The position numbers and the translations under genes are program-made. From Thermococcus alcaliphilus (lineage in GTDB: Archaea; Methanobacteriota_B; Thermococci; Thermococcales; Thermococcaceae), in assembly GCF_024054535.1 (NCBI RefSeq), contig NZ_JAMXLV010000021.1, positions 124,001 through 188,000 of the forward strand: a stretch of 64,000 nucleotides of DNA, given 5' to 3'. Of the stretch, positions 1-64,000 are shown in pieces; positions within the stretch are counted from its first letter, which is position 1; the number at the start of each line of letters is the position of its first letter. Below the pieces are notes generated by a model. That model saw nothing but the letters and a program-made list of their open reading frames with translations. It did no database searches and had not been told where the DNA came from.

Positions 1-26
1 TTACTTCTCTTCTACATTTTTTATTC

Positions 27-1094
27 ATGAGAATTTTGATTATGGGACATTATCCCCCTCACAAAGGAGGGGTCGCAAATCATACTGATAGCTTAGTTAA
101 AGAGCTCAGAAAGCGGCATGAAGTGTACGTTCTCACTTATGGACCCATAAAACCCAGAGAGTTTGAGAAAGAGAGAGTTTATCAGGTTAAAGTTCCCCCA
201 ATCTTTGGTTTGAGAGGAATCCTATTTGCCCTCCTAGCTTTCTTGAAGATAGTTAAACTCCACAAAAAGCTGAATTTTGAGCTCATCCATGCCCACTATA
301 TTGGAACAACTAGCTATGCCGGGGTTCTCGCAAAGAAGAAACTGGGGATCCCTCTAATTGTAACGGCCCATGGAAGCGACCTTGACTTTATGTCAAACCT
401 TCCGTTGGGGAGGTACTTTGTTAAGGATAGCATAGCAAAGAGCGATGTTATAATAGCTGTAAGCCACTACCTGAAAAAGAAAGCCCTCTCTCTTGGAGCA
501 AAAAAGGTAAAAGTTATCCCAAACGGAATAAGGGCACTAAAGCTAAAGAGAGCAGTAAAACGATACATCACGTTCATCGGGGCACTAACCCCCTATAAAG
601 ACCCAAAAACGTTTATACGCCTTGCAGAATACTTTCCGGATGAGAAATTCCTAGTGGTTGGCGATGGTCCACTGATGGAAGAACTGAAAACCATGGCCCC
701 TCCTAACGTCAAGTTTCTCGGTTATAGGGAGGATATTGATACCATACTCGCGGAGAGCAAAATGCTAATAGTTCCTTCCCTGAGAGAGGGATTTGGGCTT
801 GTGATTGTTGAAGCTAATTCCCTTGGAGTGCCCGTAATTGGAAGGGCTGTTGGGGGAATAAAGGAGCTCATAAGGGATGGAAAAAATGGGTATCTCTTTA
901 AAGACTTTGACGAGCTTATAGAAAGGGTGGAGCTTTTGCTCGATAACAAAAAAGCTTTAAAAATGGGTAAAATTGGAAGAAGAATCGGTGAAAAGTACAC
1001 GTGGGAAAAAGTCGCTGAGAGAGTTGAGAGGGTTTACACGGAAGTTTTAGGTGAGGGACATGACGATAGTGATAAACATGCGAGAAGGCGTTGA
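27..1094 (+). CDS. glycosyltransferase, GT4 family
   Basis: Predicted retaining glycosyltransferase of the GT-B fold that transfers a sugar from a nucleotide-sugar donor, probably to a lipid or surface glycan; donor and acceptor are not predictable. The 355 residues show the GT4 layout: an N-terminal half starting MRILIMGHYPPHKGG with the acceptor-side glycine loop, the segment VTAHGSDLD near residue 112, then a C-terminal donor half with FIGALTPYKDP near 183 and the E-x7-E motif in EGFGLVIVEANS near 254, which normally contacts the donor. No transmembrane segment or signal peptide is evident. Its 3' end overlaps the start of the downstream Sua5 gene, so the two are probably co-transcribed. 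Only 26 bases precede the start, so its promoter lies outside the window. Confidence 0.9.
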   Translation: MRILIMGHYPPHKGGVANHTDSLVKELRKRHEVYVLTYGPIKPREFEKERVYQVKVPPIFGLRGILFALLAFLKIVKLHKKLNFELIHAHYIGTTSYAGVLAKKKLGIPLIVTAHGSDLDFMSNLPLGRYFVKDSIAKSDVIIAVSHYLKKKALSLGAKKVKVIPNGIRALKLKRAVKRYITFIGALTPYKDPKTFIRLAEYFPDEKFLVVGDGPLMEELKTMAPPNVKFLGYREDIDTILAESKMLIVPSLREGFGLVIVEANSLGVPVIGRAVGGIKELIRDGKNGYLFKDFDELIERVELLLDNKKALKMGKIGRRIGEKYTWEKVAERVERVYTEVLGEGHDDSDKHARRR

Positions 1095-2085
1095 CTGGGA
1101 GAAAATCAAGATAGCTGCTAGGTTTATTAGAGAGGGGAAACTTGTTGCGTTTCCTACGGAGACGGTTTATGGATTGGGTGCAGATGCTCTAAATGAAAAC
1201 GCTGTCAAAAGAATCTTCGAGGCAAAGGGGAGACCTCCGGATAATCCTTTGATAATTCACATAGCCGAGTTTGATCAGGTTTATGAGCTCGCAAGAGAAG
1301 TCCCTGAGAAAGCTAAAATGCTTGCAGAGAAGTTCTGGCCGGGGCCGTTGACAATAGTGCTCCCCAAAGGGGACAAAGTTCCCTATGCAACCACAGGCGG
1401 GTTAGAGACTGTGGCGATAAGAATGCCCGCTCATGAGATTGCCCTTGCGTTGATAAAGACAAGCAAAAGACCCATTGCTGCGCCTTCAGCCAATATAAGC
1501 GGAAAGCCAAGCCCCACTCTAGCGGAACACGTTGCCGACGACTTTTATGGAAGGATAGAGTGCATAATAGATGGGGGCGAGACAAAGATAGGGGTAGAAT
1601 CAACGGTAATAGATCTAACCACAGAGCCTCCGATGCTCTTAAGACCTGGTGGGTTGCCTCTTGAGGAAATAGAGAGGGTAATCGGAAAAATAAAGATTCA
1701 TCCAGCCGTAAAAGGGAAACCGGTAAAGCTGGCAAAAGCTCCCGGAATGAAGTACAAACACTACGCCCCAGAGGCTCAGGTTATAGTCATCGAAGGAGAG
1801 CGTAAAAGGGTTAAAGAGAAGATCAAGGAGCTTGTCAAAGAGTACAAAGCTCAGGGGATGAAAGTTGGTGTAATGGCCACCGGGGATTTCTATGAGGCAG
1901 ACGCATATTTCAACATAGGGGAGAGCGAGGAAGAGATAGCAAGAAATCTATTTAAAGCCCTTAGAGAACTCGATAAGTCTGGAGTAGACATAATACTAGC
2001 TGAAGGGATTGAAGAGAGAGGATTAGGGCTTGCAGTTATGAATAGACTCAAGAAAGCGGCTGGATATAGAGTGATAAGGGTCTAA
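1060..2085 (+). CDS. sua5: L-threonylcarbamoyladenylate synthase (Sua5)
   Basis: Makes threonylcarbamoyl-AMP from threonine, bicarbonate and ATP, the first step of the t6A37 modification of tRNAs that read ANN codons; cytoplasmic. The YrdC domain covers about residues 10-205, with VAFPTETVYGLGADAL and the characteristic KGRPPDNPLIIHI segment, followed by RPIAAPSANISGKPSPT. A second domain of about 110 residues follows a PGMKYKHYAPEA linker, so this is the long two-domain Sua5 form rather than the short YrdC form. The ATG at 1060 is chosen because GGTGAGG lies just upstream and the protein then begins MTIVINM; an in-frame GTG nine bases earlier is the alternative. It overlaps the end of the glycosyltransferase gene. 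Confidence 0.93.
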   Translation: MTIVINMREGVDWEKIKIAARFIREGKLVAFPTETVYGLGADALNENAVKRIFEAKGRPPDNPLIIHIAEFDQVYELAREVPEKAKMLAEKFWPGPLTIVLPKGDKVPYATTGGLETVAIRMPAHEIALALIKTSKRPIAAPSANISGKPSPTLAEHVADDFYGRIECIIDGGETKIGVESTVIDLTTEPPMLLRPGGLPLEEIERVIGKIKIHPAVKGKPVKLAKAPGMKYKHYAPEAQVIVIEGERKRVKEKIKELVKEYKAQGMKVGVMATGDFYEADAYFNIGESEEEIARNLFKALRELDKSGVDIILAEGIEERGLGLAVMNRLKKAAGYRVIRV

Positions 2086-2193
2086 TTTTTCGAAAATTTT
2101 TTGAGTTTTAATGTGTTCTATTGTCCATCGGAGAAAGCGTTAAATACACTGGGGTAGAATAGATAATTGCTAAAACCAGGTGAGGTGACCCTT

Positions 2194-3378
2194 TTGATAA
2201 CTGGTATAATAAGGTCCAGTCCAGGTGAGCTTGAACTAGCTGGGAAAAGCTTGGTGACTAAGGGAGAGCTGAAAACCGGTATAAGACTTCTTATAAAGTC
2301 TGCGAGAGAGTATGAAAAACAAAAAAGAATTTTAGATGCTGCTCGGATTTACAGATACATTGGAGACCTCATTCTTAGTGCCAATCCACAGGCTTTGAAA
2401 GATGCCAGACCTTTTCTCCTTAAGAGTGCGTATTATTATTTGGATATTCTGGAAAGAGAAGTCGAAGCTGAGGATCCCAATTTAGAACTTCTTGACGAAT
2501 TCTGCTCCAATACCCTCAGAATATTTGAAATTCTCGGTGAGAAAAATAAATTTGAAAAATACGCAAAGGAATTCGCAGTGATGTACAAATCCATGGGCGA
2601 CACTCAAATGAAAAGGAAGAAAATCCAGAAGGCAATTGAGTCTTATGAAGCAGCATATAGGTACTACAAGATAATTCACGATTCAGCTGGTATTGAGGAC
2701 ATGGCAAGTATTTTGCTTGACCTCTATGGGAAAGGAGCGGAAATATTTGTGGCCAAGAAAGAATATCAAAAAGCGGGAGACACCTTTTTCAAGCTCGCCT
2801 TTATCGTTAAAGACGTTTTTGGTTATGATGAACACTTTATGGAACTCATGGAGAACGCGGGAAGAAACTACGAGAGAGCGGGAAGGGAATGGTACGCTGA
2901 TGGAAATCTCTACTATACTTCAAAATCTTTTCTTAGCGCTGAGTATTCCTATTTATTAGCGGGGAACTCTCAAAGAACAAAGCTCATAGGTTTAAATACC
3001 ACAAAAATGCTCTATCAGCTCGCAGGAGAATATAGAAAAGAGGGCTTTATGGAGGAGCTTGGAGACACCCTGCTAATGCTTGCTCAATCCCTCTTCGCTC
3101 TTGATAAGCTTCTGGAAGGCTTAAAGACTTACAAGAACCTCATCCTGGAAGTGGAAGCAACACTAGAACACAGATACAGAATAAGAAAAGCCCTTCTCCT
3201 CTATCTGGCCGCTAAGGAAAGAAGCAGAAACTACCTAGAATTTGTTGAGCATATGGACTTCTATGCAAAGAGAGAGGCTTATGCACAGGCAATAGAACTG
3301 GCAGAGCTCATCTTCGAGACAAGATATCCAGAAATTAAAAAAGGATTGCAAAAAGTAGAAGGATTCAGCCCAGAATAG
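2194..3378 (+). CDS. TPR-like helical-repeat protein
   Basis: Unrecognised beyond fold. The protein of about 394 residues is almost entirely amphipathic helix, with repeated pairs such as AAYRYYKIIHDSAG and AEYSYLLAGNSQ typical of tetratricopeptide-like solenoids that bind other proteins. No catalytic motif, signal peptide or membrane segment is seen. A TATA-like GTTAAATAC lies at about 2134-2142, which places the transcript start near 2165; the strong GGTGAGGTGA at about 2179-2188 then favours the TTG at 2194 over the upstream TTG at 2167. The next gene converges and overlaps its end by a few bases. A second helical-repeat protein of similar style lies at 9196-10236. Confidence 0.75.
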   Translation: MITGIIRSSPGELELAGKSLVTKGELKTGIRLLIKSAREYEKQKRILDAARIYRYIGDLILSANPQALKDARPFLLKSAYYYLDILEREVEAEDPNLELLDEFCSNTLRIFEILGEKNKFEKYAKEFAVMYKSMGDTQMKRKKIQKAIESYEAAYRYYKIIHDSAGIEDMASILLDLYGKGAEIFVAKKEYQKAGDTFFKLAFIVKDVFGYDEHFMELMENAGRNYERAGREWYADGNLYYTSKSFLSAEYSYLLAGNSQRTKLIGLNTTKMLYQLAGEYRKEGFMEELGDTLLMLAQSLFALDKLLEGLKTYKNLILEVEATLEHRYRIRKALLLYLAAKERSRNYLEFVEHMDFYAKREAYAQAIELAELIFETRYPEIKKGLQKVEGFSPE

Positions 3379-3568
3379 CTTTCCTTCTATAGCCCCTCCT
3401 TCTGGCATCCCTCAAGAAAAATATCTCTTCAACAAGCTCTTTCTCCTTAAGAATCTTCAGAGCATAGCGAACAGTCCTTTCAGAAAGGTTTGTTTTTCTT
3501 GCAAGCTCCTTAGAGGATACCGGTCTGTCTTCTAAGGCATTAAATACCTGAAGCGCCGATTTTGGCAA
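3365..3568 (-). CDS. small winged-helix DNA-binding protein
   Basis: A 67-residue protein that is little more than one winged helix-turn-helix: ALQVFNALEDRPVSSKELARKTNLSERTVRYALKILKEKELVEE, with the recognition helix at SERTVRYALKIL and a basic tail (RDARRRGYRRKAILG). This matches the MarR/ArsR-like single-domain regulators common in Thermococcales. It is expected to bind DNA; the target is unknown. Translation probably starts at a TTG preceded by GAGGGGGGAT, with a TATA-like CTTATAAAC about 55 bases upstream. It converges on and slightly overlaps the helical-repeat gene. Confidence 0.75.
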   Translation of the reverse strand: MPKSALQVFNALEDRPVSSKELARKTNLSERTVRYALKILKEKELVEEIFFLRDARRRGYRRKAILG

Positions 3569-3649
3569 AGCAAAGTAAATCCCCCCTCATCACAACCACC
3601 AAAAAAAGGAGGGAAAAGAGAGTTTATAAGAGTTTTGATAGAGGCAATT

Positions 3650-4069
3650 TCAAGTCTGCTGTCTTATGGTTACTCTTGGAAGAGGAATTGGATACGGAAT
3701 TCTCATTTCTTTGGAAATTACCATTATCAGGGGGGTTATTTCATTAGTTACAAAGTTCACTATCTCCGCAAACATTTCTGGAGGGATTTTCTTTTCTTTT
3801 TCCCAACCATCAAGGATTTCATCTATCTGCTCTTTCTTGGGCGGCAGATAAAACACCGCTCCCTTTATTAGCGCCCTCGCAATCTCAGGGTTGTATCCGA
3901 TCTGATAAGTGAAGAACACCTCAATGCCGTTTACTTTCCCAGAAGGAGTCTTTACTTCTCCCAATCTAACCTCCTCAATTTTTGGAGAGAGATTCACCTC
4001 AACCTTGCCAAGTATTCCCCCCTGCTTTTCAACTTCAATGTTCGTTATGTTAACACCTACAACGGGCAT
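3650..4069 (-). CDS. SecB-like protein
   Basis: A 139-residue protein with an N-terminal beta-rich half (VGVNITNIEVEKQGGILGKVEVNLSPKI) and a C-terminal half, ARALIKGAVFYLPP then FAEIVNFVTNEITPLIMVISKEM and the tail PYPIPLPRVTI. This resembles the SecB chaperone fold, where the second half carries long helices and a proline-rich tail, and archaeal SecB-like proteins are known. Assignment by pattern only. The start ATG has GGAGGAGGTGG upstream. If the family call is right it would bind unfolded polypeptides in the cytoplasm. Confidence 0.55.
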   Translation of the reverse strand: MPVVGVNITNIEVEKQGGILGKVEVNLSPKIEEVRLGEVKTPSGKVNGIEVFFTYQIGYNPEIARALIKGAVFYLPPKKEQIDEILDGWEKEKKIPPEMFAEIVNFVTNEITPLIMVISKEMRIPYPIPLPRVTIRQQT

Positions 4070-4153
4070 TTTTCCACCTCCTCCTAAAGATAAACATTGC
4101 CCTATTAAAGATTACCGATCGAATTTAAAAAGAACAATGACAAAAAGGATATC

Positions 4154-4861
4154 ATGCCAAGAGAAAAGGTCGTTAGAGTGTGGGACGAGAGGGAAGTTGT
4201 GTATTCACCCAAGCGATGGAGAATCTTAAAAGAAAAGCGTGAAAAAGCCCTAAAAATAATGGAGAGACTGGAGCAATTTGAGCCTCATGTTTACGGGAGT
4301 GTGGCAAGGGGAGACGTCAGGAAAGATAGTGATATCGACATCGTGATCCCCTATAAGGTTCCCAGCTTCTTAATCGAGCTGAGCTTGGAAGGAATCCCAT
4401 TTGAAAAGCGGAGAATTGTTATGGCTACACCTTGGCACTTAATAAAAGGCCATATTGAAATCGACGAAGAAACTACGATAACGTTTCCCCTTGTTGAGCC
4501 CAAGGATAGAGAGATCGAATTCTACAAATGGGGAGGTATGGTTGACCTCTGGGGGCTCAAAACAAACCTCCGGGTGCCGGGAGTTAACAAAAAGCTAATA
4601 CTAATAGTTCCAACAGAAAAAGGACACATAGAGAGGGAAGTCATTGGGAGAGAGAGCGAGGTTGCAAAAATTCTTGGAGTGAGCATAGATATAGTCCAAG
4701 AAAGGGTTAAGATTCTAACCAGAAGGGATTCCATTGGGAGAACCGGAATCTACCTCAATGAGGAAGTTCCCGACTGGATGAGCTTTGAGGAAGCATTGAA
4801 AAGGATATCAGATAGAGATCCGAACGTTAGGAAAAGAGTCAGGGAAAGCGGTGGAATTTAA
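4154..4861 (+). CDS. nucleotidyltransferase-domain protein
   Basis: Contains the polymerase-beta-type minimal nucleotidyltransferase signature YGSVARGDVRKDSDIDIVI at about residues 49-67, with GS and the paired aspartates (DIDI) that bind metal. The C-terminal part (EREVIGRESEVAKILGVSIDIVQERVKILTRRD) looks like a helix-turn-helix that reads DNA or RNA. Family members range from toxin-antitoxin MNT enzymes to tRNA- and RNA-modifying enzymes; the 235-residue length and fused C-terminus argue against the small MNT/HEPN antitoxins, and no HEPN partner is adjacent. Substrate unknown. A tRNA-Gly gene follows 57 bases downstream. Confidence 0.75.
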   Translation: MPREKVVRVWDEREVVYSPKRWRILKEKREKALKIMERLEQFEPHVYGSVARGDVRKDSDIDIVIPYKVPSFLIELSLEGIPFEKRRIVMATPWHLIKGHIEIDEETTITFPLVEPKDREIEFYKWGGMVDLWGLKTNLRVPGVNKKLILIVPTEKGHIEREVIGRESEVAKILGVSIDIVQERVKILTRRDSIGRTGIYLNEEVPDWMSFEEALKRISDRDPNVRKRVRESGGI

Positions 4862-4918
4862 AAACACCTTGGCGAAAAATTTATAAAGCGTCTGCAATTG
4901 ATTATCTACCGGGCTTGT

Positions 4919-4996
4919 GCGGTGGTAGTCTAGCCTGGCCTAGGACAGCGGCCTGCCACGCCGCGGGCCCGGGTTCAAATCCCGGCCACCGCACCA
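4919..4996 (+). tRNA. tRNA-Gly (GCC), CCA encoded
   Basis: Full cloverleaf: acceptor GCGGTGG pairs with CCACCGC at 4986-4992, the anticodon stem GCGGC/GCCGC encloses loop CTGCCAC with anticodon GCC, and the T loop is GGTTCAAATCC. Discriminator A4993 is followed by an encoded CCA. No intron. A TATA-like TTTATAAAG lies about 40 bases upstream. It sits at the left edge of an apparent insertion carrying a methylase gene. Confidence 0.97.
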
Positions 4997-5039
4997 ACTT
5001 TTTCTGAGCCAAGCAAATTTAAATCTTGGCATTTCGAGC

Positions 5040-5162
5040 ATGTTGGAGGTAGTTAAATATAGAAATGAAAAAAAAGTATATGTAAGCTGGAGTGAAATAC
5101 TCAATCTCTTCTCAATCCACGTGTTGCTATCATGTCCGCCTCTATTGCTTTGTATGCCTTGA
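5040..5162 (+). pseudogene. truncated 5' end of an unknown gene
   Basis: A frame opening at an ATG codes for MLEVVKYRNEKKVYVSWSEI and a few more plausible residues, then runs into the antisense of the methylase 3' end and becomes low-complexity junk before a stop at 5160-5162. A TATA-like AAATTTAAATC at about 5016-5026 is spaced for leaderless transcription from this ATG. I infer the head of a gene whose remainder was lost or displaced when the methylase DNA arrived. The alternative is a chance frame; the charged, gene-like first 25 codons and the fitting promoter argue mildly against that. Confidence 0.4.
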
Positions 5163-7986
5163 GAAGTTCGTCTTCCGAAAGTTCAATTCCAAGAGCCACT
5201 GCAACATCCATATCGAATTCCAGTCTCAATTTGTTTGGCCTATATGGAATTACTGCGAATTCAAGCACTGCTTGATTCTTTCTTTCCGCAATCCAAAATT
5301 GTTCATATCTCTCTTCAAACTCCTCACTTATTTGCTTTGTCAGGGCAGGGAATTCCTTGTCTTTGTATTTATCGAAGACCTTTACCAAGTTCTCCACGTA
5401 TTCCTCAGGTGGATAGAGCCTCATAGAATATAAATCTGGACCACGTATATCAACGAATCTTCCAGTTGTTTCCTCTTTCGAATTGAAGAAGTTTGCAAGA
5501 AAGAAAATTGAATTCATAAGAACTACCATAGCTTTTGCCCGTTTGGGGTTTTCTTCTGTTATGATCTTGAGCTGATCGGCAGGGACTATTTTCTCTTCTG
5601 AATAAAATGCTACAAGTTTTTGATTTGGAGAGAATGGGTTTATACGACGAGTCATTACTGTATTGGTGCTATTTCTCTCAATAGCCCTTCTTACACTTTC
5701 CCAGAATTTCTTATCTGTTTTTCCCTTGTATCCAGAGAGTTTTACTATCTCATCAAAGTGCTCGTAACTTTCCTTTGCCATGTAATCGTGCTTGCCGGTT
5801 ATATCCATTGTATCAAGGCCTACAGGCGTTCTGAGTGCAGGAACGAAATGTTCACGTTTCATTCTGAATTCTGCAACACCAGCTGAGGTCGATGCTACAA
5901 TCTCGTTTGGTGTTTCCTTTCTGAGTATCAAGAATGCTTGGTCTGTTCTTCCTTCTCCAATGTTACGTGTTATTGTGAGGATATTTGATGAGCCTCCAGA
6001 GAAGCGATATCCCTCCTTGAAGTATCCCTCTGGGAACTTCAGTAATTTCTTGTTTGCTTTGCTTATTATGTTGACGAGAGCGTCTTTTCCATCAAGCGTC
6101 GCACCGCTGATGAACACCATCAAGTTTTCGAAATGCCTTTCGATCTCTTCGAGAGTGTGTGCATCAATGTCCAGATCGCTACTTCTGTATCTCTCTTCCT
6201 TCTTTATAGTTTCTGCAATTCTTTTCACATCCTCCTCAGTTAGCTTATTGAGGTTCTTTTTGATCAGGCAGAATTTGACCTTATGGTTTTTTGGCCGTTT
6301 TTTTGGATCAACTTTCTTCGCTATTATGAGCACATCCCTATATTCCGACCATTCAGAGAACCCATAGTTTATCGTCGATTTTATTATATATAGCGGTAGC
6401 CATTTCGTGAAGACAAGCTCTCTCACTTTCTTCGTTTCACGTCCCCTGAGTATACTTATCGGGATAACCCCTCCAAAAGTCCCCCCTTCTTTGAGAAACA
6501 CATCCGCAAGTGCTATAAAATGGCCCCAAAGTCCTACTTCTCCACCAACGACGTCCCTGAAGCGCTCCAAATCGACGTATCTTTTTATTCCTCGTTCTAT
6601 TTTTGTAAATGGTGGATTCATAAGGACAACATCCATATGGGGTAGCAAGATGTTATATGCCGCACCGTTCACTTCAAAAGCCTTTGCTTGGTTCTGTTGA
6701 CCACCTTTTCTCACGTTTACGAACTCCATAATACTACGATATCCAGGTTTTATCCTTGTGTCTGGAGACAGTTTGAGACTGTCTCCAAGTGCTATCTGGA
6801 CTTTATTGATTGTGATACCTGGATTCATCGCTGCCAAATTTGCACCTGCAAGGTGCACTGAAAATGGCATTATATCAGCGCCATAGATTTGTTGTTCGCA
6901 GAATTTTTTGTGAGGGTCTCCTCTCTTACCCTTCTTTTTCCAAAGTTCCAGCTTGCGTTTATACGCTGCAGTGAGAATAGTTCCCGACCCACATGCTGGA
7001 TCAAATACAGTTGCATTTTCATCCTCAATTGTTAGTTGAGCAAGCAGATCTGCTGCTATTGGGCGAGTATAGAATGCTGCCAATAACTTCCTGATTTTTT
7101 CTGGCATAAGTTCGTGGAATAGCCTTCCAGGTAGCTCATACCGAATCTTTTCAACTTTCAGACCCCAGATAAGTTTGAATGTGTCTTCGACGTATTGTTC
7201 TGGAATGACTTCGAGGACATTGAGTTCAAAAATTGGCTTGTAGTTTATTTCGAGAATTCTATCAAAAAGTGTTTGGGCAGTCTTTTTATCGACTTTTCTG
7301 AGGTCAACTCCTTTTGTTATAGTCGGGTGTTCAACAGAGTAGAGCCTCAGGAATAAAACTTGACTCAGAAATATATATGTTGCAAGAAATCTAAAGACCT
7401 CCTCTTTTTTTGCTTTACCACTTATACCAAAGAAAAGTTCTTCGTTGGTGATTATTCTCGTTATCTCGGTTTCAGTAAGCTTGATGCTATCCATTATGGA
7501 CATCACATGTTCTTTGAGGACTGCGAGTACTGTTGACAGCGGGAACGTTGTTGGTATATTCTTTTCTATGGCTTTTCTGATCTCATAAAGGACATTTGAG
7601 AAAGAATCTCTTATTTCCATTGAAGGATTCATGACAAGGACATAAGTGGGGGCTGTTTCAACAAAATTTTCAAGTGCATCTTGATCGTATGGACTTATTT
7701 TTCGCACTTCCTCAGGGAAGAACACTATCATTCCATATTCTATGCCCGTATCACGTACATGGTCTTGATACTGGAGAATGGCGTCTATGACAAGTTTTGC
7801 TCGTTTGAGCGGATCTCCAATTTTTACACTTACTATCCATTTTTCTCCCAACCATTCAACAATCAAGTCAGGAACAGATTTGTATGAGATTTCTGATATT
7901 CCTTTCCCACCATGCCTTTCAAAAACTTTGACCATTGGTGTATAGAGAGATCTCTCTGTGACTTTACCTTTTTTCACTCTCCCCAT
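5101..7986 (-). CDS. restriction-like domain fused to N6-adenine DNA methylase
   Basis: A 961-residue single-chain protein. Residues 1-100 look like a PD-(D/E)xK nuclease domain: PD at 39-40 and the strand WIVSVKIG with K55, but the acidic residue expected two positions before the lysine is S53. The centre is a gamma-class amino-methyltransferase: FYTRPIAADLLA (motif X), FDPACGSGTILTA at 328-340 (motif I, SAM binding) and MNPPF at 456-460 (motif IV, catalytic). About 400 residues follow, probably the target-recognition region. The layout resembles type IIG/type ISP-like enzymes in which one chain cuts and methylates, or a methylase with a dead nuclease. No specificity subunit or separate nuclease is adjacent. 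GGTGG precedes the ATG at 7986 and a TATA-like TTTTATAG lies about 30 bases upstream. Debris on both sides suggests horizontal acquisition. Confidence 0.85.
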   Translation of the reverse strand: MGRVKKGKVTERSLYTPMVKVFERHGGKGISEISYKSVPDLIVEWLGEKWIVSVKIGDPLKRAKLVIDAILQYQDHVRDTGIEYGMIVFFPEEVRKISPYDQDALENFVETAPTYVLVMNPSMEIRDSFSNVLYEIRKAIEKNIPTTFPLSTVLAVLKEHVMSIMDSIKLTETEITRIITNEELFFGISGKAKKEEVFRFLATYIFLSQVLFLRLYSVEHPTITKGVDLRKVDKKTAQTLFDRILEINYKPIFELNVLEVIPEQYVEDTFKLIWGLKVEKIRYELPGRLFHELMPEKIRKLLAAFYTRPIAADLLAQLTIEDENATVFDPACGSGTILTAAYKRKLELWKKKGKRGDPHKKFCEQQIYGADIMPFSVHLAGANLAAMNPGITINKVQIALGDSLKLSPDTRIKPGYRSIMEFVNVRKGGQQNQAKAFEVNGAAYNILLPHMDVVLMNPPFTKIERGIKRYVDLERFRDVVGGEVGLWGHFIALADVFLKEGGTFGGVIPISILRGRETKKVRELVFTKWLPLYIIKSTINYGFSEWSEYRDVLIIAKKVDPKKRPKNHKVKFCLIKKNLNKLTEEDVKRIAETIKKEERYRSSDLDIDAHTLEEIERHFENLMVFISGATLDGKDALVNIISKANKKLLKFPEGYFKEGYRFSGGSSNILTITRNIGEGRTDQAFLILRKETPNEIVASTSAGVAEFRMKREHFVPALRTPVGLDTMDITGKHDYMAKESYEHFDEIVKLSGYKGKTDKKFWESVRRAIERNSTNTVMTRRINPFSPNQKLVAFYSEEKIVPADQLKIITEENPKRAKAMVVLMNSIFFLANFFNSKEETTGRFVDIRGPDLYSMRLYPPEEYVENLVKVFDKYKDKEFPALTKQISEEFEERYEQFWIAERKNQAVLEFAVIPYRPNKLRLEFDMDVAVALGIELSEDELLKAYKAIEADMIATRGLRRD

Positions 7987-8090
7987 TATATTCCACCATT
8001 CACAGGCATTTGAATGAAACTATAAAACAATTTTGTCCGCCAAAATGATGTAGAGTATTTTTCAAAAACAAACATGTAAAAGAAAAAGGG

Positions 8091-8349
8091 TCAGAAGTTA
8101 AGAGTATATAGTTCATCACGCATTCTCTTCAACCTTTCGAACTTCTCTTCGAGTCCTGTGTTTTCGATTATATCTCTGTTGTCTCGCACGGACATTCTAC
8201 GTATTGTCAGCTCCTCTTCGAGTTCTGCGATTATTTTGTCAAACTCGTATTTCGCAAACAGCACTTTGAACTATCTCACCACAAAATCACCAAAACTTGC
8301 CAAGAAATCACCAAAAAGTAAAATTAAATTGAAAAATAGAGAAAGACAA
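8091..8349 (-). pseudogene. 3' fragment of an unidentified gene
   Basis: The 363 bases between the methylase and the phosphorylase hold no intact gene of normal length. On the minus strand a frame ending at 8091-8093 reads about 57 residues of charged helix (KYEFDKIIAELEEELTIRRM through KRMRDELYTLNF). Just upstream an in-frame TAG interrupts it, and before that the same frame reads a hydrophobic stretch with a near-repeated FGDF motif (LFGDFLASFGDFVV). I read this as the decayed C-terminal part of a membrane or coiled-coil protein in the same orientation as the methylase. A short independent gene starting at the GTG just after the TAG is possible. Family not recognised. Confidence 0.45.
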
Positions 8350-9150
8350 TCAGCCGGTAGCACCTTTTAGAGCATCCTTACATGCGCATCTCCTGACCTT
8401 TGGAATGTACTCCACAGCTTTCATCAAAAGGAGCTTTATCTCTTCGCTTTTTTGTTGCATGAGTTCCACAACCTCCGAATGGGTGAGCTTGGTCTTACTT
8501 ATGCCAGCGGCATAGTTGGTAACAATGGCAACACTCGCATAGCACATCTCAAGTTCTCTAGCCAAGATTGCCTCAGGAGATTGAGTCATCCCTACCACAT
8601 CAGCACCAAGGATTTTCAGCGCTCTAATCTCCGCCCTTGTTTCAAATCTTGGCCCCTCCATGGCGGCATAAGTCCCTCTTGGGTGATAGCTAAAACCTAG
8701 CTCCCTAGCAGCTCTTATTAAAGCCTCTCTAAGCTCTGGACAGTAGGGATCAGTAAAATCAATATGGGCAACAAACTTCCTTTCATGGGGCGAATCCTCC
8801 CCATCATAAAAAGTATAAACCCGGTTTTTTGTAAAATCAATTAGCTGATCAAGTATAACAAAATCTCCTGGCTTCATAGTCTCGTTTAAAGATCCTACTG
8901 CCGATGTCGCGAGTATTCTCTCAACGCCCAGCTCGTACAGCCCCCATATGTTGGCGCGGTAGTTTATCTTATGTGGCGGAACGCTGTGCTTCTCTCCATG
9001 CCTTGCCAAAAACGCAATCTCTTCGCCCTTATACGTTCCAATTTTTACCTTAATGTCCCCATAAGGAGTCTCAACCCTCTCTTCCCTAACGTTTTCCAGA
9101 AGCTTTGGATCGTAAACCCCAGATCCACCTATTATCGCTATCCTCACCAC
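8350..9150 (-). CDS. mtnP: S-methyl-5'-thioadenosine phosphorylase
   Basis: Cleaves methylthioadenosine with phosphate to adenine and 5-methylthioribose-1-phosphate, recycling the by-product of polyamine and related syntheses. PNP/UDP phosphorylase fold: phosphate-binding GGSGVYDP near the N-terminus, HKINYRANIWGL, and the purine-site motif AAMEGPRFETRAEIR around residue 175, with MTQSPEAILARELEMCYASVA following. The C-terminal cysteine pair (RRCAC) resembles the CXC disulfide seen in hyperthermophile MTA phosphorylases. I choose the GTG at 9150 because GGTGAT lies at normal spacing; ATG 9156 is the alternative. Its pathway partner MtnA is at 36209-37273, not in the same operon. Confidence 0.93.
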   Translation of the reverse strand: MVRIAIIGGSGVYDPKLLENVREERVETPYGDIKVKIGTYKGEEIAFLARHGEKHSVPPHKINYRANIWGLYELGVERILATSAVGSLNETMKPGDFVILDQLIDFTKNRVYTFYDGEDSPHERKFVAHIDFTDPYCPELREALIRAARELGFSYHPRGTYAAMEGPRFETRAEIRALKILGADVVGMTQSPEAILARELEMCYASVAIVTNYAAGISKTKLTHSEVVELMQQKSEEIKLLLMKAVEYIPKVRRCACKDALKGATG

Positions 9151-9195
9151 AAGCATCACCAGAAAAAGTTGGAAGAAAAGAATTTAAAGCTAATG

Positions 9196-10236
9196 TCATT
9201 CCTTAGATTCCTCTTCGGCTGCAAGCCTTAGAACCTTAATCAATATCTCTGCCAAAAGTCTTGAATTCCATTTTAGGTCTCTGACATTCTTTACGGTCTC
9301 TATGGCTTTATCCAAATCATCTTCCTTTAGATAACCCAAGGCAATTTCTCCGAATGCCAAGGAGCGCAGATAGCTATCTTGTATTTTGTTTGCGTATTTT
9401 AATGCTTTCTCTTTTTCTCCAGCCCTCGTTAAAAATGACACCACCTTTACCTGCACGCTCTCATCAGGCACTTTTTCTGCAATTCTCTCCACTAGCTCGA
9501 TGTACTCTCTCCTCGGAGATTTTATGAGAATGTCGAGCAATTTCTTTGCAGCACTTACCAGTTCCTCCTCTTTTAGAAGTTCAAAGAACTTTGAAACGTG
9601 TTCTGGAGAGTCAACAAGCTCTTCTATGATTTCGTTGATGAACCTTTCCCTGTTTCCCTCAACAGTGTTAAAGATATCCAGGGCATTCATGACTTCTCCG
9701 CCTTTAATGTAGTACTTTATTATCTCCGATTTTGCCATAGAGCTCCAAGGTTCTTCAAGCAGTTCTTTTGAAACTTTGATTGCTTTAGCAAGCTGACCTT
9801 CAGATAGGTATCCCCTGATAATTGGAATAAGCATGCTGTTTCTCACTCTGCCGTCTTTGATTTTCATTGCATAAGAAACAGCTAAATCGTAGAGCTTGAG
9901 TTTTAACGCAGCTTCTATCATCTTTTCCAGAGCTCTATTCCGGACTTTAGAAGGCATACGTTCAACCAGTTCAAGAACTCTATTAAAGACCCTTGCAGCG
10001 GCGGCTTTGTTTGTTTCTCCTAGATAAGTGGCAAGCTGAATAAGCAAAAAAGCGAGCTCAGCTGCATCTTCAATTTCTTCTGCAGTCTCTAACGCTCTTC
10101 TAAAGGCATCCTTGTACTTTTCGTTACCCATGCGGAAAAGCTCAACTCCAATATTAGCATAGGTGAGTGCTCTAATTTTCGGGTCTGCTATTATACCGAC
10201 GAGATCAAAAATATCACTAATTGTACTCTCTTTCAT
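9196..10236 (-). CDS. HEAT/TPR-like helical-repeat protein
   Basis: A 346-residue all-helical protein built of about nine repeats of some 35 residues with a recurring pattern such as LLIQLATYLGETNKAAAARVF, SYAMKIKDGRVRNSML and IALGYLKEDDLDKAIETV. This spacing fits TPR or SEL1-like solenoids. No enzyme motif, signal peptide or membrane helix. Such proteins occur widely in Thermococcales with no known function. The start ATG is preceded by GTGATGATGAAC. Monocistronic: a TATA-like GGTTAAATATTCC lies upstream. Confidence 0.75.
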   Translation of the reverse strand: MKESTISDIFDLVGIIADPKIRALTYANIGVELFRMGNEKYKDAFRRALETAEEIEDAAELAFLLIQLATYLGETNKAAAARVFNRVLELVERMPSKVRNRALEKMIEAALKLKLYDLAVSYAMKIKDGRVRNSMLIPIIRGYLSEGQLAKAIKVSKELLEEPWSSMAKSEIIKYYIKGGEVMNALDIFNTVEGNRERFINEIIEELVDSPEHVSKFFELLKEEELVSAAKKLLDILIKSPRREYIELVERIAEKVPDESVQVKVVSFLTRAGEKEKALKYANKIQDSYLRSLAFGEIALGYLKEDDLDKAIETVKNVRDLKWNSRLLAEILIKVLRLAAEEESKE

Positions 10237-10341
10237 TGTTCATCATCACAAAAAATTTGATAAAGGAATATTTAACCATTTTGACAATTCTATTTTATAC
10301 TCATAAAACAAAAGTCGGAAATGAATTCGTCAAAAAACGAA

Positions 10342-10551
10342 TCAGCTGAGTTCATCATAAACTACACTGACAACCTCACCATCGTCCAATGAGACAAAGC
10401 TCACTTTTATCTTTTTGCCAGTTTTGGGATCTACTACAACAAAATCAGGCTTCTTAAGGTATTCACTTGAAGGAACACGCCAGACATCGTCGTAATGAAG
10501 TTTTAGCTCCTTCATGAACTTCTTTAAATCCTTTTTAATCATCGTCGGCAT
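10342..10551 (-). CDS. small conserved-type protein of unknown function
   Basis: About 69 residues beginning MPTMIKKDLKKFMKELKLHY and containing PDFVVVDPKTGKKIKVSFVSLDDGEVVSVVYDEL: an N-terminal helix followed by three or four beta strands, an alpha-beta mini-fold. No recognisable catalytic residues. The ATG at 10551 is preferred over an upstream one at 10575 because GGTGATA lies four bases before it and a strong TATA-like CTTTTATAC sits about 35 bases upstream. It stands alone between the helical-repeat gene and the DUF89 gene. Function not assigned. Confidence 0.65.
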   Translation of the reverse strand: MPTMIKKDLKKFMKELKLHYDDVWRVPSSEYLKKPDFVVVDPKTGKKIKVSFVSLDDGEVVSVVYDELS

Positions 10552-10633
10552 AGGTATCACCACTATATTATACAACTTTAAAGTATAAAAGCCTTTCTAA
10601 TCGATGCTTGTCAAAAATAATATCGTCAAATGT

Positions 10634-11479
10634 CTATATACACAGCATGCTCCCTTGGGGTACCCCTAACTCCCTCGCTACCGGGCGGCATTTAGCCTTT
10701 AGAAGATAGAAAATGCGCTCATCCTTAATCTCGCTGAGAGTTTCAAAGTTCCCCTGCCCTTTTGCTATAATGACATCCGCTCTTCTGAAAATCTCCATGA
10801 ATTCCTCTGAAACCTCTCCAAAGGGAACACCCACAATTCCAGAACCCGTTGAAATTATTGTCCCAATCTCATCAAATTTAGCAGCTTTTAAATCATCTAC
10901 AGTTGCATCGTTTATTATCGGGGCTTCTTTTCCAGCAATGTAGATATCTAGGTGAGGAAAATTTTCCCGAATCTTTTTCAAGAAGAGCTTATCAAAGTAT
11001 ATCTCACCACAGTTATCAGTAAGGTACAACAAAACTTTGGCATTTTCAAGCCTTTTGAAGAGCTCTTCAGAGCGGTCTATGTAAAGCTCTTCTTTAATGA
11101 GCCTCATTATGTCTTCTTCAATCTTTTCCGGGGAGTATCCAACGGCAAAATCAATTACGTTACCCACTATTGCAAGCTTTAACGCTGTTTTAAGGTCAAC
11201 TTCCATGATAGCTTCAATCTCATTCAAGACTCTCTCAGCCAACTTGTTGGAGGACTCTTTGTAGGCTTTAAACGGATCACGAACTCCAAGGAATTTGTAG
11301 AGATCAAAAAATATCTTGCTGGACACTATTGCAGGTATAGAATCTTCTTCAAGCTTTCCCATAAGCTTTGCACAGAAAACAGCGGCTTTCTTTCTTTTTG
11401 CTAAGTCTTCTGTGCTCATTTCAATTATCCTCTGGCACTGATTCGCGATACATGTGAAACATTCATAGTGAATCTTCAT
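10634..11479 (-). CDS. DUF89 (ARMT1-like) damage-control phosphatase family protein
   Basis: DUF89 proteins are metal-dependent phosphatases that remove abnormal or surplus phosphorylated sugars and cofactors. This 281-residue copy begins MKIHYECFTCIANQCQRI, with the N-terminal cysteines typical of archaeal members, and shows the metal-site region VLYLTDNCGEIYFDKLFL (Asp-Asn), KEAPIINDATVDDL and the later DVIIAKGQGNFETL. The physiological substrate is unknown. The ATG at 11479 is chosen because upstream codons would run into the divergent MFS promoter and do not look protein-like. It is divergent from the MFS transporter across 66 bases that hold a perfect palindrome. Confidence 0.82.
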   Translation of the reverse strand: MKIHYECFTCIANQCQRIIEMSTEDLAKRKKAAVFCAKLMGKLEEDSIPAIVSSKIFFDLYKFLGVRDPFKAYKESSNKLAERVLNEIEAIMEVDLKTALKLAIVGNVIDFAVGYSPEKIEEDIMRLIKEELYIDRSEELFKRLENAKVLLYLTDNCGEIYFDKLFLKKIRENFPHLDIYIAGKEAPIINDATVDDLKAAKFDEIGTIISTGSGIVGVPFGEVSEEFMEIFRRADVIIAKGQGNFETLSEIKDERIFYLLKAKCRPVARELGVPQGSMLCI

Positions 11480-11520
11480 ACCTATCCCATTAAAGTTTGC
11501 AATAGATTTAAAAAGCATTA

Positions 11521-11538
11521 ACCGAACATTTGTTCGGT
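11521..11538. promoter_or_regulatory. 18-bp palindromic operator at the MFS promoter
   Basis: ACCGAACATTTGTTCGGT is an inverted repeat of two perfect 8-bp arms around TT. It lies just downstream of a TATA-like TTTAAAAA (about 11509-11516), and its right arm runs into the GGTGAGG ribosome binding site of the MFS gene, so a bound protein would block transcription start. A 16-of-18 match lies in the same place relative to the promoter of the DUF835 membrane gene (18165-18182). The binding regulator is unknown. Confidence 0.75.
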
Positions 11539-11545
11539 GAGGACA

Positions 11546-12829
11546 ATGGAGGTAATAGACAAGGCAAAATTCGGAAGGTTTCATTACATTCTTCTAGCCA
11601 TCCTCGGAACGGTGTGGGCATTCATAGCAATAAACACCCTTTCCGTGAGCTTTGTGATTCCTTTGTTAAGCAAGGAACCGGCATTTCAGGGGAGTCTGAG
11701 CAAACTTGGAGCAATGGGATCCGCAGCACTGTGGGGGATGCTCTTCGGTGCATGGTTTTTCGGAACAGTTGCCGACTACATAGGAAGAAAAAACGCCTTA
11801 ACATTGGCAGTTTCGCTTTTTGGATTGGGAAGCATTGCGAGTAGTTTCGCTAATAGCTTGAATCAGCTTATAGCACTTAGGTTTATAGTTGGGCTAGGTC
11901 TAGGGGGAGCTCTGCCGGTTGCAAGCTCCTATTTCGCCGAGTTCATGCCCGCAAAAATTAGGGGGGCTATGATATCTATCCTAGAAAGCTTCTGGGCTAT
12001 TGGTACTATAATAATTGGAATAGTTGCAATCCTCCTAAAAGCCAGCTGGAGAAGCATTCTCCTGTTTGGTGGAAGTGTGTTGCTGTTGCTCCCAATAATA
12101 CTCTGGCTTCCGGAGTCTCCGAGGTTTTTGGCCCTTAAAGGAAAAACAAAAGAAGCTGAAAGGGTTATAGAAAGAATACTTGGGAGAAAAGCAGAGATCA
12201 AGGTGCAAGAGGGCAAGCAAGCAAAGATAACAATAATAGAGCTCTGGAAAAAGTACGGCAAAATAACTTTAATGCTCTCAATTGCATGGTTCAGCATAGC
12301 CTTTGCTTATTACGGATTCTTCATATGGCTTCCAAGGTTCTTAGCAGCGACTTTGAAGATAACCGTCTTTAAGAGCTTCCAATACTTTATAATAACCGCC
12401 GTAGCCCAGCTACCGGGATACTGGAGTGCAGCTTATCTTCTCGAGAGGATAGGAAGAAAGAAAACGCTCTCTACATATCTGCTGCTCTCTGGCTTGGCTG
12501 GAGTCATGTTTTACCACTATGCAAGTTCAGGGAAAGTTTACATGATACTGACAAGCGCGGTCCTCTTCAGCTTCTTCAATCTCGGAGCATGGGGAGCTAT
12601 ATACGCCTATACCCCCGAACTCTATCCAACTGAAGTTAGAGGAACTGGAACAGGATGGGCAGGGGCAATGGCAAGAATTGGAGGAGGATTGGCACCAATA
12701 TTAGCAGGAAAGATCATGGAGACTTCAACCGTTGGGGTGGCTGTGCTTGTAATTGCTGTGATTTCAATTATAGGGGCTTTGGACGTCCTTACTCTCGGGA
12801 AAGAAACTAAAGGAGTGGAGTTAGTATAG
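11546..12829 (+). CDS. MFS transporter (sugar porter-like)
   Basis: A 427-residue twelve-helix permease of the major facilitator superfamily. The loop between helices 2 and 3 has the family motif in GTVADYIGRKNALTLAVSLF, helix 4 onward reads LRFIVGLGLGGALPVASSYFAEFMPAKIRG (close to the sugar/organic acid porter signature), WLPESPRFL closes the first half, and the second half repeats LLERIGRKKTL and YTPELYPTEVRGTGTGWAGAM. Substrate cannot be read from sequence; sugars, aromatic acids or other organic anions are possible. The ATG at 11546 follows GGTGAGG. The promoter carries an 18-bp palindrome, so expression is probably repressor-controlled. The DUF89 gene is divergent. Confidence 0.88.
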   Translation: MEVIDKAKFGRFHYILLAILGTVWAFIAINTLSVSFVIPLLSKEPAFQGSLSKLGAMGSAALWGMLFGAWFFGTVADYIGRKNALTLAVSLFGLGSIASSFANSLNQLIALRFIVGLGLGGALPVASSYFAEFMPAKIRGAMISILESFWAIGTIIIGIVAILLKASWRSILLFGGSVLLLLPIILWLPESPRFLALKGKTKEAERVIERILGRKAEIKVQEGKQAKITIIELWKKYGKITLMLSIAWFSIAFAYYGFFIWLPRFLAATLKITVFKSFQYFIITAVAQLPGYWSAAYLLERIGRKKTLSTYLLLSGLAGVMFYHYASSGKVYMILTSAVLFSFFNLGAWGAIYAYTPELYPTEVRGTGTGWAGAMARIGGGLAPILAGKIMETSTVGVAVLVIAVISIIGALDVLTLGKETKGVELV

Positions 12830-12928
12830 ATAATCAAGGAATGCAAGCTCCTCAACTACGGGCTTTCTTTTTCTCTTTTCGAACTCCCTCATGTAAAGGT
12901 AATCATAAAGCTTTGATATCATATCCAT
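12821..12928 (-). CDS. 35-residue basic small protein, not recognised
   Basis: A short gene of 36 codons beginning MDMISKLYDYLYMREFEKRK and continuing RKPVVEELAFLDYLY. Translation signals are strong: GGAGGTGAGAG (complement of 12931-12941) lies three bases before the ATG at 12928. Farther upstream at about 12964-12978 the minus strand reads TTTATTTATATTCGAG, a good archaeal TATA region. It ends with TAA at 12821-12823 and overlaps the 3' end of the convergent MFS gene by nine bases. The product is an amphipathic helix with a central cluster of lysine and arginine and aromatic ends; it could bind a membrane surface, nucleic acid or a partner protein. No homologue is claimed. Confidence 0.6.
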   Translation of the reverse strand: MDMISKLYDYLYMREFEKRKRKPVVEELAFLDYLY

Positions 12929-12929
12929 T

Positions 12930-13204
12930 TCTCTCACCTCCTTTCTTTTTTGGGTTTTCTCTCGAATATAAATAAATTAATTTCCTTTAAAAACATTTTC
13001 AGACCTTTTTTAGCTATGAATGAGCAGAAGAATGCAAAACTCTCAGAAAAACTGCTGAATGACCGTGTTTAAAGTTTAATGTATATATATGAGCAATCAA
13101 AGCGACTTTCCAAAGGTTTCTTTTATTAAATGGACACACCAGTACAAAGATCGAAGAGCTAAGGATTATAAACCTAGGGACAGCTCTACATATGGTGGAG
13201 GAAA
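12930..13204. promoter_or_regulatory. intergenic region: promoters of the small protein and SRP54
   Basis: Divergent control region. The left part holds the ribosome binding site and TATA region of the 35-residue gene on the minus strand. The right part holds GATTATAAACC at about 13165-13175, placed about 25 bases before a likely SRP54 transcript start, and GGTGGAGG just before the SRP54 ATG. The middle (about 13010-13140) is AT-rich with another TATA-like TGTATATATATG near 13080; no gene or clear RNA is seen there. Confidence 0.5.
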
Positions 13205-14551
13205 ATGGTATTAGATAAGCTCGGTCAGTCACTCAACAACGCCCTAAGAAAACTTGCGCGTGCAAGTACCGTTGATGAAGCTCTTGTGAGAGAGGTAGTT
13301 AGGGACATTCAGAGGGCTTTACTTACGAGTGATGTTAACGTTCGTCTAGTTCTTGATCTCACCAAGAAAATTGAGAAGAGAGCTTTAGAAGAAAAGCCAC
13401 CTGCTGGAGTTTCCAAAAAGGAACATATAATCAAAATAGTCTATGAAGAACTGACCAATTTTTTGGGAAAAGAGGCAAAGCCCATAGAGATAAAAGAAAA
13501 GCCTACTATTCTCCTAACGGTTGGTATTCAGGGATCAGGGAAAACCACAAGCGTGGCAAAGCTCGCGAGATATTTCCAAAAGCATGGATATAAAGTAGGC
13601 TTGGTATGTTCGGACACCTGGCGTCCAGGTGCTTATTTCCAGTTAAAACAATTGGTAGAGCCGTATGGAATTGAGGTTTTTGGAGACCCCGAAGAAAAAG
13701 ACGCAGTAAAGCTTGCCAAAGAGGGAGTGGAGTACTTCAAAAAGAAGGGCGTAGATGTGATAATAGTGGACTCCGCAGGAAGGCACAAGGAAGAGAAAGG
13801 ACTCATAGAAGAGATGAAGCAAATAAGCGAAGCGATAAATCCCCATGAGGTCATCCTCGTAATCGACGGAACAATTGGACAGCAAGCGTATAATCAGGCA
13901 TTGGCTTTTAAGGAGGCAACTCCCATAGGGTCGATAATTGTAACCAAGCTAGACGGTTCAGCCAAAGGTGGAGGGGCTCTTTCCGCTGTTGTAGCAACTG
14001 GAGCCCCAATAAAGTTCATTGGTGTTGGTGAGAAGATAGATGACTTAGAACCTTTTGATCCAAAGCGCTTTGTTTCAAGGCTCTTAGGATTGGGGGACAT
14101 TCAAGGGTTGCTGGAGAAGTTCGAGGAACTTAGCAAGGAGGCTGAATTCAAAGAAGAAGACGTTGAAAAGTTCTTAAGAGGGAAGTTTAACCTCAAAGAC
14201 ATGTATGCTCAGTTAGAAGCTATGAGAAAAATGGGGCCACTCCAGCAGATACTAAAGATGATCCCGGGAATGGGTTATTCTATCCCAGATGAAGTAATTA
14301 AGGTGAGTGAAGAGAGACTGAAAAAATTCAAGGTAATCATGGATTCCATGACTGAAGAAGAGCTCGAAAATCCCGAGATAATAAACTACTCAAGGATCAA
14401 GAGAATAGCAAGGGGTTCTGGCACTAGTACAAAAGATGTAAAAGAACTGCTCAACCAGTATAAACAGATGAAAAAATTCTTTAAGGGTATGGACAAAAGG
14501 AAATTGGCTAAGATGGCCAAGAAGTTTAACTTTGGAGGGTTGGGCATATGA
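13205..14551 (+). CDS. srp54: signal recognition particle GTPase SRP54
   Basis: Binds signal sequences as they leave the ribosome and, with 7S RNA and SRP19, delivers ribosomes to the membrane receptor FtsY. The 448 residues contain the helical N domain (1-90), the GTPase G domain with [15 protein letters not shown] (P loop near 106), [36 protein letters not shown], and a C-terminal M domain from about 300 including [18 protein letters not shown] and the RNA-binding [20 protein letters not shown]. Length and motifs are complete. The next gene starts four bases before its stop. Confidence 0.97.
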
Positions 14552-14787
14552 TGGAGGCATTTGTTTTAATTATTGTAAAGCCCGGAAATGAAGACCTGGT
14601 ATATGAAAAGCTGAAGGACATCCCACAAGTGAAGGAGATATACAAAGTCTATGGAGAATACGACATAATTATACGAGTTGAAATTGAGAACATTAAAGAG
14701 TTAGACAGCTTCCATGACGAGATTTTAAGGAAAATAAGAGAAATAGAGATGACCGAAACACTAATAGCAAGCTCTTACGGGAGCTGA
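14548..14787 (+). CDS. Lrp/AsnC-type ligand-binding (RAM) domain protein
   Basis: A 79-residue stand-alone RAM domain: [69 protein letters not shown], the beta-alpha-beta-beta-alpha-beta pattern of the C-terminal half of Lrp regulators, without any DNA-binding domain. Such proteins form dimers or octamers that bind amino acids and may modulate full-length Lrp regulators. It overlaps the SRP54 stop by four bases (ATGA), so it is translationally coupled to SRP54. A full-length Lrp lies nearby at 16462-16905. Confidence 0.88.
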
Positions 14788-14799
14788 GGTGATAAAAAA

Positions 14800-15321
14800 G
14801 TGGAGAAGAGGTGGGTAGCGACAATAAATTTAGAAACCCTGCAAATTAAAAGCGATCCCTCTTTTAAATTTAAATGCCTTCAGTGTGCCAACTGCTGCAT
14901 AAACCTTGAGATACCCCTCAGAGATGAGGATATAACAAGAATAGAGGATTTGGGATTTAACGCGTGGGAGTTCGTGGATTATGAGAAAATGTTCTACAGG
15001 GGAGATAAGTTTTTGGGATACGGACTTAAGAAGAGACCGTTTGACGATGGCTGTGTCTTCCTTGGAGAAGATGGAAAGTGCAAGATTTACTCCAAACGGC
15101 CATTGGCATGTAAGCTTTATCCCTTTATTCTAATCAAGCACGGACTCGTTATTGAGGTATACGTAAAGGAAGATCCATTCTGTAAGGGAATTAATCATCC
15201 AGATGGAGAACATGTAGACCTAGATTTTGTTATGAAGTATTTTGGTGAGGTAATTTCAGAATACCGGCAAAAAATGGGAATCTCCAATCACCAGAATAAA
15301 CCAGCAAATCTTATAATTTGA
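14800..15321 (+). CDS. YkgJ-type CxxCxxCC metal-cluster protein
   Basis: A 173-residue member of the zinc/iron-chelating family marked by KCLQCANCCINLEIPL at about residues 25-40 (CxxCxxCC), followed by EDGKCKIYSKRPLACKLYPF near 88-107 (further cysteines of the cluster) and CKGI near 128. The family is thought to bind an Fe-S cluster or zinc; the biochemical role is largely unknown. The GTG at 14800 is preceded by GAGGTGAT. Twelve bases separate it from the RAM-domain gene, so it probably shares the SRP54 transcript. Confidence 0.82.
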   Translation: MEKRWVATINLETLQIKSDPSFKFKCLQCANCCINLEIPLRDEDITRIEDLGFNAWEFVDYEKMFYRGDKFLGYGLKKRPFDDGCVFLGEDGKCKIYSKRPLACKLYPFILIKHGLVIEVYVKEDPFCKGINHPDGEHVDLDFVMKYFGEVISEYRQKMGISNHQNKPANLII

Positions 15322-15386
15322 CCATAAACCGAAACCTATTTATACATTTTCTTGTCAATATTATCTCACCAGCAGGAGGTGGGAGC

Positions 15387-16100
15387 TTGAGTCAGATAGA
15401 GGCAGTTAAAGAGAAACTCCGTGTCATCAGGATTTTAAGGCTCTTAAAAAAGAGCTACACATATGAAGAACTCTCAAGGATCACTGGACTTCCAATAACG
15501 GTGCTCAACAGATATGTGAGGGGAAAAGTCCTTCCAAGCACGCAGCGTGCCAAAGAGCTAATAAAGGTTCTCTCCCCATACGTAAACCTTGAAGAGGAGG
15601 TTAAGAAGAGAATAGTTTTTGATAAACATGGATTGTTTGATAACTTGAAAATTCTCAGCGATACAGACCTAATGAGCCTTATTGCTGAGAGCGTTGCCTC
15701 AAGGTACATGGAGATGGACATAGACAAAATACTAACGGCGGCTACGGATGGAATCCCTCTGGCAATTCACATCGGAAACGAACTTGGGGTAGATGTCGTC
15801 TACGCAAAGAAGAAGAAAGAAGTTGGAGTGGAAAAGTTTTACGAGGTAAATTATGTCTCAAGCTCTTCAGGAAGCGTTATGACGTTGTACCTCCCTTCTT
15901 GGGCAATTAAAAAGGGAGAGAGAGTTTTAATAGTTGACGATGTTGTGAGGAGTGGAGAAACCCAAAGAGCTCTCATAGAGATGTGCAAGCAGGCAAATGC
16001 AACACCTGCAGGAATGTTCTTCCTTATAAGTGCCGGCAATGCAATAGACAGGATAAAAGAGGAATACAACATCCCTGTGGACGTTATGGTAAGGCTTTGA
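15387..16100 (+). CDS. gfcR: HTH-phosphoribosyltransferase regulator (GfcR type)
   Basis: A two-domain protein: an N-terminal helix-turn-helix (YTYEELSRITGLPITVLNRYVRGKVLPS, residues about 27-55) and a C-terminal type I phosphoribosyltransferase-like domain with the PRPP-loop motif RVLIVDDVVRSGETQRAL near 185. This architecture is the archaeal GfcR/PyrE-like regulator family, known in haloarchaea to control glucose metabolism or purine genes; here the controlled genes are unknown. The start is a TTG at 15387 because AGGAGGTGGG lies just upstream and the frame before it reads poorly; a TATA-like TTTATACA near 15339 gives it its own promoter. Confidence 0.85.
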   Translation: MSQIEAVKEKLRVIRILRLLKKSYTYEELSRITGLPITVLNRYVRGKVLPSTQRAKELIKVLSPYVNLEEEVKKRIVFDKHGLFDNLKILSDTDLMSLIAESVASRYMEMDIDKILTAATDGIPLAIHIGNELGVDVVYAKKKKEVGVEKFYEVNYVSSSSGSVMTLYLPSWAIKKGERVLIVDDVVRSGETQRALIEMCKQANATPAGMFFLISAGNAIDRIKEEYNIPVDVMVRL

Positions 16101-16128
16101 CCTTTATTATTTATTTGGAGGATTTAAT

Positions 16129-16473
16129 ATGGAAAATTTGGAGAATGAAGACAGGTTTATGATATACAATGTGGCTGGAAAGAGCATAATGGTGGAGGCA
16201 AAGCTCGGGGAGGAGTTTGACTTTATCTGCAGTGAGAAGGAATGTGGAGAGAGATTGGAACTGCACGGCGTTATAAAGGTTGTAACCCCTCAAGAGTATC
16301 GAAAGGTTCTAAAGGCAACGCTAAACGAAAATGAGGAGTTTCAGGTTATAGAAACTCTAAATCCAATTCCACTAATATTTGAAGGCACGGTAAATGGGGA
16401 AAAAGTAAAGTTACCCGCTGAGACTGTGCAAAACTTGGCGAGGAGATTTGTGAGAAACTTCCTAGACCTCTAG
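16129..16473 (+). CDS. conserved-type protein of unknown function
   Basis: A 114-residue soluble protein, mostly beta structure, with one CSEKECGERLELHG segment (two cysteines five apart, near residues 34-39) that could bind a metal or form a disulfide. The C-terminal part, VNGEKVKLPAETVQNLARRFVRNFLDL, ends in a basic amphipathic helix. No family recognised. GGAGG lies before the ATG. It follows the GfcR gene by 28 bases and may be co-transcribed, and it converges on the Lrp regulator, overlapping by 12 bases. Confidence 0.6.
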   Translation: MENLENEDRFMIYNVAGKSIMVEAKLGEEFDFICSEKECGERLELHGVIKVVTPQEYRKVLKATLNENEEFQVIETLNPIPLIFEGTVNGEKVKLPAETVQNLARRFVRNFLDL

Positions 16474-16905
16474 CGTTAAATCTTCCTTTACAATGTCCAT
16501 TGCGACATGGGTGTAAGTCTTTTCCACACCATCTATCCTCAAAAGCTTCTTGACAAACCTGTTCATATCCTCTCTTCCCCTGAACTTTGCGATGACTATT
16601 ATATCGTATTCCCCCGTAACATCGTAAACACAAGCAACATGGGGATCTTTGGCTATTTCCCTCTCAATCTCAATTATCCTCTTTCCCTGAGCTTTAACCC
16701 CGATTATCGTCGTAAGGTCATAGCCAAGTTTAGCGTAATCTAATTTTGGAGCAAACCCTCGGATAATCCCCTCTTCTTCAAGCCTCTTTATTCTGTTATA
16801 CACCGTTCCCACAGCAACTCCTACTTTTTTCGCTATCTCCCTATATGAAAGTCGGGCATCTTCCTGAAGAATAGAGATTATTTTTCTGTCCAACTCATCC
16901 ACCAT
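16462..16905 (-). CDS. Lrp/AsnC family transcription regulator
   Basis: Full-length archaeal Lrp of about 147 residues: N-terminal winged helix (LDRKIISILQEDARLSYREIAKKVGVAVGTVYNRIKRLEEEGIIRGF) and C-terminal RAM domain (TTIIGVKAQGKRIIEIEREIAKDPHVACVYDVTGEYDIIVIAKF). Likely senses amino acids or represses its own gene, as Pyrococcus LrpA does (family knowledge). The ATG at 16905 follows GGTGTGG. A TATA-like GGTATTTAAAC is present at about 16936-16946 on its strand. Confidence 0.92.
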   Translation of the reverse strand: MVDELDRKIISILQEDARLSYREIAKKVGVAVGTVYNRIKRLEEEGIIRGFAPKLDYAKLGYDLTTIIGVKAQGKRIIEIEREIAKDPHVACVYDVTGEYDIIVIAKFRGREDMNRFVKKLLRIDGVEKTYTHVAMDIVKEDLTLEV

Positions 16906-17019
16906 CAGCCACACCAGAGAAAGTTTTGAAGGGAAGTTTAAATACCCTTTGATTTCCGTTAAATTATTTTGTTTAACAAAAGATTTATAAGCCAGTGAGA
17001 GAGGATAGGAAACGGGAGT

Positions 17020-17097
17020 GGACCGGTAGCCTAGCCAGGATAGGGCATCGGCCTCCTAAGCCGAGGGTCCGGGGTTCAAATCCCCGCCGGTCCGCCA
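17020..17097 (+). tRNA. tRNA-Arg (CCT), CCA encoded
   Basis: Acceptor GGACCGG pairs with CCGGTCC (17087-17093); anticodon stem TCGGC/GCCGA encloses CTCCTAA with anticodon CCT, which reads AGG; T loop GGTTCAAATCC; discriminator G and encoded CCA. No intron. GATTTATAAGCC about 35 bases upstream is a matching TATA box. Confidence 0.96.
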
Positions 17098-17107
17098 CAA
17101 GTTTGCT

Positions 17108-18151
17108 CTATTCTAAGACTCTCCTTAAGGCGTTCCACTCCTTCTCGTCCCAAGCATTCTTGTCCGCAACAACTATAAGAGCTCCATTGTTGGAAACCAC
17201 GTAGTCTCTAACTGCGCTCAGCATCTTTGCTATTGAAGGGAATTCATTGTACAACCTTAAGAACTCCAAGCCTTCTATCAACACTATTCCCCTAAGATTG
17301 CTCCTTTTCATCTCGAAGATGTACCTATTGACCATGTCGGTTATCTTGTACAGATCGGTGGGGTAGATTCCATTTGGCCTTTCTATAGTGGTGAAGATGA
17401 AGGAATTCCACTTTTCAGATGGCCTTAAGCTCCGCAGAAAAGCAAGAACTGGATAATCTTTCAACTGTGTTTTAATTTGTTTAAACCCTTCTGGTGGAAT
17501 AATAAGAACTCCTTCAAGCTCCGGAAATTCTGCAACTCTTATATCCTCATTTTTGATGAAACGCGGGCTGGAAACTATTTTGTAATAAAAGTAGAACAAA
17601 CTTGCACCAACTGCTAAAGCGACTATCTGTCCTACACTCCACAATTGGGGAATCTTAGTCTTAGAAAATAAAGGATAAATTGCAGAGGCAACACCTGAAA
17701 TCATGAGGGCAATTCCCAATCCCTTTCCATCTCTGCCGTAATATGGGGAGAGAGTTTCAATCGCTATGGCACCAAGTATCACCGTCAAAAGTCCTCCAAA
17801 TATATACCCATCTTCAGGGTTTCTTTCAATAATGCTCTCCCCTATGCCAAAAAGAGCTATAACAAGGGGCTGAACTATAACGCCTGCCTTGGGAATTGGA
17901 ACGTTAGCCTCTTCCTTAAGCATAGAAAAGAGACCAAGGGTAAAGAGGGCAAAAGCTAAAGAGACTAAAGCGTTTTCGATCTTTATATTAATAAGCCCGA
18001 AGGTTGCCGTTGGAATTGCAGAAATCCACGAAAGTGCGAAGAATAGGGCAGACTTCCGTCTACTTTTGTAATAGGCATACAAAAACAGTAAAACTGCTCC
18101 GATCCTTATTATAAATGCCCCTATAATACTTACTTCAAGTGGATGTATCAT
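17108..18151 (-). CDS. membrane protein with C-terminal DUF835 domain
   Basis: A 347-residue protein. The first ~185 residues contain about six hydrophobic helices (for example VSIIGAFIIRIGAVLLFLYAY and LGIALMISGVASAIYPLF). The rest is soluble and matches DUF835, a domain nearly confined to archaea, especially Thermococcales: GVLIIPPEGF, SNLRGIVLIEGLEFLRLYNEF, and VVSNNGALIVVADKNAWDEKEWNALRRVLE. DUF835 looks like a degenerate nucleotide-binding fold of unknown role. The topology places the soluble domain probably on the cytoplasmic side. Its promoter region holds a near-copy of the MFS operator. A second DUF835 protein is at 29132-30079. Confidence 0.8.
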   Translation of the reverse strand: MIHPLEVSIIGAFIIRIGAVLLFLYAYYKSRRKSALFFALSWISAIPTATFGLINIKIENALVSLAFALFTLGLFSMLKEEANVPIPKAGVIVQPLVIALFGIGESIIERNPEDGYIFGGLLTVILGAIAIETLSPYYGRDGKGLGIALMISGVASAIYPLFSKTKIPQLWSVGQIVALAVGASLFYFYYKIVSSPRFIKNEDIRVAEFPELEGVLIIPPEGFKQIKTQLKDYPVLAFLRSLRPSEKWNSFIFTTIERPNGIYPTDLYKITDMVNRYIFEMKRSNLRGIVLIEGLEFLRLYNEFPSIAKMLSAVRDYVVSNNGALIVVADKNAWDEKEWNALRRVLE

Positions 18152-18164
18152 GGGGCTCCCAAAT

Positions 18165-18182
18165 ACCGAATAAATGTTCGAT
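18165..18182. promoter_or_regulatory. operator-like site matching the MFS palindrome
   Basis: ACCGAATAAATGTTCGAT matches 16 of 18 positions of the palindrome at 11521-11538 read on the opposite strand (ACCGAACAAATGTTCGGT). It lies between a TATA-like CTTATAAT (complement of about 18185-18192) and the start codon of the DUF835 membrane gene at 18151, the same promoter position as at the MFS gene. Confidence 0.6.
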
Positions 18183-18203
18183 GATTATAAGGTTTTCCGT
18201 TTT

Positions 18204-18262
18204 GTCTCAGATGTGATGGCCCTCATCACCCTTCAGTGCCGGGCCTCGACCATCATCGACGT
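18204..18262 (-). ncRNA. C/D box guide RNA
   Basis: On the minus strand the boxes are: C TCGATGA (18253-18259), a 16-base guide (18237-18252), D' CTGA (18233-18236), a 3-base spacer, C' GTGATGA (18223-18229), a 12-base guide (18211-18222) and D CTGA (18207-18210). Box sequences and the 12-base C'-D spacing match archaeal 2'-O-methylation guide RNAs bound by L7Ae, Nop5 and fibrillarin. The target position would pair with the fifth guide base before each D or D' box; targets not identified. It lies between the DUF835 membrane gene and the ThiS/MoaD-like gene. Confidence 0.8.
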
Positions 18263-18340
18263 TTATATATCCTTCAGAAACTTAAAGAGTTTTTCGACAA
18301 AGTTAAAAACCCATGTAGGAATTCTTCTCCGGTGATGCTC

Positions 18341-18544
18341 ATGATCAAAGTGAGGGTAATCGGAAGAAAAATCGAGAGAGAGCTGGAGTATCAGAAGGGA
18401 ATGAAAGTCAAAGACGTCCTTAGGGCTGTTGGATTCAACACGGAAAGTGCAATAGCAAAGGTAAACGGAAAAGTTGCTTTAGAAGATGACCCAGTTAACG
18501 ACAACGACTATGTCGAAGTTATTCCAGTTGTCTCAGGAGGATAA
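18341..18544 (+). CDS. ThiS/MoaD-like sulfur carrier or ubiquitin-like protein
   Basis: A 67-residue beta-grasp protein: IKVRVIGRKIERELEYQKGMKVKDVLRAVGFNTESAIAKVNGKVALEDDPVNDNDYVEVIPVVSGG. The C-terminal Gly-Gly is the site that an E1-like enzyme adenylates and converts to thiocarboxylate. Roles in the family are molybdopterin, thiamine or tRNA thiolation and archaeal protein conjugation (SAMP); the sequence does not decide between them. The ATG at 18341 follows GGTGATG; the upstream frame is unlikely. TTTATATATCC at about 18262-18272 is the promoter. No E1-like partner gene is in this window. Confidence 0.85.
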   Translation: MIKVRVIGRKIERELEYQKGMKVKDVLRAVGFNTESAIAKVNGKVALEDDPVNDNDYVEVIPVVSGG

Positions 18545-18556
18545 AAAGAAGAAAGG

Positions 18557-19750
18557 TCATCCAAGCCTTTCTTTCATAAACTTCTCCAGGTTGTCCATGG
18601 CTTCTTCTAACACTGGCACCGGAGCTAAGAATATTGAACGGAAGTGCATTTCTCCGCCCTCGCCAAAGCCAGAGCCGTGGACAAAGAGCACATGGGCGTT
18701 GTGGAGGACATCAAGGACGAACTCCTTGTCGCTCTTCCATGGGCCTTCCTCAATCTTGGGGAATATGTAGAACGCCCCCTGTGGCTTCTGGGTGCTTATT
18801 CCTGGCATCTCATTAAGGCGCTTGTAGATGTAGTCCCTTCTCTCCTTCAGCTTTGCCATGTATTCCTCAAGGTAGTCCATTGGACCCCTAAGGCCAGCGA
18901 TTGCCGCTTTTTGAGCCGGGGTGTTTGGACAGAGCCTTATCCTTGCGAGCTTCCCTATTGCTTCTCTAACCTCAGCAAGCTTGTTCTCTGGGTCTACAAA
19001 GTACATATAGCCCAATCTCCATCCTGTTGCGAAGTAGACCTTTGAGAGACCGTTCATGACTATTACGGGCACGTCCTTAGTTAATGAACCCGGAGAAACG
19101 TGCTTTCCTTCATATGTCATGAGGTCATAAATCTCATCGCTTATTATTGGCAAGTCATACTCACCAGCAAGGTCTATTATCTCTTGAAGGGTCTTCTTTT
19201 CATAGAGGGCTCCAGTTGGATTGTTTGGATTTATAACGGCTATTGCTTTCGTTTTTTCTGTTATCTTTTTCCTCATGTCATCTACATCAGGCTGCCAGCC
19301 CTCTTCTTCAATTGTCCTGTAAGCCTTAGGAACACCACCGTAGAACTTCACAAGCCCAACGTATGGCGGATAGCTCGGCCCGGGGATTAGTATTTCCTCG
19401 CCCCCATCAATAAGTGCCCCAAAAATGAACTGCAATGCCTCGGTAACGGCAGCTGTAACTTGGACATCCTCTGAAGTAATATCCACACCGTTCTTTTTCT
19501 TTTCCCTCTCCACAATAGCCTCTCTAAGTTCCCTATCCCCCTCGCTGTCCCCGTAATAGTTGTGACCCTCCATTATTGCTTCGCAATAAGCTTTCTTCAT
19601 GTGCTCTGGGGGCTGAAAGTCAAACTTCACGGGATCACCGATGTTGAGCTTGATGATTTTTATTCCCTGCTTTTCAAGCTCCCTTGCAGGCAGAACAACG
19701 TCCCTAATGGCATACTCAATACTCATCGCTCTTTTTGACGCTTTAACCAT
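18557..19750 (-). CDS. alanine-type class I aminotransferase
   Basis: Pyridoxal-phosphate enzyme that probably interconverts alanine and pyruvate with glutamate/2-oxoglutarate, which in Thermococcales disposes of reductant as alanine. The 397-residue length matches Pyrococcus AlaAT. Motifs: GDPVKFDFQPPEHM, PSYPPYVGLVKFYGG, NPNNPTGALYEKKTL, SDEIYDLMTYEGKH and the Schiff-base lysine region NGLSKVYFATGWRLGYM around residue 245, with the C-terminal arginine in MHFRSIFLAP. The ATG at 19750 with AGGTGTTGTT upstream is chosen over frames 21 codons longer. Confidence 0.92.
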   Translation of the reverse strand: MVKASKRAMSIEYAIRDVVLPARELEKQGIKIIKLNIGDPVKFDFQPPEHMKKAYCEAIMEGHNYYGDSEGDRELREAIVEREKKKNGVDITSEDVQVTAAVTEALQFIFGALIDGGEEILIPGPSYPPYVGLVKFYGGVPKAYRTIEEEGWQPDVDDMRKKITEKTKAIAVINPNNPTGALYEKKTLQEIIDLAGEYDLPIISDEIYDLMTYEGKHVSPGSLTKDVPVIVMNGLSKVYFATGWRLGYMYFVDPENKLAEVREAIGKLARIRLCPNTPAQKAAIAGLRGPMDYLEEYMAKLKERRDYIYKRLNEMPGISTQKPQGAFYIFPKIEEGPWKSDKEFVLDVLHNAHVLFVHGSGFGEGGEMHFRSIFLAPVPVLEEAMDNLEKFMKERLG

Positions 19751-19836
19751 AACAACACCTCCGTATAAATCAGAGAAATGTTGTTTTACAAGCATAAAAA
19801 TTTTTCCTAGCATAAGGTTTCACGTTTTGGAGATAG

Positions 19837-19846
19837 CTTTAAAAGA
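19837..19846 (+). promoter_or_regulatory. TATA box of the C/D RNA at 19865
   Basis: GCTTTAAAAG is a TATA-like element 20-25 bases before the C/D box RNA 5' end, the spacing used by archaeal promoters. It suggests the RNA is transcribed on its own. Confidence 0.45.
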
Positions 19847-19864
19847 GAGAAAGCGTAGCTACTT

Positions 19865-19923
19865 CAGGCGATGACGATTAGCAAGCATGCTGAGGAGTGA
19901 TGACGTGAACACCCTCTGAGCCC
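19865..19923 (+). ncRNA. C/D box guide RNA
   Basis: All four boxes are clear: C GCGATGA (19868-19874), a 15-base guide (19875-19889), D' CTGA (19890-19893), spacer GGA, C' GTGATGA (19897-19903), a 12-base guide CGTGAACACCCT (19904-19915) and D CTGA (19916-19919). GGC and GCC flank C and D and may form a short terminal stem. It fills the 215-base gap between the aminotransferase and HypD genes. Expected to direct 2'-O-methylation of rRNA or tRNA; target not identified. Confidence 0.85.
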
Positions 19924-19965
19924 TTTTCTAACCCTAGGCAATATCGAAAATAAAAATTGCAAAAA

Positions 19966-21075
19966 TCAAAAGAGTGCCCCATACTTGTAGAATATCTGGC
20001 ACGTTCCCTCATAGGAAACCATGCATGGCCCAACCGGGTTTCTTGGAGTACACTTCTTTCCAAAGAGGGGACACTGTGTTGGCAACGCCAGTCCTCTAAG
20101 CACAGCCCCACATATGCATCCCTTCTCCAGATCGGGCAGCTCTGGAGGCTTTACCCTGTAAAATGTTCTTACTTCATAATCCTTATACTCTTTTTTGAGC
20201 TCCAACCCACTTTTTGGTATTACACCCAAAGCTCTCCACTTTGCATCAACGATATCAAAGAGAGCCTCTATCGTTCTTTGGGCCTCAACGTTGCCCTCGT
20301 ATTTCACAACCCTCGTGTACTGGTTTTCTATTTTTGCCTCTCCCTTTCTTATCATTCTCAAGAGCATGAATATTCCCATGAGAAAATCAACCGGCTCAAA
20401 TCCCGCAACTACCTGGGGAACTCCATATTCTTTTGTTATGTACTCCCATCCTTTCACGCCGATTATTGTCGAAACGTGTCCAGGGTCTATAAGCCCATCA
20501 AAAACCGTCCCTTGTTTAATCAACGCCTCAACTGCTGGAGGAGTTAAGCGGTGAACTGAGTATATTTTGAAGTTTTCTATTCCCTTCTCTATAACCTCCT
20601 TCAGTATGCCCGCAGCGGGAGCAGTTGTGGTTTCAAACCCCGGAGAAAAATGAACCACCAGCTTGTCCTTCTCTTTGAGTGCTATCTTATAGGAATCGTA
20701 AATCGAGTAAACAACTCTAACATCAAATCCCTCACTTTTCAGATCGGCAAAGCTTCCCACTGCTGTGGGGATTTTATACATGTCCCCAAAGGTCGTGAGG
20801 ATTATCTCCTCTCCCTCTTCTTTTGCTTTGCGCATTATCTCCATCATTGCCGCAATGTCCTCTGCAGGGGTTATGCAGACGGGACATCCAGGACCGCTCA
20901 TAACTTTAACGTTTTCGGGAAGAAGAGACCTTATTCCGCTCCTCGTCACGGTGTCTTCATGAGTACCACAAACGTGCATCAGCTTTACTTCCCTGCCTAT
21001 TTTCTCCGCCTCTCGTTTTATCCCTTGGAGGATCTTCTGAGCTAACTCTCTATCTTGAAAGATCGAAAGTTCCAT
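19966..21075 (-). CDS. hypD: hydrogenase maturation protein HypD
   Basis: Scaffold with HypC for building the Fe(CN)2CO centre of [NiFe] hydrogenases in the cytoplasm. Motifs: LMHVCGTHEDTVTRSGIRSLLP, MSGPGCPVCITPAEDI, VHFSPGFETTTAPAA, and a C-terminal cysteine set that holds a [4Fe-4S] cluster (GCICGAVLRGLALPTQCPLFGKKCTP and later GPCMVSYEGTC). The 369-residue length is normal. The ATG at 21075 has GGAGGAGTG upstream, and the HypC stop lies two bases before it, so the two are translationally linked. Other hyp genes are not in this window. Confidence 0.96.
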   Translation of the reverse strand: MELSIFQDRELAQKILQGIKREAEKIGREVKLMHVCGTHEDTVTRSGIRSLLPENVKVMSGPGCPVCITPAEDIAAMMEIMRKAKEEGEEIILTTFGDMYKIPTAVGSFADLKSEGFDVRVVYSIYDSYKIALKEKDKLVVHFSPGFETTTAPAAGILKEVIEKGIENFKIYSVHRLTPPAVEALIKQGTVFDGLIDPGHVSTIIGVKGWEYITKEYGVPQVVAGFEPVDFLMGIFMLLRMIRKGEAKIENQYTRVVKYEGNVEAQRTIEALFDIVDAKWRALGVIPKSGLELKKEYKDYEVRTFYRVKPPELPDLEKGCICGAVLRGLALPTQCPLFGKKCTPRNPVGPCMVSYEGTCQIFYKYGALF

Positions 21076-21077
21076 AT

Positions 21078-21302
21078 TCACTCCTCCACGAGTTTCATGA
21101 CCTCTTCCCAAGCTTTCAAACTCTCAAGGGCGGCTTTTTCATCCAATTTTTCAATGGCAAATCCCGTGTGAACTATAACGTAATCACCAACTTTAACGTC
21201 CTTCACAAAGTCTATGCGAGCTTCTCTCCTAACTCCGCCAAAATCAACTATTGCAACGTTATCCTTAATTTCAACTACCTTAGCGGGCATTGCTAAACAC
21301 AT
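21078..21302 (-). CDS. hypC: hydrogenase maturation chaperone HypC
   Basis: A 74-residue HypC/HupF protein beginning MCLAMPAKVVEI; after methionine removal Cys2 binds the iron precursor from HypD and the hydrogenase large subunit. The beta-barrel core AIVDFGGVRREARIDFVKDVKVGDYVIVHTGFAIEKLD is intact. The start at 21302 is fixed by the need for Cys2, and GTGAGGAAA lies upstream. First gene of a hypC-hypD operon. Confidence 0.95.
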   Translation of the reverse strand: MCLAMPAKVVEIKDNVAIVDFGGVRREARIDFVKDVKVGDYVIVHTGFAIEKLDEKAALESLKAWEEVMKLVEE

Positions 21303-21379
21303 TTTCCTCACCTAATCAAAACTACAGAAGGGAGTTTTTAATTCTTTTTTAAACCATAGGTTGTTCACAAAGTTGTGTA

Positions 21380-22261
21380 TCATAAGAGGCCTATCTCAAT
21401 CAAAGCCCGTTCTATGTCTTCTAGGGCCTTTTCATCAAGGGGCAAAGCTGGCATCCTTGGGTAACCCACTTCAAAGCCGAGCATCCTCATAGCCTCTTTT
21501 ATCGCACTTATCTGGTTGTATTTCTTGACGACAATTTCATTGAGGTAGTTTATCATGAGCTGGAGCTTTCTCGCCCTTTCGTACCTTTTCTCAAGAAATG
21601 CGTTGTAAAGTTCAACACAAAGTCTCGGAGCGACGTTTGCAACTGCCACGACAGCCCCATGTGCCCCCAGCATCCACGAAGGATACATAACATCCGCGGT
21701 TCCGGCTAGAATATTTATCTTATCTCCTACTCTTCTTACAAGCTCTGCTATTCTCCCTATTGACCCGCTTGAGTCCTTTATACCAACGATGTTGGAGTGC
21801 TCCTCCACAAGCTTCTCGACTACATCCAGATCTATGTTGATTGTGGTAAACTTTGGAACGTTGTAGAGCAAGATTGGAGCCTCTACCTCGTAGGCAATTC
21901 TGGAATAATGAGCGAAAAGCTCCCTCTCGTCAGGCTTGAAGTAGTACGGTGGGGCTATTAAGAGGGCATCCACCCCTATATCCCAAGCTTCTTTCGCAAG
22001 CCTTATAGTTTCCTTGGTAGAGTTCTCCGCAACGCCGGCTATAACCGGAACTGGAGACTCCTCCCGCACAATCTTAAGAACCCTAAGCTTCTCCTCAAAG
22101 CTCAAATAAGGGAACTCTCCATTGCTCCCCAAAGTTACTAAGCCGTTTAAACCAGCATCTGCAAAGTAGTGGACGAGATCACGCAGCATTTCTTCATTTA
22201 TTTCTTCTTCATCATCAAATGGGGTTATATGGGGGACAAAAACTCCTTCAAACATAGGCAT
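21380..22261 (-). CDS. DapA/NanA-family aldolase
   Basis: A TIM-barrel class I aldolase of the dihydrodipicolinate synthase / N-acetylneuraminate lyase superfamily. Visible: GVFVPHITPFDDE, TLGSNGEFPYLSFEEK, VPVIAGVAENSTKETI, the tyrosine in LLYNVPKFT near 135 and the Schiff-base lysine in VGIKDSSGS near 162. The substrate is not settled: lysine synthesis in Thermococcales is not of the standard DAP type, so a 2-keto-3-deoxy acid aldolase or a related hydro-lyase is as likely as DapA. The gene is divergent from the PfkB kinase, which could fit a sugar-acid pathway (inference). Confidence 0.85.
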   Translation of the reverse strand: MPMFEGVFVPHITPFDDEEEINEEMLRDLVHYFADAGLNGLVTLGSNGEFPYLSFEEKLRVLKIVREESPVPVIAGVAENSTKETIRLAKEAWDIGVDALLIAPPYYFKPDERELFAHYSRIAYEVEAPILLYNVPKFTTINIDLDVVEKLVEEHSNIVGIKDSSGSIGRIAELVRRVGDKINILAGTADVMYPSWMLGAHGAVVAVANVAPRLCVELYNAFLEKRYERARKLQLMINYLNEIVVKKYNQISAIKEAMRMLGFEVGYPRMPALPLDEKALEDIERALIEIGLL

Positions 22262-22307
22262 CAATTTAAAAAGGAGCTTTACCTAATTAAACCTTGCGGT
22301 GAGAGAA

Positions 22308-23162
22308 ATGAGATGTTTGGTGATTGGACATTTAACCCACGACATCATAGTAAAAGATGGAAGAAAAACCGAGAGAATCGGCGGCGGAGCATATTATTCA
22401 TCCCTTGCACTCTCAAAGTTCTGCGAAGTTGTTGTTTTGACTAAAATCGGAAAGGACTTTCCAATTGAGTGGCTTGAAGAGCTCGAATCTTACGGAATAT
22501 CAACGATAATAATTCCCTCTGAAAAAAGCACAACTTATGAACTCCTCTATCTAGACGAAGAGAACAGACAACTCAAGCTCCTCTCCAAGGCTGATTCCTT
22601 CACACTTGATGAAATCCCCCAAGAAAAGTTCGACATCATCTTGCTAAATCCCGTTGCAAATGAGATTCCTCCAAAGGCCTTAGAGCTCGTAAAAGCCAAG
22701 GAAGTTGCCGTGGATATTCAAGGGTTTATTAGAACCTTTAAAAATGGCAGGGTTGGGTTAAAAAAGATAAACGGAGAGTTTTTAAAAAATGCACATGTTG
22801 TCCATGCAGACGTCAATGAGTTCCAACACGTGAAAAACCTAAACCCGGATGATCTTGAGGTTCTTTTGGTCTCAAACGGTTCTGAAAGTGGAGTAGCTTA
22901 TCATAAGGGAGAGAAGTACATCTATTACCCCCTCAAAATAGATGCAAAGGAGCCCACAGGAGCTGGAGACGTTTTCCTCGCAAGCTTTGCATATTTCTAC
23001 AGGGAATGCCCCTTCATTCAAGCCCTAAAGAGAGCGAATGCCTTTACAGCAGCGTTTCTAGAGAGAAGAACCATCGACTTCCCCATTGCTGAAGCCATGG
23101 AAAAGGCTAAATTCGTAAAGGTAGAAAAATTAAACACCGATGAGGAAACGTCAGCACGCTGA
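22308..23162 (+). CDS. PfkB-family carbohydrate or nucleoside kinase
   Basis: A 284-residue ribokinase-family kinase: N-terminal [17 protein letters not shown] and [14 protein letters not shown] (substrate glycine pair), and the catalytic/anion-hole motif [17 protein letters not shown] near 230 with the base Asp in GAGD. Substrate unknown. The ATG at 22308 follows GGTGAGAGA. The 3' end is unusual: a candidate C/D box RNA overlaps the last codons, and its D' box contains the TGA stop codon. The divergent neighbour is a DapA-family aldolase. Confidence 0.88.
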
Positions 23163-23192
23163 GGGATGATGAAAAGGGACTTGACCGAGGTG
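23134..23192 (+). ncRNA. candidate C/D box RNA overlapping the PfkB gene end
   Basis: C-like CCGATGA (23137-23143), 15-base guide (23144-23158), D' CTGA (23159-23162, containing the PfkB TGA stop), 3-base spacer, C' ATGATGA (23166-23172), 12-base guide (23173-23184), then CCGA (23185-23188) where D is expected. The spacing is the same as in the RNAs at 19865 and 18204, but the D position deviates from CTGA, so this is a candidate only. The NUDIX gene starts at 23198. Confidence 0.5.
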
Positions 23193-23197
23193 ATTGT

Positions 23198-23731
23198 ATG
23201 GAGCGATACGTCCTCCTCCTAAAAGCCCCCAAGGGATACAACATAAATCCAATCAAGGAAGAGATAGAAAAGCTCATACAAACCAAATATCCAGAGGTTA
23301 AGGCCGAGCTTCATAGGTGCATAGGCTTAACTGTAGACCTCGTAATACTGCACAAAGACGGTATAGTGCTCATAAAGAGGCGCAATGAGCCGTATAAGGG
23401 CTACTGGGCACTGCCGGGAGGATTTGTAGAGTATGGGGAGAGAGTAGAAGATGCTGCCATAAGGGAAGCAAAGGAGGAAACCGGGCTGGATGTCGAGCTT
23501 TTAGAGCTTATAGGTGTTTACAGCGATCCGAACAGAGACCCGAGGGGGCATACAGTTACAATAGCGTTCTTAGCCAAAGGAAGGGGAAAGCTGAAAGGAG
23601 GAGACGATGCGAGTGAGGCAAGGGTCTTTAAGCTTGACGAGGTAAAAGATTTGAAACTCGCTTTTGATCACGGAAAGATTATAGAAGATGCGCTCCGCCT
23701 TTTGGGTGGTTATGATGATAGACAAAGTTGA
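23198..23731 (+). CDS. NUDIX hydrolase, ADP-ribose pyrophosphatase-like
   Basis: Cleaves a nucleoside diphosphate linked to another group. The NUDIX box is complete: [28 protein letters not shown] at about residues 71-98 (G-x5-E-x7-REUxEExGU), and [12 protein letters not shown] follows. About 40 residues precede the NUDIX fold and are not recognised ([22 protein letters not shown]). A proline-directed ADP-ribose specificity is not provable here. GAGGTGAT precedes the ATG. The MTH938-like gene overlaps its 3' end. Confidence 0.88.
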
Positions 23732-24068
23732 GTTTGGGAGAATAAGCGTGAATAGAAAAGAATACTCTCACGACATCGTTATCTACCCCTCGGGAAAAGT
23801 TGAAAGGCGCAAAAAGTGGATCTCAAAAGAAAAACACGGGACAAGCCACAAGCTCGACCCAGAGGAGCTGAAGAAATACTTAAAAGAAGACTTCGAAGTT
23901 CTCGTCGTTGGAACGGGCATCTATGGGATGCTTTCACTCCTTCCAGAAAGCAGAAAGCTAATAGAGGGGAAAGAAGTAATCGAAAAGCCCACTCCTGAGG
24001 CGGCAAAAGTCTTCAACGAGCTCAGGAAGAAGAGAAAAACACTGGGGATATTCCACATCACCTGCTGA
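23712..24068 (+). CDS. MTH938-like domain protein
   Basis: A 118-residue protein of the Mth938/DUF498 fold: [84 protein letters not shown]. Family members share this core with NDUFAF3 proteins of mitochondria, and the archaeal role is unknown. The ATG at 23712 has GGGTGG upstream and lies inside the NUDIX frame, so the two overlap by 20 bases in one operon. It converges on the ABC exporter genes. Confidence 0.85.
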
Positions 24069-25536
24069 GCCTTCCAAGGAGGAATGCCAGAGTTAAAAAC
24101 GTCACAAGGGCTATCACTTCGCTCCCAATTACATTAAAGCTTACAAAAATCGGAAGGGCGATAATGCCAAAAACTATACCAACGATTATGAACATAAGGA
24201 TTATCTGCGGCCATCTAAGCTCGGGAATACCAATCTCTTCTCCCCTATATCTGAAAAAATAAAGCATCGTTATGGAAGACGCTATAAACGGAAGGAAAAG
24301 AGCATAGGGCAATAAAACAAAAGCTTCCGGGTTATAAAAGACGCCGAGAGTTACTAAGGAAAGCCCCAAGAAAGTCGGAATAAGAGTCATTGACATAACT
24401 TTTGCAATGACAAAGTCTCTCTTTTTTATGGGGAGAGTTCTGAGGAAGTCCAAATTTTTCCCCTCAGTCTTGAGAACTGCATCAGCACCCGGAACGGAAA
24501 ACAAACCAATCATAAAAAGCACGGATAAAAGGTCTTCTAGCCTTAATCTTCCACTTTGAAGTGCAGATACAAGTGTCGGAAAAATTACGTAGATGGGGAA
24601 GAGAAAAGCTACAAGCATCGCCGGTTTTCTAACGAATATCTTGAAATCTTTTAAAACCAAAGCTAAGATTTTGCCCCTTGGCGATGCCCTGAACTTTGAG
24701 ATGCCGCGCCTTTCCGAAACCACAGGGGGCTCGAGAATCTTTTTCCATACTCCTTTGAGGGTTAAATGATACACGAGTCCAAAGATACTCAAATAAGCAA
24801 GAAAAAGTGCCATACTTCGCAGAGGGTCAAAGATAGAGGAGACGACAAAAGGATACGCAATAAAGTACTTTTCCACTATTCCAGCAACCTGTTCAGAGTG
24901 CTCCCTTATGTAGTACTGAAGGTAGTTCATCATCATGAACATGCCTATAAAAATCAGAAACATCACAACCCTGGCAAAGCTCTTCAAAGAATGGCCCTTT
25001 CCTGCCCTTTGGTGTATCCTGAGAGAGAAAAAATTAACCAAGAGCAATCCAAGTGTGTGTCCTAAAAATAACCCTAGCAGCAGCCAGAGGACTGCAAGAA
25101 GCCCCGATAAAGGGTATTTCACCATAAGGAAGAGTGCACTTGGGAGGACTGTAGCTAAGGACGGCGAAATTTCAAGAAGCAAAAGACCGCTGAGATATCT
25201 GGAGCCCATTTTTATTGGGAGGAGCTTTAAAGGTTCAAACAACCCCACCGAAAGAACATAGGAGGTCTGCACTGCAGTAACGTACATCGCAAAGACAAAC
25301 GGTATCAACGCAAGGGACACCATTAGAGAAGAAAGAACCAGCTTCTCATTGGTAAAAGCAAAGGTAGACGCCATCAACAAGCCAAATGGAAGGAAACCAA
25401 GTACCTGAACTCCAATGCTCCTTTTAATGTTCATCGCATTTTTAATTGCCTTTTGGAACTGTCTCTCATCGTTTGCTATCAGAGGGTTTCTCTTTGCTAT
25501 CTGGTAATGAAGCTCGCGATAAAGGACTTCCAGCAT
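24058..25536 (-). CDS. ABC-2 type exporter permease
   Basis: A 492-residue integral membrane protein with about twelve hydrophobic helices (for example SIGVQVLGFLPFGLLMASTFAF and IILMFIIVGIVFGIIALPIFVSF) and cytoplasmic basic loops (FRASPRGKILALVLKDFKIFVRKPAML). It is the permease partner of the ATPase gene immediately upstream, eight bases away. The cargo is unknown; lipids, peptides or drugs are typical. It converges on the MTH938-like gene and overlaps it by 11 bases. Confidence 0.8.
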   Translation of the reverse strand: MLEVLYRELHYQIAKRNPLIANDERQFQKAIKNAMNIKRSIGVQVLGFLPFGLLMASTFAFTNEKLVLSSLMVSLALIPFVFAMYVTAVQTSYVLSVGLFEPLKLLPIKMGSRYLSGLLLLEISPSLATVLPSALFLMVKYPLSGLLAVLWLLLGLFLGHTLGLLLVNFFSLRIHQRAGKGHSLKSFARVVMFLIFIGMFMMMNYLQYYIREHSEQVAGIVEKYFIAYPFVVSSIFDPLRSMALFLAYLSIFGLVYHLTLKGVWKKILEPPVVSERRGISKFRASPRGKILALVLKDFKIFVRKPAMLVAFLFPIYVIFPTLVSALQSGRLRLEDLLSVLFMIGLFSVPGADAVLKTEGKNLDFLRTLPIKKRDFVIAKVMSMTLIPTFLGLSLVTLGVFYNPEAFVLLPYALFLPFIASSITMLYFFRYRGEEIGIPELRWPQIILMFIIVGIVFGIIALPIFVSFNVIGSEVIALVTFLTLAFLLGRLSR

Positions 25537-25544
25537 AAAACCAC

Positions 25545-26306
25545 CTATAAAGCCTCTTTCAGAGCCTGCAAAATATTTTCCACTTCTCCTTTGCTCTCCG
25601 TCAGCTTGAGGAAAATATCTTCCAAGTTTTCTTCATGAACTTTCTCTTTTAACTCCTCCATTGTTCCTTCCACAATAAGCTCTCCCTTATAGATAAGCCC
25701 AATTCTGTCGCATATCATCTCTGCTAAGGGCAACACATGAGTGGAAAACACTATGCTCTGCCCCTCTTCTTTGAATTCGAGCAAAAGCTCCCTTAATATC
25801 TTAGCACTTTTAGGATCAAGGCCGTTCATGGCTTCATCAAGAACAAGAACCTGTGGGTCGTGAAGCAGGGCAGAGATGAGAGAAATTTTCTGCTGTGTGC
25901 CAAAGCTCAGCGTTCCGATAAACTGATCGAGGTACTCCTCAATCCCAAAGGCTTTGACAAGATAGTTAACCCTCTCCTCCAGCTTTTCTTTAGCAATTCC
26001 CCTAACACTCCCAACGAAATTAAAGAACTCTTCTGGCGTTAAGCTTTCATACAGAACAGGTGTTTCGGGCACAAATCCCACGACCTCTTTCACCTTTACG
26101 GGGTCTCTTAAAGGGTCAATGCCCGCTATACTTACACTTCCAGAAGTCGGTTTGAGTATACCAACCAGAATCTTCATTGTGGTCGATTTTCCACTTCCGT
26201 TGGGGCCTAGAAGCCCATAAATTTCGCCATCATTAACCCTAAAGCTTATCCCGTTGAGCACTGTTTTCTCGCCAAACCTCTTAGTGAGATTTTCCACCAC
26301 GATCAT
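25545..26306 (-). CDS. ABC transporter ATP-binding protein (exporter type)
   Basis: A 253-residue ABC ATPase: Walker A GPNGSGKSTT near residue 36, Q-loop VGFVPETPVLYESLTPEEF, Walker B VLVLDEAMNGLDPKS near 155 and the H-loop FSTHVLPLAE. The signature is TLSFGTQQKISL, with Phe-Gly in place of the usual Gly-Gly, a variation common in ABC-2 exporters. It pairs with the downstream permease gene. A C-terminal extension of about 40 residues (LKEKVHEENLEDIFLKLTES) is typical of CcmA-type exporters. Confidence 0.9.
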   Translation of the reverse strand: MIVVENLTKRFGEKTVLNGISFRVNDGEIYGLLGPNGSGKSTTMKILVGILKPTSGSVSIAGIDPLRDPVKVKEVVGFVPETPVLYESLTPEEFFNFVGSVRGIAKEKLEERVNYLVKAFGIEEYLDQFIGTLSFGTQQKISLISALLHDPQVLVLDEAMNGLDPKSAKILRELLLEFKEEGQSIVFSTHVLPLAEMICDRIGLIYKGELIVEGTMEELKEKVHEENLEDIFLKLTESKGEVENILQALKEAL

Positions 26307-26390
26307 AAACTTGCCTCGATTAATTGAAAACCACTGCTCTAATAAACCTTTTGAGAGAGATTTATAACCATGAAATGCAAAAATGATAAC

Positions 26391-27905
26391 ATGAAAATCC
26401 TACTCGTCACGGGAATCCTTGCGGAGCCTCTGGTTAGGAAGTATGGAGAAGGATGCGATGTCTTTGTATGTCCCGTTAGTGTTGCGGCTTTTCTTACCCC
26501 GAGAATGATTGTAAACTGTTTAAAAAAAGCCTGTATAAGGGATTACGATCTCATACTAATCCCCGGACTCGTGAGAGGGTCGGCACAGGAGATAGAAGAT
26601 GCCATTGGAATTCCTACGTTCAAAGGCCCAAGAAACGCTTACGACATACCTCAAGTAATCCAAGCACTCAAAAAGGGGTTCAAGCTGAGCAAAGAAATCC
26701 CCGCCGATGATCTGTTTGAAATAGATGCCCTCAAGAAAGTCGAAGACATTAAAAACCAAACAAAAAATAAGAAATACATTGAAAAAGCCCTCAAGAAGCC
26801 CCATAACTTCCTCATAGGAAATTTGCCAGTTGGACTTGACTTTCCGCAGAGAATAATAGCCGAAATTGTAGATGCCTCAAAGCTCAGCTTCGAGGAGCTT
26901 TTTAATAAAGCCCTCTATTACCTCAAAAGTGGAGCGGATATAATTGATCTGGGGATGGTGAGTGGGGAAGAGAATCCTGAATTCGCTGAGATAATTCCAG
27001 AGCTTAGAGAAGCCCTAAAAAGCTCCGGCTATAAGGTTCCGATAAGTTTCGATTCCTTAAACCCAAGAGAACTTGAAAGAGCCCTTGACTTTGCGGATCT
27101 GTTTTTAAGCGTTGATGAGAGCAACCTAGAAGTTATGATAACTGAAAAGCCCGTCGTTTTGATTCCAACTAACCAAGAAAAAGGCTATTTCCCCATCAAT
27201 CCCAAAGAGAGGGTTGAATTCTTAGAGAAGCTTAAAGAAAAAGCACTTTCCTTGGGGTATAAGAGAGTCATTGCAGACTTGATTCTTGAGCATGTGCCCA
27301 ATTTAGCCCGTTCCATCTCAGCCTTCCAGCTCTACAGAGAAAGGCACGAGAAAGATGTCCTCTTAGCTGGAGTTGGAAACGTTGTGGAGATGATAGACGC
27401 GGACAGCGTAGGAATTAACGCCCTATTGGCAGGAGTTGCGAAGGAACTGAACATTTCACTCCTCCTCACTACAGAGGTGAGTCCTAAGTGCAGAGGAAGC
27501 GTCAAGGAGCTAAGAAGGGCTTTGGACATGATGTTCTTCGAGATTCCCAAGGATCTTGGCTTTGACCTACTGCTCTTAAAAGAAAAGAAAAGCGAAAGTG
27601 TTACCTATGAAGTAAAATCCCCCGTTGTGAATGCCAAGGAAAAAGGCGTGAAGCTTGAGGATATCTACTTTAGAATCTTCCTTAAGGATGATAAGATATG
27701 GGTGATAGCCCACAAGGGCACTAAACAGCTTCTAACGGTGGTTGGAGAAGAACCAAACGCAATAATTGACACAATCTTGGAACACTTTGAAATTTCGCCC
27801 AGACACGCTTTTTATCTCGGAAGAGAGCTAGAAAGGGCAAAAACTGCTCTCAAACTAAGGAGAAGTTATCTGCAAGAGGGCGAACTCTTCAAGGACTTCT
27901 ACTGA
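26391..27905 (+). CDS. dihydropteroate synthase-like protein
   Basis: A 504-residue archaeal protein with a DHPS-like TIM barrel in the middle (GLDFPQRIIAEIVDASKLS, SGADIIDLGMVSGE at about 195-208, ISFDSLNPRELERAL, LVAGVGNVVEM-like LLAGVGNVVEMIDADSVG) flanked by N- and C-terminal domains (MKILLVTGILAEPLVRKYG and the tail beginning VTYEVKSPVVNAK). Family TIGR00284-type proteins are thought to act in archaeal pterin or methanopterin-like C1 cofactor synthesis, but the reaction is uncertain. The ATG at 26391 is placed about 28 bases after TTTATAACC, fitting a leaderless start, and it gives the expected N-terminus. Confidence 0.85.
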   Translation: MKILLVTGILAEPLVRKYGEGCDVFVCPVSVAAFLTPRMIVNCLKKACIRDYDLILIPGLVRGSAQEIEDAIGIPTFKGPRNAYDIPQVIQALKKGFKLSKEIPADDLFEIDALKKVEDIKNQTKNKKYIEKALKKPHNFLIGNLPVGLDFPQRIIAEIVDASKLSFEELFNKALYYLKSGADIIDLGMVSGEENPEFAEIIPELREALKSSGYKVPISFDSLNPRELERALDFADLFLSVDESNLEVMITEKPVVLIPTNQEKGYFPINPKERVEFLEKLKEKALSLGYKRVIADLILEHVPNLARSISAFQLYRERHEKDVLLAGVGNVVEMIDADSVGINALLAGVAKELNISLLLTTEVSPKCRGSVKELRRALDMMFFEIPKDLGFDLLLLKEKKSESVTYEVKSPVVNAKEKGVKLEDIYFRIFLKDDKIWVIAHKGTKQLLTVVGEEPNAIIDTILEHFEISPRHAFYLGRELERAKTALKLRRSYLQEGELFKDFY

Positions 27906-27939
27906 GGAAAAGTATTAAAACCAAAAATGCCAACCCATA

Positions 27940-28003
27940 ACGAGGGTGATGAAAGCCTATCCCGAGCCCCATGGCAATGAGGAGTACAGCCAGGGCTGAT
28001 CAG
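27940..28003 (+). ncRNA. candidate C/D box RNA between convergent genes
   Basis: C GTGATGA (27946-27952) and D CTGA (27996-27999) are canonical; the internal boxes are degenerate, with CCGA at 27962-27965 and GCAATGA at 27974-27980. A TATA-like ATTAAAACC at about 27913-27921 has the right spacing for a transcript starting near 27942. It fills the 94-base gap after the DHPS-like gene. The imperfect internal boxes keep this a candidate. Confidence 0.5.
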
Positions 28004-28287
28004 GGATTTTCAAAGAGCGGAACTCTTGGCTTCTTAAACTTCTCTTCCAGCTCCGCCCTTTTTGCCCTAACTTCCTCCAAAAGCTCACCTATTTTTTCGT
28101 TTTCATGCTTTCTTGAAAGACTTACCAGAATCCCCTCGATAAAGCCCAGTATGGAAACGTTTATGAAATCCTCCCCTTTTTTGCTCGAGAGCTCCTTCTG
28201 AAGGGATACAAAGGAATCAATAGCCTTAAGGAGATGCTCTTCATTAAGCTCCTTACACAATGCCTTAACCCTCTCAACTTCCTCCAT
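28000..28287 (-). CDS. small helical protein of unknown function (possibly DUF3216)
   Basis: A 95-residue, largely helical protein: MEEVERVKALCKELNEEHL at the start, then FINVSILGFIEGILVSLSRKHENEKIGELLEEVRAKRAELEEKFKKPRVPLFENP. I think it belongs to the Thermococcales DUF3216 family, but this is from memory of its style and not certain. GAGGTGATTCC precedes the ATG at 28287, and the TatD gene ends six bases upstream of it, so the two form an operon. Confidence 0.65.
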   Translation of the reverse strand: MEEVERVKALCKELNEEHLLKAIDSFVSLQKELSSKKGEDFINVSILGFIEGILVSLSRKHENEKIGELLEEVRAKRAELEEKFKKPRVPLFENP

Positions 28288-28292
28288 AGGAA

Positions 28293-29054
28293 TCACCTCA
28301 GATTCAGCTTAAAGAACCTAACAGCGTTTTTATGAGTTGTTCTCTTTACCTCCTCAGCAGGTATGTCCTTTATTTTAGCTATTTCCTCGATGGCGAACTT
28401 CACATAATACGGCTTATTCTTCTCGCCCTTGAAAGGACTCATATATGGAGCATCGGTCTCAACGAGAATGTTTTCAACGTCCAAAGCCTCTACAACTTTC
28501 CTCACTTCGGGGATGAAAGCCACTCCAGTGCTTATACCTATGAAATGTCCATTTTCAGCGATCTCTTTAGCTGTTTCAACGTCCCCAGTGTAGGAGTGGA
28601 AGTAGCCATGAAGGCCTTTCCTCTGAACTGCCTCATAAACTTCTCTTTCAGCATCCCTCGCGTGAAGAACAACAGGCTTGCCAAGCTCAGCAGCGAGCTC
28701 AAGGAAATGGCTGAATATTCCACGCTGGTTCTTTCGCTCTTCTTCCGTTTTGGCATAGTAGTAATCAAGCCCAATCTCACCAACGGCGATGATTTCATCC
28801 CTATGTTCTATTATAAACTCCTCAACCCTCCTGACCTTTCCCCAGTTGCCCCTCCTAGCTTCGTTTGGGGCGAATCCTAAAGTTGGAAACATGAAGCCAA
28901 AATACGGCTTTAGGAGCTCCCAGCTTTTCCATACGTGGAATTTCCGGTATTCAGTTATAGAATCCACTATGGCGTCAAGGTGTCTTTGGCTCTCTTCAAC
29001 GATTGCTGGGATTTCCTTCTTGAACATCTCCACATGAGCGTGAGCGTCTATCAC
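28293..29054 (-). CDS. TatD-family metal-dependent hydrolase
   Basis: A 253-residue amidohydrolase-fold enzyme related to TatD DNases: metal ligands in MIDAHAHVEMF (His-x-His), the glutamate in VGEIGLDYYYAKTEEERK near 95, VVLHARDAEREVYEAV near 128, FHSYTG near 155 and the final aspartate in LVETDAPYMSPFKGEKN near 208. TatD enzymes cleave DNA 3' ends or act in quality control; the natural substrate here is unknown. First gene of a two-gene operon with the small helical protein. Confidence 0.9.
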   Translation of the reverse strand: MIDAHAHVEMFKKEIPAIVEESQRHLDAIVDSITEYRKFHVWKSWELLKPYFGFMFPTLGFAPNEARRGNWGKVRRVEEFIIEHRDEIIAVGEIGLDYYYAKTEEERKNQRGIFSHFLELAAELGKPVVLHARDAEREVYEAVQRKGLHGYFHSYTGDVETAKEIAENGHFIGISTGVAFIPEVRKVVEALDVENILVETDAPYMSPFKGEKNKPYYVKFAIEEIAKIKDIPAEEVKRTTHKNAVRFFKLNLR

Positions 29055-29131
29055 TTGAACCCCCTTCCATCATAAAGAAGGGAATAGAAAAGCTTTTCTA
29101 TTTAAACTCTACAAAAATTATGGGAGGTAAA

Positions 29132-30079
29132 ATGGAATGGGAAGATATTATTCAGGATGATCAAATTATTAGGTACCTTCGGGAAAAACCACCCAAAGAA
29201 GTCTTGAGCTTTCTGATTTTCAACAAAGAACATGAAGCCAAATTTTACAAAGAACTTTCTGAAAACTGCAGTTTAGAAAGTGTTAAGACGCTGTTTTCTT
29301 CATTTTCAGAAGAGAGCCTCAAGGAGAAAAATGAGCTTTATGAAAAATTCCAGCTTTTGTATCCGGGGGAAAAGCCAAAGTTTCCTGAACTCTCATTTTT
29401 CCAGAATAAAAGAGTTACAAAAGCTCTTAAAACTATTAGAGAGCATCTTAAAATTCTCAGAACGTGCATGGACTTGGAGCTTTCTATGAAAGAAACTTAT
29501 GAGATTGTCTCAAAGGTGATAAAAGATGACAACCTAAAATCAACCCTATCTAAACTTTCTCACATTGAAGGAGAGCACTATGACAAGCTGAGGGAGCTTT
29601 ACGAGCTTTTACTTGCACTTTCTGAAGATGAAGTTAAGCTCAAGGAACTCGCTCCAGGTGGCTATCTTTTCTCCACCAAGTTCAAAGCACGCTATTTCCT
29701 TTTGAATCTCGCTGATAAACATAAGGTGGCAATCATAACAAGGGACTCCCCAGATGAAGTTAAAAAATTGTTTAAGGATAACGTTGAAGTGTATTGGTTA
29801 ACAAACATCCCGACAGTTGGCTCTATCTCTCCAGACAGGTTCGACGAAGCGAGAAAATTCATGATTGATTTCCTGAAGCAGGGACACTCTATTTTGGTTA
29901 TAGAGGGAATAGAGCACTTGAATGCAAAACTTGGATTTAAAAAGTTCTTTGAAGTATTGACTTACCTCAAAGACTACGCAATAATCAACCAAAGCTATAT
30001 AATCCTCTCTGGGGATTTGAAGGCCTTTAACGAAAGTGAAAAAGGCGTCCTAAGCTCAGAATTTCACCTCATCTCCTAG
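29132..30079 (+). CDS. ferritin-like domain fused to DUF835
   Basis: A 315-residue fusion. Residues about 20-165 look like a ferritin/rubrerythrin four-helix bundle with the metal motifs NKEHEAKFYKELS and SHIEGEHYDKLREL (E-x-x-H type), which could bind iron or another metal. Residues about 180-315 are DUF835: GGYLFSTKFKARYFLLNLAD, SILVIEGIEHLNAKLGFKKF and TYLKDYAIINQSYIILSGDLKAF. A role in metal or oxidant sensing is only inference. The ATG at 29132 follows GGGAGGTAAA. It shares DUF835 with the membrane protein at 17108-18151. Confidence 0.75.
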   Translation: MEWEDIIQDDQIIRYLREKPPKEVLSFLIFNKEHEAKFYKELSENCSLESVKTLFSSFSEESLKEKNELYEKFQLLYPGEKPKFPELSFFQNKRVTKALKTIREHLKILRTCMDLELSMKETYEIVSKVIKDDNLKSTLSKLSHIEGEHYDKLRELYELLLALSEDEVKLKELAPGGYLFSTKFKARYFLLNLADKHKVAIITRDSPDEVKKLFKDNVEVYWLTNIPTVGSISPDRFDEARKFMIDFLKQGHSILVIEGIEHLNAKLGFKKFFEVLTYLKDYAIINQSYIILSGDLKAFNESEKGVLSSEFHLIS

Positions 30080-30319
30080 CCCTCTCTTTTTCCAAACAAC
30101 CTTTCCGTCTTTCCTAATGACAGCCAGTATTCTATGGTATGGGATTTGGGTGTCTTCAATGAAGAAATAGCCATGGCCAAGCTCTATGAGCTTTACGGGG
30201 ATCTTTTTAACATTCCCATATGCCCCCCGATGCTCAATAACAATGTAATAGTCTTCCTCATTTTCCCTAGGGTCGTATTTAATTTTGGAGAGAACCTCCT
30301 TAACGAAGCCCTTTCTCAC
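30056..30319 (-). CDS. UPF0248/DUF504 (MJ1316-type RNA-end domain) protein
   Basis: An 87-residue protein: GFVKEVLSKIKYDPRENEEDYYIVIEHRGAYGNVKKIPVKLIELGHGYFFIEDTQIPYHRILAVIRKDGKVVWKKRG. This matches the MJ1316/DUF504 domain, proposed to recognise RNA ends in repair pathways. The IPYHRILAV stretch is its hallmark. It overlaps the end of the ferritin-like gene convergently, and its ATG overlaps the MBL stop (TGA) upstream, so it forms an operon with the MBL hydrolase. Confidence 0.8.
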   Translation of the reverse strand: MRKGFVKEVLSKIKYDPRENEEDYYIVIEHRGAYGNVKKIPVKLIELGHGYFFIEDTQIPYHRILAVIRKDGKVVWKKRGLGDEVKF

Positions 30320-31005
30320 TCAAAGACCCCCAAAACCTTTTTGATTAATTCAAAATTCTCTTCCCAGTTTGTTATAGGCTTTCCATGTCCGGGCAAGGCA
30401 ATATAAACATCTAGTGCTTCCAGTTTCTTTAGGCTTCTTACCAATTCTTCAAAGCTCCCCGTGGGCAAGTCAGTCCTTCCAACCGTGCCCTTAAACACAG
30501 TATCCCCTGTAAAAAGGACTTTTTCTTCTGGCTCATATAGACAGAGGCTTCCTGCAGTATGACCGGGTGTATAGAGGACTTTAAGCGCCTTACTTCCGAC
30601 CTTCAAAACGCTTCCATCGTCAAGTCTCATATCAACACTATGCGGCATAAACCGTCTTCCATAGGCGTATGAGAGAATAATGTAGTCGTTTCCCTTTTCA
30701 ATAGCCTCCGCTGTGAGAGTGTGGGCAGCAAAGAAGACTTCGATACCTCTTTCTTCCAAAAACTCCTTAAACTTTCTATTTCCTCCAACATGGTCGAAGT
30801 GCTCATGTGTATTTAGAATCGTGACTCTTTCTAAACCCTCAAGGTAGCCTTCTCTGTCAAGCACATCAAAATACCTGTGCCAGTAAACCCCTGTGCCAGT
30901 GTCGATTATCAAACCCTCTCCCCGGTCTCGAAACAAATAGATGTTTGAATCATACCCTACTCCTTTGAGCATTACCGTGTTTGGTGGGATTTCTATGGGA
31001 ATCAT
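30316..31005 (-). CDS. MBL-fold metallo-hydrolase
   Basis: A 229-residue metallo-beta-lactamase-fold enzyme with the dinuclear zinc motif NTHEHFDHVGGN (near residue 65), a further ligand in YTPGHTAGSLCLY, the bridging aspartate in VLFTGDTVFKGTVGRTDLP and the last histidine in ALPGHGKPITN. This is the glyoxalase II-like branch, which hydrolyses thioesters or related compounds; exact substrate unknown. The ATG at 31005 follows GAGGTGATT. It is upstream of the DUF504 gene in one operon. Confidence 0.88.
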   Translation of the reverse strand: MIPIEIPPNTVMLKGVGYDSNIYLFRDRGEGLIIDTGTGVYWHRYFDVLDREGYLEGLERVTILNTHEHFDHVGGNRKFKEFLEERGIEVFFAAHTLTAEAIEKGNDYIILSYAYGRRFMPHSVDMRLDDGSVLKVGSKALKVLYTPGHTAGSLCLYEPEEKVLFTGDTVFKGTVGRTDLPTGSFEELVRSLKKLEALDVYIALPGHGKPITNWEENFELIKKVLGVFE

Positions 31006-31027
31006 TGTAATCACCTCAAAAAGGCTC

Positions 31028-31095
31028 GAGGGGGGACCGCCTCTTCATCTCGGGGGAGCAAGTCCCGTCAGGAGGGATGAATCTCTTCATCGCCT
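31028..31095. other. structured GC-rich element sharing a motif with 44560-44625
   Basis: The 179-base gap between the MBL and M20 genes holds a GC-rich block. CTTCATCTCG (31043-31052) and GGGATGAA (31074-31081) can pair through TTCATC/GATGAA, and a second TTCATC follows at 31085-31090. The same two motifs in the same order occur at 44568-44577 and 44606-44613, beside a TnpB gene. It may be the solitary remnant of a transposon end or a structured RNA. The strand is not decided. Confidence 0.35.
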
Positions 31096-31184
31096 GATGG
31101 TGGATAATCTGACTAGCAAATAAAGTTTTCCTTTTCCACAGTATTTATTAAGCCAAAGTACTAAGTTTTATTTAGGTGAGCCAA

Positions 31185-32237
31185 ATGAAAGCTGAGAGAG
31201 CAAAGGAAATTTTGGTCGAGCTTTTGAAAATTCCATCACCATCAGGGCAGGAAGATCGTCTTGCCTTGCACATAATGGAGTTCCTCCACAGATTAGATTA
31301 TGATGTCCACATAGAGAGCGATGGAAAGGTAATCGACCTCGTTGTAAACCCCGAGGCTGAGCTCTTCTTTGAAGTTCACATGGACACGATAGACGTAAGA
31401 GCCGAGCCTTTTGTCAGGGGAAATATCGTCTACGGTACGGGAGCTAGTGATGTTAAAGGGGGACTGGCAAGCGTCCTCCTAATGCTTGAGAGCCTCAAGA
31501 GGGATAAGCAAGACCTTAACGTCGGAGTTGTATTTGTGAGCGACGAAGAAAAAGGAGGAATGGGGTCTGCTCTGTTTATGGAGCGCTACAAACCAAAGAT
31601 GGCAATAGTAATAGAGCCAACCGACCTTGAAGTGCACATAGCTCATGCAGGAAACATAGAAGCTTACTTCGAAGTTGATGGTAAAGAAGCCCACGGAGCA
31701 TGCCCCGAGAGCGGGATAAACGCCATAGACCAGGCTTACAAGATGATAGAGGAACTTAAGGCTCTTGAACCCTTCAAGCAGAAGGGGAAGTACTTCGATG
31801 CCTACATAGGACTGCAAGAGCTGATATGTGAGAACCCCTACTACCTAATTCCAGCTCTCTGCAAGGGAAGGTTTGAAGCGAGGCTCTTACCTGACCAAGA
31901 AGTTGAGGACGTTCTGGACTTAATGGAGCCCATCCTAGATGAATACACCCTCCGCTATGAGTACACGGAAATATGGGATGGCTATGAGCTTGACGAGAGC
32001 GAAGAGATAGTGCAATTAGCCAAAAAAGCCATGGAAGAAGTTGATCTGGAAGACTTCGGAGGAATGAGGAGCTGGACAGATGCAATTAACTTCATGTACA
32101 ACGGAACAAAGACGATTGTCTTCGGTCCCGGAAACCTTGACATCTCCCACACAAAGGGCGAAAGAATAGACGTCAGAGACGTGGTCAAGGCAAGCGAGTT
32201 TTTGAGGAAGGTTAACGAGATCTACGGGAGGAGTTAG
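31185..32237 (+). CDS. M20-family metallopeptidase (ArgE/DapE/LysK type)
   Basis: A 350-residue dinuclear zinc deacylase or peptidase: metal ligands in FFEVHMDTIDV (near 68), YGTGASDVKGGLASVLLML (Asp near 90), the catalytic-base pair SDEEKGGMGS (near 117) and EPTDLEVHIAHAGN (near 142), with the last ligand His in DISHTKGERID. This is closest to acetyl-lysine/acetyl-ornithine deacetylases of the LysW-dependent lysine/arginine pathway, but no LysW or other lys/arg genes are adjacent, so another substrate is possible. The ATG at 31185 follows TAGGTGAG. Confidence 0.82.
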   Translation: MKAERAKEILVELLKIPSPSGQEDRLALHIMEFLHRLDYDVHIESDGKVIDLVVNPEAELFFEVHMDTIDVRAEPFVRGNIVYGTGASDVKGGLASVLLMLESLKRDKQDLNVGVVFVSDEEKGGMGSALFMERYKPKMAIVIEPTDLEVHIAHAGNIEAYFEVDGKEAHGACPESGINAIDQAYKMIEELKALEPFKQKGKYFDAYIGLQELICENPYYLIPALCKGRFEARLLPDQEVEDVLDLMEPILDEYTLRYEYTEIWDGYELDESEEIVQLAKKAMEEVDLEDFGGMRSWTDAINFMYNGTKTIVFGPGNLDISHTKGERIDVRDVVKASEFLRKVNEIYGRS

Positions 32238-32238
32238 A

Positions 32239-34989
32239 TCAATCCTTCCAAAATTTTCTTGTTCTTATATACCTCCTCTCGGCTTCCAAAAGAGCCACCA
32301 AGAGTGCTTCTCCTCTATACTGACTCAAAAGCCTGGCGGCAGTGTCCGCACCAACGCCATAACTTGCCAGTGCCAAAACCGCATCAAACCCATAAGCTTT
32401 TATTAAGTCACTTGCCTTTATCAACCTCCTATAGGCGCTCTCCTCTTCTTTTTCAAGCTTATCCCCTTTCTTGAGCTTCTTCAGTGCAGAGACAAACAGC
32501 TCAGCATCTATTGGATGTGCAACGGCAATCATCTTGGAAGAGCACTTAGGACACTGGAGATAATCCAAACGGTTCTTTAAGCGCAGAACTTTTGTGGTGC
32601 TCTTCCATCCGCAGTTGGTGCATATTAACGCAACTTCCGTGTTGAGAAGCCTTTCCTTAAACAGCATCAGTATTTCGTCTTTCTCAAGCTCTCCACTGAC
32701 CAAAAACTCCCCACCAACGCTCAGGTTAATACTGCCGAGAGGTGAGGGTTCTCTTCTTAAGACACCCTTTATCCGGATTTTTCCATCCTTAACTGCTTTC
32801 AGAACTTCCTCAGCTCTCTTCACGTCGAGCTTATCATGGAAAAGTTCATTTAATGTTTCTTTTTCAATTATAGTTCCCTCAAAGAGCCGTTCAATTTTTC
32901 TTATCCTTGCCTCTCTCCTCAATGCTCCAATTCTTTTCGCTACATTCAACATTCTCCACCTGTAAGCCGGGCTGTCTCTCACTGCCTTAGAAAGAACAAA
33001 CGGAAGTGCCCTCGCATCTTGGAGGAGATACTCCTTAATCTCACCCGGATTGAGCTGGAAAGGAGAGTTAATGACTATTGCATGAGCCTGTGCCTTCATG
33101 GAGAATACTTTCCCATATTTTGCCGCCAAGAAAGCCAAAAGAAACCTTCCGATGGCTTCGTTAGCTTTGTTTCCAAAATCTGCGTGGATAACTAACGCCT
33201 TAGGGAGGGATTCTATTCCAACATCCCTGTCAGTGCCCAAAGGCTCCTGCTTCTTTAGAATTGAAAGGGCAAGCTCGAGTTCCTCATAATTGAAATCCAC
33301 CTTCGAGATAAGAGCCTTGCCGGAGTTAAAATCGAAAAGAAGCTCCCTTTTTAGCCTTCCAACGTCTTGAGCCACTTCAAAGGGGACGGGTATCATCTCT
33401 CCTTCCCAGCTCGGCACAGCGCTTTCCAGACTCTTGCTCTCCCTTACCTTCAACAGCCTTGACTCCTCATCAATGCCCAGCAAAATCCAGCTTCTGCCAT
33501 GCATTATAAACTCTACTCCTTCCTCAAGATCCATCACGAAGCTCTCATCCAAGCGGCCAATTATCCTCCCGCTTTTTACGTCAAAAACCCTGTAGCTGAT
33601 TTCATCGGGAATCGTGGAAAGGTTCTCGTAATAATACTGATAAGCCCCTCTCCTCAGATATAGAAGGCCGCTTTCCTCATCATAACCGATTAAACGCGCC
33701 TCGCTCAGCATGTTTAAAACTTCGCCGTATTCCTCCCACCTCAGATTCCTGTAGGGATAAGCTCTCTTTGCGATCTCAAAGGGAACTTCCTTTGGCAATC
33801 TTCTGTGTTCTATTAAAAGGCCCACAATAAAATGTCCGAGAACATCGAGGGCGTTTTCATATGGCTCCACCGCTTCAAGCTTGCCTTCAAGTGCCCTCTG
33901 GGCTATTACCAGGCTTTCGAGATAATCCTCAATGTTTGTGGCGATTATATAGCCCTCACTAACTTCCCCCGCCCTGTGCTTAGCTCTGCCTATTCTCTGG
34001 ATAAGCCTGTTTACTTGTCTCGGGCTCATATATTGGATTACAACGTCCACATCTCCGATATCAATTCCAAGCTCCATGGAAGATGTGCATACGAGGGCTT
34101 TTATCTTGCCTTCTTTCAAAGCCCTCTCTGCATTTATCCTCGCTTCTCGTGAAAGGCTGCCGTGATGGACTTCTACCGGCTTGCCCCATGCTTTTAAGCG
34201 GTGGGCAAGAATTTCGGCGAATTGCCTCGTGTTCGTAAATACCAACGCCCTCTCGTGCTTTTCTATTATCTCCCAAAGAACCCTTAGCCTCGTAGCAACA
34301 TCGAGAGAAATGCTCAAGCTGTTGGAGAGCTCAAGATCCTTCTCATCGGGCTGCGGAAAGAGAACTTTGATTTTGTAGCCCTTTTCAATTGGAGGTCTGA
34401 CAATGCTCTCTGCCTTGAGCCATGCCTTAATTTCCTCTTCGTTCCCAACGGTTGCTGAAAGACCAATCCTCTGAAAATCTGCAACCTCAGCAAGCCTCTC
34501 AAGGGCTAAGCTAAGCTGAGCGCCCCTCTTGTTATCGACAAGCTCCACTATTTCATCTACTATCACAAACTTAATGTTTTTGAGGGCTTTTCGAAAAGAC
34601 TTCATCGTGAGGATTACTCCAAGGGTTTCGGGGGTTATGATTAGCATGTGAGGAGGCTTTTTTACCTGCTGGGCTTTTCTATAGGCTGAAGTGTCGCCGT
34701 GCCTTACTTCCACATTAAGCCCAAGCTTTTCTCCCCACCACAACAACCTGTCCAGCAAGTCCCTGTTAAGAGCCTTTAAAGGAGCTATATAGATGACGGA
34801 GATAGGGTCTAGCCTTTCTTCTAAAATTGCGTTAAAAACGGGAAGCACAGCAGCCTCGGTTTTTCCGCTTCCGGTGGGTGCTACAATTAAAACACTCTTC
34901 CCGGAGCTAACCTCCCCAAAAGCCCTCATTTGGAGCTCATTAAGGCTCCCAAACTTCTCCTCTATAGCCCTTTTTAAAAGTGGATGCAT
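32239..34989 (-). CDS. Lhr-type ATP-dependent helicase
   Basis: A 916-residue superfamily 2 helicase. Motifs: Q-motif region NELQMRAFGE, Walker A APTGSGKTEA near 38, motif Ib TPETLGV, DEIVEL (motif II, DEIV in place of DEAD), LSATVGN (motif III), and domain 2 with STSMELGIDIGDVD and QRIGRAKHRAGE. A long C-terminal Lhr core follows and a Cys4 zinc site appears near residue 800 (CTNCGWKS ... LQCPKCSSK). The zinc ribbon suggests the archaeal aLhr2-type subgroup; roles in repair or RNA metabolism are reported for the family. The ATG at 34989 is chosen over one 11 codons earlier because of TTTTTAAACC placed for a short leader. Confidence 0.9.
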   Translation of the reverse strand: MHPLLKRAIEEKFGSLNELQMRAFGEVSSGKSVLIVAPTGSGKTEAAVLPVFNAILEERLDPISVIYIAPLKALNRDLLDRLLWWGEKLGLNVEVRHGDTSAYRKAQQVKKPPHMLIITPETLGVILTMKSFRKALKNIKFVIVDEIVELVDNKRGAQLSLALERLAEVADFQRIGLSATVGNEEEIKAWLKAESIVRPPIEKGYKIKVLFPQPDEKDLELSNSLSISLDVATRLRVLWEIIEKHERALVFTNTRQFAEILAHRLKAWGKPVEVHHGSLSREARINAERALKEGKIKALVCTSSMELGIDIGDVDVVIQYMSPRQVNRLIQRIGRAKHRAGEVSEGYIIATNIEDYLESLVIAQRALEGKLEAVEPYENALDVLGHFIVGLLIEHRRLPKEVPFEIAKRAYPYRNLRWEEYGEVLNMLSEARLIGYDEESGLLYLRRGAYQYYYENLSTIPDEISYRVFDVKSGRIIGRLDESFVMDLEEGVEFIMHGRSWILLGIDEESRLLKVRESKSLESAVPSWEGEMIPVPFEVAQDVGRLKRELLFDFNSGKALISKVDFNYEELELALSILKKQEPLGTDRDVGIESLPKALVIHADFGNKANEAIGRFLLAFLAAKYGKVFSMKAQAHAIVINSPFQLNPGEIKEYLLQDARALPFVLSKAVRDSPAYRWRMLNVAKRIGALRREARIRKIERLFEGTIIEKETLNELFHDKLDVKRAEEVLKAVKDGKIRIKGVLRREPSPLGSINLSVGGEFLVSGELEKDEILMLFKERLLNTEVALICTNCGWKSTTKVLRLKNRLDYLQCPKCSSKMIAVAHPIDAELFVSALKKLKKGDKLEKEEESAYRRLIKASDLIKAYGFDAVLALASYGVGADTAARLLSQYRGEALLVALLEAERRYIRTRKFWKD

Positions 34990-35018
34990 GATAAAAAGAG
35001 CGAAAGAAGGTTTAAAAA

Positions 35019-36161
35019 TCACTCGGCATAGTAGGCTTTTTTATAGAGTTCTTTCATGTCTTCAACGCTGGGCTCCACGGGATTGAAGTTGACCAGAGGA
35101 TCTGCATAAGCCTTCTTCGCCATCTCATCCAGTTTTGCCATGAAAACCTCCTCATCTACGAGCTCATTAAGCTTAGGCACTCCAAGCATTTCGTTAAACT
35201 CTTTGACAACTTCGACCAGCTCTTCAGCGGTGTTGAACCCTATTTCCTTTGCTATCTCAGTGTATTTCTTCCTTGCGTAGTCGCTTTTCATGTTGAATTC
35301 AATCACATAGGGTAAGAAGATAGCATTGAGCAACCCATGGGGACCGATCCAGGCTGCTTTGTGGCTTAGGCTGTGGCATATTCCAAGGCGGGCATTCAAG
35401 AAGGCTATCCCCGCCATCGTTGCCGCATAGTGGATTTTCTCTCTTGCGGTTTCATCGCCATTAACGGACAATGGGAGCCACTTAAAGACGGTTTTTACGG
35501 CTTGTATTGCCATCGCATCGCTGAAGGGCGTAGCTGCTGTCGTAGTATAAGCTTCAATTCCATGGACAAGAACATCAAGCCCGCTGTTTCTTGCAACTTC
35601 TCTCGGCATTGTCCTAGGCAGCCTTGGATCCAAAATAGCGTATTCTGGGGCAATTTCAAATGACACAAAGTTGTATTTTATGCCATCTTTCTTGAGAACG
35701 CTTGCTGCTGAAACTTCACTCCCAGCACCGCTTGTAGAGGGTATTGCCACCAAAGGAGTCTTGAGCTTGGGAATAACTTTGGGGGGCTTTGTAAACCTGT
35801 CGAGAAATGCGATTTCCTCAAAGCTCAGTTCTGGAGCATCGTAAAACACCTTTATCGCCTTTGTGATGTCTATTACGCTTCCGCCTCCTAGGGCTATGAG
35901 CAAATCCGGAGAAAACTCTCTAACTCTTGGCATCAGCTCCTCAACGTCCTCATAGCTTGGCTCTGCAGGTAAGCCCTCTATAACATCAACTTCAGCTCCC
36001 GCTTCCTCCACATAGTTCATGACCTCGTTTAAGAACCCATGAATGCGCATTGACTTACTAGATAAAATCAAGACCTTCTCGTGGTTCCTAGCAATGCTCT
36101 GCACGTACTTAAGGCTCCCTTCTCCAATTGCTATCCTCGTTTTTAAGCTGAAGAACTTCAT
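35019..36161 (-). CDS. iron-containing alcohol dehydrogenase
   Basis: A 380-residue group III NAD(P)-dependent alcohol dehydrogenase: dinucleotide motif LLIALGGGSVIDITKAI near 93, then PSTSGAGSEVSAASV, and the iron ligands in NSGLDVLVHGIEAYTT (Asp and His) and GICHSLSHKAAWIGPHG (two His). In Thermococcales such enzymes reduce aldehydes formed from 2-oxoacids to alcohols when electron acceptors are limited. The ATG at 36161 follows GGTGATGGG; two longer in-frame starts are less likely. It is just downstream of mtnA on the same strand (47 bases). Confidence 0.92.
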   Translation of the reverse strand: MKFFSLKTRIAIGEGSLKYVQSIARNHEKVLILSSKSMRIHGFLNEVMNYVEEAGAEVDVIEGLPAEPSYEDVEELMPRVREFSPDLLIALGGGSVIDITKAIKVFYDAPELSFEEIAFLDRFTKPPKVIPKLKTPLVAIPSTSGAGSEVSAASVLKKDGIKYNFVSFEIAPEYAILDPRLPRTMPREVARNSGLDVLVHGIEAYTTTAATPFSDAMAIQAVKTVFKWLPLSVNGDETAREKIHYAATMAGIAFLNARLGICHSLSHKAAWIGPHGLLNAIFLPYVIEFNMKSDYARKKYTEIAKEIGFNTAEELVEVVKEFNEMLGVPKLNELVDEEVFMAKLDEMAKKAYADPLVNFNPVEPSVEDMKELYKKAYYAE

Positions 36162-36208
36162 ACCCATCACCAAAAATAATATTGAGGGGGAATATTTAAA
36201 CCCCAATG

Positions 36209-37273
36209 CTATTCAAAGAGCTTCTTCAAGTTCTTCTCAAAAGGTGGATAAACAACTCCTCTGTCCGTGATTATTGCCGTGAGGTATTTGTGGGGCGTTA
36301 CGTCAAAAGCTGGGTTGTAGACGTCAACATCGGGGGCTATTTTGCATCCTCCACAGGTTAGGACTTCTTCTTTAGGCCTTTCTTCTATTGGAATCTCCTT
36401 GCCGCTCTTGAGGCTCATGTCAATGGTTGAGAGGGGTGCTATGGTGAAGAAGGGTATTTTGTGCTCCTTCGCAAGCACGGCCAGAGAGTAAGTACCTATT
36501 TTGTTGGCAAAATCTCCATTGGCAACTATCCTATCAGCACCGACTATTATCGCATCCACCATTCCCTGCTGCATCACAAAGCCAGCCATGTTGTCGCTTA
36601 TGAGCTTTAGCGGAATTCCATCGTAGTGGTACTCCCAAGCGGAGAGCCTTGCGCCTTGGAGAACTGGCCTAGTCTCATCAACCCATAAAAGCTTGAGCTT
36701 GCCCTCTTTGTGCATAACTCTAAGCGCAGCACCAACAGTGCCAAGATGGACTGTGGCTAAGCTCCCAGCGTTGCAGTGGGTTAGAACATTCCCCTCCGGA
36801 AGAATCTCAGCCGCATAGTGACCCATCCTAAGGTTTGCTTCCACGTCTTCGTCCGCTATTTTGTGTGCCTCCTCAACTATCAGCCTTTTTATTTCACCAA
36901 GACTTTCCTCTCTGTGCTCCTCTACAAGGTTTTTAATCCTGTTGAGTGCCCAAAAGAGATTCACCGCTGTCGGACGGGTGTTTCTAAGGATTTCAAATGC
37001 CTTGTAAAATTCATCAAAGAACTCTTCTTTGGTTTTTGCTTTGCTGTTCTCTGCAAGTAAAGCTAACCCATAGGCTGCTGTTGCCCCTATTGCCGGAGCC
37101 CCGCGGACTTGGAGGGTTTTTATTGCCCTAGCAACTTCTTCAACAGTGCTCAAAGGAATTACCTTAAACTCCCTTGGAAGCAGAAGCTGGTCAATAATGT
37201 AAACCTTTCCCTCCCTGAACTCCACACTTCTCGGGAGCTTTGTAAGTTCTTCGGGCTTGTATTTTATCTCCAT
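36209..37273 (-). CDS. mtnA: S-methyl-5-thioribose-1-phosphate isomerase
   Basis: Isomerises methylthioribose-1-phosphate to methylthioribulose-1-phosphate in methionine salvage. The 354 residues carry the eIF2B-related fold: QVRGAPAIGATAAYGLAL near 60, the catalytic cysteine in LTHCNAGSLATVHLGT near 165, and the catalytic aspartate in IIVGADRIVANGDFANKIGTY near 245. An archaeal alternative (ribose-1,5-bisphosphate isomerase) lacks some of these features, so MtnA is preferred. Together with the MTA phosphorylase at 8350-9150 it covers the first two salvage steps. The ATG at 37273 follows GGTGATGAGT. ACTTTAAATC upstream is the TATA box. Confidence 0.9.
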   Translation of the reverse strand: MEIKYKPEELTKLPRSVEFREGKVYIIDQLLLPREFKVIPLSTVEEVARAIKTLQVRGAPAIGATAAYGLALLAENSKAKTKEEFFDEFYKAFEILRNTRPTAVNLFWALNRIKNLVEEHREESLGEIKRLIVEEAHKIADEDVEANLRMGHYAAEILPEGNVLTHCNAGSLATVHLGTVGAALRVMHKEGKLKLLWVDETRPVLQGARLSAWEYHYDGIPLKLISDNMAGFVMQQGMVDAIIVGADRIVANGDFANKIGTYSLAVLAKEHKIPFFTIAPLSTIDMSLKSGKEIPIEERPKEEVLTCGGCKIAPDVDVYNPAFDVTPHKYLTAIITDRGVVYPPFEKNLKKLFE

Positions 37274-37568
37274 ACTCATCACCTTTAGTTCTTTTCAGTT
37301 AAATGATTTAAAGTTTGCTTTGTGCAACAAGACAAAATAGCTAGTAATGCCCATCGTCAAAAATCTATTATAAGTGACGTAAGTTGCACACAAACCCCTA
37401 TCAGGACTTATTAAACAATAATAAACACTCACAAACGGTGTTTAACGATAACTCGATAAATTTCCAATAACAGGGCTCTTTTTTGAACAAACAAAAACGA
37501 AACAAAACGATTTCATGAAAAAAGCTTAAATAGGAGTTCTTCTCTATAATAAAGTGAGGTGACAAACC
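37274..37568. promoter_or_regulatory. divergent promoter region between mtnA and the surface-protein gene
   Basis: Nearly 300 bases without a gene. The left end holds the mtnA TATA box (minus strand, about 37304-37313). The right end holds GCTTAAATAGG (about 37527-37537) and GTGAGGTGAC before the surface-protein ATG. Between them lies a long AT-rich stretch with an AAC/AAA-rich run (about 37483-37512). No RNA gene or palindrome seen; the length suggests a regulated surface-protein promoter (inference). Confidence 0.45.
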
Positions 37569-38747
37569 ATGGTGGCGAAAAAAGTATTAGTGTGGCTTTT
37601 TAGTGCTTTGCTTTTAGTAAGCATAATACCAACAGTCACTGCAGCAAATGAAACCAGCGTTGGCATAGTAATACTTGTGAGTGACAACGAGGCAGATTTA
37701 ACCTTAGCCCAAAAACTTGGGGAAAGTATGAACGTGTCAGTTATCGTAGCTCCATGGGGAGTATACGATCCAAACATCACCGCAGAGGTAATAAGTGCAG
37801 CCCCGGACAAGGTGTTAATCATTGGTGGACCAGCGGCAGTTCCAAAGACCTATGAAGATGATTTGAATGAGATGGGAATAAGTTGGGTTAGAATATGGGG
37901 CAAAGACAGATATGAAACAAATATTCAGGTGCTTCAGTACGTTTTGGAGAACTATCCAGAGCTCCTAGAAAACGTTAAGATTGTCATCGCCCACGGAAGG
38001 GATATAGGGGCTATTAAGAAGGTCGAGCTTGAAAAGGCATTTCCGATATATGTAGATATCAACAGAACTGAAAATCAAACTCAGATATTGGCAACAATCA
38101 AAGTAACATCAGTGGTAATCATAAAAACACCATATTCAGAAAACATAACCGTGAAAGTCAAAAAAGAGATAGAGAAGAAAATAAAGGCAAATATTACTGA
38201 GGAGCAAGCAAATATAAGCGCAGAGACAGCATGGGAGGCTATAGAGATTGCGGAAAACAAAACATCCCTAGCCAAGACATTGTTAGAGAACAGCACTACC
38301 AAGCTTCCAGCTGCAGAGAAACTTTTAGAACTTGCTAATAAAGAAATCGAGAAAGCCAAAGAAGCTTATGAGAGTGGAAAATATGGAGAAGCTTATGGAC
38401 AGGCAATAGCTGCAAAAGCACACGCAGAGGCCGTGATTAGAATGGCAAGTGAAAAAATACAGATAATGATGAAAACCAATCAAACTTTAAGAATTAAAAT
38501 TAGAATAGAAAAGCTAGGCGGCATCATAGAGAGGTTCGAGAGCATTGGGCTTAATGTAACAGAGGAAAAAGGCTTGTTAGAGAAGGCAAAAGAGGCATAT
38601 GAAAAGGGAAGCTACAAAGAGGCTGAACAGCTAATCGAACAGCTAAGAAACATGCTTAAGGAAAAATTCCATGAAGAAAAACTAACGATCAGGGAGAAAT
38701 GGAAAGAGAGGAAGAAGAGAGAAGTCCCGAAGATGAACAGACCATAG
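37569..38747 (+). CDS. secreted or surface protein with cell-wall-binding-like repeat and coiled coil
   Basis: A 392-residue exported protein. Residues 1-26 are a signal peptide (KKVLVWLFSALLLVSIIPTVTAA). Residues about 30-135 resemble a cell-wall-binding repeat 2 domain: LTLAQKLGESMNVSVIVAPWG, VLIIGGPAAVPKTYEDDL and WGKDRYETNIQVLQYVLE. The rest is long charged helix with EIEKAKEAYESGKYGEAYGQAIAAKAHAEAV, then EKAKEAYEKGSYKEAEQLIEQL, a tetratricopeptide-like or coiled-coil stalk. Several NxS/T sites (for example NAT-like NIT, NKT, NST) could be N-glycosylated. Function unknown. The next gene, THEP1, begins 55 bases downstream. Confidence 0.78.
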   Translation: MVAKKVLVWLFSALLLVSIIPTVTAANETSVGIVILVSDNEADLTLAQKLGESMNVSVIVAPWGVYDPNITAEVISAAPDKVLIIGGPAAVPKTYEDDLNEMGISWVRIWGKDRYETNIQVLQYVLENYPELLENVKIVIAHGRDIGAIKKVELEKAFPIYVDINRTENQTQILATIKVTSVVIIKTPYSENITVKVKKEIEKKIKANITEEQANISAETAWEAIEIAENKTSLAKTLLENSTTKLPAAEKLLELANKEIEKAKEAYESGKYGEAYGQAIAAKAHAEAVIRMASEKIQIMMKTNQTLRIKIRIEKLGGIIERFESIGLNVTEEKGLLEKAKEAYEKGSYKEAEQLIEQLRNMLKEKFHEEKLTIREKWKERKKREVPKMNRP

Positions 38748-38802
38748 CATGTTGCACCAAATTATTAAACCCCCACTTTTCTTTTTAATTTGGGTGAGCC
38801 TT

Positions 38803-39318
38803 ATGAAAATCTTTATCACGGGCTTACCGGGAGTGGGCAAAACAACCCTCGTATTAAAAGTTGCCGAAGAGCTGAAAGCTTACAACCTAAAAATTGGAGG
38901 TTTTATAACACAGGAAGTAAGAGAAAAGGGTAGAAGAATTGGATTCAAAATCAAAGCCCTTGATACTGGAGAAGAAGGCATCTTAGCCTGGGTTGGAGAT
39001 GGTTATCCGAGAGTAGGGAAGTACGTTGTTAATCTTGAGGACTTAAACCGGGTTGGAGTTTTGGCAATAATAAGGGCTCTTGAGGATGCAGACCTCATAA
39101 TCATTGACGAAATTGGTGCAATGGAATACAAAAGCAGGGAGTTTGCAGAAGCTGTGGAAAAAGCTGTTAAGAGCGAAAAACCACTTTTAGCGACAGTTCA
39201 CAGAAATTATGCAAAGCGATTCAAGGATTATGGAAAGCTCTATGTTTTAACCCCAGAGAACAGAGACAACGTAAGACAAGAAATCATGGAAAGTTTAAGG
39301 ATGCTTCTAAAGTTCTAA
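38803..39318 (+). CDS. THEP1-type nucleoside-triphosphatase
   Basis: A 171-residue P-loop NTPase: MKIFITGLPGVGKTTLVLKVAEELK (Walker A), GFITQEVREKGRRIGFKIKAL, and Walker B DLIIIDEIGAMEYKSREF. The family hydrolyses NTPs in vitro and is conserved in archaea and many bacteria; the cellular role is unsettled. The ATG at 38803 follows GGGTGAG, and the upstream frame is rejected as it lacks a good start. It converges on the ABC ATPase gene four bases away. Confidence 0.88.
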   Translation: MKIFITGLPGVGKTTLVLKVAEELKAYNLKIGGFITQEVREKGRRIGFKIKALDTGEEGILAWVGDGYPRVGKYVVNLEDLNRVGVLAIIRALEDADLIIIDEIGAMEYKSREFAEAVEKAVKSEKPLLATVHRNYAKRFKDYGKLYVLTPENRDNVRQEIMESLRMLLKF

Positions 39319-39322
39319 AGCC

Positions 39323-40045
39323 TCACTCCAAAGCCACAACAATCCTTTGCCCTTCCACATCAACTATCTTCGCTTTTATGCCATAGACCTCCTCCAGAAC
39401 CTCTGGAGTCAGGGCGGAAGATTTGCCGCTCCACTGTATCTGCCCTTTGTTTAGGACTATCACTCTATCTGCATAGTTCAAAGCGAGGTTTAAGTCGTGC
39501 ATAACAGCCACAAGGATTTTTTCGTCTTTGATGCTCTTTAAAAGATCCATTATCTGGAGAGCGTGATTGATATCAAGGTGAGAAGTTGGTTCATCAAGCA
39601 GCATAACATCGCTTCCTTGAGCTAAAGCCCTCGCTATCAGCACCAGCTGGTATTCTCCCCCGCTCAGCTTTGTTACAAGCTCCTTTCGTCTTTCCCACAT
39701 TCCCACCTTTCTTAATGCTTCCTCCACGTTGCCTCTAGTTGCATACGTGCCGAGCTCAACAAACTCTTCAACCGTAAACGCGAACTCTGGAAACGAACTT
39801 TGCGGAACGTATGAGATGTGCTTTGCCCGTTCTTTGGGCTTTAAGCTCAACAAATCTAGACCGTTTAGCCTAACGTATCCAGAGGGCTTTAAAATCCCAA
39901 CTAAGCACTTCAGGAGGGTTGATTTTCCAGCGCCGTTGGGCCCTACAATTGCTAAAAGATCTCCCTTTCTAGCTGAAAACTCCACATTCTTTAAAATCTG
40001 CTTCTCGCCATAGGAGAACGACACATTGACCTCAAGCTTATCCAA
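39323..40045 (-). CDS. ABC importer ATP-binding protein (iron/cobalamin type)
   Basis: A 240-residue FecE/BtuD-type ATPase: Walker A GPNGAGKSTLLKCLVG near 38, Q-loop YVPQSSFPEFAFTVEEFVELG, signature KLSGGEYQLVLIARALAQ near 130, Walker B VMLLDEPTSHLDINHAL and H-loop VMHDLNLAL. With the adjacent FecCD permease it forms an importer for iron chelates, haem or corrinoids; cargo is not settled. A TTG at 40045 is chosen because GGTGAG lies four bases before it; a GTG nine bases earlier is the alternative. It overlaps the permease stop by eight bases. No substrate-binding protein is in this cluster. Confidence 0.9.
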   Translation of the reverse strand: MDKLEVNVSFSYGEKQILKNVEFSARKGDLLAIVGPNGAGKSTLLKCLVGILKPSGYVRLNGLDLLSLKPKERAKHISYVPQSSFPEFAFTVEEFVELGTYATRGNVEEALRKVGMWERRKELVTKLSGGEYQLVLIARALAQGSDVMLLDEPTSHLDINHALQIMDLLKSIKDEKILVAVMHDLNLALNYADRVIVLNKGQIQWSGKSSALTPEVLEEVYGIKAKIVDVEGQRIVVALE

Positions 40046-41036
40046 ACAGCTCACCCCTCTTTTTCTTTATGAGAAGGTAGAGGAAAAACGGAGCTCCAAA
40101 GAGAGCTGTAATAATTCCCACCGGAACTTCTGCCGGCTTTAGGAGTATTCTGGCAAGTATGTCGGCAAAAACCATTAAAGTTCCTCCAAAAAGGGCTGAA
40201 GCAGGTAAAAGTCTCTTATGATTTGGGCCAAACACTATCCTCATGGCATGCGGGCTTATCAGACCCACAAACCCTATTATTCCGCTGGTAGCCACGGCAA
40301 ATGACGTCAAAAGAGAGATAACACCAATTACTATTTTTCTGTAGCGATTTATATCAAGGCCCATTGAAATGCTCTCCTCCCCCAAAAGGAGCAGATTTAG
40401 CTCCCTCCAGCTGAAAAGCAAAATACTAACCCCTACTACAGATGAAAACAAAACCATCTTAACGTCTCCCCAATCGGCTCCGTTAAATGTTCCCATAAGC
40501 CAAAAGATTGCGTTGTGTATTCTCTCCCTGCCTACGTATAGGAGATAAGATGTTAGAGCACTTGTAAAAAATCCCAGAGCAATTCCTGCTAAAAGCAACG
40601 TATCCACCGGAATATGACCATTAACCCTTGCAATCCTATACACTACAACAACCGCCAAGGAAGCACCTACCAATGCAAGAACACCCATGTATTGGGGAAA
40701 GTATAAGGCTGCTATTGATGCTCCAACCGCAGCCCCTCCACTTATCCCGATTATATACGGATCTGCAAGCGGATTTTTAAAGAGAGCTTGGGAGGCAGTA
40801 CCTGCTGAAGCCAAGCTTACCCCAACAAGATATGCCAGTAGAACTCTAGGCAGTCTTATCTGGAGAACAATGTAGCTGTTCCCACTAAGCGAGTTTGGGT
40901 TTAAAAATGCCCTCTTTAGAGTATCCAAGCTAAACGCTGCTAAAATATCTCGGAAAGGTATCTTTACTGGCCCAACAATTATCCCCAAGAGGATAAGGGC
41001 TACCGACGATACCAATAGTGGTGCGATTTTCTTCAT
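40038..41036 (-). CDS. FecCD-family ABC importer permease
   Basis: A 332-residue membrane protein of about ten helices: KIAPLLVSSVALILLGIIVGPVKI, the conserved RLPRVLLAYLVGVSLASAGTASQALFKNPLADPYIIGISGGAAVGAS near 55-102, and the coupling-helix region GFVGLISPHAMRIVFGPNHKRLLPASALFGG near 255-285. This is the BtuC/FhuB family. TTATCTTTTTATACACCAG-like TATA (minus strand, about 41066-41076) gives it a promoter divergent from the following secreted-protein gene. Confidence 0.9.
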   Translation of the reverse strand: MKKIAPLLVSSVALILLGIIVGPVKIPFRDILAAFSLDTLKRAFLNPNSLSGNSYIVLQIRLPRVLLAYLVGVSLASAGTASQALFKNPLADPYIIGISGGAAVGASIAALYFPQYMGVLALVGASLAVVVVYRIARVNGHIPVDTLLLAGIALGFFTSALTSYLLYVGRERIHNAIFWLMGTFNGADWGDVKMVLFSSVVGVSILLFSWRELNLLLLGEESISMGLDINRYRKIVIGVISLLTSFAVATSGIIGFVGLISPHAMRIVFGPNHKRLLPASALFGGTLMVFADILARILLKPAEVPVGIITALFGAPFFLYLLIKKKRGELFG

Positions 41037-41153
41037 GTTCTCACTGGATTATTTATCCAAAACTGGTGTATAAAAAGTTATCCTCGATCAACCCCCAGGC
41101 CAAGAAAGTATAAATACATGAACGCACTATATATGATACTAGGTGATTTCATA

Positions 41154-43181
41154 ATGAAAAAAGCCCTAAGTCTTGCCATATTTTTGCTCCTAACTATATC
41201 TAACTTTGCAGCAGGGCAGATATTAATAGAGAATCCCCAGCCATCTTTGGTAATCCTCGGAAATCCCTATCCAAAGTACTTTTCAATACCTGAAGGGGAA
41301 GAGTACACTGCATACTTCTATGTTATTGATGATCTAGACATTGAAGAAGTGACGTTCTATTACAGAGTAAACTATGGTGAGTGGCAAACAAGAGCAGTAA
41401 AAACCGCCACAATAAATGAAAACGAGGAAATGTATAACTCAATAGTCAGCAGAATATACAACAGATCAGCAATAATCAGGACGTTTTATGGGAAAGCAAC
41501 TATCCCCGCTCAAAAAGCAGGGAGTGTAGTGGAGTTCAAAGTAGTTGTAAAAGACAAAGAAGGGCATGTAAGTGAAAGCATCATTGGAAAGTATTTCGTC
41601 GTAAATCCCTCGGGGAAGCACGTGCTCATCGTGGATCCCTCCGTAAGAGAAGAGCTCTTTTTGGAGGGGGCGGAGAGTGTAGAGCTACTCGTCAATGCGA
41701 CAGAAGTATATCCAGTAGATCTAAGCGATTACAAGGAAGAGCTAGATAAGGTAAAACCATTCCTCAATCATCCAAGATTCTTAAAAAGGCACCACTGGGA
41801 GTACCTCGCGCAGTATTACAACATCACCATAGTTTCCCCAGAAGAGCTTGCAACCGCTCTTAAAGAGGTTCAGCCCAGAGTAGTGATCTTATCCAACTTA
41901 TGGCTAAAAAGATGGGAGATTCCAGACATTCAAGGCTTAATCAAATACCTCAGGGAAAACAACGCGGGAATAATCGCAACTCACGGAACACTATTTGACG
42001 GATCTGTTTACGATGGAGAAAAGCTGATCCATATGGGGCCCATTTCACACATAGGAACGTTTGATGCCTACGGAAAGGAAAGCCTAGCAACATTGCTTGG
42101 CTTTGAGCTCTTGCCAGTAGTAGAGGAAGCTAAAAAAGAAAGTGCCGAAAAGGGAAACTATGCAATATTCGAAATCCCAACTATACTGCCGTTCGTTCCC
42201 TCCTCAGAGAAGGTCATTATCAAAAACATAGGACTAATAAAAAGTGTCTCATCCCTTGAGTTCTCCAATGAAACAGATTCTGCATTTGGATGGCAGTATA
42301 TCCTGCCCTCAGAAAGCTTAAAGTTTGCCAGAGATGCGATAAGGGAAAAGAAACGCCTGGAACAGAACAAGATATTGGAGTTCTTTAGCCTCCAAGAAAG
42401 AATATTCGGTCACTCAAAACCCGCCAGAGGGATATATGCCCTAGACTTCCCATTGGTTGATGCTTTGAGAACTTTAAGCTTCACAGATGACGAAGTAAGA
42501 ATCCAAATAGGCGGTACTCTGGTGATCCTAACTCCCGACCGACCGATAATCGAAAGAGTTCGCCTGCTGAGTGCAATAAACAAAGACATCGTGAGCATAG
42601 ATGCTATTTCAAAGGACTATCTCTCCTCAATTATAACAAGGGATGAAAAACATCGTGGAGATGGAATAAGGAGTGCCTACATCTCATTCGAAATAGAGGC
42701 TGGTGGGGAAGAAGAGCTGCTGGCTTTAAAGGACATAGTGGAGTGGGCATCAAACTTTGAACCAATAAAGACCTTTGCACCAATTGTCCAAGTAACAATA
42801 CTATCCAACGATATCGATTGGAATATAAAGGGCCAATATCTCAAAGAATACTTCGAAAAGATGGGAGCGATTGTAACAAGGGCAAAACCAGGAGAATTTG
42901 AAACCTACAAGAAGAATAAAATCATAATAATCCTCGGCGGACCCAAAGCCTATGAGGGAGTTGGAGAATACGTGAAACAGGTTTTGGATGAATACGAGCA
43001 AAAAAGAATTATCAACGGAGAACAGGGAATCTTCATAAAGAGAGACATCTGGGAGAAGGGACAAATAGTAATAGTGCTGGCTGGAAAAGATAGGTACCAA
43101 ACAGGGGAAAAGGTGTTGACGTATTCAGAGGGAGTAAATGAAGATTACGTAAACCTGCTTGCAGAGTTCTTAACAAGCTGA
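41154..43181 (+). CDS. large secreted protein of unknown function
   Basis: A 675-residue exported protein: signal peptide MKKALSLAIFLLLTISNFAAG, then a beta-rich region (IPEGEEYTAYFYVIDDLDIEEVTFYYRVN, an Ig-like domain about residues 40-145), a central segment with VLIVDPSVREELFLEGAESVEL and GIIATHGTLFDGSVYDGEKLIHMGP suggestive of a GATase-like or ThuA-like fold, and a C-terminal part with IIIILGGPKAYEGVGEYVKQVL and VIVLAGKDRYQTGEKV that resembles the end of archaeal S-layer proteins. Probably cell-surface bound or secreted. The promoter TATA AGTATAAATAC (41108-41118) and AGGTGATTTCAT support the ATG at 41154. The neighbouring FecCD importer is divergent. Confidence 0.7.
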   Translation: MKKALSLAIFLLLTISNFAAGQILIENPQPSLVILGNPYPKYFSIPEGEEYTAYFYVIDDLDIEEVTFYYRVNYGEWQTRAVKTATINENEEMYNSIVSRIYNRSAIIRTFYGKATIPAQKAGSVVEFKVVVKDKEGHVSESIIGKYFVVNPSGKHVLIVDPSVREELFLEGAESVELLVNATEVYPVDLSDYKEELDKVKPFLNHPRFLKRHHWEYLAQYYNITIVSPEELATALKEVQPRVVILSNLWLKRWEIPDIQGLIKYLRENNAGIIATHGTLFDGSVYDGEKLIHMGPISHIGTFDAYGKESLATLLGFELLPVVEEAKKESAEKGNYAIFEIPTILPFVPSSEKVIIKNIGLIKSVSSLEFSNETDSAFGWQYILPSESLKFARDAIREKKRLEQNKILEFFSLQERIFGHSKPARGIYALDFPLVDALRTLSFTDDEVRIQIGGTLVILTPDRPIIERVRLLSAINKDIVSIDAISKDYLSSIITRDEKHRGDGIRSAYISFEIEAGGEEELLALKDIVEWASNFEPIKTFAPIVQVTILSNDIDWNIKGQYLKEYFEKMGAIVTRAKPGEFETYKKNKIIIILGGPKAYEGVGEYVKQVLDEYEQKRIINGEQGIFIKRDIWEKGQIVIVLAGKDRYQTGEKVLTYSEGVNEDYVNLLAEFLTS

Positions 43182-43296
43182 GATCTTAGATGAGCTTCGT
43201 TTCTTTTTTCTTTTTAAATACTGAAAACGCCAACATTCTAAAACAACACAAAAATGCATACGAGCTTTGATGAAATTTTCCCAGAAAAGTTTCTTA

Positions 43297-43374
43297 TGGT
43301 GCCCCGGCCGGGATTTGAACCCGGGGCGCGGGCTCGAAAGGCCCGCATGTTTGACCGGGCTACACCACCGGGGC
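43297..43374 (-). tRNA. tRNA-Glu (TTC), CCA encoded
   Basis: On the minus strand the acceptor GCCCCGG (43374-43368) pairs with CCGGGGC; anticodon stem CGGGC/GCCCG encloses CTTTCGA with anticodon TTC; T arm GGTTCAAATCC; discriminator A and encoded CCA at the 43297 end. No intron. Confidence 0.96.
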
Positions 43375-43454
43375 GTCCAATATCCTAACGTTGAGATGCA
43401 TTTAAAAACTTTTCGCTCAAAACCCTTTTAAAGGGCTCGTGTAGGAGTTTAGTT

Positions 43455-44453
43455 ATGAAAATGCTGGGGATAAAGGTTCCAAAGAAGGAGGCTGAGAAAG
43501 TTAGAAAAAAGCTCATTGAACTCGGCCTATTGGATACTAATTTTAAGGTCAAGCATGAGGGAGAATTCGTGATATTCCCCGTAAAAGAAAAGGTAGAGGG
43601 CTTTGATATTGTTGATGAAACTTTTGAAAGAGCCAAAAGGCGGCCCCATAGCTACAGAGAGGTTGTAGAAATTCCTTCTGAACTCAAACCCCTTCTTCCA
43701 TCGTCCTTCGACATAATAGGGGACATCGCCATAATAGAACTCCCAGAGGAGCTCATCCCGTATGGGGAAAACATTGGAAGAGCAATATTGAAAGCACACA
43801 AGCACATAAAGGCAGTCTTTGCGAAAGGGAGCAAAGTTTTAGGAGAATACAGGGTGAGGGAGCTCATTCATCTTGCGGGAGAGAAGAGAACTGAAACAAT
43901 CCATAGGGAAAACGGAATAAGGCTGAAGCTCGATGTTGCAAAGGTTTATTTTTCCCCAAGGCTTGCAACGGAGAGAATGAGAATTTTTGAAAAGACTAAA
44001 GAGGGAGAGATCATTTTTGACATGTTTGCCGGAATTGGCCCTTATTCAATCCTCCTCGCAAAGAAAGCAAAGATAGTCTTTGCGTGTGACATAAACCCCT
44101 GGGCAATAAAATATTTAGAAGAAAACAAAAAGCTGAATAAGGTTGAAAACGTTATCCCGATTCTCGGAGACGTGAGAAAAGTAGCGGGCCAGATAAAAGC
44201 CGATCGTGTGATAATGAACCTCCCCAAGTTTGCCCACGAATTCCTAAAGGAAGCAATGATAAGCGTCAAAAAAGGTGGAGTGGTTCACTACTATGGATTT
44301 TCACATGAGGATAACCTCTTTGACGAGCACATAGAGAGGATAGAGAGGGTTGCAGAGGAGCTTGGAAAAAGCGTGAAGATTCTCGAAAAAAGGAAAGTAA
44401 GGCCATATGCTCCGTATCAGTTCAACATCGCGATTGATTTTGCCGTGTTTTGA
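43455..44453 (+). CDS. trm5: tRNA (guanine37-N1)-methyltransferase Trm5
   Basis: Methylates G37 next to the anticodon, which prevents frameshifts; archaeal Trm5 copies may also act in wyosine formation. The 332 residues show the N-terminal D1 region (LGIKVPKKEAEKVRKKLIELGLL), the RNA-binding D2 part (DIIGDIAIIELPEELIPYGENIGRAILKAH), and a Rossmann methyltransferase domain: DMFAGIGPYSILLAKKAKIVFACDINPWAIKYL near 180, ILGDVRKVAG, and the catalytic NLPKFAHEFLK near 255. This is the complete D1-containing form (Trm5b-like). Confidence 0.92.
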   Translation: MKMLGIKVPKKEAEKVRKKLIELGLLDTNFKVKHEGEFVIFPVKEKVEGFDIVDETFERAKRRPHSYREVVEIPSELKPLLPSSFDIIGDIAIIELPEELIPYGENIGRAILKAHKHIKAVFAKGSKVLGEYRVRELIHLAGEKRTETIHRENGIRLKLDVAKVYFSPRLATERMRIFEKTKEGEIIFDMFAGIGPYSILLAKKAKIVFACDINPWAIKYLEENKKLNKVENVIPILGDVRKVAGQIKADRVIMNLPKFAHEFLKEAMISVKKGGVVHYYGFSHEDNLFDEHIERIERVAEELGKSVKILEKRKVRPYAPYQFNIAIDFAVF

Positions 44454-44695
44454 GATTAGCTTTTCTCAAAATTTCGTTGCACCTTGTGACAATAAAGTTT
44501 CTCAAAAATTCCTCATCAAACGGCATGCTTCTTTTGTTAAGATATGCAGTGTATACAGAGAGGGCATCTTCATCTCGTTCGGGCGGGAAGACCCCTTCCG
44601 AAAGGGGGATGAAAGCCCGCAACCTTTAAAAACCTCGCCTATTAAAAAATAATAGGTGGCCACCCACGTATCTTACCCAAAAGAACCACCTACGA
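44454..44695. other. GC-rich structured stretch between trm5 and the tnpB remnant
   Basis: Contains a hairpin: GCGGG (44583-44587) with CCCGC (44616-44620), then inside it CCCCTT and AAGGGG around a CCGA loop, with internal-loop strands GAAGA-like and GATGAAA that could form a kink-turn. CTTCATCTCG (44568-44577) and GGGATGAA (44606-44613) recur at 31043-31081. A minus-strand frame of 66 codons (44422-44622) crosses this block but overlaps trm5 in antisense and is not called. The right part (44654-44665) has the palindrome GTGGCCAC. Confidence 0.4.
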
Positions 44696-45939
44696 GTGAA
44701 CAAAAAAACATACAAACTCCTGAGAATACTCTCCCACCTCTCCAAAGACCTCTACAACATCACCCTCTACACGGTCAAACAACACTACGAGCTGAACGGG
44801 ACTTTTCTACCCTACGCCAAAGCATATCACTTGGTCAAGGATACTGGACCCTACAAACTCCTCCCAAGCCAAGTAGCCCAACAAACGATGAAAATCGTTG
44901 AAAGAAACTTCCGCTCCTTCTTCCACGTGCTCAACGAGAGAAAGAAAGGCAACTACAACAGACCCGTGAGCCCGCCAAAATACCTTCCAAAAAACGGACA
45001 CTTCATCCTAATCTTCCCATACCAGTCCTTCAGAGTGAAAGAGGACAGGATTATCCTCACTCTCGGAAAGAACTTCGCCGAGAAGTATGGCATTAAACAC
45101 CTTGAAATCCCACTCCCAAAGAACGTTAAAGGCCACAGGATTAAGGAAATCCGCATTCTTCCGAGATACAACGCCCTCTGGTTTGAAGTCGAATACGTTT
45201 ACGAAATCCAGCCAGAAAAGAAGGAGTTAGACCGCTCAAAATACCTCGCCATTGATTTAGGTCTGAATAACTTCGCAACCTGCGTTTCCACCACTGGGAC
45301 GGCCTTCATAATTGAAGGCCGGGGTTGAAGAGCTTCAACCGGTGGTGGAACAAGGAGAAGGCGAAGCTCCAAAGCCAGTATGACAGGCAGGGGATTAAAT
45401 TTGGGCGAAAGATGGTGTGGCTTCTCAAGAAGCGGAGGAACGTGGTGAACGACTTTATGAACAAAGCCGTGAACTACATAGTGAACTACTGCCTTGAGAA
45501 TGATATTGGGAACGTCGTTATCGGGGAGCTGAAGGGAATAAAGCAGAACACCAATCTTGGAAAGAGGAACAACCAGAACTTCCATTATATTCCTTATGGC
45601 ATCTTCAAGCAAAAACTAAAAGCAAAGTGCGAGCGGTATGGTATCAACTACATCGAGGTTGATGAGGCTTACACGAGCAAGGTTGATGCTCTCGCTCTCG
45701 AACCGATTGAAAAGAGGGAGAAGTATCTTGGAAAGAGGGTGAAGCGCGGGTTATTCCAGTCTTCCACTGGTGTTTTGATAAACGCCGACGTGAACGGTGC
45801 TTTGAACATTTTGAGAAAGGTAGCCGGCGATTCTCCCGTTGGGGAGATAGCCGGTAGTGGCCTTGTGAACAGGCCAGTGAGGATTAAACTACCTTGGGGT
45901 GGTCTAACTCCTCACGAAGCCCCCCTATTGAGGGGGTAG
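44696..45939 (+). pseudogene. tnpB: TnpB (IS200/IS605-type), frameshifted
   Basis: RNA-guided nuclease homologue of transposon TnpB, broken into two frames. The first (44696-45328) ends GRG-stop; the second (from 45325) begins in the other frame with LKSFNRWWNKEK, which would follow directly with one extra G in the run at 45321-45324. Catalytic RuvC residues are present: D in LAIDLGLNN (first part), E in VVIGELKG and D in INADVNGA (second part). The Cys4 zinc ribbon usually found before the last motif is absent, replaced by YTSKVDALALEPIEKREKYL. No TnpA gene is adjacent. A right-end hairpin follows. The N-terminus may extend a few codons upstream of GTG 44696. Sequencing error or programmed frameshift cannot be excluded. 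Confidence 0.85.
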
Positions 45940-45960
45940 TTCACGCAGTTTACAATGAGA
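45921..45960 (+). repeat. right-end hairpin of the TnpB element
   Basis: CCCCC and GGGGG around a TATTGA loop (about 45922-45938) spans the tnpB stop codon, and TAGTTCACGC follows. Terminal hairpins of this type mark IS200/IS605 right ends, and in active elements this region is the scaffold of the guide RNA, with the guide beginning just outside. The exact end base is not defined. Confidence 0.5.
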
Positions 45961-45969
45961 GCATCCATA

Positions 45970-46434
45970 TCATTTCCCCTTAAGCTTGGGTTTGGGCTCT
46001 GCAAGGCTTATCGCGCTGTTTGAGCTCTTTATGTCTATTTTGTTTAAAGCTCCAACGGGAGAGGGAACGGCTTTTCTTTCCTCCTCAACTTTCCAATCAA
46101 TTTCATCCCCAATTTCGGCGTTTAAATACTCGACAACACCCATAGGAGCCTCAATTATGTATTTAGCGCTTTCCCTCGGCACATAAATTCTCCACGGGCG
46201 GGCCCTTTTTAGATCAACAACTTCCCGGGAAGAGTTCAAGAAGATAACATCTATACTCTGGAGCATGAAGAACATATGAATTGAGGCGTTTATTCTTGTC
46301 TCCGCTGGCAAGATAAACACGAGGGCATAGTCTATGTTAGGTTTTAGCATTAACCCCCTAAATCTCCTAAAGAACGTATTCGCAACTTTGACCTTTCCAC
46401 CCCAGATTTTGCCCTTTGTTTTGTTTATCAGCAT
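45970..46434 (-). CDS. DUF192 family protein
   Basis: A 154-residue protein of the DUF192/UPF0127 family: [82 protein letters not shown]. The RFRGLM and HMFFM segments are the family hallmarks. In many archaea and bacteria it is a small, often exported barrel protein of unknown role; no clear signal peptide is seen here. It follows the TnpB element. Confidence 0.85.
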
Positions 46435-46510
46435 ATCAAATCTAGGATAAGGTACTATCTAAATAAGCGTTGCGACAACTGTTAATACTCAACACTTGAA
46501 AATACCTTCA

Positions 46511-46527
46511 GTTGTTAACCTTCGGTT
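46511..46527. promoter_or_regulatory. SurR-type binding site, full consensus
   Basis: GTTGTTAACCTTCGGTT matches the extended SurR consensus GTTn3AACn5GTT known from Pyrococcus furiosus: GTT at 46511, AAC at 46517, GTT at 46525. It ends about ten bases upstream of the TATA-like TTATAAAC (46538-46545) of the flavoprotein pair. SurR is the redox-switched regulator of sulfur versus hydrogen metabolism. The surR gene is not in this window. Confidence 0.7.
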
Positions 46528-46550
46528 TAAAAAATAGTTATAAACTAAGG

Positions 46551-46559
46551 GTTAGCAAC
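46551..46559. promoter_or_regulatory. second SurR core site, downstream of the TATA box
   Basis: GTTAGCAAC is a perfect GTTn3AAC core placed between the TATA element and the expected transcript start, where binding would usually repress. The n5-GTT extension is absent. Confidence 0.5.
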
Positions 46560-46600
46560 TGTAGTGTACAAACCAAAACATATGTACAAGGTGGTGCATT

Positions 46601-47449
46601 GTGGGGTATAAGATAACAAAAAAGGAAAACCTGAGTGCAATTGACTTTTTTATGGAAGTTGAGGCACCTCATATAGCAAAATCCTGGAAGCCCGGACAGT
46701 TCGTCGTTTTGATTCCAGATGAAAAAGGGGAAAGAGTTCCAATGTCCGTGTACTACGCAAAAGACGGCAAGATAGGGATGTTCATAAGAAGACACGGCGT
46801 CACAACCCTCAAACTGTGGCACGAATTTCATGTTGGGGACGAAATTCTAAGCATAACTGGCCCTCTTGGAAAGCCAATTGAAGTTAAGCACTATGGAAAC
46901 GTAGTCTTTGCGGCTGATGCGGTATGTGCACAGGCGGAAGCCTATGCTACACTCAAGGCTATGAAAGAAGCGGGCAATTACACAATAGCCATCCACAGTT
47001 TTGAGAACAAGGACAACACGTATCCGGAGGAATACCTTGCGAAGCCAGTTGCCGATGAGTTTTACATCACAACAGAAGACGGCAGTGTTGGGAGAAAGGG
47101 CCACTATCTGGACGTTCTAAAGGAACTCATTGAGCAGGATAAAGTCGATATTGTTTTTGCTGGTGGAAAGCTTGGCTCGCTCAAGAAGCTTGCCGAACTA
47201 ACTAGACCTTATGGAATTCCAACCATCGTTACGGTGAGACAGATAATGGTCGATGGGACAGGTATGTGCGGCTCTTGCAGGGTTCTTTACGATGGAGAAA
47301 TAAAGTTTGCGTGCAGAGATGGGCCTATGTTAGATGCCCACAAGATAGACTGGGACGACGCCATAAAGAGAAACGCCCGCTTTGCAGAGCAAGAAAAGCT
47401 TGCAAGAGAGCGTTACATTGCAAAGTTGAGAGAGAAGGGGGTGATCTAA
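46601..47449 (+). CDS. Nfn/Sud-type flavoprotein small subunit (FAD/[2Fe-2S]), divergent nucleotide site
   Basis: A 282-residue subunit resembling the beta/small subunit of ferredoxin:NADP oxidoreductase (Nfn, sulfide dehydrogenase SudB). The FAD domain shows KPGQFVVLIPDEKGERVPMSVYY and ITGPLGKPIEVKHYG; the C-terminus has the [2Fe-2S] site TGMCGSCRVLYDGEIKFACRDGP. However, where Nfn small subunits usually have a glycine-rich GGGVGIAP loop, this copy reads FAADAVCAQAEAYATLKAMKEAGN, so NAD(P) binding here is doubtful. It is probably one of the Nfn paralogues of Thermococcales. Its GTG start follows GGTGGTG, and the large-subunit gene starts at its stop. The promoter carries SurR sites. Confidence 0.82.
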   Translation: MGYKITKKENLSAIDFFMEVEAPHIAKSWKPGQFVVLIPDEKGERVPMSVYYAKDGKIGMFIRRHGVTTLKLWHEFHVGDEILSITGPLGKPIEVKHYGNVVFAADAVCAQAEAYATLKAMKEAGNYTIAIHSFENKDNTYPEEYLAKPVADEFYITTEDGSVGRKGHYLDVLKELIEQDKVDIVFAGGKLGSLKKLAELTRPYGIPTIVTVRQIMVDGTGMCGSCRVLYDGEIKFACRDGPMLDAHKIDWDDAIKRNARFAEQEKLARERYIAKLREKGVI

Positions 47450-48892
<1,443 letters not shown>

Positions 48893-48931
48893 CTTTTTAA
48901 CTTTATTTTTGGTAAAATAAAAGATATAAAG

Positions 48932-49492
48932 TTAAATCTCCCCTTTAAGGGCTTTTTCACCGAGTTCAAAGCCCTTTTTGAGAGCCCTTAGATTTATGTT
49001 TTCGGTTCCCTTAGGAACTGAATCAAGAACGGCTTTTTCTATGGAGTCTTCGCTCACAATACCAGTAAGCTTAACTAAGAGTCCGAGGGTTAGAATGTTC
49101 ATTGTTAGGCTAAGCCCTGTGGTTTCTTCCGCTATTTCTGTTAAAGGAATTGCAAAAACTTTGAAATTTTTCTCAAGCTCTTCATTTCTATTGGGAACCA
49201 AGTCCTTCTCGACTACCACGATGCCTCCTTTCTTTACAAGAGGAAGGTATTTCTCATAAGCCTGCTGGGAAAGCAAAACTGCATAATCCGGAGCCAGTGC
49301 TTTGGGATAGTCTATTGGCTCGTCACTTATTACAACTTCAGCTCTGCTTGCCCCTCCTCTTGACTCCGGCCCATAAGCCTGGGTTTGAACTGCGTAAAGA
49401 CCCTCATAGACTGCCGCTGCTCTTCCAAGGATAACACTCGCTAAGATAACTCCTTGCCCACCAAAGCCGCCTATAAGGACTTCCTTCCTCAT
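48932..49492 (-). CDS. 2-oxoacid:ferredoxin oxidoreductase gamma subunit (second set)
   Basis: A 186-residue gamma subunit: IGGFGGQGVILASVILGRAAAVYEGLYAVQTQAYGPESRGGASRAEVVIS, with the GGQG and YGPESRGG motifs of the CoA-binding-side domain. It is the last gene of a seven-gene minus-strand operon that runs from 54392. The set has its own alpha (50340-51497) and beta (49489-50334) genes but no delta. The substrate of this second set is unknown; in Pyrococcus the equivalent is called XOR. The start ATG follows GGGGTGGG. Confidence 0.9.
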   Translation of the reverse strand: MRKEVLIGGFGGQGVILASVILGRAAAVYEGLYAVQTQAYGPESRGGASRAEVVISDEPIDYPKALAPDYAVLLSQQAYEKYLPLVKKGGIVVVEKDLVPNRNEELEKNFKVFAIPLTEIAEETTGLSLTMNILTLGLLVKLTGIVSEDSIEKAVLDSVPKGTENINLRALKKGFELGEKALKGEI

Positions 49493-50334
49493 TCTTCCCA
49501 CCCCATTATTTTCTTTGCCCTTTTCTTGTACGCTTCGTATTCCTCTATTAAACTCGGTCTGTCTCTGTCTACGAACTCTCCGATGACGATTTTGCCCTCA
49601 AGCTCCTCTGGAGACATGTTCTTAGCCTTACTTATGGGAACCGTTATCTTCTGATACCACTTTATAAGCTCTGGACCCGTTTTAAGCCTGTTCCTTCTCC
49701 CAAAGCTTATCGGGCACTGGGATAAGAACTCCACCAGAGTGAATCCCTTCTTTTGCAGAGCCTTCTTTATGCTGTTTATCCCTTGAAGGTAGTTGAAAAC
49801 GCTCCACCTTGCAACATAGTTTGCCCCTGCGGCAACTGCCAGCTCGGCAATGTCAAAGGGGTTCTCAAAGCTCCCATATGGGGCAGTCGTTCCCCTAAGG
49901 CCTTTCGGAGTTGTTGGTGCCACTTGCCCACCAGTCATTCCATACGTGAAGTTGTTAATGAGAATAACGGTAACATCAAGGTTTCTTCTTATGGCGTGGA
50001 TTAAGTGATTTCCACCTATGGCAGCAGCATCACCATCGCCCATAAAGGCTATCACTTTGAGGTCTGGATTTGCTAATTTGATCCCAGTCGCAAAAGCCAA
50101 TGCCCTTCCATGGGTCGTGTGGAGACCATCAAAGTTCACATAGCCGGGGACTCTAGAAGAACACCCTATACCGCTTACCCACACTATTTCGTCTTGGTTT
50201 AGACCGAGATCATCGATAGCCCTAAGGGTATACTGCAGAACAGCCCCAATACCACATCCTGGACAGAATATCGTGGGAAGCATGTCTTTTCTAAGGTATT
50301 TGTCCCTAATCTCATAGCTGGATTTTAGATACAT
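49489..50334 (-). CDS. 2-oxoacid:ferredoxin oxidoreductase beta subunit (second set)
   Basis: A 281-residue thiamine-pyrophosphate subunit: FCPGCGIGAVLQYTLRAI, VSGIGCSSRVPGYVNFDGLHTTHGRALAFATGIK and the TPP/Mg motif FMGDGDAAAIGGNHLIHAIRRN near 100, with LINNFTYGMTGGQVAPTTP following. It binds TPP and a [4Fe-4S] cluster through the N-terminal CPGC region. It overlaps the alpha gene at the start and the gamma gene at the end by four bases each. Confidence 0.93.
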   Translation of the reverse strand: MYLKSSYEIRDKYLRKDMLPTIFCPGCGIGAVLQYTLRAIDDLGLNQDEIVWVSGIGCSSRVPGYVNFDGLHTTHGRALAFATGIKLANPDLKVIAFMGDGDAAAIGGNHLIHAIRRNLDVTVILINNFTYGMTGGQVAPTTPKGLRGTTAPYGSFENPFDIAELAVAAGANYVARWSVFNYLQGINSIKKALQKKGFTLVEFLSQCPISFGRRNRLKTGPELIKWYQKITVPISKAKNMSPEELEGKIVIGEFVDRDRPSLIEEYEAYKKRAKKIMGWEE

Positions 50335-50339
50335 CTTCC

Positions 50340-51497
50340 TCACCTCAAATCCTTCTTAATTCTCTCTACTATCTCTCCGGGGGTGTGAACCTCCCCGCCT
50401 ATCTTGCTTATGAGCTCTACATCGGCCTTTCCGTTGGCTCCCTCTCTAACCAAGTGATAGAGCTGACCAAGGTTCATCTCCGCTACATACATCCTTTCTG
50501 CATTTTCGGCTATTTTCTCTATCAGCTCAAAGTCAAAAGGCCAAATTACATTAAGTTTGAGCAATCCAGCTTTTATACCCTCCTTGCGAAGCTCCTTAAC
50601 GGCTCTCATAGCCGACCTCGCAACAATCCCAAAGCTTACCAACACTATATCGGCATCGTCCAGTTCATAGGTTTCATAATCAACGATGTCCTTCTTGTTG
50701 TTCTCTATCTTGGCAACAATGCGCTTTATGAGCTTTTCATGAACCTCTGCCTCAACTGTTTTGGGTCTTCCCTTTTCGTCGTGTGTCAGTCCGGTGACAT
50801 ATGTTCTGTATCCTTTTCCAAAGATAGGCATTGGAGGAACTAAATCCCCGTGAACGTCTCCAAATGGATACTTTGCCTCTTCTTCATTAGCGGGAAGCTT
50901 TCTGTAAATGAGCTCAAGCTCGTCCGGATGTGGAGCATAAACTCTCTCCCTCATGTGTCCAACTTCTGCATCCGTGAGTAGTATAACAGGGGTTCTATAT
51001 TTCTCCGCAAGGTTGAAGGCCCTTATTGTCATGTCAAAGGCCTCTTGAACCGTTGCTGGTGTTAGAACTATCAAGCTGTGATCTCCATGAGTCCCCCATA
51101 TAGCCTGCATTAAATCGCCTTGAGCTGCCAAAGTGGGCTGGCCTGTTGAGGGGCCACTCCTCTGGACGTTTACCAAAACCAAGGGGGTTTCTGTCATTAT
51201 AGCATAGCCAAGGTTCTCCATCATCAAGCTAAAACCCGGGCCGGAAGTTGCGGTCATAGCCTTGGCCCCAGCCCAAGAAGCGCCTATTACAGCGGCTATG
51301 CTCCCTATCTCATCCTCCATCTGAATGCTTACTCCATCAACAAGGGGCATGTAAAGGGACATTGCCTCAAAAATTTCGCTTGCTGGGGTTATTGGATAAC
51401 CAGCGTAAAACCTACACCCGGCTAAAATGGCAGCCCTTGCTATGGCTTCATCTCCTTGAATAAAATCTGCAGCACCTACAGGAAACGGATATCTCAT
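50340..51497 (-). CDS. 2-oxoacid:ferredoxin oxidoreductase alpha subunit (second set)
   Basis: A 385-residue alpha subunit: FIQGDEAIARAAILAGCRFYAGYPITPASEIFEAM, IQMEDEIGSIAAVIGASWAGAKAMTATSGPGFSLMMENLGYAIMTETPLVLVNVQRSGPSTGQPT and a C-terminal domain with VWPFDFELIEKIAENAERMYVAEMNLGQL. It resembles the alpha subunit at 52913 but is a distinct copy, so the pair reflects duplication within the operon. Its ATG overlaps the gamma-subunit stop upstream. Confidence 0.93.
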   Translation of the reverse strand: MRYPFPVGAADFIQGDEAIARAAILAGCRFYAGYPITPASEIFEAMSLYMPLVDGVSIQMEDEIGSIAAVIGASWAGAKAMTATSGPGFSLMMENLGYAIMTETPLVLVNVQRSGPSTGQPTLAAQGDLMQAIWGTHGDHSLIVLTPATVQEAFDMTIRAFNLAEKYRTPVILLTDAEVGHMRERVYAPHPDELELIYRKLPANEEEAKYPFGDVHGDLVPPMPIFGKGYRTYVTGLTHDEKGRPKTVEAEVHEKLIKRIVAKIENNKKDIVDYETYELDDADIVLVSFGIVARSAMRAVKELRKEGIKAGLLKLNVIWPFDFELIEKIAENAERMYVAEMNLGQLYHLVREGANGKADVELISKIGGEVHTPGEIVERIKKDLR

Positions 51498-52006
51498 CTC
51501 AATCCCTCCTCGTAGCCTATCCTAAAAGCCTTTAGATTTATCTCCTCTGTTCCCTTGGGAACCCTTCTCCTTATGGCCTTTTCAACACTCTCTTTCTTCA
51601 CAATGTTTGTTTTTGCAACCAAATATCCAAGTGCAACCATGTTGACGGTTAAAGCCAAGCCCGTTTTTTCCTCAGCAAGTCTTGTGAATGGCGCACCTAT
51701 ATACTCCCTATCGGGCTTTACAAGGTCGGTGTCAATTATTAAAAGCCCACCCTCGCGGAGAGAGTTCTTTGTGGAATTATAGCCTAGTTGGGCAAGAGCA
51801 ACAAGAATATCGGCTTTTGTGACCATTAAATCGTAGATCGGCTCCTTTGAGATTATCAGATCAGCTATAGAATGGCCGCCTCTGCTTTGAGAACCATAAT
51901 CCTGAGTTTGGATAACGTTAAGTCCCTCTATGGCGGCAGCCTCTCCTAGGATTATCCCCGCAAGAACGACTCCCTGTCCTCCAATACCCGCTAACCTAAT
52001 CTGCAT
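51494..52006 (-). CDS. korC: 2-oxoglutarate:ferredoxin oxidoreductase gamma subunit (first set)
   Basis: A 170-residue gamma subunit: MQIRLAGIGGQGVVLAGIILGEAAAIEGLNVIQTQDYGSQSRGGHSIADLIIS, near-identical in layout to the gamma subunit at 48932. The ATG at 52006 follows GGTGGTGAAG and lies inside the end of the beta gene, overlapping by 11 bases. The set assignment to the 2-oxoglutarate enzyme (KGOR) rests on gene order with the delta subunit, as in Pyrococcus, not on sequence alone. Confidence 0.88.
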   Translation of the reverse strand: MQIRLAGIGGQGVVLAGIILGEAAAIEGLNVIQTQDYGSQSRGGHSIADLIISKEPIYDLMVTKADILVALAQLGYNSTKNSLREGGLLIIDTDLVKPDREYIGAPFTRLAEEKTGLALTVNMVALGYLVAKTNIVKKESVEKAIRRRVPKGTEEINLKAFRIGYEEGLR

Positions 52007-52859
52007 CTTCACCACCCAGCCTATAATATTGGGCAACCTCATCAATAAGCTTGTTAAGTTCTTCTGTAAACTCGGGCTTTTCTCTGCTTACAAACTCTCC
52101 AATGATAATTTTGCCCTCAAGCTCCTCCGGAGACATGTTCTTGGCCTTACTTATGGGTATGGAATTCTTTGAGAACCAGCGAAGCATCTCAGCTGGGGTC
52201 TTCATTCTGTTTCTCCTTCCGAACTGCACGGGACATTGAGAAACCACCTCTACTAGCGAGAATCCCTTAACGGTCAACGCCTTCTTTATGCTCTCTATCA
52301 GCTGGTAAACGTGAAAAGTGGTCCACCTTGCCACATAAGAGGCCCCAGCGGAGGCTACGGTTTCAGCTATTTTTAATGGATGCTCAATGTTCCTATAGGG
52401 TGTTGTGGTGGTGATTGCTCCAAAGGGAGTTGTTGGCGCCACTTGCCCACCAGTCATCCCATATATGAAGTTGTTTACAAGGATTACAGTTATGTCAATG
52501 TTCCTCCTTGCTGCATGGATAAGATGATTTCCCCCAATTCCAGCTAGGTCTCCATCACCGCTTATGACAACAACTTTCTTATCGGGCAAACCAACTTTAA
52601 CACCCGTTGCAAATGCTATAGCCCTTCCATGTGTAGTGTGCAGAGTGTCAGCAAGAAAGTACGGTGAGGCTATCCAAGCCGAGCACCCTATCCCACTCAC
52701 GACAACTAAGTCACGCGGGTCAATTTTTAGCTGATCTATGGCGTTTGCAAAAGCATTCAACACAGTCCCGCCACCACATCCGGGACAAAGTGCGGTTGGA
52801 AGGGCTTCCTTCCTAAGATATTTGGCCATTTCATACTTTGTGTAAATTTGTTTTGCCAT
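51996..52859 (-). CDS. korB: 2-oxoglutarate:ferredoxin oxidoreductase beta subunit (first set)
   Basis: A 287-residue TPP subunit: LCPGCGGGTVLNAFANAI, VVSGIGCSAWIASPYFLADTLHTTHGRAIAFATGVKVG, and VISGDGDLAGIGGNHLIHAARRNIDITVILVNNFIYGMTGGQVAPTTPFG. The ATG at 52859 follows GGTGATGCGT; the ATG six bases upstream is the alternative. It follows the alpha gene by 53 bases, a gap that also holds a candidate C/D box RNA on the other strand. Confidence 0.92.
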   Translation of the reverse strand: MAKQIYTKYEMAKYLRKEALPTALCPGCGGGTVLNAFANAIDQLKIDPRDLVVVSGIGCSAWIASPYFLADTLHTTHGRAIAFATGVKVGLPDKKVVVISGDGDLAGIGGNHLIHAARRNIDITVILVNNFIYGMTGGQVAPTTPFGAITTTTPYRNIEHPLKIAETVASAGASYVARWTTFHVYQLIESIKKALTVKGFSLVEVVSQCPVQFGRRNRMKTPAEMLRWFSKNSIPISKAKNMSPEELEGKIIIGEFVSREKPEFTEELNKLIDEVAQYYRLGGEDAD

Positions 52860-52898
52860 ACGCATCACCTTTAAATATCCAAACACCAACTTTATTCA

Positions 52899-52951
52899 GC
52901 GATGATGAATATCTAATCCGCCGAACGGTGACGAGAACGCTCGGCTGAGCT
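52899..52951 (+). ncRNA. candidate C/D box RNA antisense to the kor operon
   Basis: C ATGATGA (52902-52908), a 12-base spacer, D' CCGA (52921-52924), a 3-base spacer, C' GTGACGA (52928-52934), a 10-base spacer and D CTGA (52945-52948). The terminal boxes are canonical and the internal ones variant. A TATA-like TTTAAATATCC (52870-52880) has the right spacing for a transcript starting near 52899. It lies antisense to the last codons of the alpha subunit and the alpha-beta gap. Candidate only. Confidence 0.4.
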
Positions 52952-54130
52952 TTCTATTTCTTTTAAAATCTCCTCTACCGTCAGTGGAACTCCCCCTATC
53001 TTGTTCACGCCAATAACCGGAACTTCTTCCCTTACAAAGCGCTGCACCTCGAGTATCATCTGCCCAAGGTTCATCTCAGGCACAAGAATCGTGTGAGCTT
53101 TCTTAGAGAGCTCCTTAATTCTCTTCCCCGGAAACGGATGAACGGTCTTAGGGACAATGAGTCCAGCCTTTATTCCCTTCTTTCTCGCCTCTATTACCGC
53201 TCCAAGCGATGGCCTCGCGCTTACGCCCCAGCTCACGAGCAGAATCTCTGCATCGTCGGTGTAATATTCTTCCCACTTTTGGATCTCCTTCTCGTGAACT
53301 TCTATCTTCTTGTGAAGCCTTCTCACCAAGCGATCGTGAACCTCTGGCGTATAAACATCCCTCAAGCCGTTTTCCTTGTGTGTAGAGCCTGTAACGTGAG
53401 TAAAGTAGCCGTTGCCAAAGAGGGGCATTGGAGGAATTAAGTCTCCATGAACATCTCCAAATGGATACTTTGCCTCTTCTTCATTAGCGGGAAGCTTTCT
53501 ATAGACTATTTCAACTTCCTCCGGATCAGGAATTCTTATCTGCTCTCTCGTGTGTCCTATTATCCCGTCAGCAAGAAGAATAACAGGTATTCTGAATTTT
53601 TCACTCAAGTTAAACGCCCTTATTGTCTCCCAGAAGCTGTCTTCCACACTAGTTGGAGAGACTGCAATTATTGGATGATCTCCATGAGTTCCCCACCTTG
53701 CCTGGAAGAAATCTCCTTGGGCACCTTTTGTTGCCTGACCTGTCGAAGGGCCGCTCCTTTGAACGTCAACTAAAACCAAGGGAGTCTCCGTAAATACAGC
53801 ATAGCCAAGGTTTTCCTGCATTAAGCTAAAGCCCGGACCAGAAGTTGCAGTCATGCTCTTAAGTCCCGTCCAAGATGCTCCAACAACAGCGGCTATGCTT
53901 CCTATCTCATCCTCCATCTGGATGTAGTAGCCCTTAAGCTTCGGAAGCTCCCTTGCCATTGTTTCGGCAATTTCGCTTGCGGGGGTTATTGGATAGCCGG
54001 CATAAAACCTGCACCCGGCAAAAAGAGCTCCATAAGCTATAGCCTCATCGCCCTGCATGAAGTAGTTTCCCTTGGGGTAAAGCTTTTTTAAGAGCCCTAT
54101 TTGTTCGGGCTCGTCTCCTCGGATTATCAT
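52913..54130 (-). CDS. korA: 2-oxoglutarate:ferredoxin oxidoreductase alpha subunit (first set)
   Basis: A 405-residue alpha subunit: FMQGDEAIAYGALFAGCRFYAGYPITPASEIAETM, IQMEDEIGSIAAVVGASWTGLKSMTATSGPGFSLMQENLGYAVFTETPLVLVDVQRSGPSTGQAT and GTHGDHPIIAVSPTS, then a C-terminal domain with VPEMNLGQMILEVQRFV. The last residues, SAERSRHRSAD, look like a non-homologous extension and coincide with the candidate antisense RNA. Start ATG after GGTGATAAG. Oxidises 2-oxoglutarate to succinyl-CoA with ferredoxin (set assignment by gene order). Confidence 0.92.
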   Translation of the reverse strand: MIIRGDEPEQIGLLKKLYPKGNYFMQGDEAIAYGALFAGCRFYAGYPITPASEIAETMARELPKLKGYYIQMEDEIGSIAAVVGASWTGLKSMTATSGPGFSLMQENLGYAVFTETPLVLVDVQRSGPSTGQATKGAQGDFFQARWGTHGDHPIIAVSPTSVEDSFWETIRAFNLSEKFRIPVILLADGIIGHTREQIRIPDPEEVEIVYRKLPANEEEAKYPFGDVHGDLIPPMPLFGNGYFTHVTGSTHKENGLRDVYTPEVHDRLVRRLHKKIEVHEKEIQKWEEYYTDDAEILLVSWGVSARPSLGAVIEARKKGIKAGLIVPKTVHPFPGKRIKELSKKAHTILVPEMNLGQMILEVQRFVREEVPVIGVNKIGGVPLTVEEILKEIESSAERSRHRSAD

Positions 54131-54134
54131 CTTA

Positions 54135-54392
54135 TCACCACTTAACAGCTATTGCAAAGTCCGGGCAGAGGAGCTCACAGAGCTTACACTTCACGCACTT
54201 GTCAGCATGCACTGGAATCGGATAGTGCACTCCTTTTTCACTGAGCTCTTGGCTCCACTCGAAAACCTTTCTTGGGCACAGCTCAACACAAATGCCGCAT
54301 CCCTTGCAGAGGAAAGTGTCAACGCTTATCTCGACTGCTTCAGTTTTTCCAACAGCCAGATAATTATCCTTTTTGACTTCGACATTTGCCAT
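54135..54392 (-). CDS. korD: 2-oxoacid:ferredoxin oxidoreductase delta subunit (ferredoxin-like)
   Basis: An 85-residue protein with two [4Fe-4S] clusters: FLCKGCGICVELCPRKVF and DKCVKCKLCELLCPDFAIAV (CxxCxxCxxxCP twice). It passes electrons from the TPP subunit to soluble ferredoxin. First gene of the seven-gene operon: the ATG at 54392 follows GTAGGTGATGATT, and CTTTAAATGG (minus strand, about 54437-54446) is the likely TATA box. The second oxidoreductase set further down the operon has no delta gene of its own. Confidence 0.93.
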   Translation of the reverse strand: MANVEVKKDNYLAVGKTEAVEISVDTFLCKGCGICVELCPRKVFEWSQELSEKGVHYPIPVHADKCVKCKLCELLCPDFAIAVKW

Positions 54393-54602
54393 AATCATCA
54401 CCTACGATTTGCTAAGTGTTTTTACGTATGTAAACCATTTAAAGTTTTCGAAAATTTTCTCATCTATGAATAAGTTCGGACTCTAGGTTGCTTTTTTTGA
54501 GCAAATGCCTAACAAACATGCCCACATTGTACAAGGATAGTCATTAAACAGCCTTCTCTAGCTTGGGATTTTTGGATCTCGGGTTTATATTTGTAAAGCT
54601 GC

Positions 54603-55574
54603 TCACCAAACTTGGAGCTGCCAATCAAGCAAACCCTCGGAAACTATGTACTCCCACTCTCTCAAGCAGTCATGCTCAATGTTCTCAAGGAATTTTAGAT
54701 TTTGAGTGTTTGAGAATTCTCTAATCGCCTTTGCCACGGCTTTGTCGCATTTACCACAGTTATGAGGCCCTCTTTTTGAGCCAGCTCCCACCGGGTCGCT
54801 CAGTATCCTCTTCTTCGGAAAGTTCTCTTTGGCCCACTTCAAAATTTCAACAACACTCCAAAGCCAGGGTGTTCTGTACTCTCCTTTTTCCCACAGCCTC
54901 TCATAGATTGTTCCCCTTTGTATGTTGGTCACGTTTATGGAAAACGTGTCCGTGTATGGGGCGGCTTTTTTTATGCTCTCCTTTACATCCTCAATTGCAT
55001 CTCTTTCGCTCAAAAATATCGGCTTAAAGAGTAGATATGTCTTAACGTTGGCTCCAGCTTCCCTAATTATCTCACTCGCCCGCACAAACTCTTCAAAGGT
55101 ATTGCCCTTGTTTATGCTCACATCTGCAATGTCATCGTTTGCAGTCTCCAGCCCTATGGCAACTTCGAAGTATTTTTCTCCAATAATTTCAACAAGCTCT
55201 CTCACTGCGTCATATCTTACTAACTCCGATCTGCTCTCCACCACTATCTCCTCAACGTTATCCATCTCCGCCAGAATAGAGAAGATTTGCCTTCTGGTTT
55301 CTCTCTTAACTTCCCCATCGTCAAAAAAACTCCCGGATGTGAAGATTCTAACAGCTATCGGACCATTTTTACCCTCAATTTTCTTAAGGGCTTTTTTGAA
55401 GTATTTCACAAGCTCCTCTTGGCTCCAAGGAACTTTGGGGGCTTCCGCTGGATAAGAGCACATATAACAGGCTTCTCCAATTCTATAGCGATAACAGCCA
55501 ATAGTTGGGAGAATAACATAAAGTGCGATGCCCTTTTTTCCTGCAACATTGTCTTCGCTTGTCCAAAATGTCAT
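54603..55574 (-). CDS. archaeosine synthesis radical SAM enzyme (RaSEA-like)
   Basis: A 323-residue radical SAM protein: TIGCYRYRIGEACYMCSYPAEAPKVPW near residue 25 holds the cysteines C-x-n-C-x2-C for the [4Fe-4S] cluster, FTSGSFFDDGEVKRET and VVESRSELVRYDAVREL follow, and a C-terminal NCGKCDKAVAKAIREFSNTQNLKFLE region binds tRNA or a further cluster. This matches the archaeal RaSEA family, which with ArcS converts preQ0-tRNA at position 15 to archaeosine. Cysteine spacing CYRYRIGEACYMC is the longer variant expected. The ATG at 55574 follows GGTGAGAA. Confidence 0.85.
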   Translation of the reverse strand: MTFWTSEDNVAGKKGIALYVILPTIGCYRYRIGEACYMCSYPAEAPKVPWSQEELVKYFKKALKKIEGKNGPIAVRIFTSGSFFDDGEVKRETRRQIFSILAEMDNVEEIVVESRSELVRYDAVRELVEIIGEKYFEVAIGLETANDDIADVSINKGNTFEEFVRASEIIREAGANVKTYLLFKPIFLSERDAIEDVKESIKKAAPYTDTFSINVTNIQRGTIYERLWEKGEYRTPWLWSVVEILKWAKENFPKKRILSDPVGAGSKRGPHNCGKCDKAVAKAIREFSNTQNLKFLENIEHDCLREWEYIVSEGLLDWQLQVW

Positions 55575-55666
55575 CAATTCTCACCTACCAAAGCTTAGAG
55601 AAGGGCTTTTTAAGTTTGATGGAAATTCTCATATAAGATGGAACCAAAAGGTAGTAGGTGGGGATC

Positions 55667-56233
55667 ATGAGCTTAAAGGAAGCCAAGACTTATGGAAGCA
55701 TAGGAGCCATCCTTTCCCTTTTAGGAGGCCTTATACCAAGGGTAGGGCTTTTAGTTACAATAACAGGGATGGTAATGATACTATTTGCGGTGAAGGAAAT
55801 TTCTGACGAATTCAAAAGAGAGGACATTTTTAGAAGCTACCTTGTGGCACTTATCCTCCGTTTGGGGGCATTTTTAGTGCTCATAATCGCTGTTTTATTT
55901 GGGATCGGGGTTGCAGCGTTCAAAGGGATGCCCTTCAGAGCTATGGAGGAGGGTTTTTGGGCATTAAGACATGTAATTGCAACTTTTCTAGTGGGAGCAC
56001 TCTTGGCATGGATCCTCTTCCTTCTCGGCTCTTACCACCTTCAAAAGAGCTATGAAAAGATCGCAGCTGAAAGCGGTGTTGACGTATTTAAAACAACCGG
56101 TTCCCTGTACTTTCTAGGAGCCATCTTGATAATCGTTTTTGGACTTGGAGTGCTTCTCATCTTGGCTGGAAAGATACTGGAAATAGTTGCATACCTTTCC
56201 CTTCCAGAAAGGGTTGAAAATGGAGAGGGGTAA
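55667..56233 (+). CDS. DUF996 membrane protein
   Basis: A 188-residue protein with about four hydrophobic helices: TYGSIGAILSLLGGLIPRVGLLVTITGMVMILFAVKEI, LVALILRLGAFLVLIIAVLFGIGVAAF, VIATFLVGALLAWILFLLGSY and LYFLGAILIIVFGLGVLLILAGKILEIVAYLSLP. This is the DUF996 family, found in Thermococcales; function unknown. AGGTGGGG precedes the ATG at 55667. SurE follows two bases after its stop, so they are in one operon. Confidence 0.8.
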   Translation: MSLKEAKTYGSIGAILSLLGGLIPRVGLLVTITGMVMILFAVKEISDEFKREDIFRSYLVALILRLGAFLVLIIAVLFGIGVAAFKGMPFRAMEEGFWALRHVIATFLVGALLAWILFLLGSYHLQKSYEKIAAESGVDVFKTTGSLYFLGAILIIVFGLGVLLILAGKILEIVAYLSLPERVENGEG

Positions 56234-56235
56234 AG

Positions 56236-57021
56236 ATGGCAAAGATACTTGTAACAAATGATGATGGAATTCACTCGCGAGGAATAAAAGCTGCTGTAGA
56301 GGCACTTCAAGGGTTAGGAGAGATCTACGTAGTTGCCCCAATGTTTCAAAGGAGCGCAAGTGGAAGGGCAATGACCATCCACAGACCTCTAAGGGCTAAA
56401 AGAATAAGTATGAACGGTGCAAAAGCAGCCTATGCTTTGGATGGAATGCCCGTTGATTGCGTTATCTTTGCCATGGCCAGATTTGGAGATTTCGACCTTG
56501 CAATAAGTGGTGTAAACTTGGGAGAAAACATGAGCACCGAGATAACGGTTTCCGGGACTGCAAGCGCTGCAATAGAGGCTGCAACCCAAGAGATCCCAAG
56601 CATTGCCATAAGCCTGGAAGTTAATAGAGAAAAACACAAATTTGGTGAGGGCGAAGAGATTGACTTCTCAGCTGCCAAGTATTTCCTAAGAAAAATCGCA
56701 ACGGCGGTTTTAAAGAGAGGCCTCCCCAAAGGAGTCGATATGCTGAACGTCAACGTCCCTTATGATGCAAATGAAAGAACAGAGATAGCTTTTACTCGCC
56801 TGGCAAGAAGGATGTATAGGCCTTCTATTGAAGAGCGCATAGACCCAAAGGGGAATCCCTACTACTGGATAGTTGGAACTCAGTGCCCTAAGGAGGCATT
56901 AGAGCCGGGAACGGATATGTATGTAGTTAAAGTTGAGAGAAAAGTTAGCGTGACTCCAATAAACATTGATATGACAGCAAGAGTGAATTTAGACGAGATT
57001 AAAAGACTTTTAGAACTGTAG
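56236..57021 (+). CDS. surE: SurE 5'/3'-nucleotidase
   Basis: A 261-residue metal-dependent phosphatase acting on nucleoside monophosphates. Metal site: ILVTNDDGIHSRGIKA at residues 4-19 (paired Asp), then APMFQRSASGRAMTIHRPLRA near 36, LDGMPVDCVIFA near 75 and ISGVNLGENMSTEITVSGTASAAIEAA near 94. All SurE core residues are present and length is typical. It immediately follows the DUF996 gene. Confidence 0.95.
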   Translation: MAKILVTNDDGIHSRGIKAAVEALQGLGEIYVVAPMFQRSASGRAMTIHRPLRAKRISMNGAKAAYALDGMPVDCVIFAMARFGDFDLAISGVNLGENMSTEITVSGTASAAIEAATQEIPSIAISLEVNREKHKFGEGEEIDFSAAKYFLRKIATAVLKRGLPKGVDMLNVNVPYDANERTEIAFTRLARRMYRPSIEERIDPKGNPYYWIVGTQCPKEALEPGTDMYVVKVERKVSVTPINIDMTARVNLDEIKRLLEL

Positions 57022-57035
57022 AAGCAAGGAAATTT

Positions 57036-57113
57036 TGGCGCCCGGGTCGGGATTTGAACCCGAGTCGCGGGAGTGACAGTCCCGCATGATGGGCCTGGCT
57101 ACACCACCCGGGC
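57036..57113 (-). tRNA. tRNA-Asp (GTC), CCA encoded
   Basis: Minus strand acceptor GCCCGGG (57113-57107) pairs with CCCGGGC; anticodon stem CGGGA/TCCCG encloses CTGTCAC with anticodon GTC; T arm GGTTCAAATCC; discriminator G and CCA at the 57036 end. It lies just downstream of the 5S rRNA gene on the same strand, six bases apart, so both are probably cut from one transcript. Confidence 0.97.
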
Positions 57114-57119
57114 AATTTG

Positions 57120-57245
57120 AGTGGCCGGCGGCGTCCCCGGTTTCCCGCCCCCTCTCGGAGGGCAGTACACCCGGGATCGCTGGCGGGCTTAACTTCCGGG
57201 GTCGAAACGAGTCCGGGTGTGACCCCGCCGCTATGACCGCCGTAC
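57120..57245 (-). rRNA. rrf: 5S ribosomal RNA
   Basis: Minus-strand sequence starts GTACGGCGGTCATAGCGGCG and contains the archaeal 5S core CCGGAAGTTAAGCCCGCC and the CTGCCCTCCGAGAGGG arm, ending GCCGCCGGCCAC, which pairs with the 5' end to form helix I. Length about 125 bases. The ends may be off by a few bases. TTTATAAACCC (minus strand, about 57267-57277) lies about 25 bases upstream as TATA box. 16S and 23S are not in this window, so the 5S-tRNA-Asp unit is separate from them. Confidence 0.95.
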
Positions 57246-57395
57246 CACTAACAACTCCCGGCATTGGGTTTATAAATTTTGCGGTAACGCAGAAATCACA
57301 ATCTCCGCCTTCAGAGGTGCAAAGTTTAAATACACTTCTTCAAGTGAAAAACTTAAATAGTGAAAAGGCTTCCTACATAAAAGCGGTGATGAAAA

Positions 57396-58244
57396 ATGAA
57401 AGTTAAAAGCCTCATGACTCCAGACCCAGTGGTAATTGAACTTCCGGCAACGAGGAATTACGCACTCGATCTTTTCAAAAAACATAGAGTTAGGTCTTTT
57501 CCGGTAGTTAAAAAAGGTACAAAGGAGCTTGTTGGTATAGTTAGCATAAAAAGTGTTCTTTTGCACCCTGATGAGGATCAACTCGCAATGCTCGTTAAGA
57601 GAGATGTTCCTACCGTACATCCCAATGACACTTTGAGGAAAGCTGTTAAGCTGATGCTTGAATACGACTACAGGCGTGTTGTTGTGGTGGATGATCAAAA
57701 CCGGGTTGTGGGTATTCTAACGGTGGGAGATATAATAAGAAGGTATCTCTCCAAGAACGAAAAAATGAAGGAGATAGAAATTGAGCCCTATTACCAAAGA
57801 TATGTGAGCGTTGTCTGGAGGGGAACGCCCTTAAAGGCGGCATTAAAGGCACTGCTGCTTTCAAACTCCATGGCTTTGCCCGTAATAGATGATGAGGGGA
57901 ACCTTATAGGCATCATCGACGAGACAGATCTCCTCAAAGACAGCGAGATTGTGAGAGTCATGAAGAGTGCGGAGTTAGCAGCTTCCAGCGAGGAGGAGTG
58001 GATATTGGAGAGCCACCCCGTGCTTCTCTTTGAGAAGGCAGAACTTCAGCTTCCCAAAAAGCCAGTAGAAGAAATTATGACAACCGAACTAAAACTTGCA
58101 ACCCCACATATGAGTGTTTATGAAGTGGCAAACATAATGACAAGGGAACACATAGAGCAGCTACCCGTTGTCAAAGGGGAAGGAGAAATAATAGGGTTGA
58201 TTAGAGACATTGACCTCATAAGGGTAATAGTGAAAAAGGCATGA
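57396..58244 (+). CDS. protein with four CBS domains
   Basis: A 282-residue protein made of two CBS pairs: KVKSLMTPDPVVIELPATRNYALDLF, MLVKRDVPTVHPNDTLRKAVKLMLEYDYRRVVVVDDQNRVVGILTVGDII, YVSVVWRGTPLKAALKALLLSNSMALPVIDDEGNLIGIIDETDLL and EEIMTTELKLATPHMSVYEVANIMTREHIEQLPVVKGEGEIIGLIRDIDLIRV. CBS pairs bind adenine nucleotides or SAM to sense cell status. No catalytic domain. The homoserine dehydrogenase gene starts inside its stop (ATGA), suggesting a regulatory link with threonine/methionine synthesis (inference). Confidence 0.9.
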   Translation: MKVKSLMTPDPVVIELPATRNYALDLFKKHRVRSFPVVKKGTKELVGIVSIKSVLLHPDEDQLAMLVKRDVPTVHPNDTLRKAVKLMLEYDYRRVVVVDDQNRVVGILTVGDIIRRYLSKNEKMKEIEIEPYYQRYVSVVWRGTPLKAALKALLLSNSMALPVIDDEGNLIGIIDETDLLKDSEIVRVMKSAELAASSEEEWILESHPVLLFEKAELQLPKKPVEEIMTTELKLATPHMSVYEVANIMTREHIEQLPVVKGEGEIIGLIRDIDLIRVIVKKA

Positions 58245-59251
58245 AGGAAATTTCCCTTTCTCTTATTGGTTTTGGAAACGTGGGAAAAGGGGTTGCTGAG
58301 GTACTTTTCAACAAGCATCAGTATTTCAAAGAGAAATACGGTCTTGAGATCAAGGTAGTGAGCATTACCGATTCTACCGCCACAATATGGGATCCCAACG
58401 GGATAGACCTAAAAGAGGCTTTGGAAACTAAGGAAAGTTTTGGTTCGCTTAAATTCTGGGGAAATGAGTATGAGGTTTATGAGTTGGGAGCTTCTGAGGT
58501 TGTTGAAGAAATCGACAGCGATGTGGTGGTTGACGTTACCAACGACAAAAACGCGGCAAAATGGCATTTGAAGGCTTTAAAGAATGGAAAGTCCGTTGTA
58601 ACCTCAAACAAACCACCTGTGGTTTTTAGTTATAGAGAACTCCTCAAGGTCTCGTCTGAAAAAGATGTGCCTTACCTTTTTGAGGCTACAGTAATGGCAG
58701 GGACGCCTATAATACACCTCCTTAGGAGGGCTCTACTCGCTGATTCTATAGAAAGGATTTGGGGAGTGCTCAACGGCACAACAACGTTTATCCTAAATGC
58801 AGTAGAAGAAGGCATGAGCTTTGAAGAAGCCCTTAAAAAAGCCCAAAAGCTTGGAATAGCAGAAAGAGATCCATCAAATGATCTCAAAGGAATTGATGCA
58901 GGTTATAAGGGGGTCATTCTGCACAACATAGCCTTTTACCCCTTTGATTTCAAAAAAGCTTACATAGAAGGTATAGAGGGAATATCGGAGGAGAAAATCA
59001 GGGATAACTTCAAAAAAGGATCTGTTACAAGGCTTGTTGCCCTTGTGGAAGATGGGAAAGTGGAGATAAAGCCCAGAAGATTACCCATGAACAGTCCCCT
59101 AGCCGTTAAAGGTACTTCAAACGTTGCTTTGATAGAGAGCGATTTATTAGGGGAGTTAGTTATTAGGGGAGCCGGGGCAGGGATAAAAGAGACTGCCTCT
59201 GGAGTTGTGAGCGACATAATAAGAGCATCCTTAAGAACCAAATATTTATAA
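58241..59251 (+). CDS. hom: homoserine dehydrogenase
   Basis: Reduces aspartate semialdehyde to homoserine, the branch point to threonine and methionine. The 336 residues contain the Rossmann motif SLIGFGNVGKGVAEVLF, the conserved VVTSNKPPVVFSYREL near 125, FEATVMAGTPIIHLLRRALL near 147 and the catalytic region GVLNGTTTFILNAVEEGMSFEEALKKAQKLGIAERDPSNDLKGIDAGYK near 175-225 (with the substrate Asp and Lys). It overlaps the CBS gene by four bases. Confidence 0.95.
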   Translation: MKEISLSLIGFGNVGKGVAEVLFNKHQYFKEKYGLEIKVVSITDSTATIWDPNGIDLKEALETKESFGSLKFWGNEYEVYELGASEVVEEIDSDVVVDVTNDKNAAKWHLKALKNGKSVVTSNKPPVVFSYRELLKVSSEKDVPYLFEATVMAGTPIIHLLRRALLADSIERIWGVLNGTTTFILNAVEEGMSFEEALKKAQKLGIAERDPSNDLKGIDAGYKGVILHNIAFYPFDFKKAYIEGIEGISEEKIRDNFKKGSVTRLVALVEDGKVEIKPRRLPMNSPLAVKGTSNVALIESDLLGELVIRGAGAGIKETASGVVSDIIRASLRTKYL

Positions 59252-59284
59252 CTCCCTTCTGGATTTTTTTGACTCGGTGAGAGT

Positions 59285-59812
59285 GTGAAGCATGTAATAG
59301 CCCTCCATCAGGTTTATGGAGAGCTGATATTCAGGGGGCTTAAGTATCATGAAATAAGGAAAGCCCCTGTTTTTAGGGAAGGGGATACTGTTTTTCTCTA
59401 TATCGCAAGAGGAGACCTAAGCGTCTTAAGAAGAACTCTGGGAAAACTCGGCCTTACTGAGGAACAGGTTTTAACCAAAAGAGGGAGCATTGTTGGAGGG
59501 TTTGAAGTCGGGGAAGTTATTAAAGCCGATTTTGAAACACTGTGGGAGTTAACGAAGGATACCAGTGGGCTTAGTTTTGTTTATGGCGAAGAAGAGGGCA
59601 AAAAATGGCTTAAACAGTATATAAAAGAATACGGCTATGCCTTCACCATAGAAAAGCCGTTTCTTTTTAGAGAACCCCTCACAAGAGAAAAAATGAAGGA
59701 GCTTTATGGCATTCACGTAGAGGGAATAATCCACCTTTCAAGCAGGACAAGGAAGCCATGGGTTAAAACTCTTCTCGAAGACCTCACCGCGAGAGAAGTT
59801 CACTTTATCTAG
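59285..59812 (+). CDS. DUF365 (PUA/ASCH-like) protein
   Basis: A 175-residue protein with an N-terminal PUA/ASCH-like fold: VIALHQVYGELIFRGLKYHEIRKAPVFREGDTVFLYIARGDLSVLRRTLGKLG, then SIVGGFEVGEVIKADFETLWELT. The family is DUF365, seen mainly in Thermococcales and related archaea; it may bind RNA, but no function is known. A GTG at 59285 follows CGGTGAGA. The preceding gene ends 33 bases upstream. Confidence 0.75.
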   Translation: MKHVIALHQVYGELIFRGLKYHEIRKAPVFREGDTVFLYIARGDLSVLRRTLGKLGLTEEQVLTKRGSIVGGFEVGEVIKADFETLWELTKDTSGLSFVYGEEEGKKWLKQYIKEYGYAFTIEKPFLFREPLTREKMKELYGIHVEGIIHLSSRTRKPWVKTLLEDLTAREVHFI

Positions 59813-59815
59813 CCT

Positions 59816-60421
59816 TCATTCGGTTTCTTCTTCAGGGTAATATACTACGTAAGGCCCTGTGCTGAGTTTTTTGATTTCTTCTTTTGTGAGAAGTCTGCTC
59901 TTGACTTTCTCCCCTATTAATGCACTGTTCCCAAAGGGATCCATGATTTTTACTGTTAGGGGTTTTTTGCCCTCTTTCACTTCCTCAATATATGAGAGGA
60001 GTTCATCAATCTTTTTTACACTTTCCTCGTCATTTTCCTGGGTCTTAAAGTTCCTGGCCATTAACAGGGTTTCCCTAGTCCTCTCGAGGACACCTTCTAT
60101 ATTCGTTACAAACCCCTGACTCGCTGGCCCAGGCTCTATTTTAACCCCGATCTCTTCAAGCTCAATAGTCCCACTTTTGCTCCTTACAACCCTTGTAAAG
60201 AGATCTTTTTCTTCTTCTACCTTGATACTGTAAAGTTTGGGCTCTTTCTCTTCGAGTATCATTACATCGGCATTTCGATACCCACACTTCTCGCATATTA
60301 TCGTGGACTCCATCACCTTACCAAAATATGGAATTTCATGAATGTGATTAAGAGCCTTCAGAGTGTTCTTTCCCCCACATATTGGGCAGTCGCCAAGCCT
60401 AACCTCATGTATTTCGCTCAT
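59816..60421 (-). CDS. ZPR1-type zinc-finger protein
   Basis: A 201-residue protein with a ZPR1 zinc finger: CPICGGKNTLKALNHIHEIPYFGKVMESTIICEKCGYRNADVM near residues 14-52 (Cys4), then a beta-rich domain VEEEKDLFTRVVRSKSGTIELEEIGVKIEPGPASQGFVTNIEGVLERTRETLLMARNF. Archaeal ZPR1 homologues are shorter than the two-domain eukaryotic protein, which chaperones eEF1A; the archaeal role is unknown. It converges on the DUF365 gene four bases away. Confidence 0.88.
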   Translation of the reverse strand: MSEIHEVRLGDCPICGGKNTLKALNHIHEIPYFGKVMESTIICEKCGYRNADVMILEEKEPKLYSIKVEEEKDLFTRVVRSKSGTIELEEIGVKIEPGPASQGFVTNIEGVLERTRETLLMARNFKTQENDEESVKKIDELLSYIEEVKEGKKPLTVKIMDPFGNSALIGEKVKSRLLTKEEIKKLSTGPYVVYYPEEETE

Positions 60422-60476
60422 TTCAACTCACCAGGACTAAAAAGAATAGAGGATTTATAAAGGTTAAAGAAGTCTT

Positions 60477-60866
60477 TCAACCTTTGTATATTTTAATGTC
60501 TGAAGGAGTAATGAGAATCTTAATCTCATGCTTTGCTATTTTTGCCGTCTCTCCACCAAGGGCTTGGGTAATCCCCTTTATCTGCTCAACAACCTTTGCA
60601 AGCACTTCAGGTTTTGATTCCAACGGTGTTAAATCGGCGATAATAATGTTACCTGCCTGTATTTCTTCAGAAATCTTTTCCAAATCGCTGTAACTGGTAA
60701 CAACAATCTTCTTGACATATCTAATCTCCGGCTCAACAATCGTTTTCGCTATAACATCCTCTTCTAGAGGGACGACATCAATTTCATGTCTGACATCTCT
60801 CTTTCTTCCCGTTCCAAGTTCCTTCTTTGTTTCTTCTTTTTTGATAATCTTGTCAAACAGTCCCAT
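60477..60866 (-). CDS. sepF: SepF-like cell division protein
   Basis: A 129-residue protein with an N-terminal amphipathic helix MGLFDKIIKKEETKKELG for membrane binding and a SepF/DUF552 core: VVTSYSDLEKISEEIQAGNIIIADLTPLESKPEVLAKVVEQIKGITQALGGETAKIAKHEIKILITPSDIKIYKG. SepF tethers FtsZ filaments to the membrane in archaea with FtsZ-based division. GGGGTGAAA precedes the ATG at 60866. The gap to its right is 418 bases. Confidence 0.9.
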   Translation of the reverse strand: MGLFDKIIKKEETKKELGTGRKRDVRHEIDVVPLEEDVIAKTIVEPEIRYVKKIVVTSYSDLEKISEEIQAGNIIIADLTPLESKPEVLAKVVEQIKGITQALGGETAKIAKHEIKILITPSDIKIYKG

Positions 60867-61284
60867 ACTTTTCACCCCAAAAACATTCTTGACTAAGTTA
60901 TTTTTTGGTACTAGGTCTTTATATTTCTTATGGATGAGCTAATTAATAAGTGGCAAAGAGATGGTGTATCAAAAAGTGAAGGTACGTCTTTTGTCAATCG
61001 AGAAATTAAAATAAATTAGGTCTTCCAATAGGTGAGCAAAAAATCTTTGTGAGTGCTCTTATGCACAACTTTCCCTACCTGGGTAAGACCTTAAATTTCG
61101 CTGATTGTCTATATAGGAAAACATTTTCCAGAGATGGGGTATGTCACCTCTTCCTTAAATAGTTCCTATTTATTTATAAGAAAATGAGGGATGAAAAGGG
61201 TGAAAATAGCCGCTTTTATCGAAAGGTTTATATATCTTTAATTCAAAAAATAAGAATGAAGAATTTCCCAAGGAGGTGTTGTGA
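60867..61284. promoter_or_regulatory. 418-base region with a possible structured RNA and the histone promoter
   Basis: Left end: SepF ribosome binding site and promoter. Centre: an inverted repeat with arms AAATTAGGTCTT (61013-61024) and AAGACCTTAAATT (61085-61097) enclosing further complementary pairs (see separate entry). Right end: GTTTATATATC (about 61227-61237), a strong TATA box for the histone gene, and AAGGAGGTG just before its ATG. TTTATTTATAAG near 61172 is another TATA-like element. No protein gene is seen. Confidence 0.5.
61013..61097. other. nested inverted repeat, possible structured RNA
   Basis: AGGTCTT (61018-61024) pairs with AAGACCT (61085-61091); inside it AGGT (61030-61033) can pair with ACCT (61077-61080), and GTGC (61053-61056) with GCAC (61063-61066) around TCTTAT. 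The nested helices with AT-rich flanks suggest a folded RNA or a small mobile-element remnant. No known family recognised; strand undecided. Confidence 0.35.
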
Positions 61285-61488
61285 ATGGCTGAGTTGCCAA
61301 TTGCCCCAATTGACAGATTGATTAGAAAGGCTGGTGCCGAGAGAGTTAGTGAAGAGGCCGCCAAGATACTCGCCGAGTACCTCGAAGAATACGCAGTCGA
61401 GCTCGGAAAGAAGGCTGTTGAATTCGCTAGACACGCCGGCAGAAAGACAGTCAAAGCCGAGGACATTAAGCTTGCAATTAAGGCTTGA
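61285..61488 (+). CDS. archaeal histone
   Basis: A 67-residue histone-fold protein: [20 protein letters not shown], then [46 protein letters not shown]. It dimerises and wraps DNA in chains of dimers; residues RKAG and the RKT loop contact DNA. Very strong signals: TATA GTTTATATATC and AAGGAGGTG upstream. A hairpin with a T-run directly follows, overlapping the stop. Confidence 0.97.
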
Positions 61489-61506
61489 AAGCCTTTCCCT
61501 TTTTTG
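61480..61506 (+). terminator. hairpin plus T-run after the histone gene
   Basis: AAGGCT (61480-61485) pairs with AGCCTT (61490-61495) around TGAA, with the stop codon inside the loop, followed by CCC and a run of six or more T residues. This would end the short histone transcript. Confidence 0.6.
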
Positions 61507-61515
61507 TCTTTTCTA

Positions 61516-62031
61516 TTATGGGTATTTCCACTCTGTTTCCCACGGCTTGTAGATATCAAATTTGAAACGTTCACCCGTTATCTTGCCAACGAGAAACGTT
61601 GGATCACTCATTCTTGGAACCGTTGGGGAGCCGGGATTAAGGAGATGCACTTTTTTACCCATATACTCATAGCTTTTGTAGAAGAACCTGTGTGTATGAC
61701 CAAAAATTAGCAGATCAACACCTATTTCGAGGGCTTTGTATTTGAGACTTTGCTCATCCAAGCTGAGAAATTGATGGCCGTGGATGATGCCCACTTTCAG
61801 ATCTTCGATTTCTAAAACCTTCTCCTCTGGAAAAATTGGCTTGTCTAAGTTTCCCCTAACGATAACTACTGGCGCTATTTCTCTAAAAATATCAAAAAGC
61901 TCAGGGGATGTCAAATCCCCAGCGTGGATTATTAGCTCCACCCCTTCTTCCCTAAAAACATCAAAAATTAAATCGGGAAGATAGGAAGTTTTGTCGGGGT
62001 AGTGAGTATCGCTAAGTATTCCTATTTTCAT
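61516..62031 (-). CDS. MJ0936-type phosphodiesterase
   Basis: A 171-residue calcineurin-fold phosphodiesterase: KIGILSDTHYPDKTSYLPDLIFD (Asp-x-His), VELIIHAGDLTSPELFD (Asp), VVIVRGNLDK (Asn), VGIIHGHQFLSLDEQSL and LLIFGHTHRFF (GHxH). All metal ligands are present. Family members cleave bis-p-nitrophenyl phosphate in vitro; natural substrate unknown. The ATG at 62031 is chosen over a frame 17 codons longer because GGGGAAG lies upstream. It follows TFB by 16 bases. Confidence 0.9.
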   Translation of the reverse strand: MKIGILSDTHYPDKTSYLPDLIFDVFREEGVELIIHAGDLTSPELFDIFREIAPVVIVRGNLDKPIFPEEKVLEIEDLKVGIIHGHQFLSLDEQSLKYKALEIGVDLLIFGHTHRFFYKSYEYMGKKVHLLNPGSPTVPRMSDPTFLVGKITGERFKFDIYKPWETEWKYP

Positions 62032-62047
62032 TTCTTCCCCCACTTGT

Positions 62048-62968
62048 TTAAGTGGGGATGCGTATATTAAGTTTGTCCACAAGTTCTTTATACCTGTTCC
62101 TTACCGTAACTTCTGTAACTCTCGCAACCTCAGCCACTTCTCTTTGGGTCATTTTTTCCCCTTCAAGAAGGCTCGCTATGTAAATAGCAGCTGCAGCTAT
62201 TCCTGTCGGACCTTTTCCGCTTGTGAGTCCTTTTTCAATTGCCTGATTTAGTATCTTTACCGCCCTTCTTTTTGTCTTTTCACTTATCCCGAGCTGATCT
62301 CCAAACCTTATAACGTAATCAATAGGGCTGGTTGGTTTTAGTCGAAGATTGAGCTCTCTAGCCAGATACCTATAACTTCTCCCAATCTCCTTTTTGTCAA
62401 CTTTTGACACATCCTCTATCTCGTCCAGGGTTCTCGGTGCATTTGCAATCCTACACGCTGCGTAAAGACAAGCGGAAACCATTCCCTCTATGGATCTTCC
62501 TCTAACTAGCTTGTTAATGACGGCCTTTCTGTACAAAACCGCCGCAATTTCTCTTATGTTCCTAGGGAGTCCCAGCTGGGAACCCATTCTATCAAGCTCG
62601 CTCAAAGCGAACGCAAGATTTCTGTCTATAGCATCGCTTATTCTCATCCTTCTCTGCCACATTCTAAGGCGGTATATCTTTGTTCTAATGCTCCCTGAGA
62701 TATCGCTCCCGTGAATATCTTTGTTTCTCCAATCTATATCTGTAGAGAGCCCCTTATCATGAAGCATTACAGTCTCTGGTGCCCCTACTCTAGAACGCTT
62801 CTCCCTTTGTCCAGGCTCGAAAGCCCTCCACTCTGGCCCCAAATCCATAATCTCTTCAGCTAAAACATATCCGCAGTTGGAACAAACAATCTCAGCCCTA
62901 CTTGGGTCATAAATCAAGCTTTCCGAACCACAAATAGGACACCTTTTAATACCTCCAAGTTGAGTCAA
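62048..62968 (-). CDS. tfb: transcription initiation factor TFB
   Basis: A 306-residue TFIIB homologue that links TBP, the BRE element and RNA polymerase. N-terminal zinc ribbon [34 protein letters not shown] (Cys4, residues 8-35), B-finger region [22 protein letters not shown] near 45, and two cyclin repeats starting near 110 ([33 protein letters not shown]) and 205 ([26 protein letters not shown]), with the HTH that reads the BRE at [27 protein letters not shown] start follows GGGGTGAGAG. The Gar1 gene ends six bases upstream; they are one operon. Confidence 0.96.
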
Positions 62969-62974
62969 AAGCTC

Positions 62975-63283
62975 TCACCCCCTCTTCTGGGGGGCAGGGC
63001 GCTTTTTCTTGACCTTTCCCTTATGCTTTTTACCAGCTTTAGAAGGAGCTTTTTTTCTGCGCTCATCAACGTATAAAACTTCCCCAACATATTTCTGAGG
63101 GTCTTTAACACGCGGCTTTACGGCAACATAGGGATAATTAACTGGACCAAAAACATCTTTAACAGTACCAATAAGCTGAAGATTCTTATCTACTACAGGA
63201 TCATTTAGTGCAGGTGCAAATGTTGAACGGAGTATCAAGAAACCCTGTTTGGCGTAATGAGAAACCTTGCCTAAACGCTTCAT
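62975..63283 (-). CDS. gar1: H/ACA RNP protein Gar1
   Basis: A 102-residue Gar1: MKRLGKVSHYAKQGFLILRS then PVVDKNLQLIGTVKDVFGPVNYPYVAVKPRVKDPQKYVGEVLYVDERRKK and a basic lysine/proline-rich tail. It is the core component of archaeal H/ACA guide RNPs with Cbf5, Nop10 and L7Ae. The short six-stranded barrel is intact. TTTTAAATATATTTC on its strand (about 63303-63316) gives the TATA box. Upstream of TFB. Confidence 0.95.
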   Translation of the reverse strand: MKRLGKVSHYAKQGFLILRSTFAPALNDPVVDKNLQLIGTVKDVFGPVNYPYVAVKPRVKDPQKYVGEVLYVDERRKKAPSKAGKKHKGKVKKKRPAPQKRG

Positions 63284-63450
63284 AGCCCCACCCCAATCGA
63301 AAACCTTTTAAATATATTTCTTTTAACCTTTTTAAACTTTTCGCAACACCACGGGAAATAGTAAGATTTTGTAGAAAAGTTTTTAAGCATGAGGTATTTT
63401 TCCACTGGAATTTTCGCAACGTTAACCTTTTAAATTCTTGACTGTTTTAA

Positions 63451-64000
<550 letters not shown>

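Follow-up and report, generated by a model that had tools for sequence, protein, structure and literature searches.

Between an MFS transporter gene and the SRP54 gene of the window, by which we mean the whole stretch of 64,000 nucleotides analyzed here, lies a short open reading frame on the minus strand, and the question was whether this frame is a genuine protein-coding gene, as a sequence-only reading of the DNA had claimed. When read from the window sequence, the frame had 35 codons followed by a TAA stop (MDMISKLYDYLYMREFEKRKRKPVVEELAFLDYLY; minus strand, 12928-12821, with the ATG at 12928-12926 and the TAA at 12823-12821), in agreement with the 36 codons that had been counted. The MFS gene (11537-12829, plus strand) is convergent with the small frame and ends at 12829. 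An overlap of nine bases with its 3' end had also been claimed, and exactly nine bases (12821-12829) were found to be shared. On the other side, SRP54 (13205-14551, plus strand) is the divergent neighbor and bears most of the conserved synteny; the divergent intergenic region between SRP54 and the small gene is about 276 bases in the window. The statement that standard gene finders drop genes this short was not strictly right. Prodigal has a default minimum of 90 bases. Judged by gene content and relatives, the genome of the window belongs to Thermococcales and probably to Pyrococcus.

Orthologs and selection on the encoded amino acids

When the 35 residues were used as the query, the window's own genome contained one clear copy, and copies also turned up in many Thermococcales. 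With a profile built from 32 members, about 60 of 94 Thermococcales genomes gave a match with an E value below 1e-9, with one copy per genome and in five of the six genera, and the frame was intact in these relatives, with the exceptions described below. No significant profile match was found in 21 non-Thermococcales genomes of the same phylum. The family consensus from the 32-member profile was close to MEWxxALYGYMxxREMERRRRKPIPEELEYVEMLRx, in which Y10 and the EE pair were invariant and P23, M1, and L34 were nearly invariant. The family proteins were 32-38 residues in length. Across Thermococcales, the orthologs identified by the profile retained the frame, the start codon, the Shine-Dalgarno box, and the promoter.

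Selection was analyzed using 15 sister pairs of equal length. The data showed 58 synonymous differences on 300 sites and 39 nonsynonymous differences on 1300 sites, which corresponds to a pN/pS of 0.155; the excess of synonymous over nonsynonymous change that had been proposed as a check of the gene was present. Neutral simulation gave a mean pN/pS of 0.78, and none of 1000 trials was as low as 0.155. The differences were distributed over the three codon positions as 18, 16, and 63 (p = 2e-10), third positions accounting for 63 of 97. In 59 copies, the sense frame contained no stop in 1991 codons and the other five frames contained 45-113 stops each, a count that is supporting only, since the copies had been chosen by their sense frame. 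These results showed that the amino-acid sequence is under purifying selection. The orthologs and the synonymous excess support the central claim, and the frame is very probably a real, selected protein-coding gene with a predicted product.

Repeated loss of the gene

The frame was broken in the Pyrococcus relatives G074, G075, G079, and G084, in which SRP54 and MFS were largely intact. In G074 (locus L012) one base was inserted in an A-rich tract, G075 and G084 had early stops, and G079 had a frameshift, while in a fifth Pyrococcus relative, the fragmented metagenome assembly G082, the in-frame ATG was probably lost. The copy in G060 was truncated, and the copies in G018 and G052 had diverged. 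Because the ribosome site and the codons downstream of the insertion were still conserved in G074, this break may be recent or may be a sequencing or assembly error in a homopolymer-rich stretch; recoding may also account for it.

The gene was absent from all nine genomes of one genus and from several Thermococcus lineages. In many Thermococcus genomes without the small gene, SRP54 adjoined an ARMT1-like or TK1484-like gene at a shorter distance, which suggests a clean deletion. On an SRP54 tree of 84 rows, at least eight changes were needed for absence and four for breakage. A frame broken in close relatives beside intact flanking genes had been put forward as evidence against a gene, and this was seen in G074, G075, G079, and G084 and probably in G082. 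However, because of the SRP54 tree and the intact, selected copies elsewhere, we read these breaks as secondary losses and not as evidence against coding. The comparison indicates a gene that is ancestral to Thermococcales, selected where it is kept, and, since it was repeatedly lost, dispensable or accessory.

Predicted translation and transcription signals

A ribosome site had been placed three bases before the ATG. The Shine-Dalgarno box GGAGGTGAGAG (12931-12941, minus strand) was present and conserved across the family, but its spacing was two bases. In a motif scan of the 64-kb window, GGAGGTGAGAG was the sole match to GGAGGTGAKAR, for which the chance expectation was 0.09. The bare heptamer GGAGGTG occurred six times in the window, which is the chance level, so the ribosome site by itself is no proof of a gene. 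The box GGAGGTGAGAG was identical in six Pyrococcus relatives, one with a broken frame among them, and an upstream alignment anchored at the start codon showed that either GGAGGTGAGAG or GGGGGTGAGAG was kept across the family.

In the same alignment, a BRE/TATA element such as ACAAAGCTTTTAAAC was kept further upstream across the family. The window counterpart of this element was GAAAATGTTTTTAAA, with the conserved TATA box TTTTTAAA at 12986-12993 (minus strand; -65 to -58, that is, 58-65 bases upstream of the ATG) and a BRE-like GAAAATG just upstream of it at about 12994-13000 (minus strand). The TATA-to-start distance in T. kodakarensis is about 23 bases (PMC4247193). From the conserved TATA box and this distance, transcription is predicted to start near -35, at about 12963, which would leave a leader about 35 bases long. 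The TATA-like stretch that had been chosen earlier as lying at promoter spacing, TTTATTTATATTCGAG (12962-12977, minus strand), is probably not the promoter. It is too close to the ATG, because the 23-base distance would put the start inside the ribosome site, and in the upstream alignments its TATA core was altered in loci L007 and L012 and absent in Thermococcus. Of the full transcription and translation signals claimed for the gene, conserved Shine-Dalgarno and BRE/TATA elements could be predicted from the sequence, but with another TATA box than the one named.

Gene neighborhood

In nearly all loci the small gene was head-to-head with SRP54, about 244-365 bases apart. The 3' neighbor was more variable. 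In 59 loci it was the convergent MFS gene in 16, a co-directional ARMT1-like gene in 24, a co-directional TK1484-like gene of 77 residues in 15, and another gene in 4. MFS occupied this place in Pyrococcus and a single related genus only. In G093, from a deep genus, the small gene (locus L055, about 1546-1665, minus strand) was located away from SRP54, between two other genes, and had its own Shine-Dalgarno box; by our own reading of the sequences, the flanking genes presumably resemble UPF0179 and a PxpC-type carboxyltransferase. Because this copy has a ribosome site and yet stands apart from SRP54, the small gene is autonomous, and the SRP54 link may be plain synteny.

Properties of the predicted protein

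The product had been described as an aromatic, basic amphipathic helix. AlphaFold predicted one helix over residues 2-34 with a basic center (mean pLDDT 83), although the pTM was only 0.38 and a lone helix says little about function. However, the protein had a net charge of 0 and a pI of about 6.1, its basic run was flanked by acidic residues, and the hydrophobic moment was 0.04 for the whole protein and did not exceed 0.16 in any tested stretch. The description was kept for the predicted helix and dropped for its basic amphipathic character, and a membrane-active peptide of the basic amphipathic type was ruled out by the net charge and by moments of 0.04-0.16.

Searches of Pfam, NCBIfam, and the PDB gave no match to a curated model or a solved chain, and none of the peptide strings of the small protein was found in open-access literature; by these sources, the microprotein family is apparently undescribed. 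No match was found in phages or plasmids either, and a mobile-element origin was rejected on these searches. The profile search of PDB chains, including the solved thermococcal ribosomes, was also negative for the small protein. In contrast, the 36-residue L41e, used as a positive control, was found in thermococcal ribosome chains with E values of 1e-14 to 1e-15. Since a control of this length was easily found and the small protein was not, it is not a modelled ribosomal subunit, and a ribosomal protein of Thermococcales was rejected as a candidate. The tiny ribosomal proteins of the aL41/eL41 type in Thermococcales have a like length and a basic stretch, but the small protein has no sequence relation to them, has a net charge of zero, and occurs in no solved thermococcal ribosome. 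Like conserved prokaryotic small proteins of less than 50 residues, it has a short frame with a Shine-Dalgarno box and promoter of its own, is under purifying selection, is restricted to a lineage, and is absent from family databases; however, no described member of the present family was found, and its translation is predicted.

Possible function and alternative explanations

The best explanation is that the small gene encodes a cytosolic microprotein of 32-38 residues. It would be transcribed from its own BRE/TATA promoter within the divergent region common to SRP54 and translated from the strong Shine-Dalgarno site. The product would form either a single helix or two helical halves on either side of Lys-Pro, its ends being aromatic and aliphatic and its Lys/Arg-rich middle lying between acidic residues. 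The most likely mode of action, though still a guess that may well be wrong, is that this helix docks on a larger protein and serves it as an accessory or regulatory subunit. Alternatively, the protein could be an accessory factor of SRP or the ribosome. This would give a functional reason for adjoining SRP54, and the head-to-head placement did persist from genus to genus while genes on the other side were rearranged. However, the gene is apart from SRP54 in G093, it was repeatedly lost while SRP54 stayed, no chain of a solved thermococcal ribosome corresponds to the protein although the L41e control was found in them, and plain synteny could account for the placement, so that a specific connection with SRP or the ribosome is unlikely. 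Still less probably, the small protein imitates the archaeal Brix (Imp4-like) ribosome-biogenesis protein, or is a stray piece of it, and competes with it for its binding site. The Brix protein, which has about 210 residues and was identified through PDB 2cxh and 1w94 and Imp4 similarity, resembles the small protein locally over about 25 residues (L-H/Y-G......R-E-M......P-I-.-E-E), and one segment of it (LHGIKLQREMGFRNLRPIREEMPFI) was the weak second match of the profile in many genomes (E 0.01-0.9). The hhalign score of 26.5 was higher than all of 200 column-shuffled controls (maximum 20.8; reversed 10.2), with a nominal p of 1.6e-4. However, the search in effect covered about 2000 proteins per genome; roughly 0.3 chance matches are therefore expected, and the resemblance is not significant after this correction; in addition, the orthologs are non-independent trials, the hhalign probability was only 51%, and the AlphaFold model of the Brix segment (pLDDT below 50) was too uncertain for fold comparison. 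The combined picture, in which a Thermococcales-wide microprotein imitates the Brix segment and tunes ribosome assembly or SRP-linked translation, its gene being paired with SRP54, would be a long shot.

The frame could also matter for its translation or its nucleotides and not for a free protein. If it encoded a leader peptide, its translation would control the next co-directional gene (ARMT1-like or TK1484-like), and the ARMT1-like gene is indeed on the same strand in 24 loci, often opening 7-9 bases past the stop. However, the next gene is convergent in the window and in all MFS loci of Pyrococcus and genus g5, where the frame is intact and selected, and a co-directional downstream gene is thus not found in all members, MFS being convergent in 16 of 59 loci. 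The next gene in T. kodakarensis is closely preceded by a BRE/TATA-like sequence of its own, and the small frame there is followed by a T-rich run that resembles a terminator. Amino-acid selection extends along the whole length with no single-residue run, and we consider such a leader very improbable. Oligo-dT runs terminate archaeal transcription, and a T tract on the MFS strand sits inside the small frame and persists in broken copies; the A/G-rich stretch could accordingly be kept because its T-rich complement (about 12861-12879) ends transcription of MFS, or because it acts as an antisense RNA to MFS. However, the convergent gene is missing at most ortholog loci, the third-position bias and the pN/pS of 0.155 show selection on the protein, and Rfam gave only a sub-threshold match, elsewhere in the intergenic region. 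The codon-position bias and the loci without MFS ruled out antisense or terminator-only function, which leaves a non-coding explanation with hardly any probability.

The terminator-like run of MFS at 12861-12879 (plus strand) is antisense to the Lys/Arg codons of the small frame, and in Pyrococcus it is possible that one sequence has a double use, as MFS terminator and as part of the small frame. The Rfam match at 13016-13088 (minus strand) was to a C/D-box snoRNA, with 21 bits against a cut-off of 50 (E 0.78), and is probably due to chance.

The microprotein gene adds a conserved, apparently undescribed protein family to a well-studied archaeal order that includes genetic model species. We take genome G024 to be T. 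kodakarensis KOD1 and G026 to be T. onnurineus NA1; the intact copy in G024 makes the function directly testable, and the repeated losses allow a natural comparison of lineages that have the gene with those that lack it. Raw-sequence reading together with comparative tests can recover genes of such size.

TK1484 and the 77-residue gene

A 77-residue gene without a Pfam match is located at 10342-10575 (minus strand) of the window. Its T. kodakarensis ortholog, by gene counting from TK1479/TK1482 (PMC9700705), is TK1484, the annotated neighbor of the small gene there. TK1484 is among the 25 most-read T. kodakarensis transcripts (PMC4247193, Table 1). These reads were considered as transcript evidence for the small gene and rejected, because a BRE/TATA-like sequence directly precedes TK1484 itself, so that its reads cannot be assigned to the small gene. 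Upstream of the 77-residue gene, at 10576-10640, a strongly conserved element of about CGATATTAT..TTTAACGAATGTCTAT..GAAA.CTTTTATA was found across Thermococcus.
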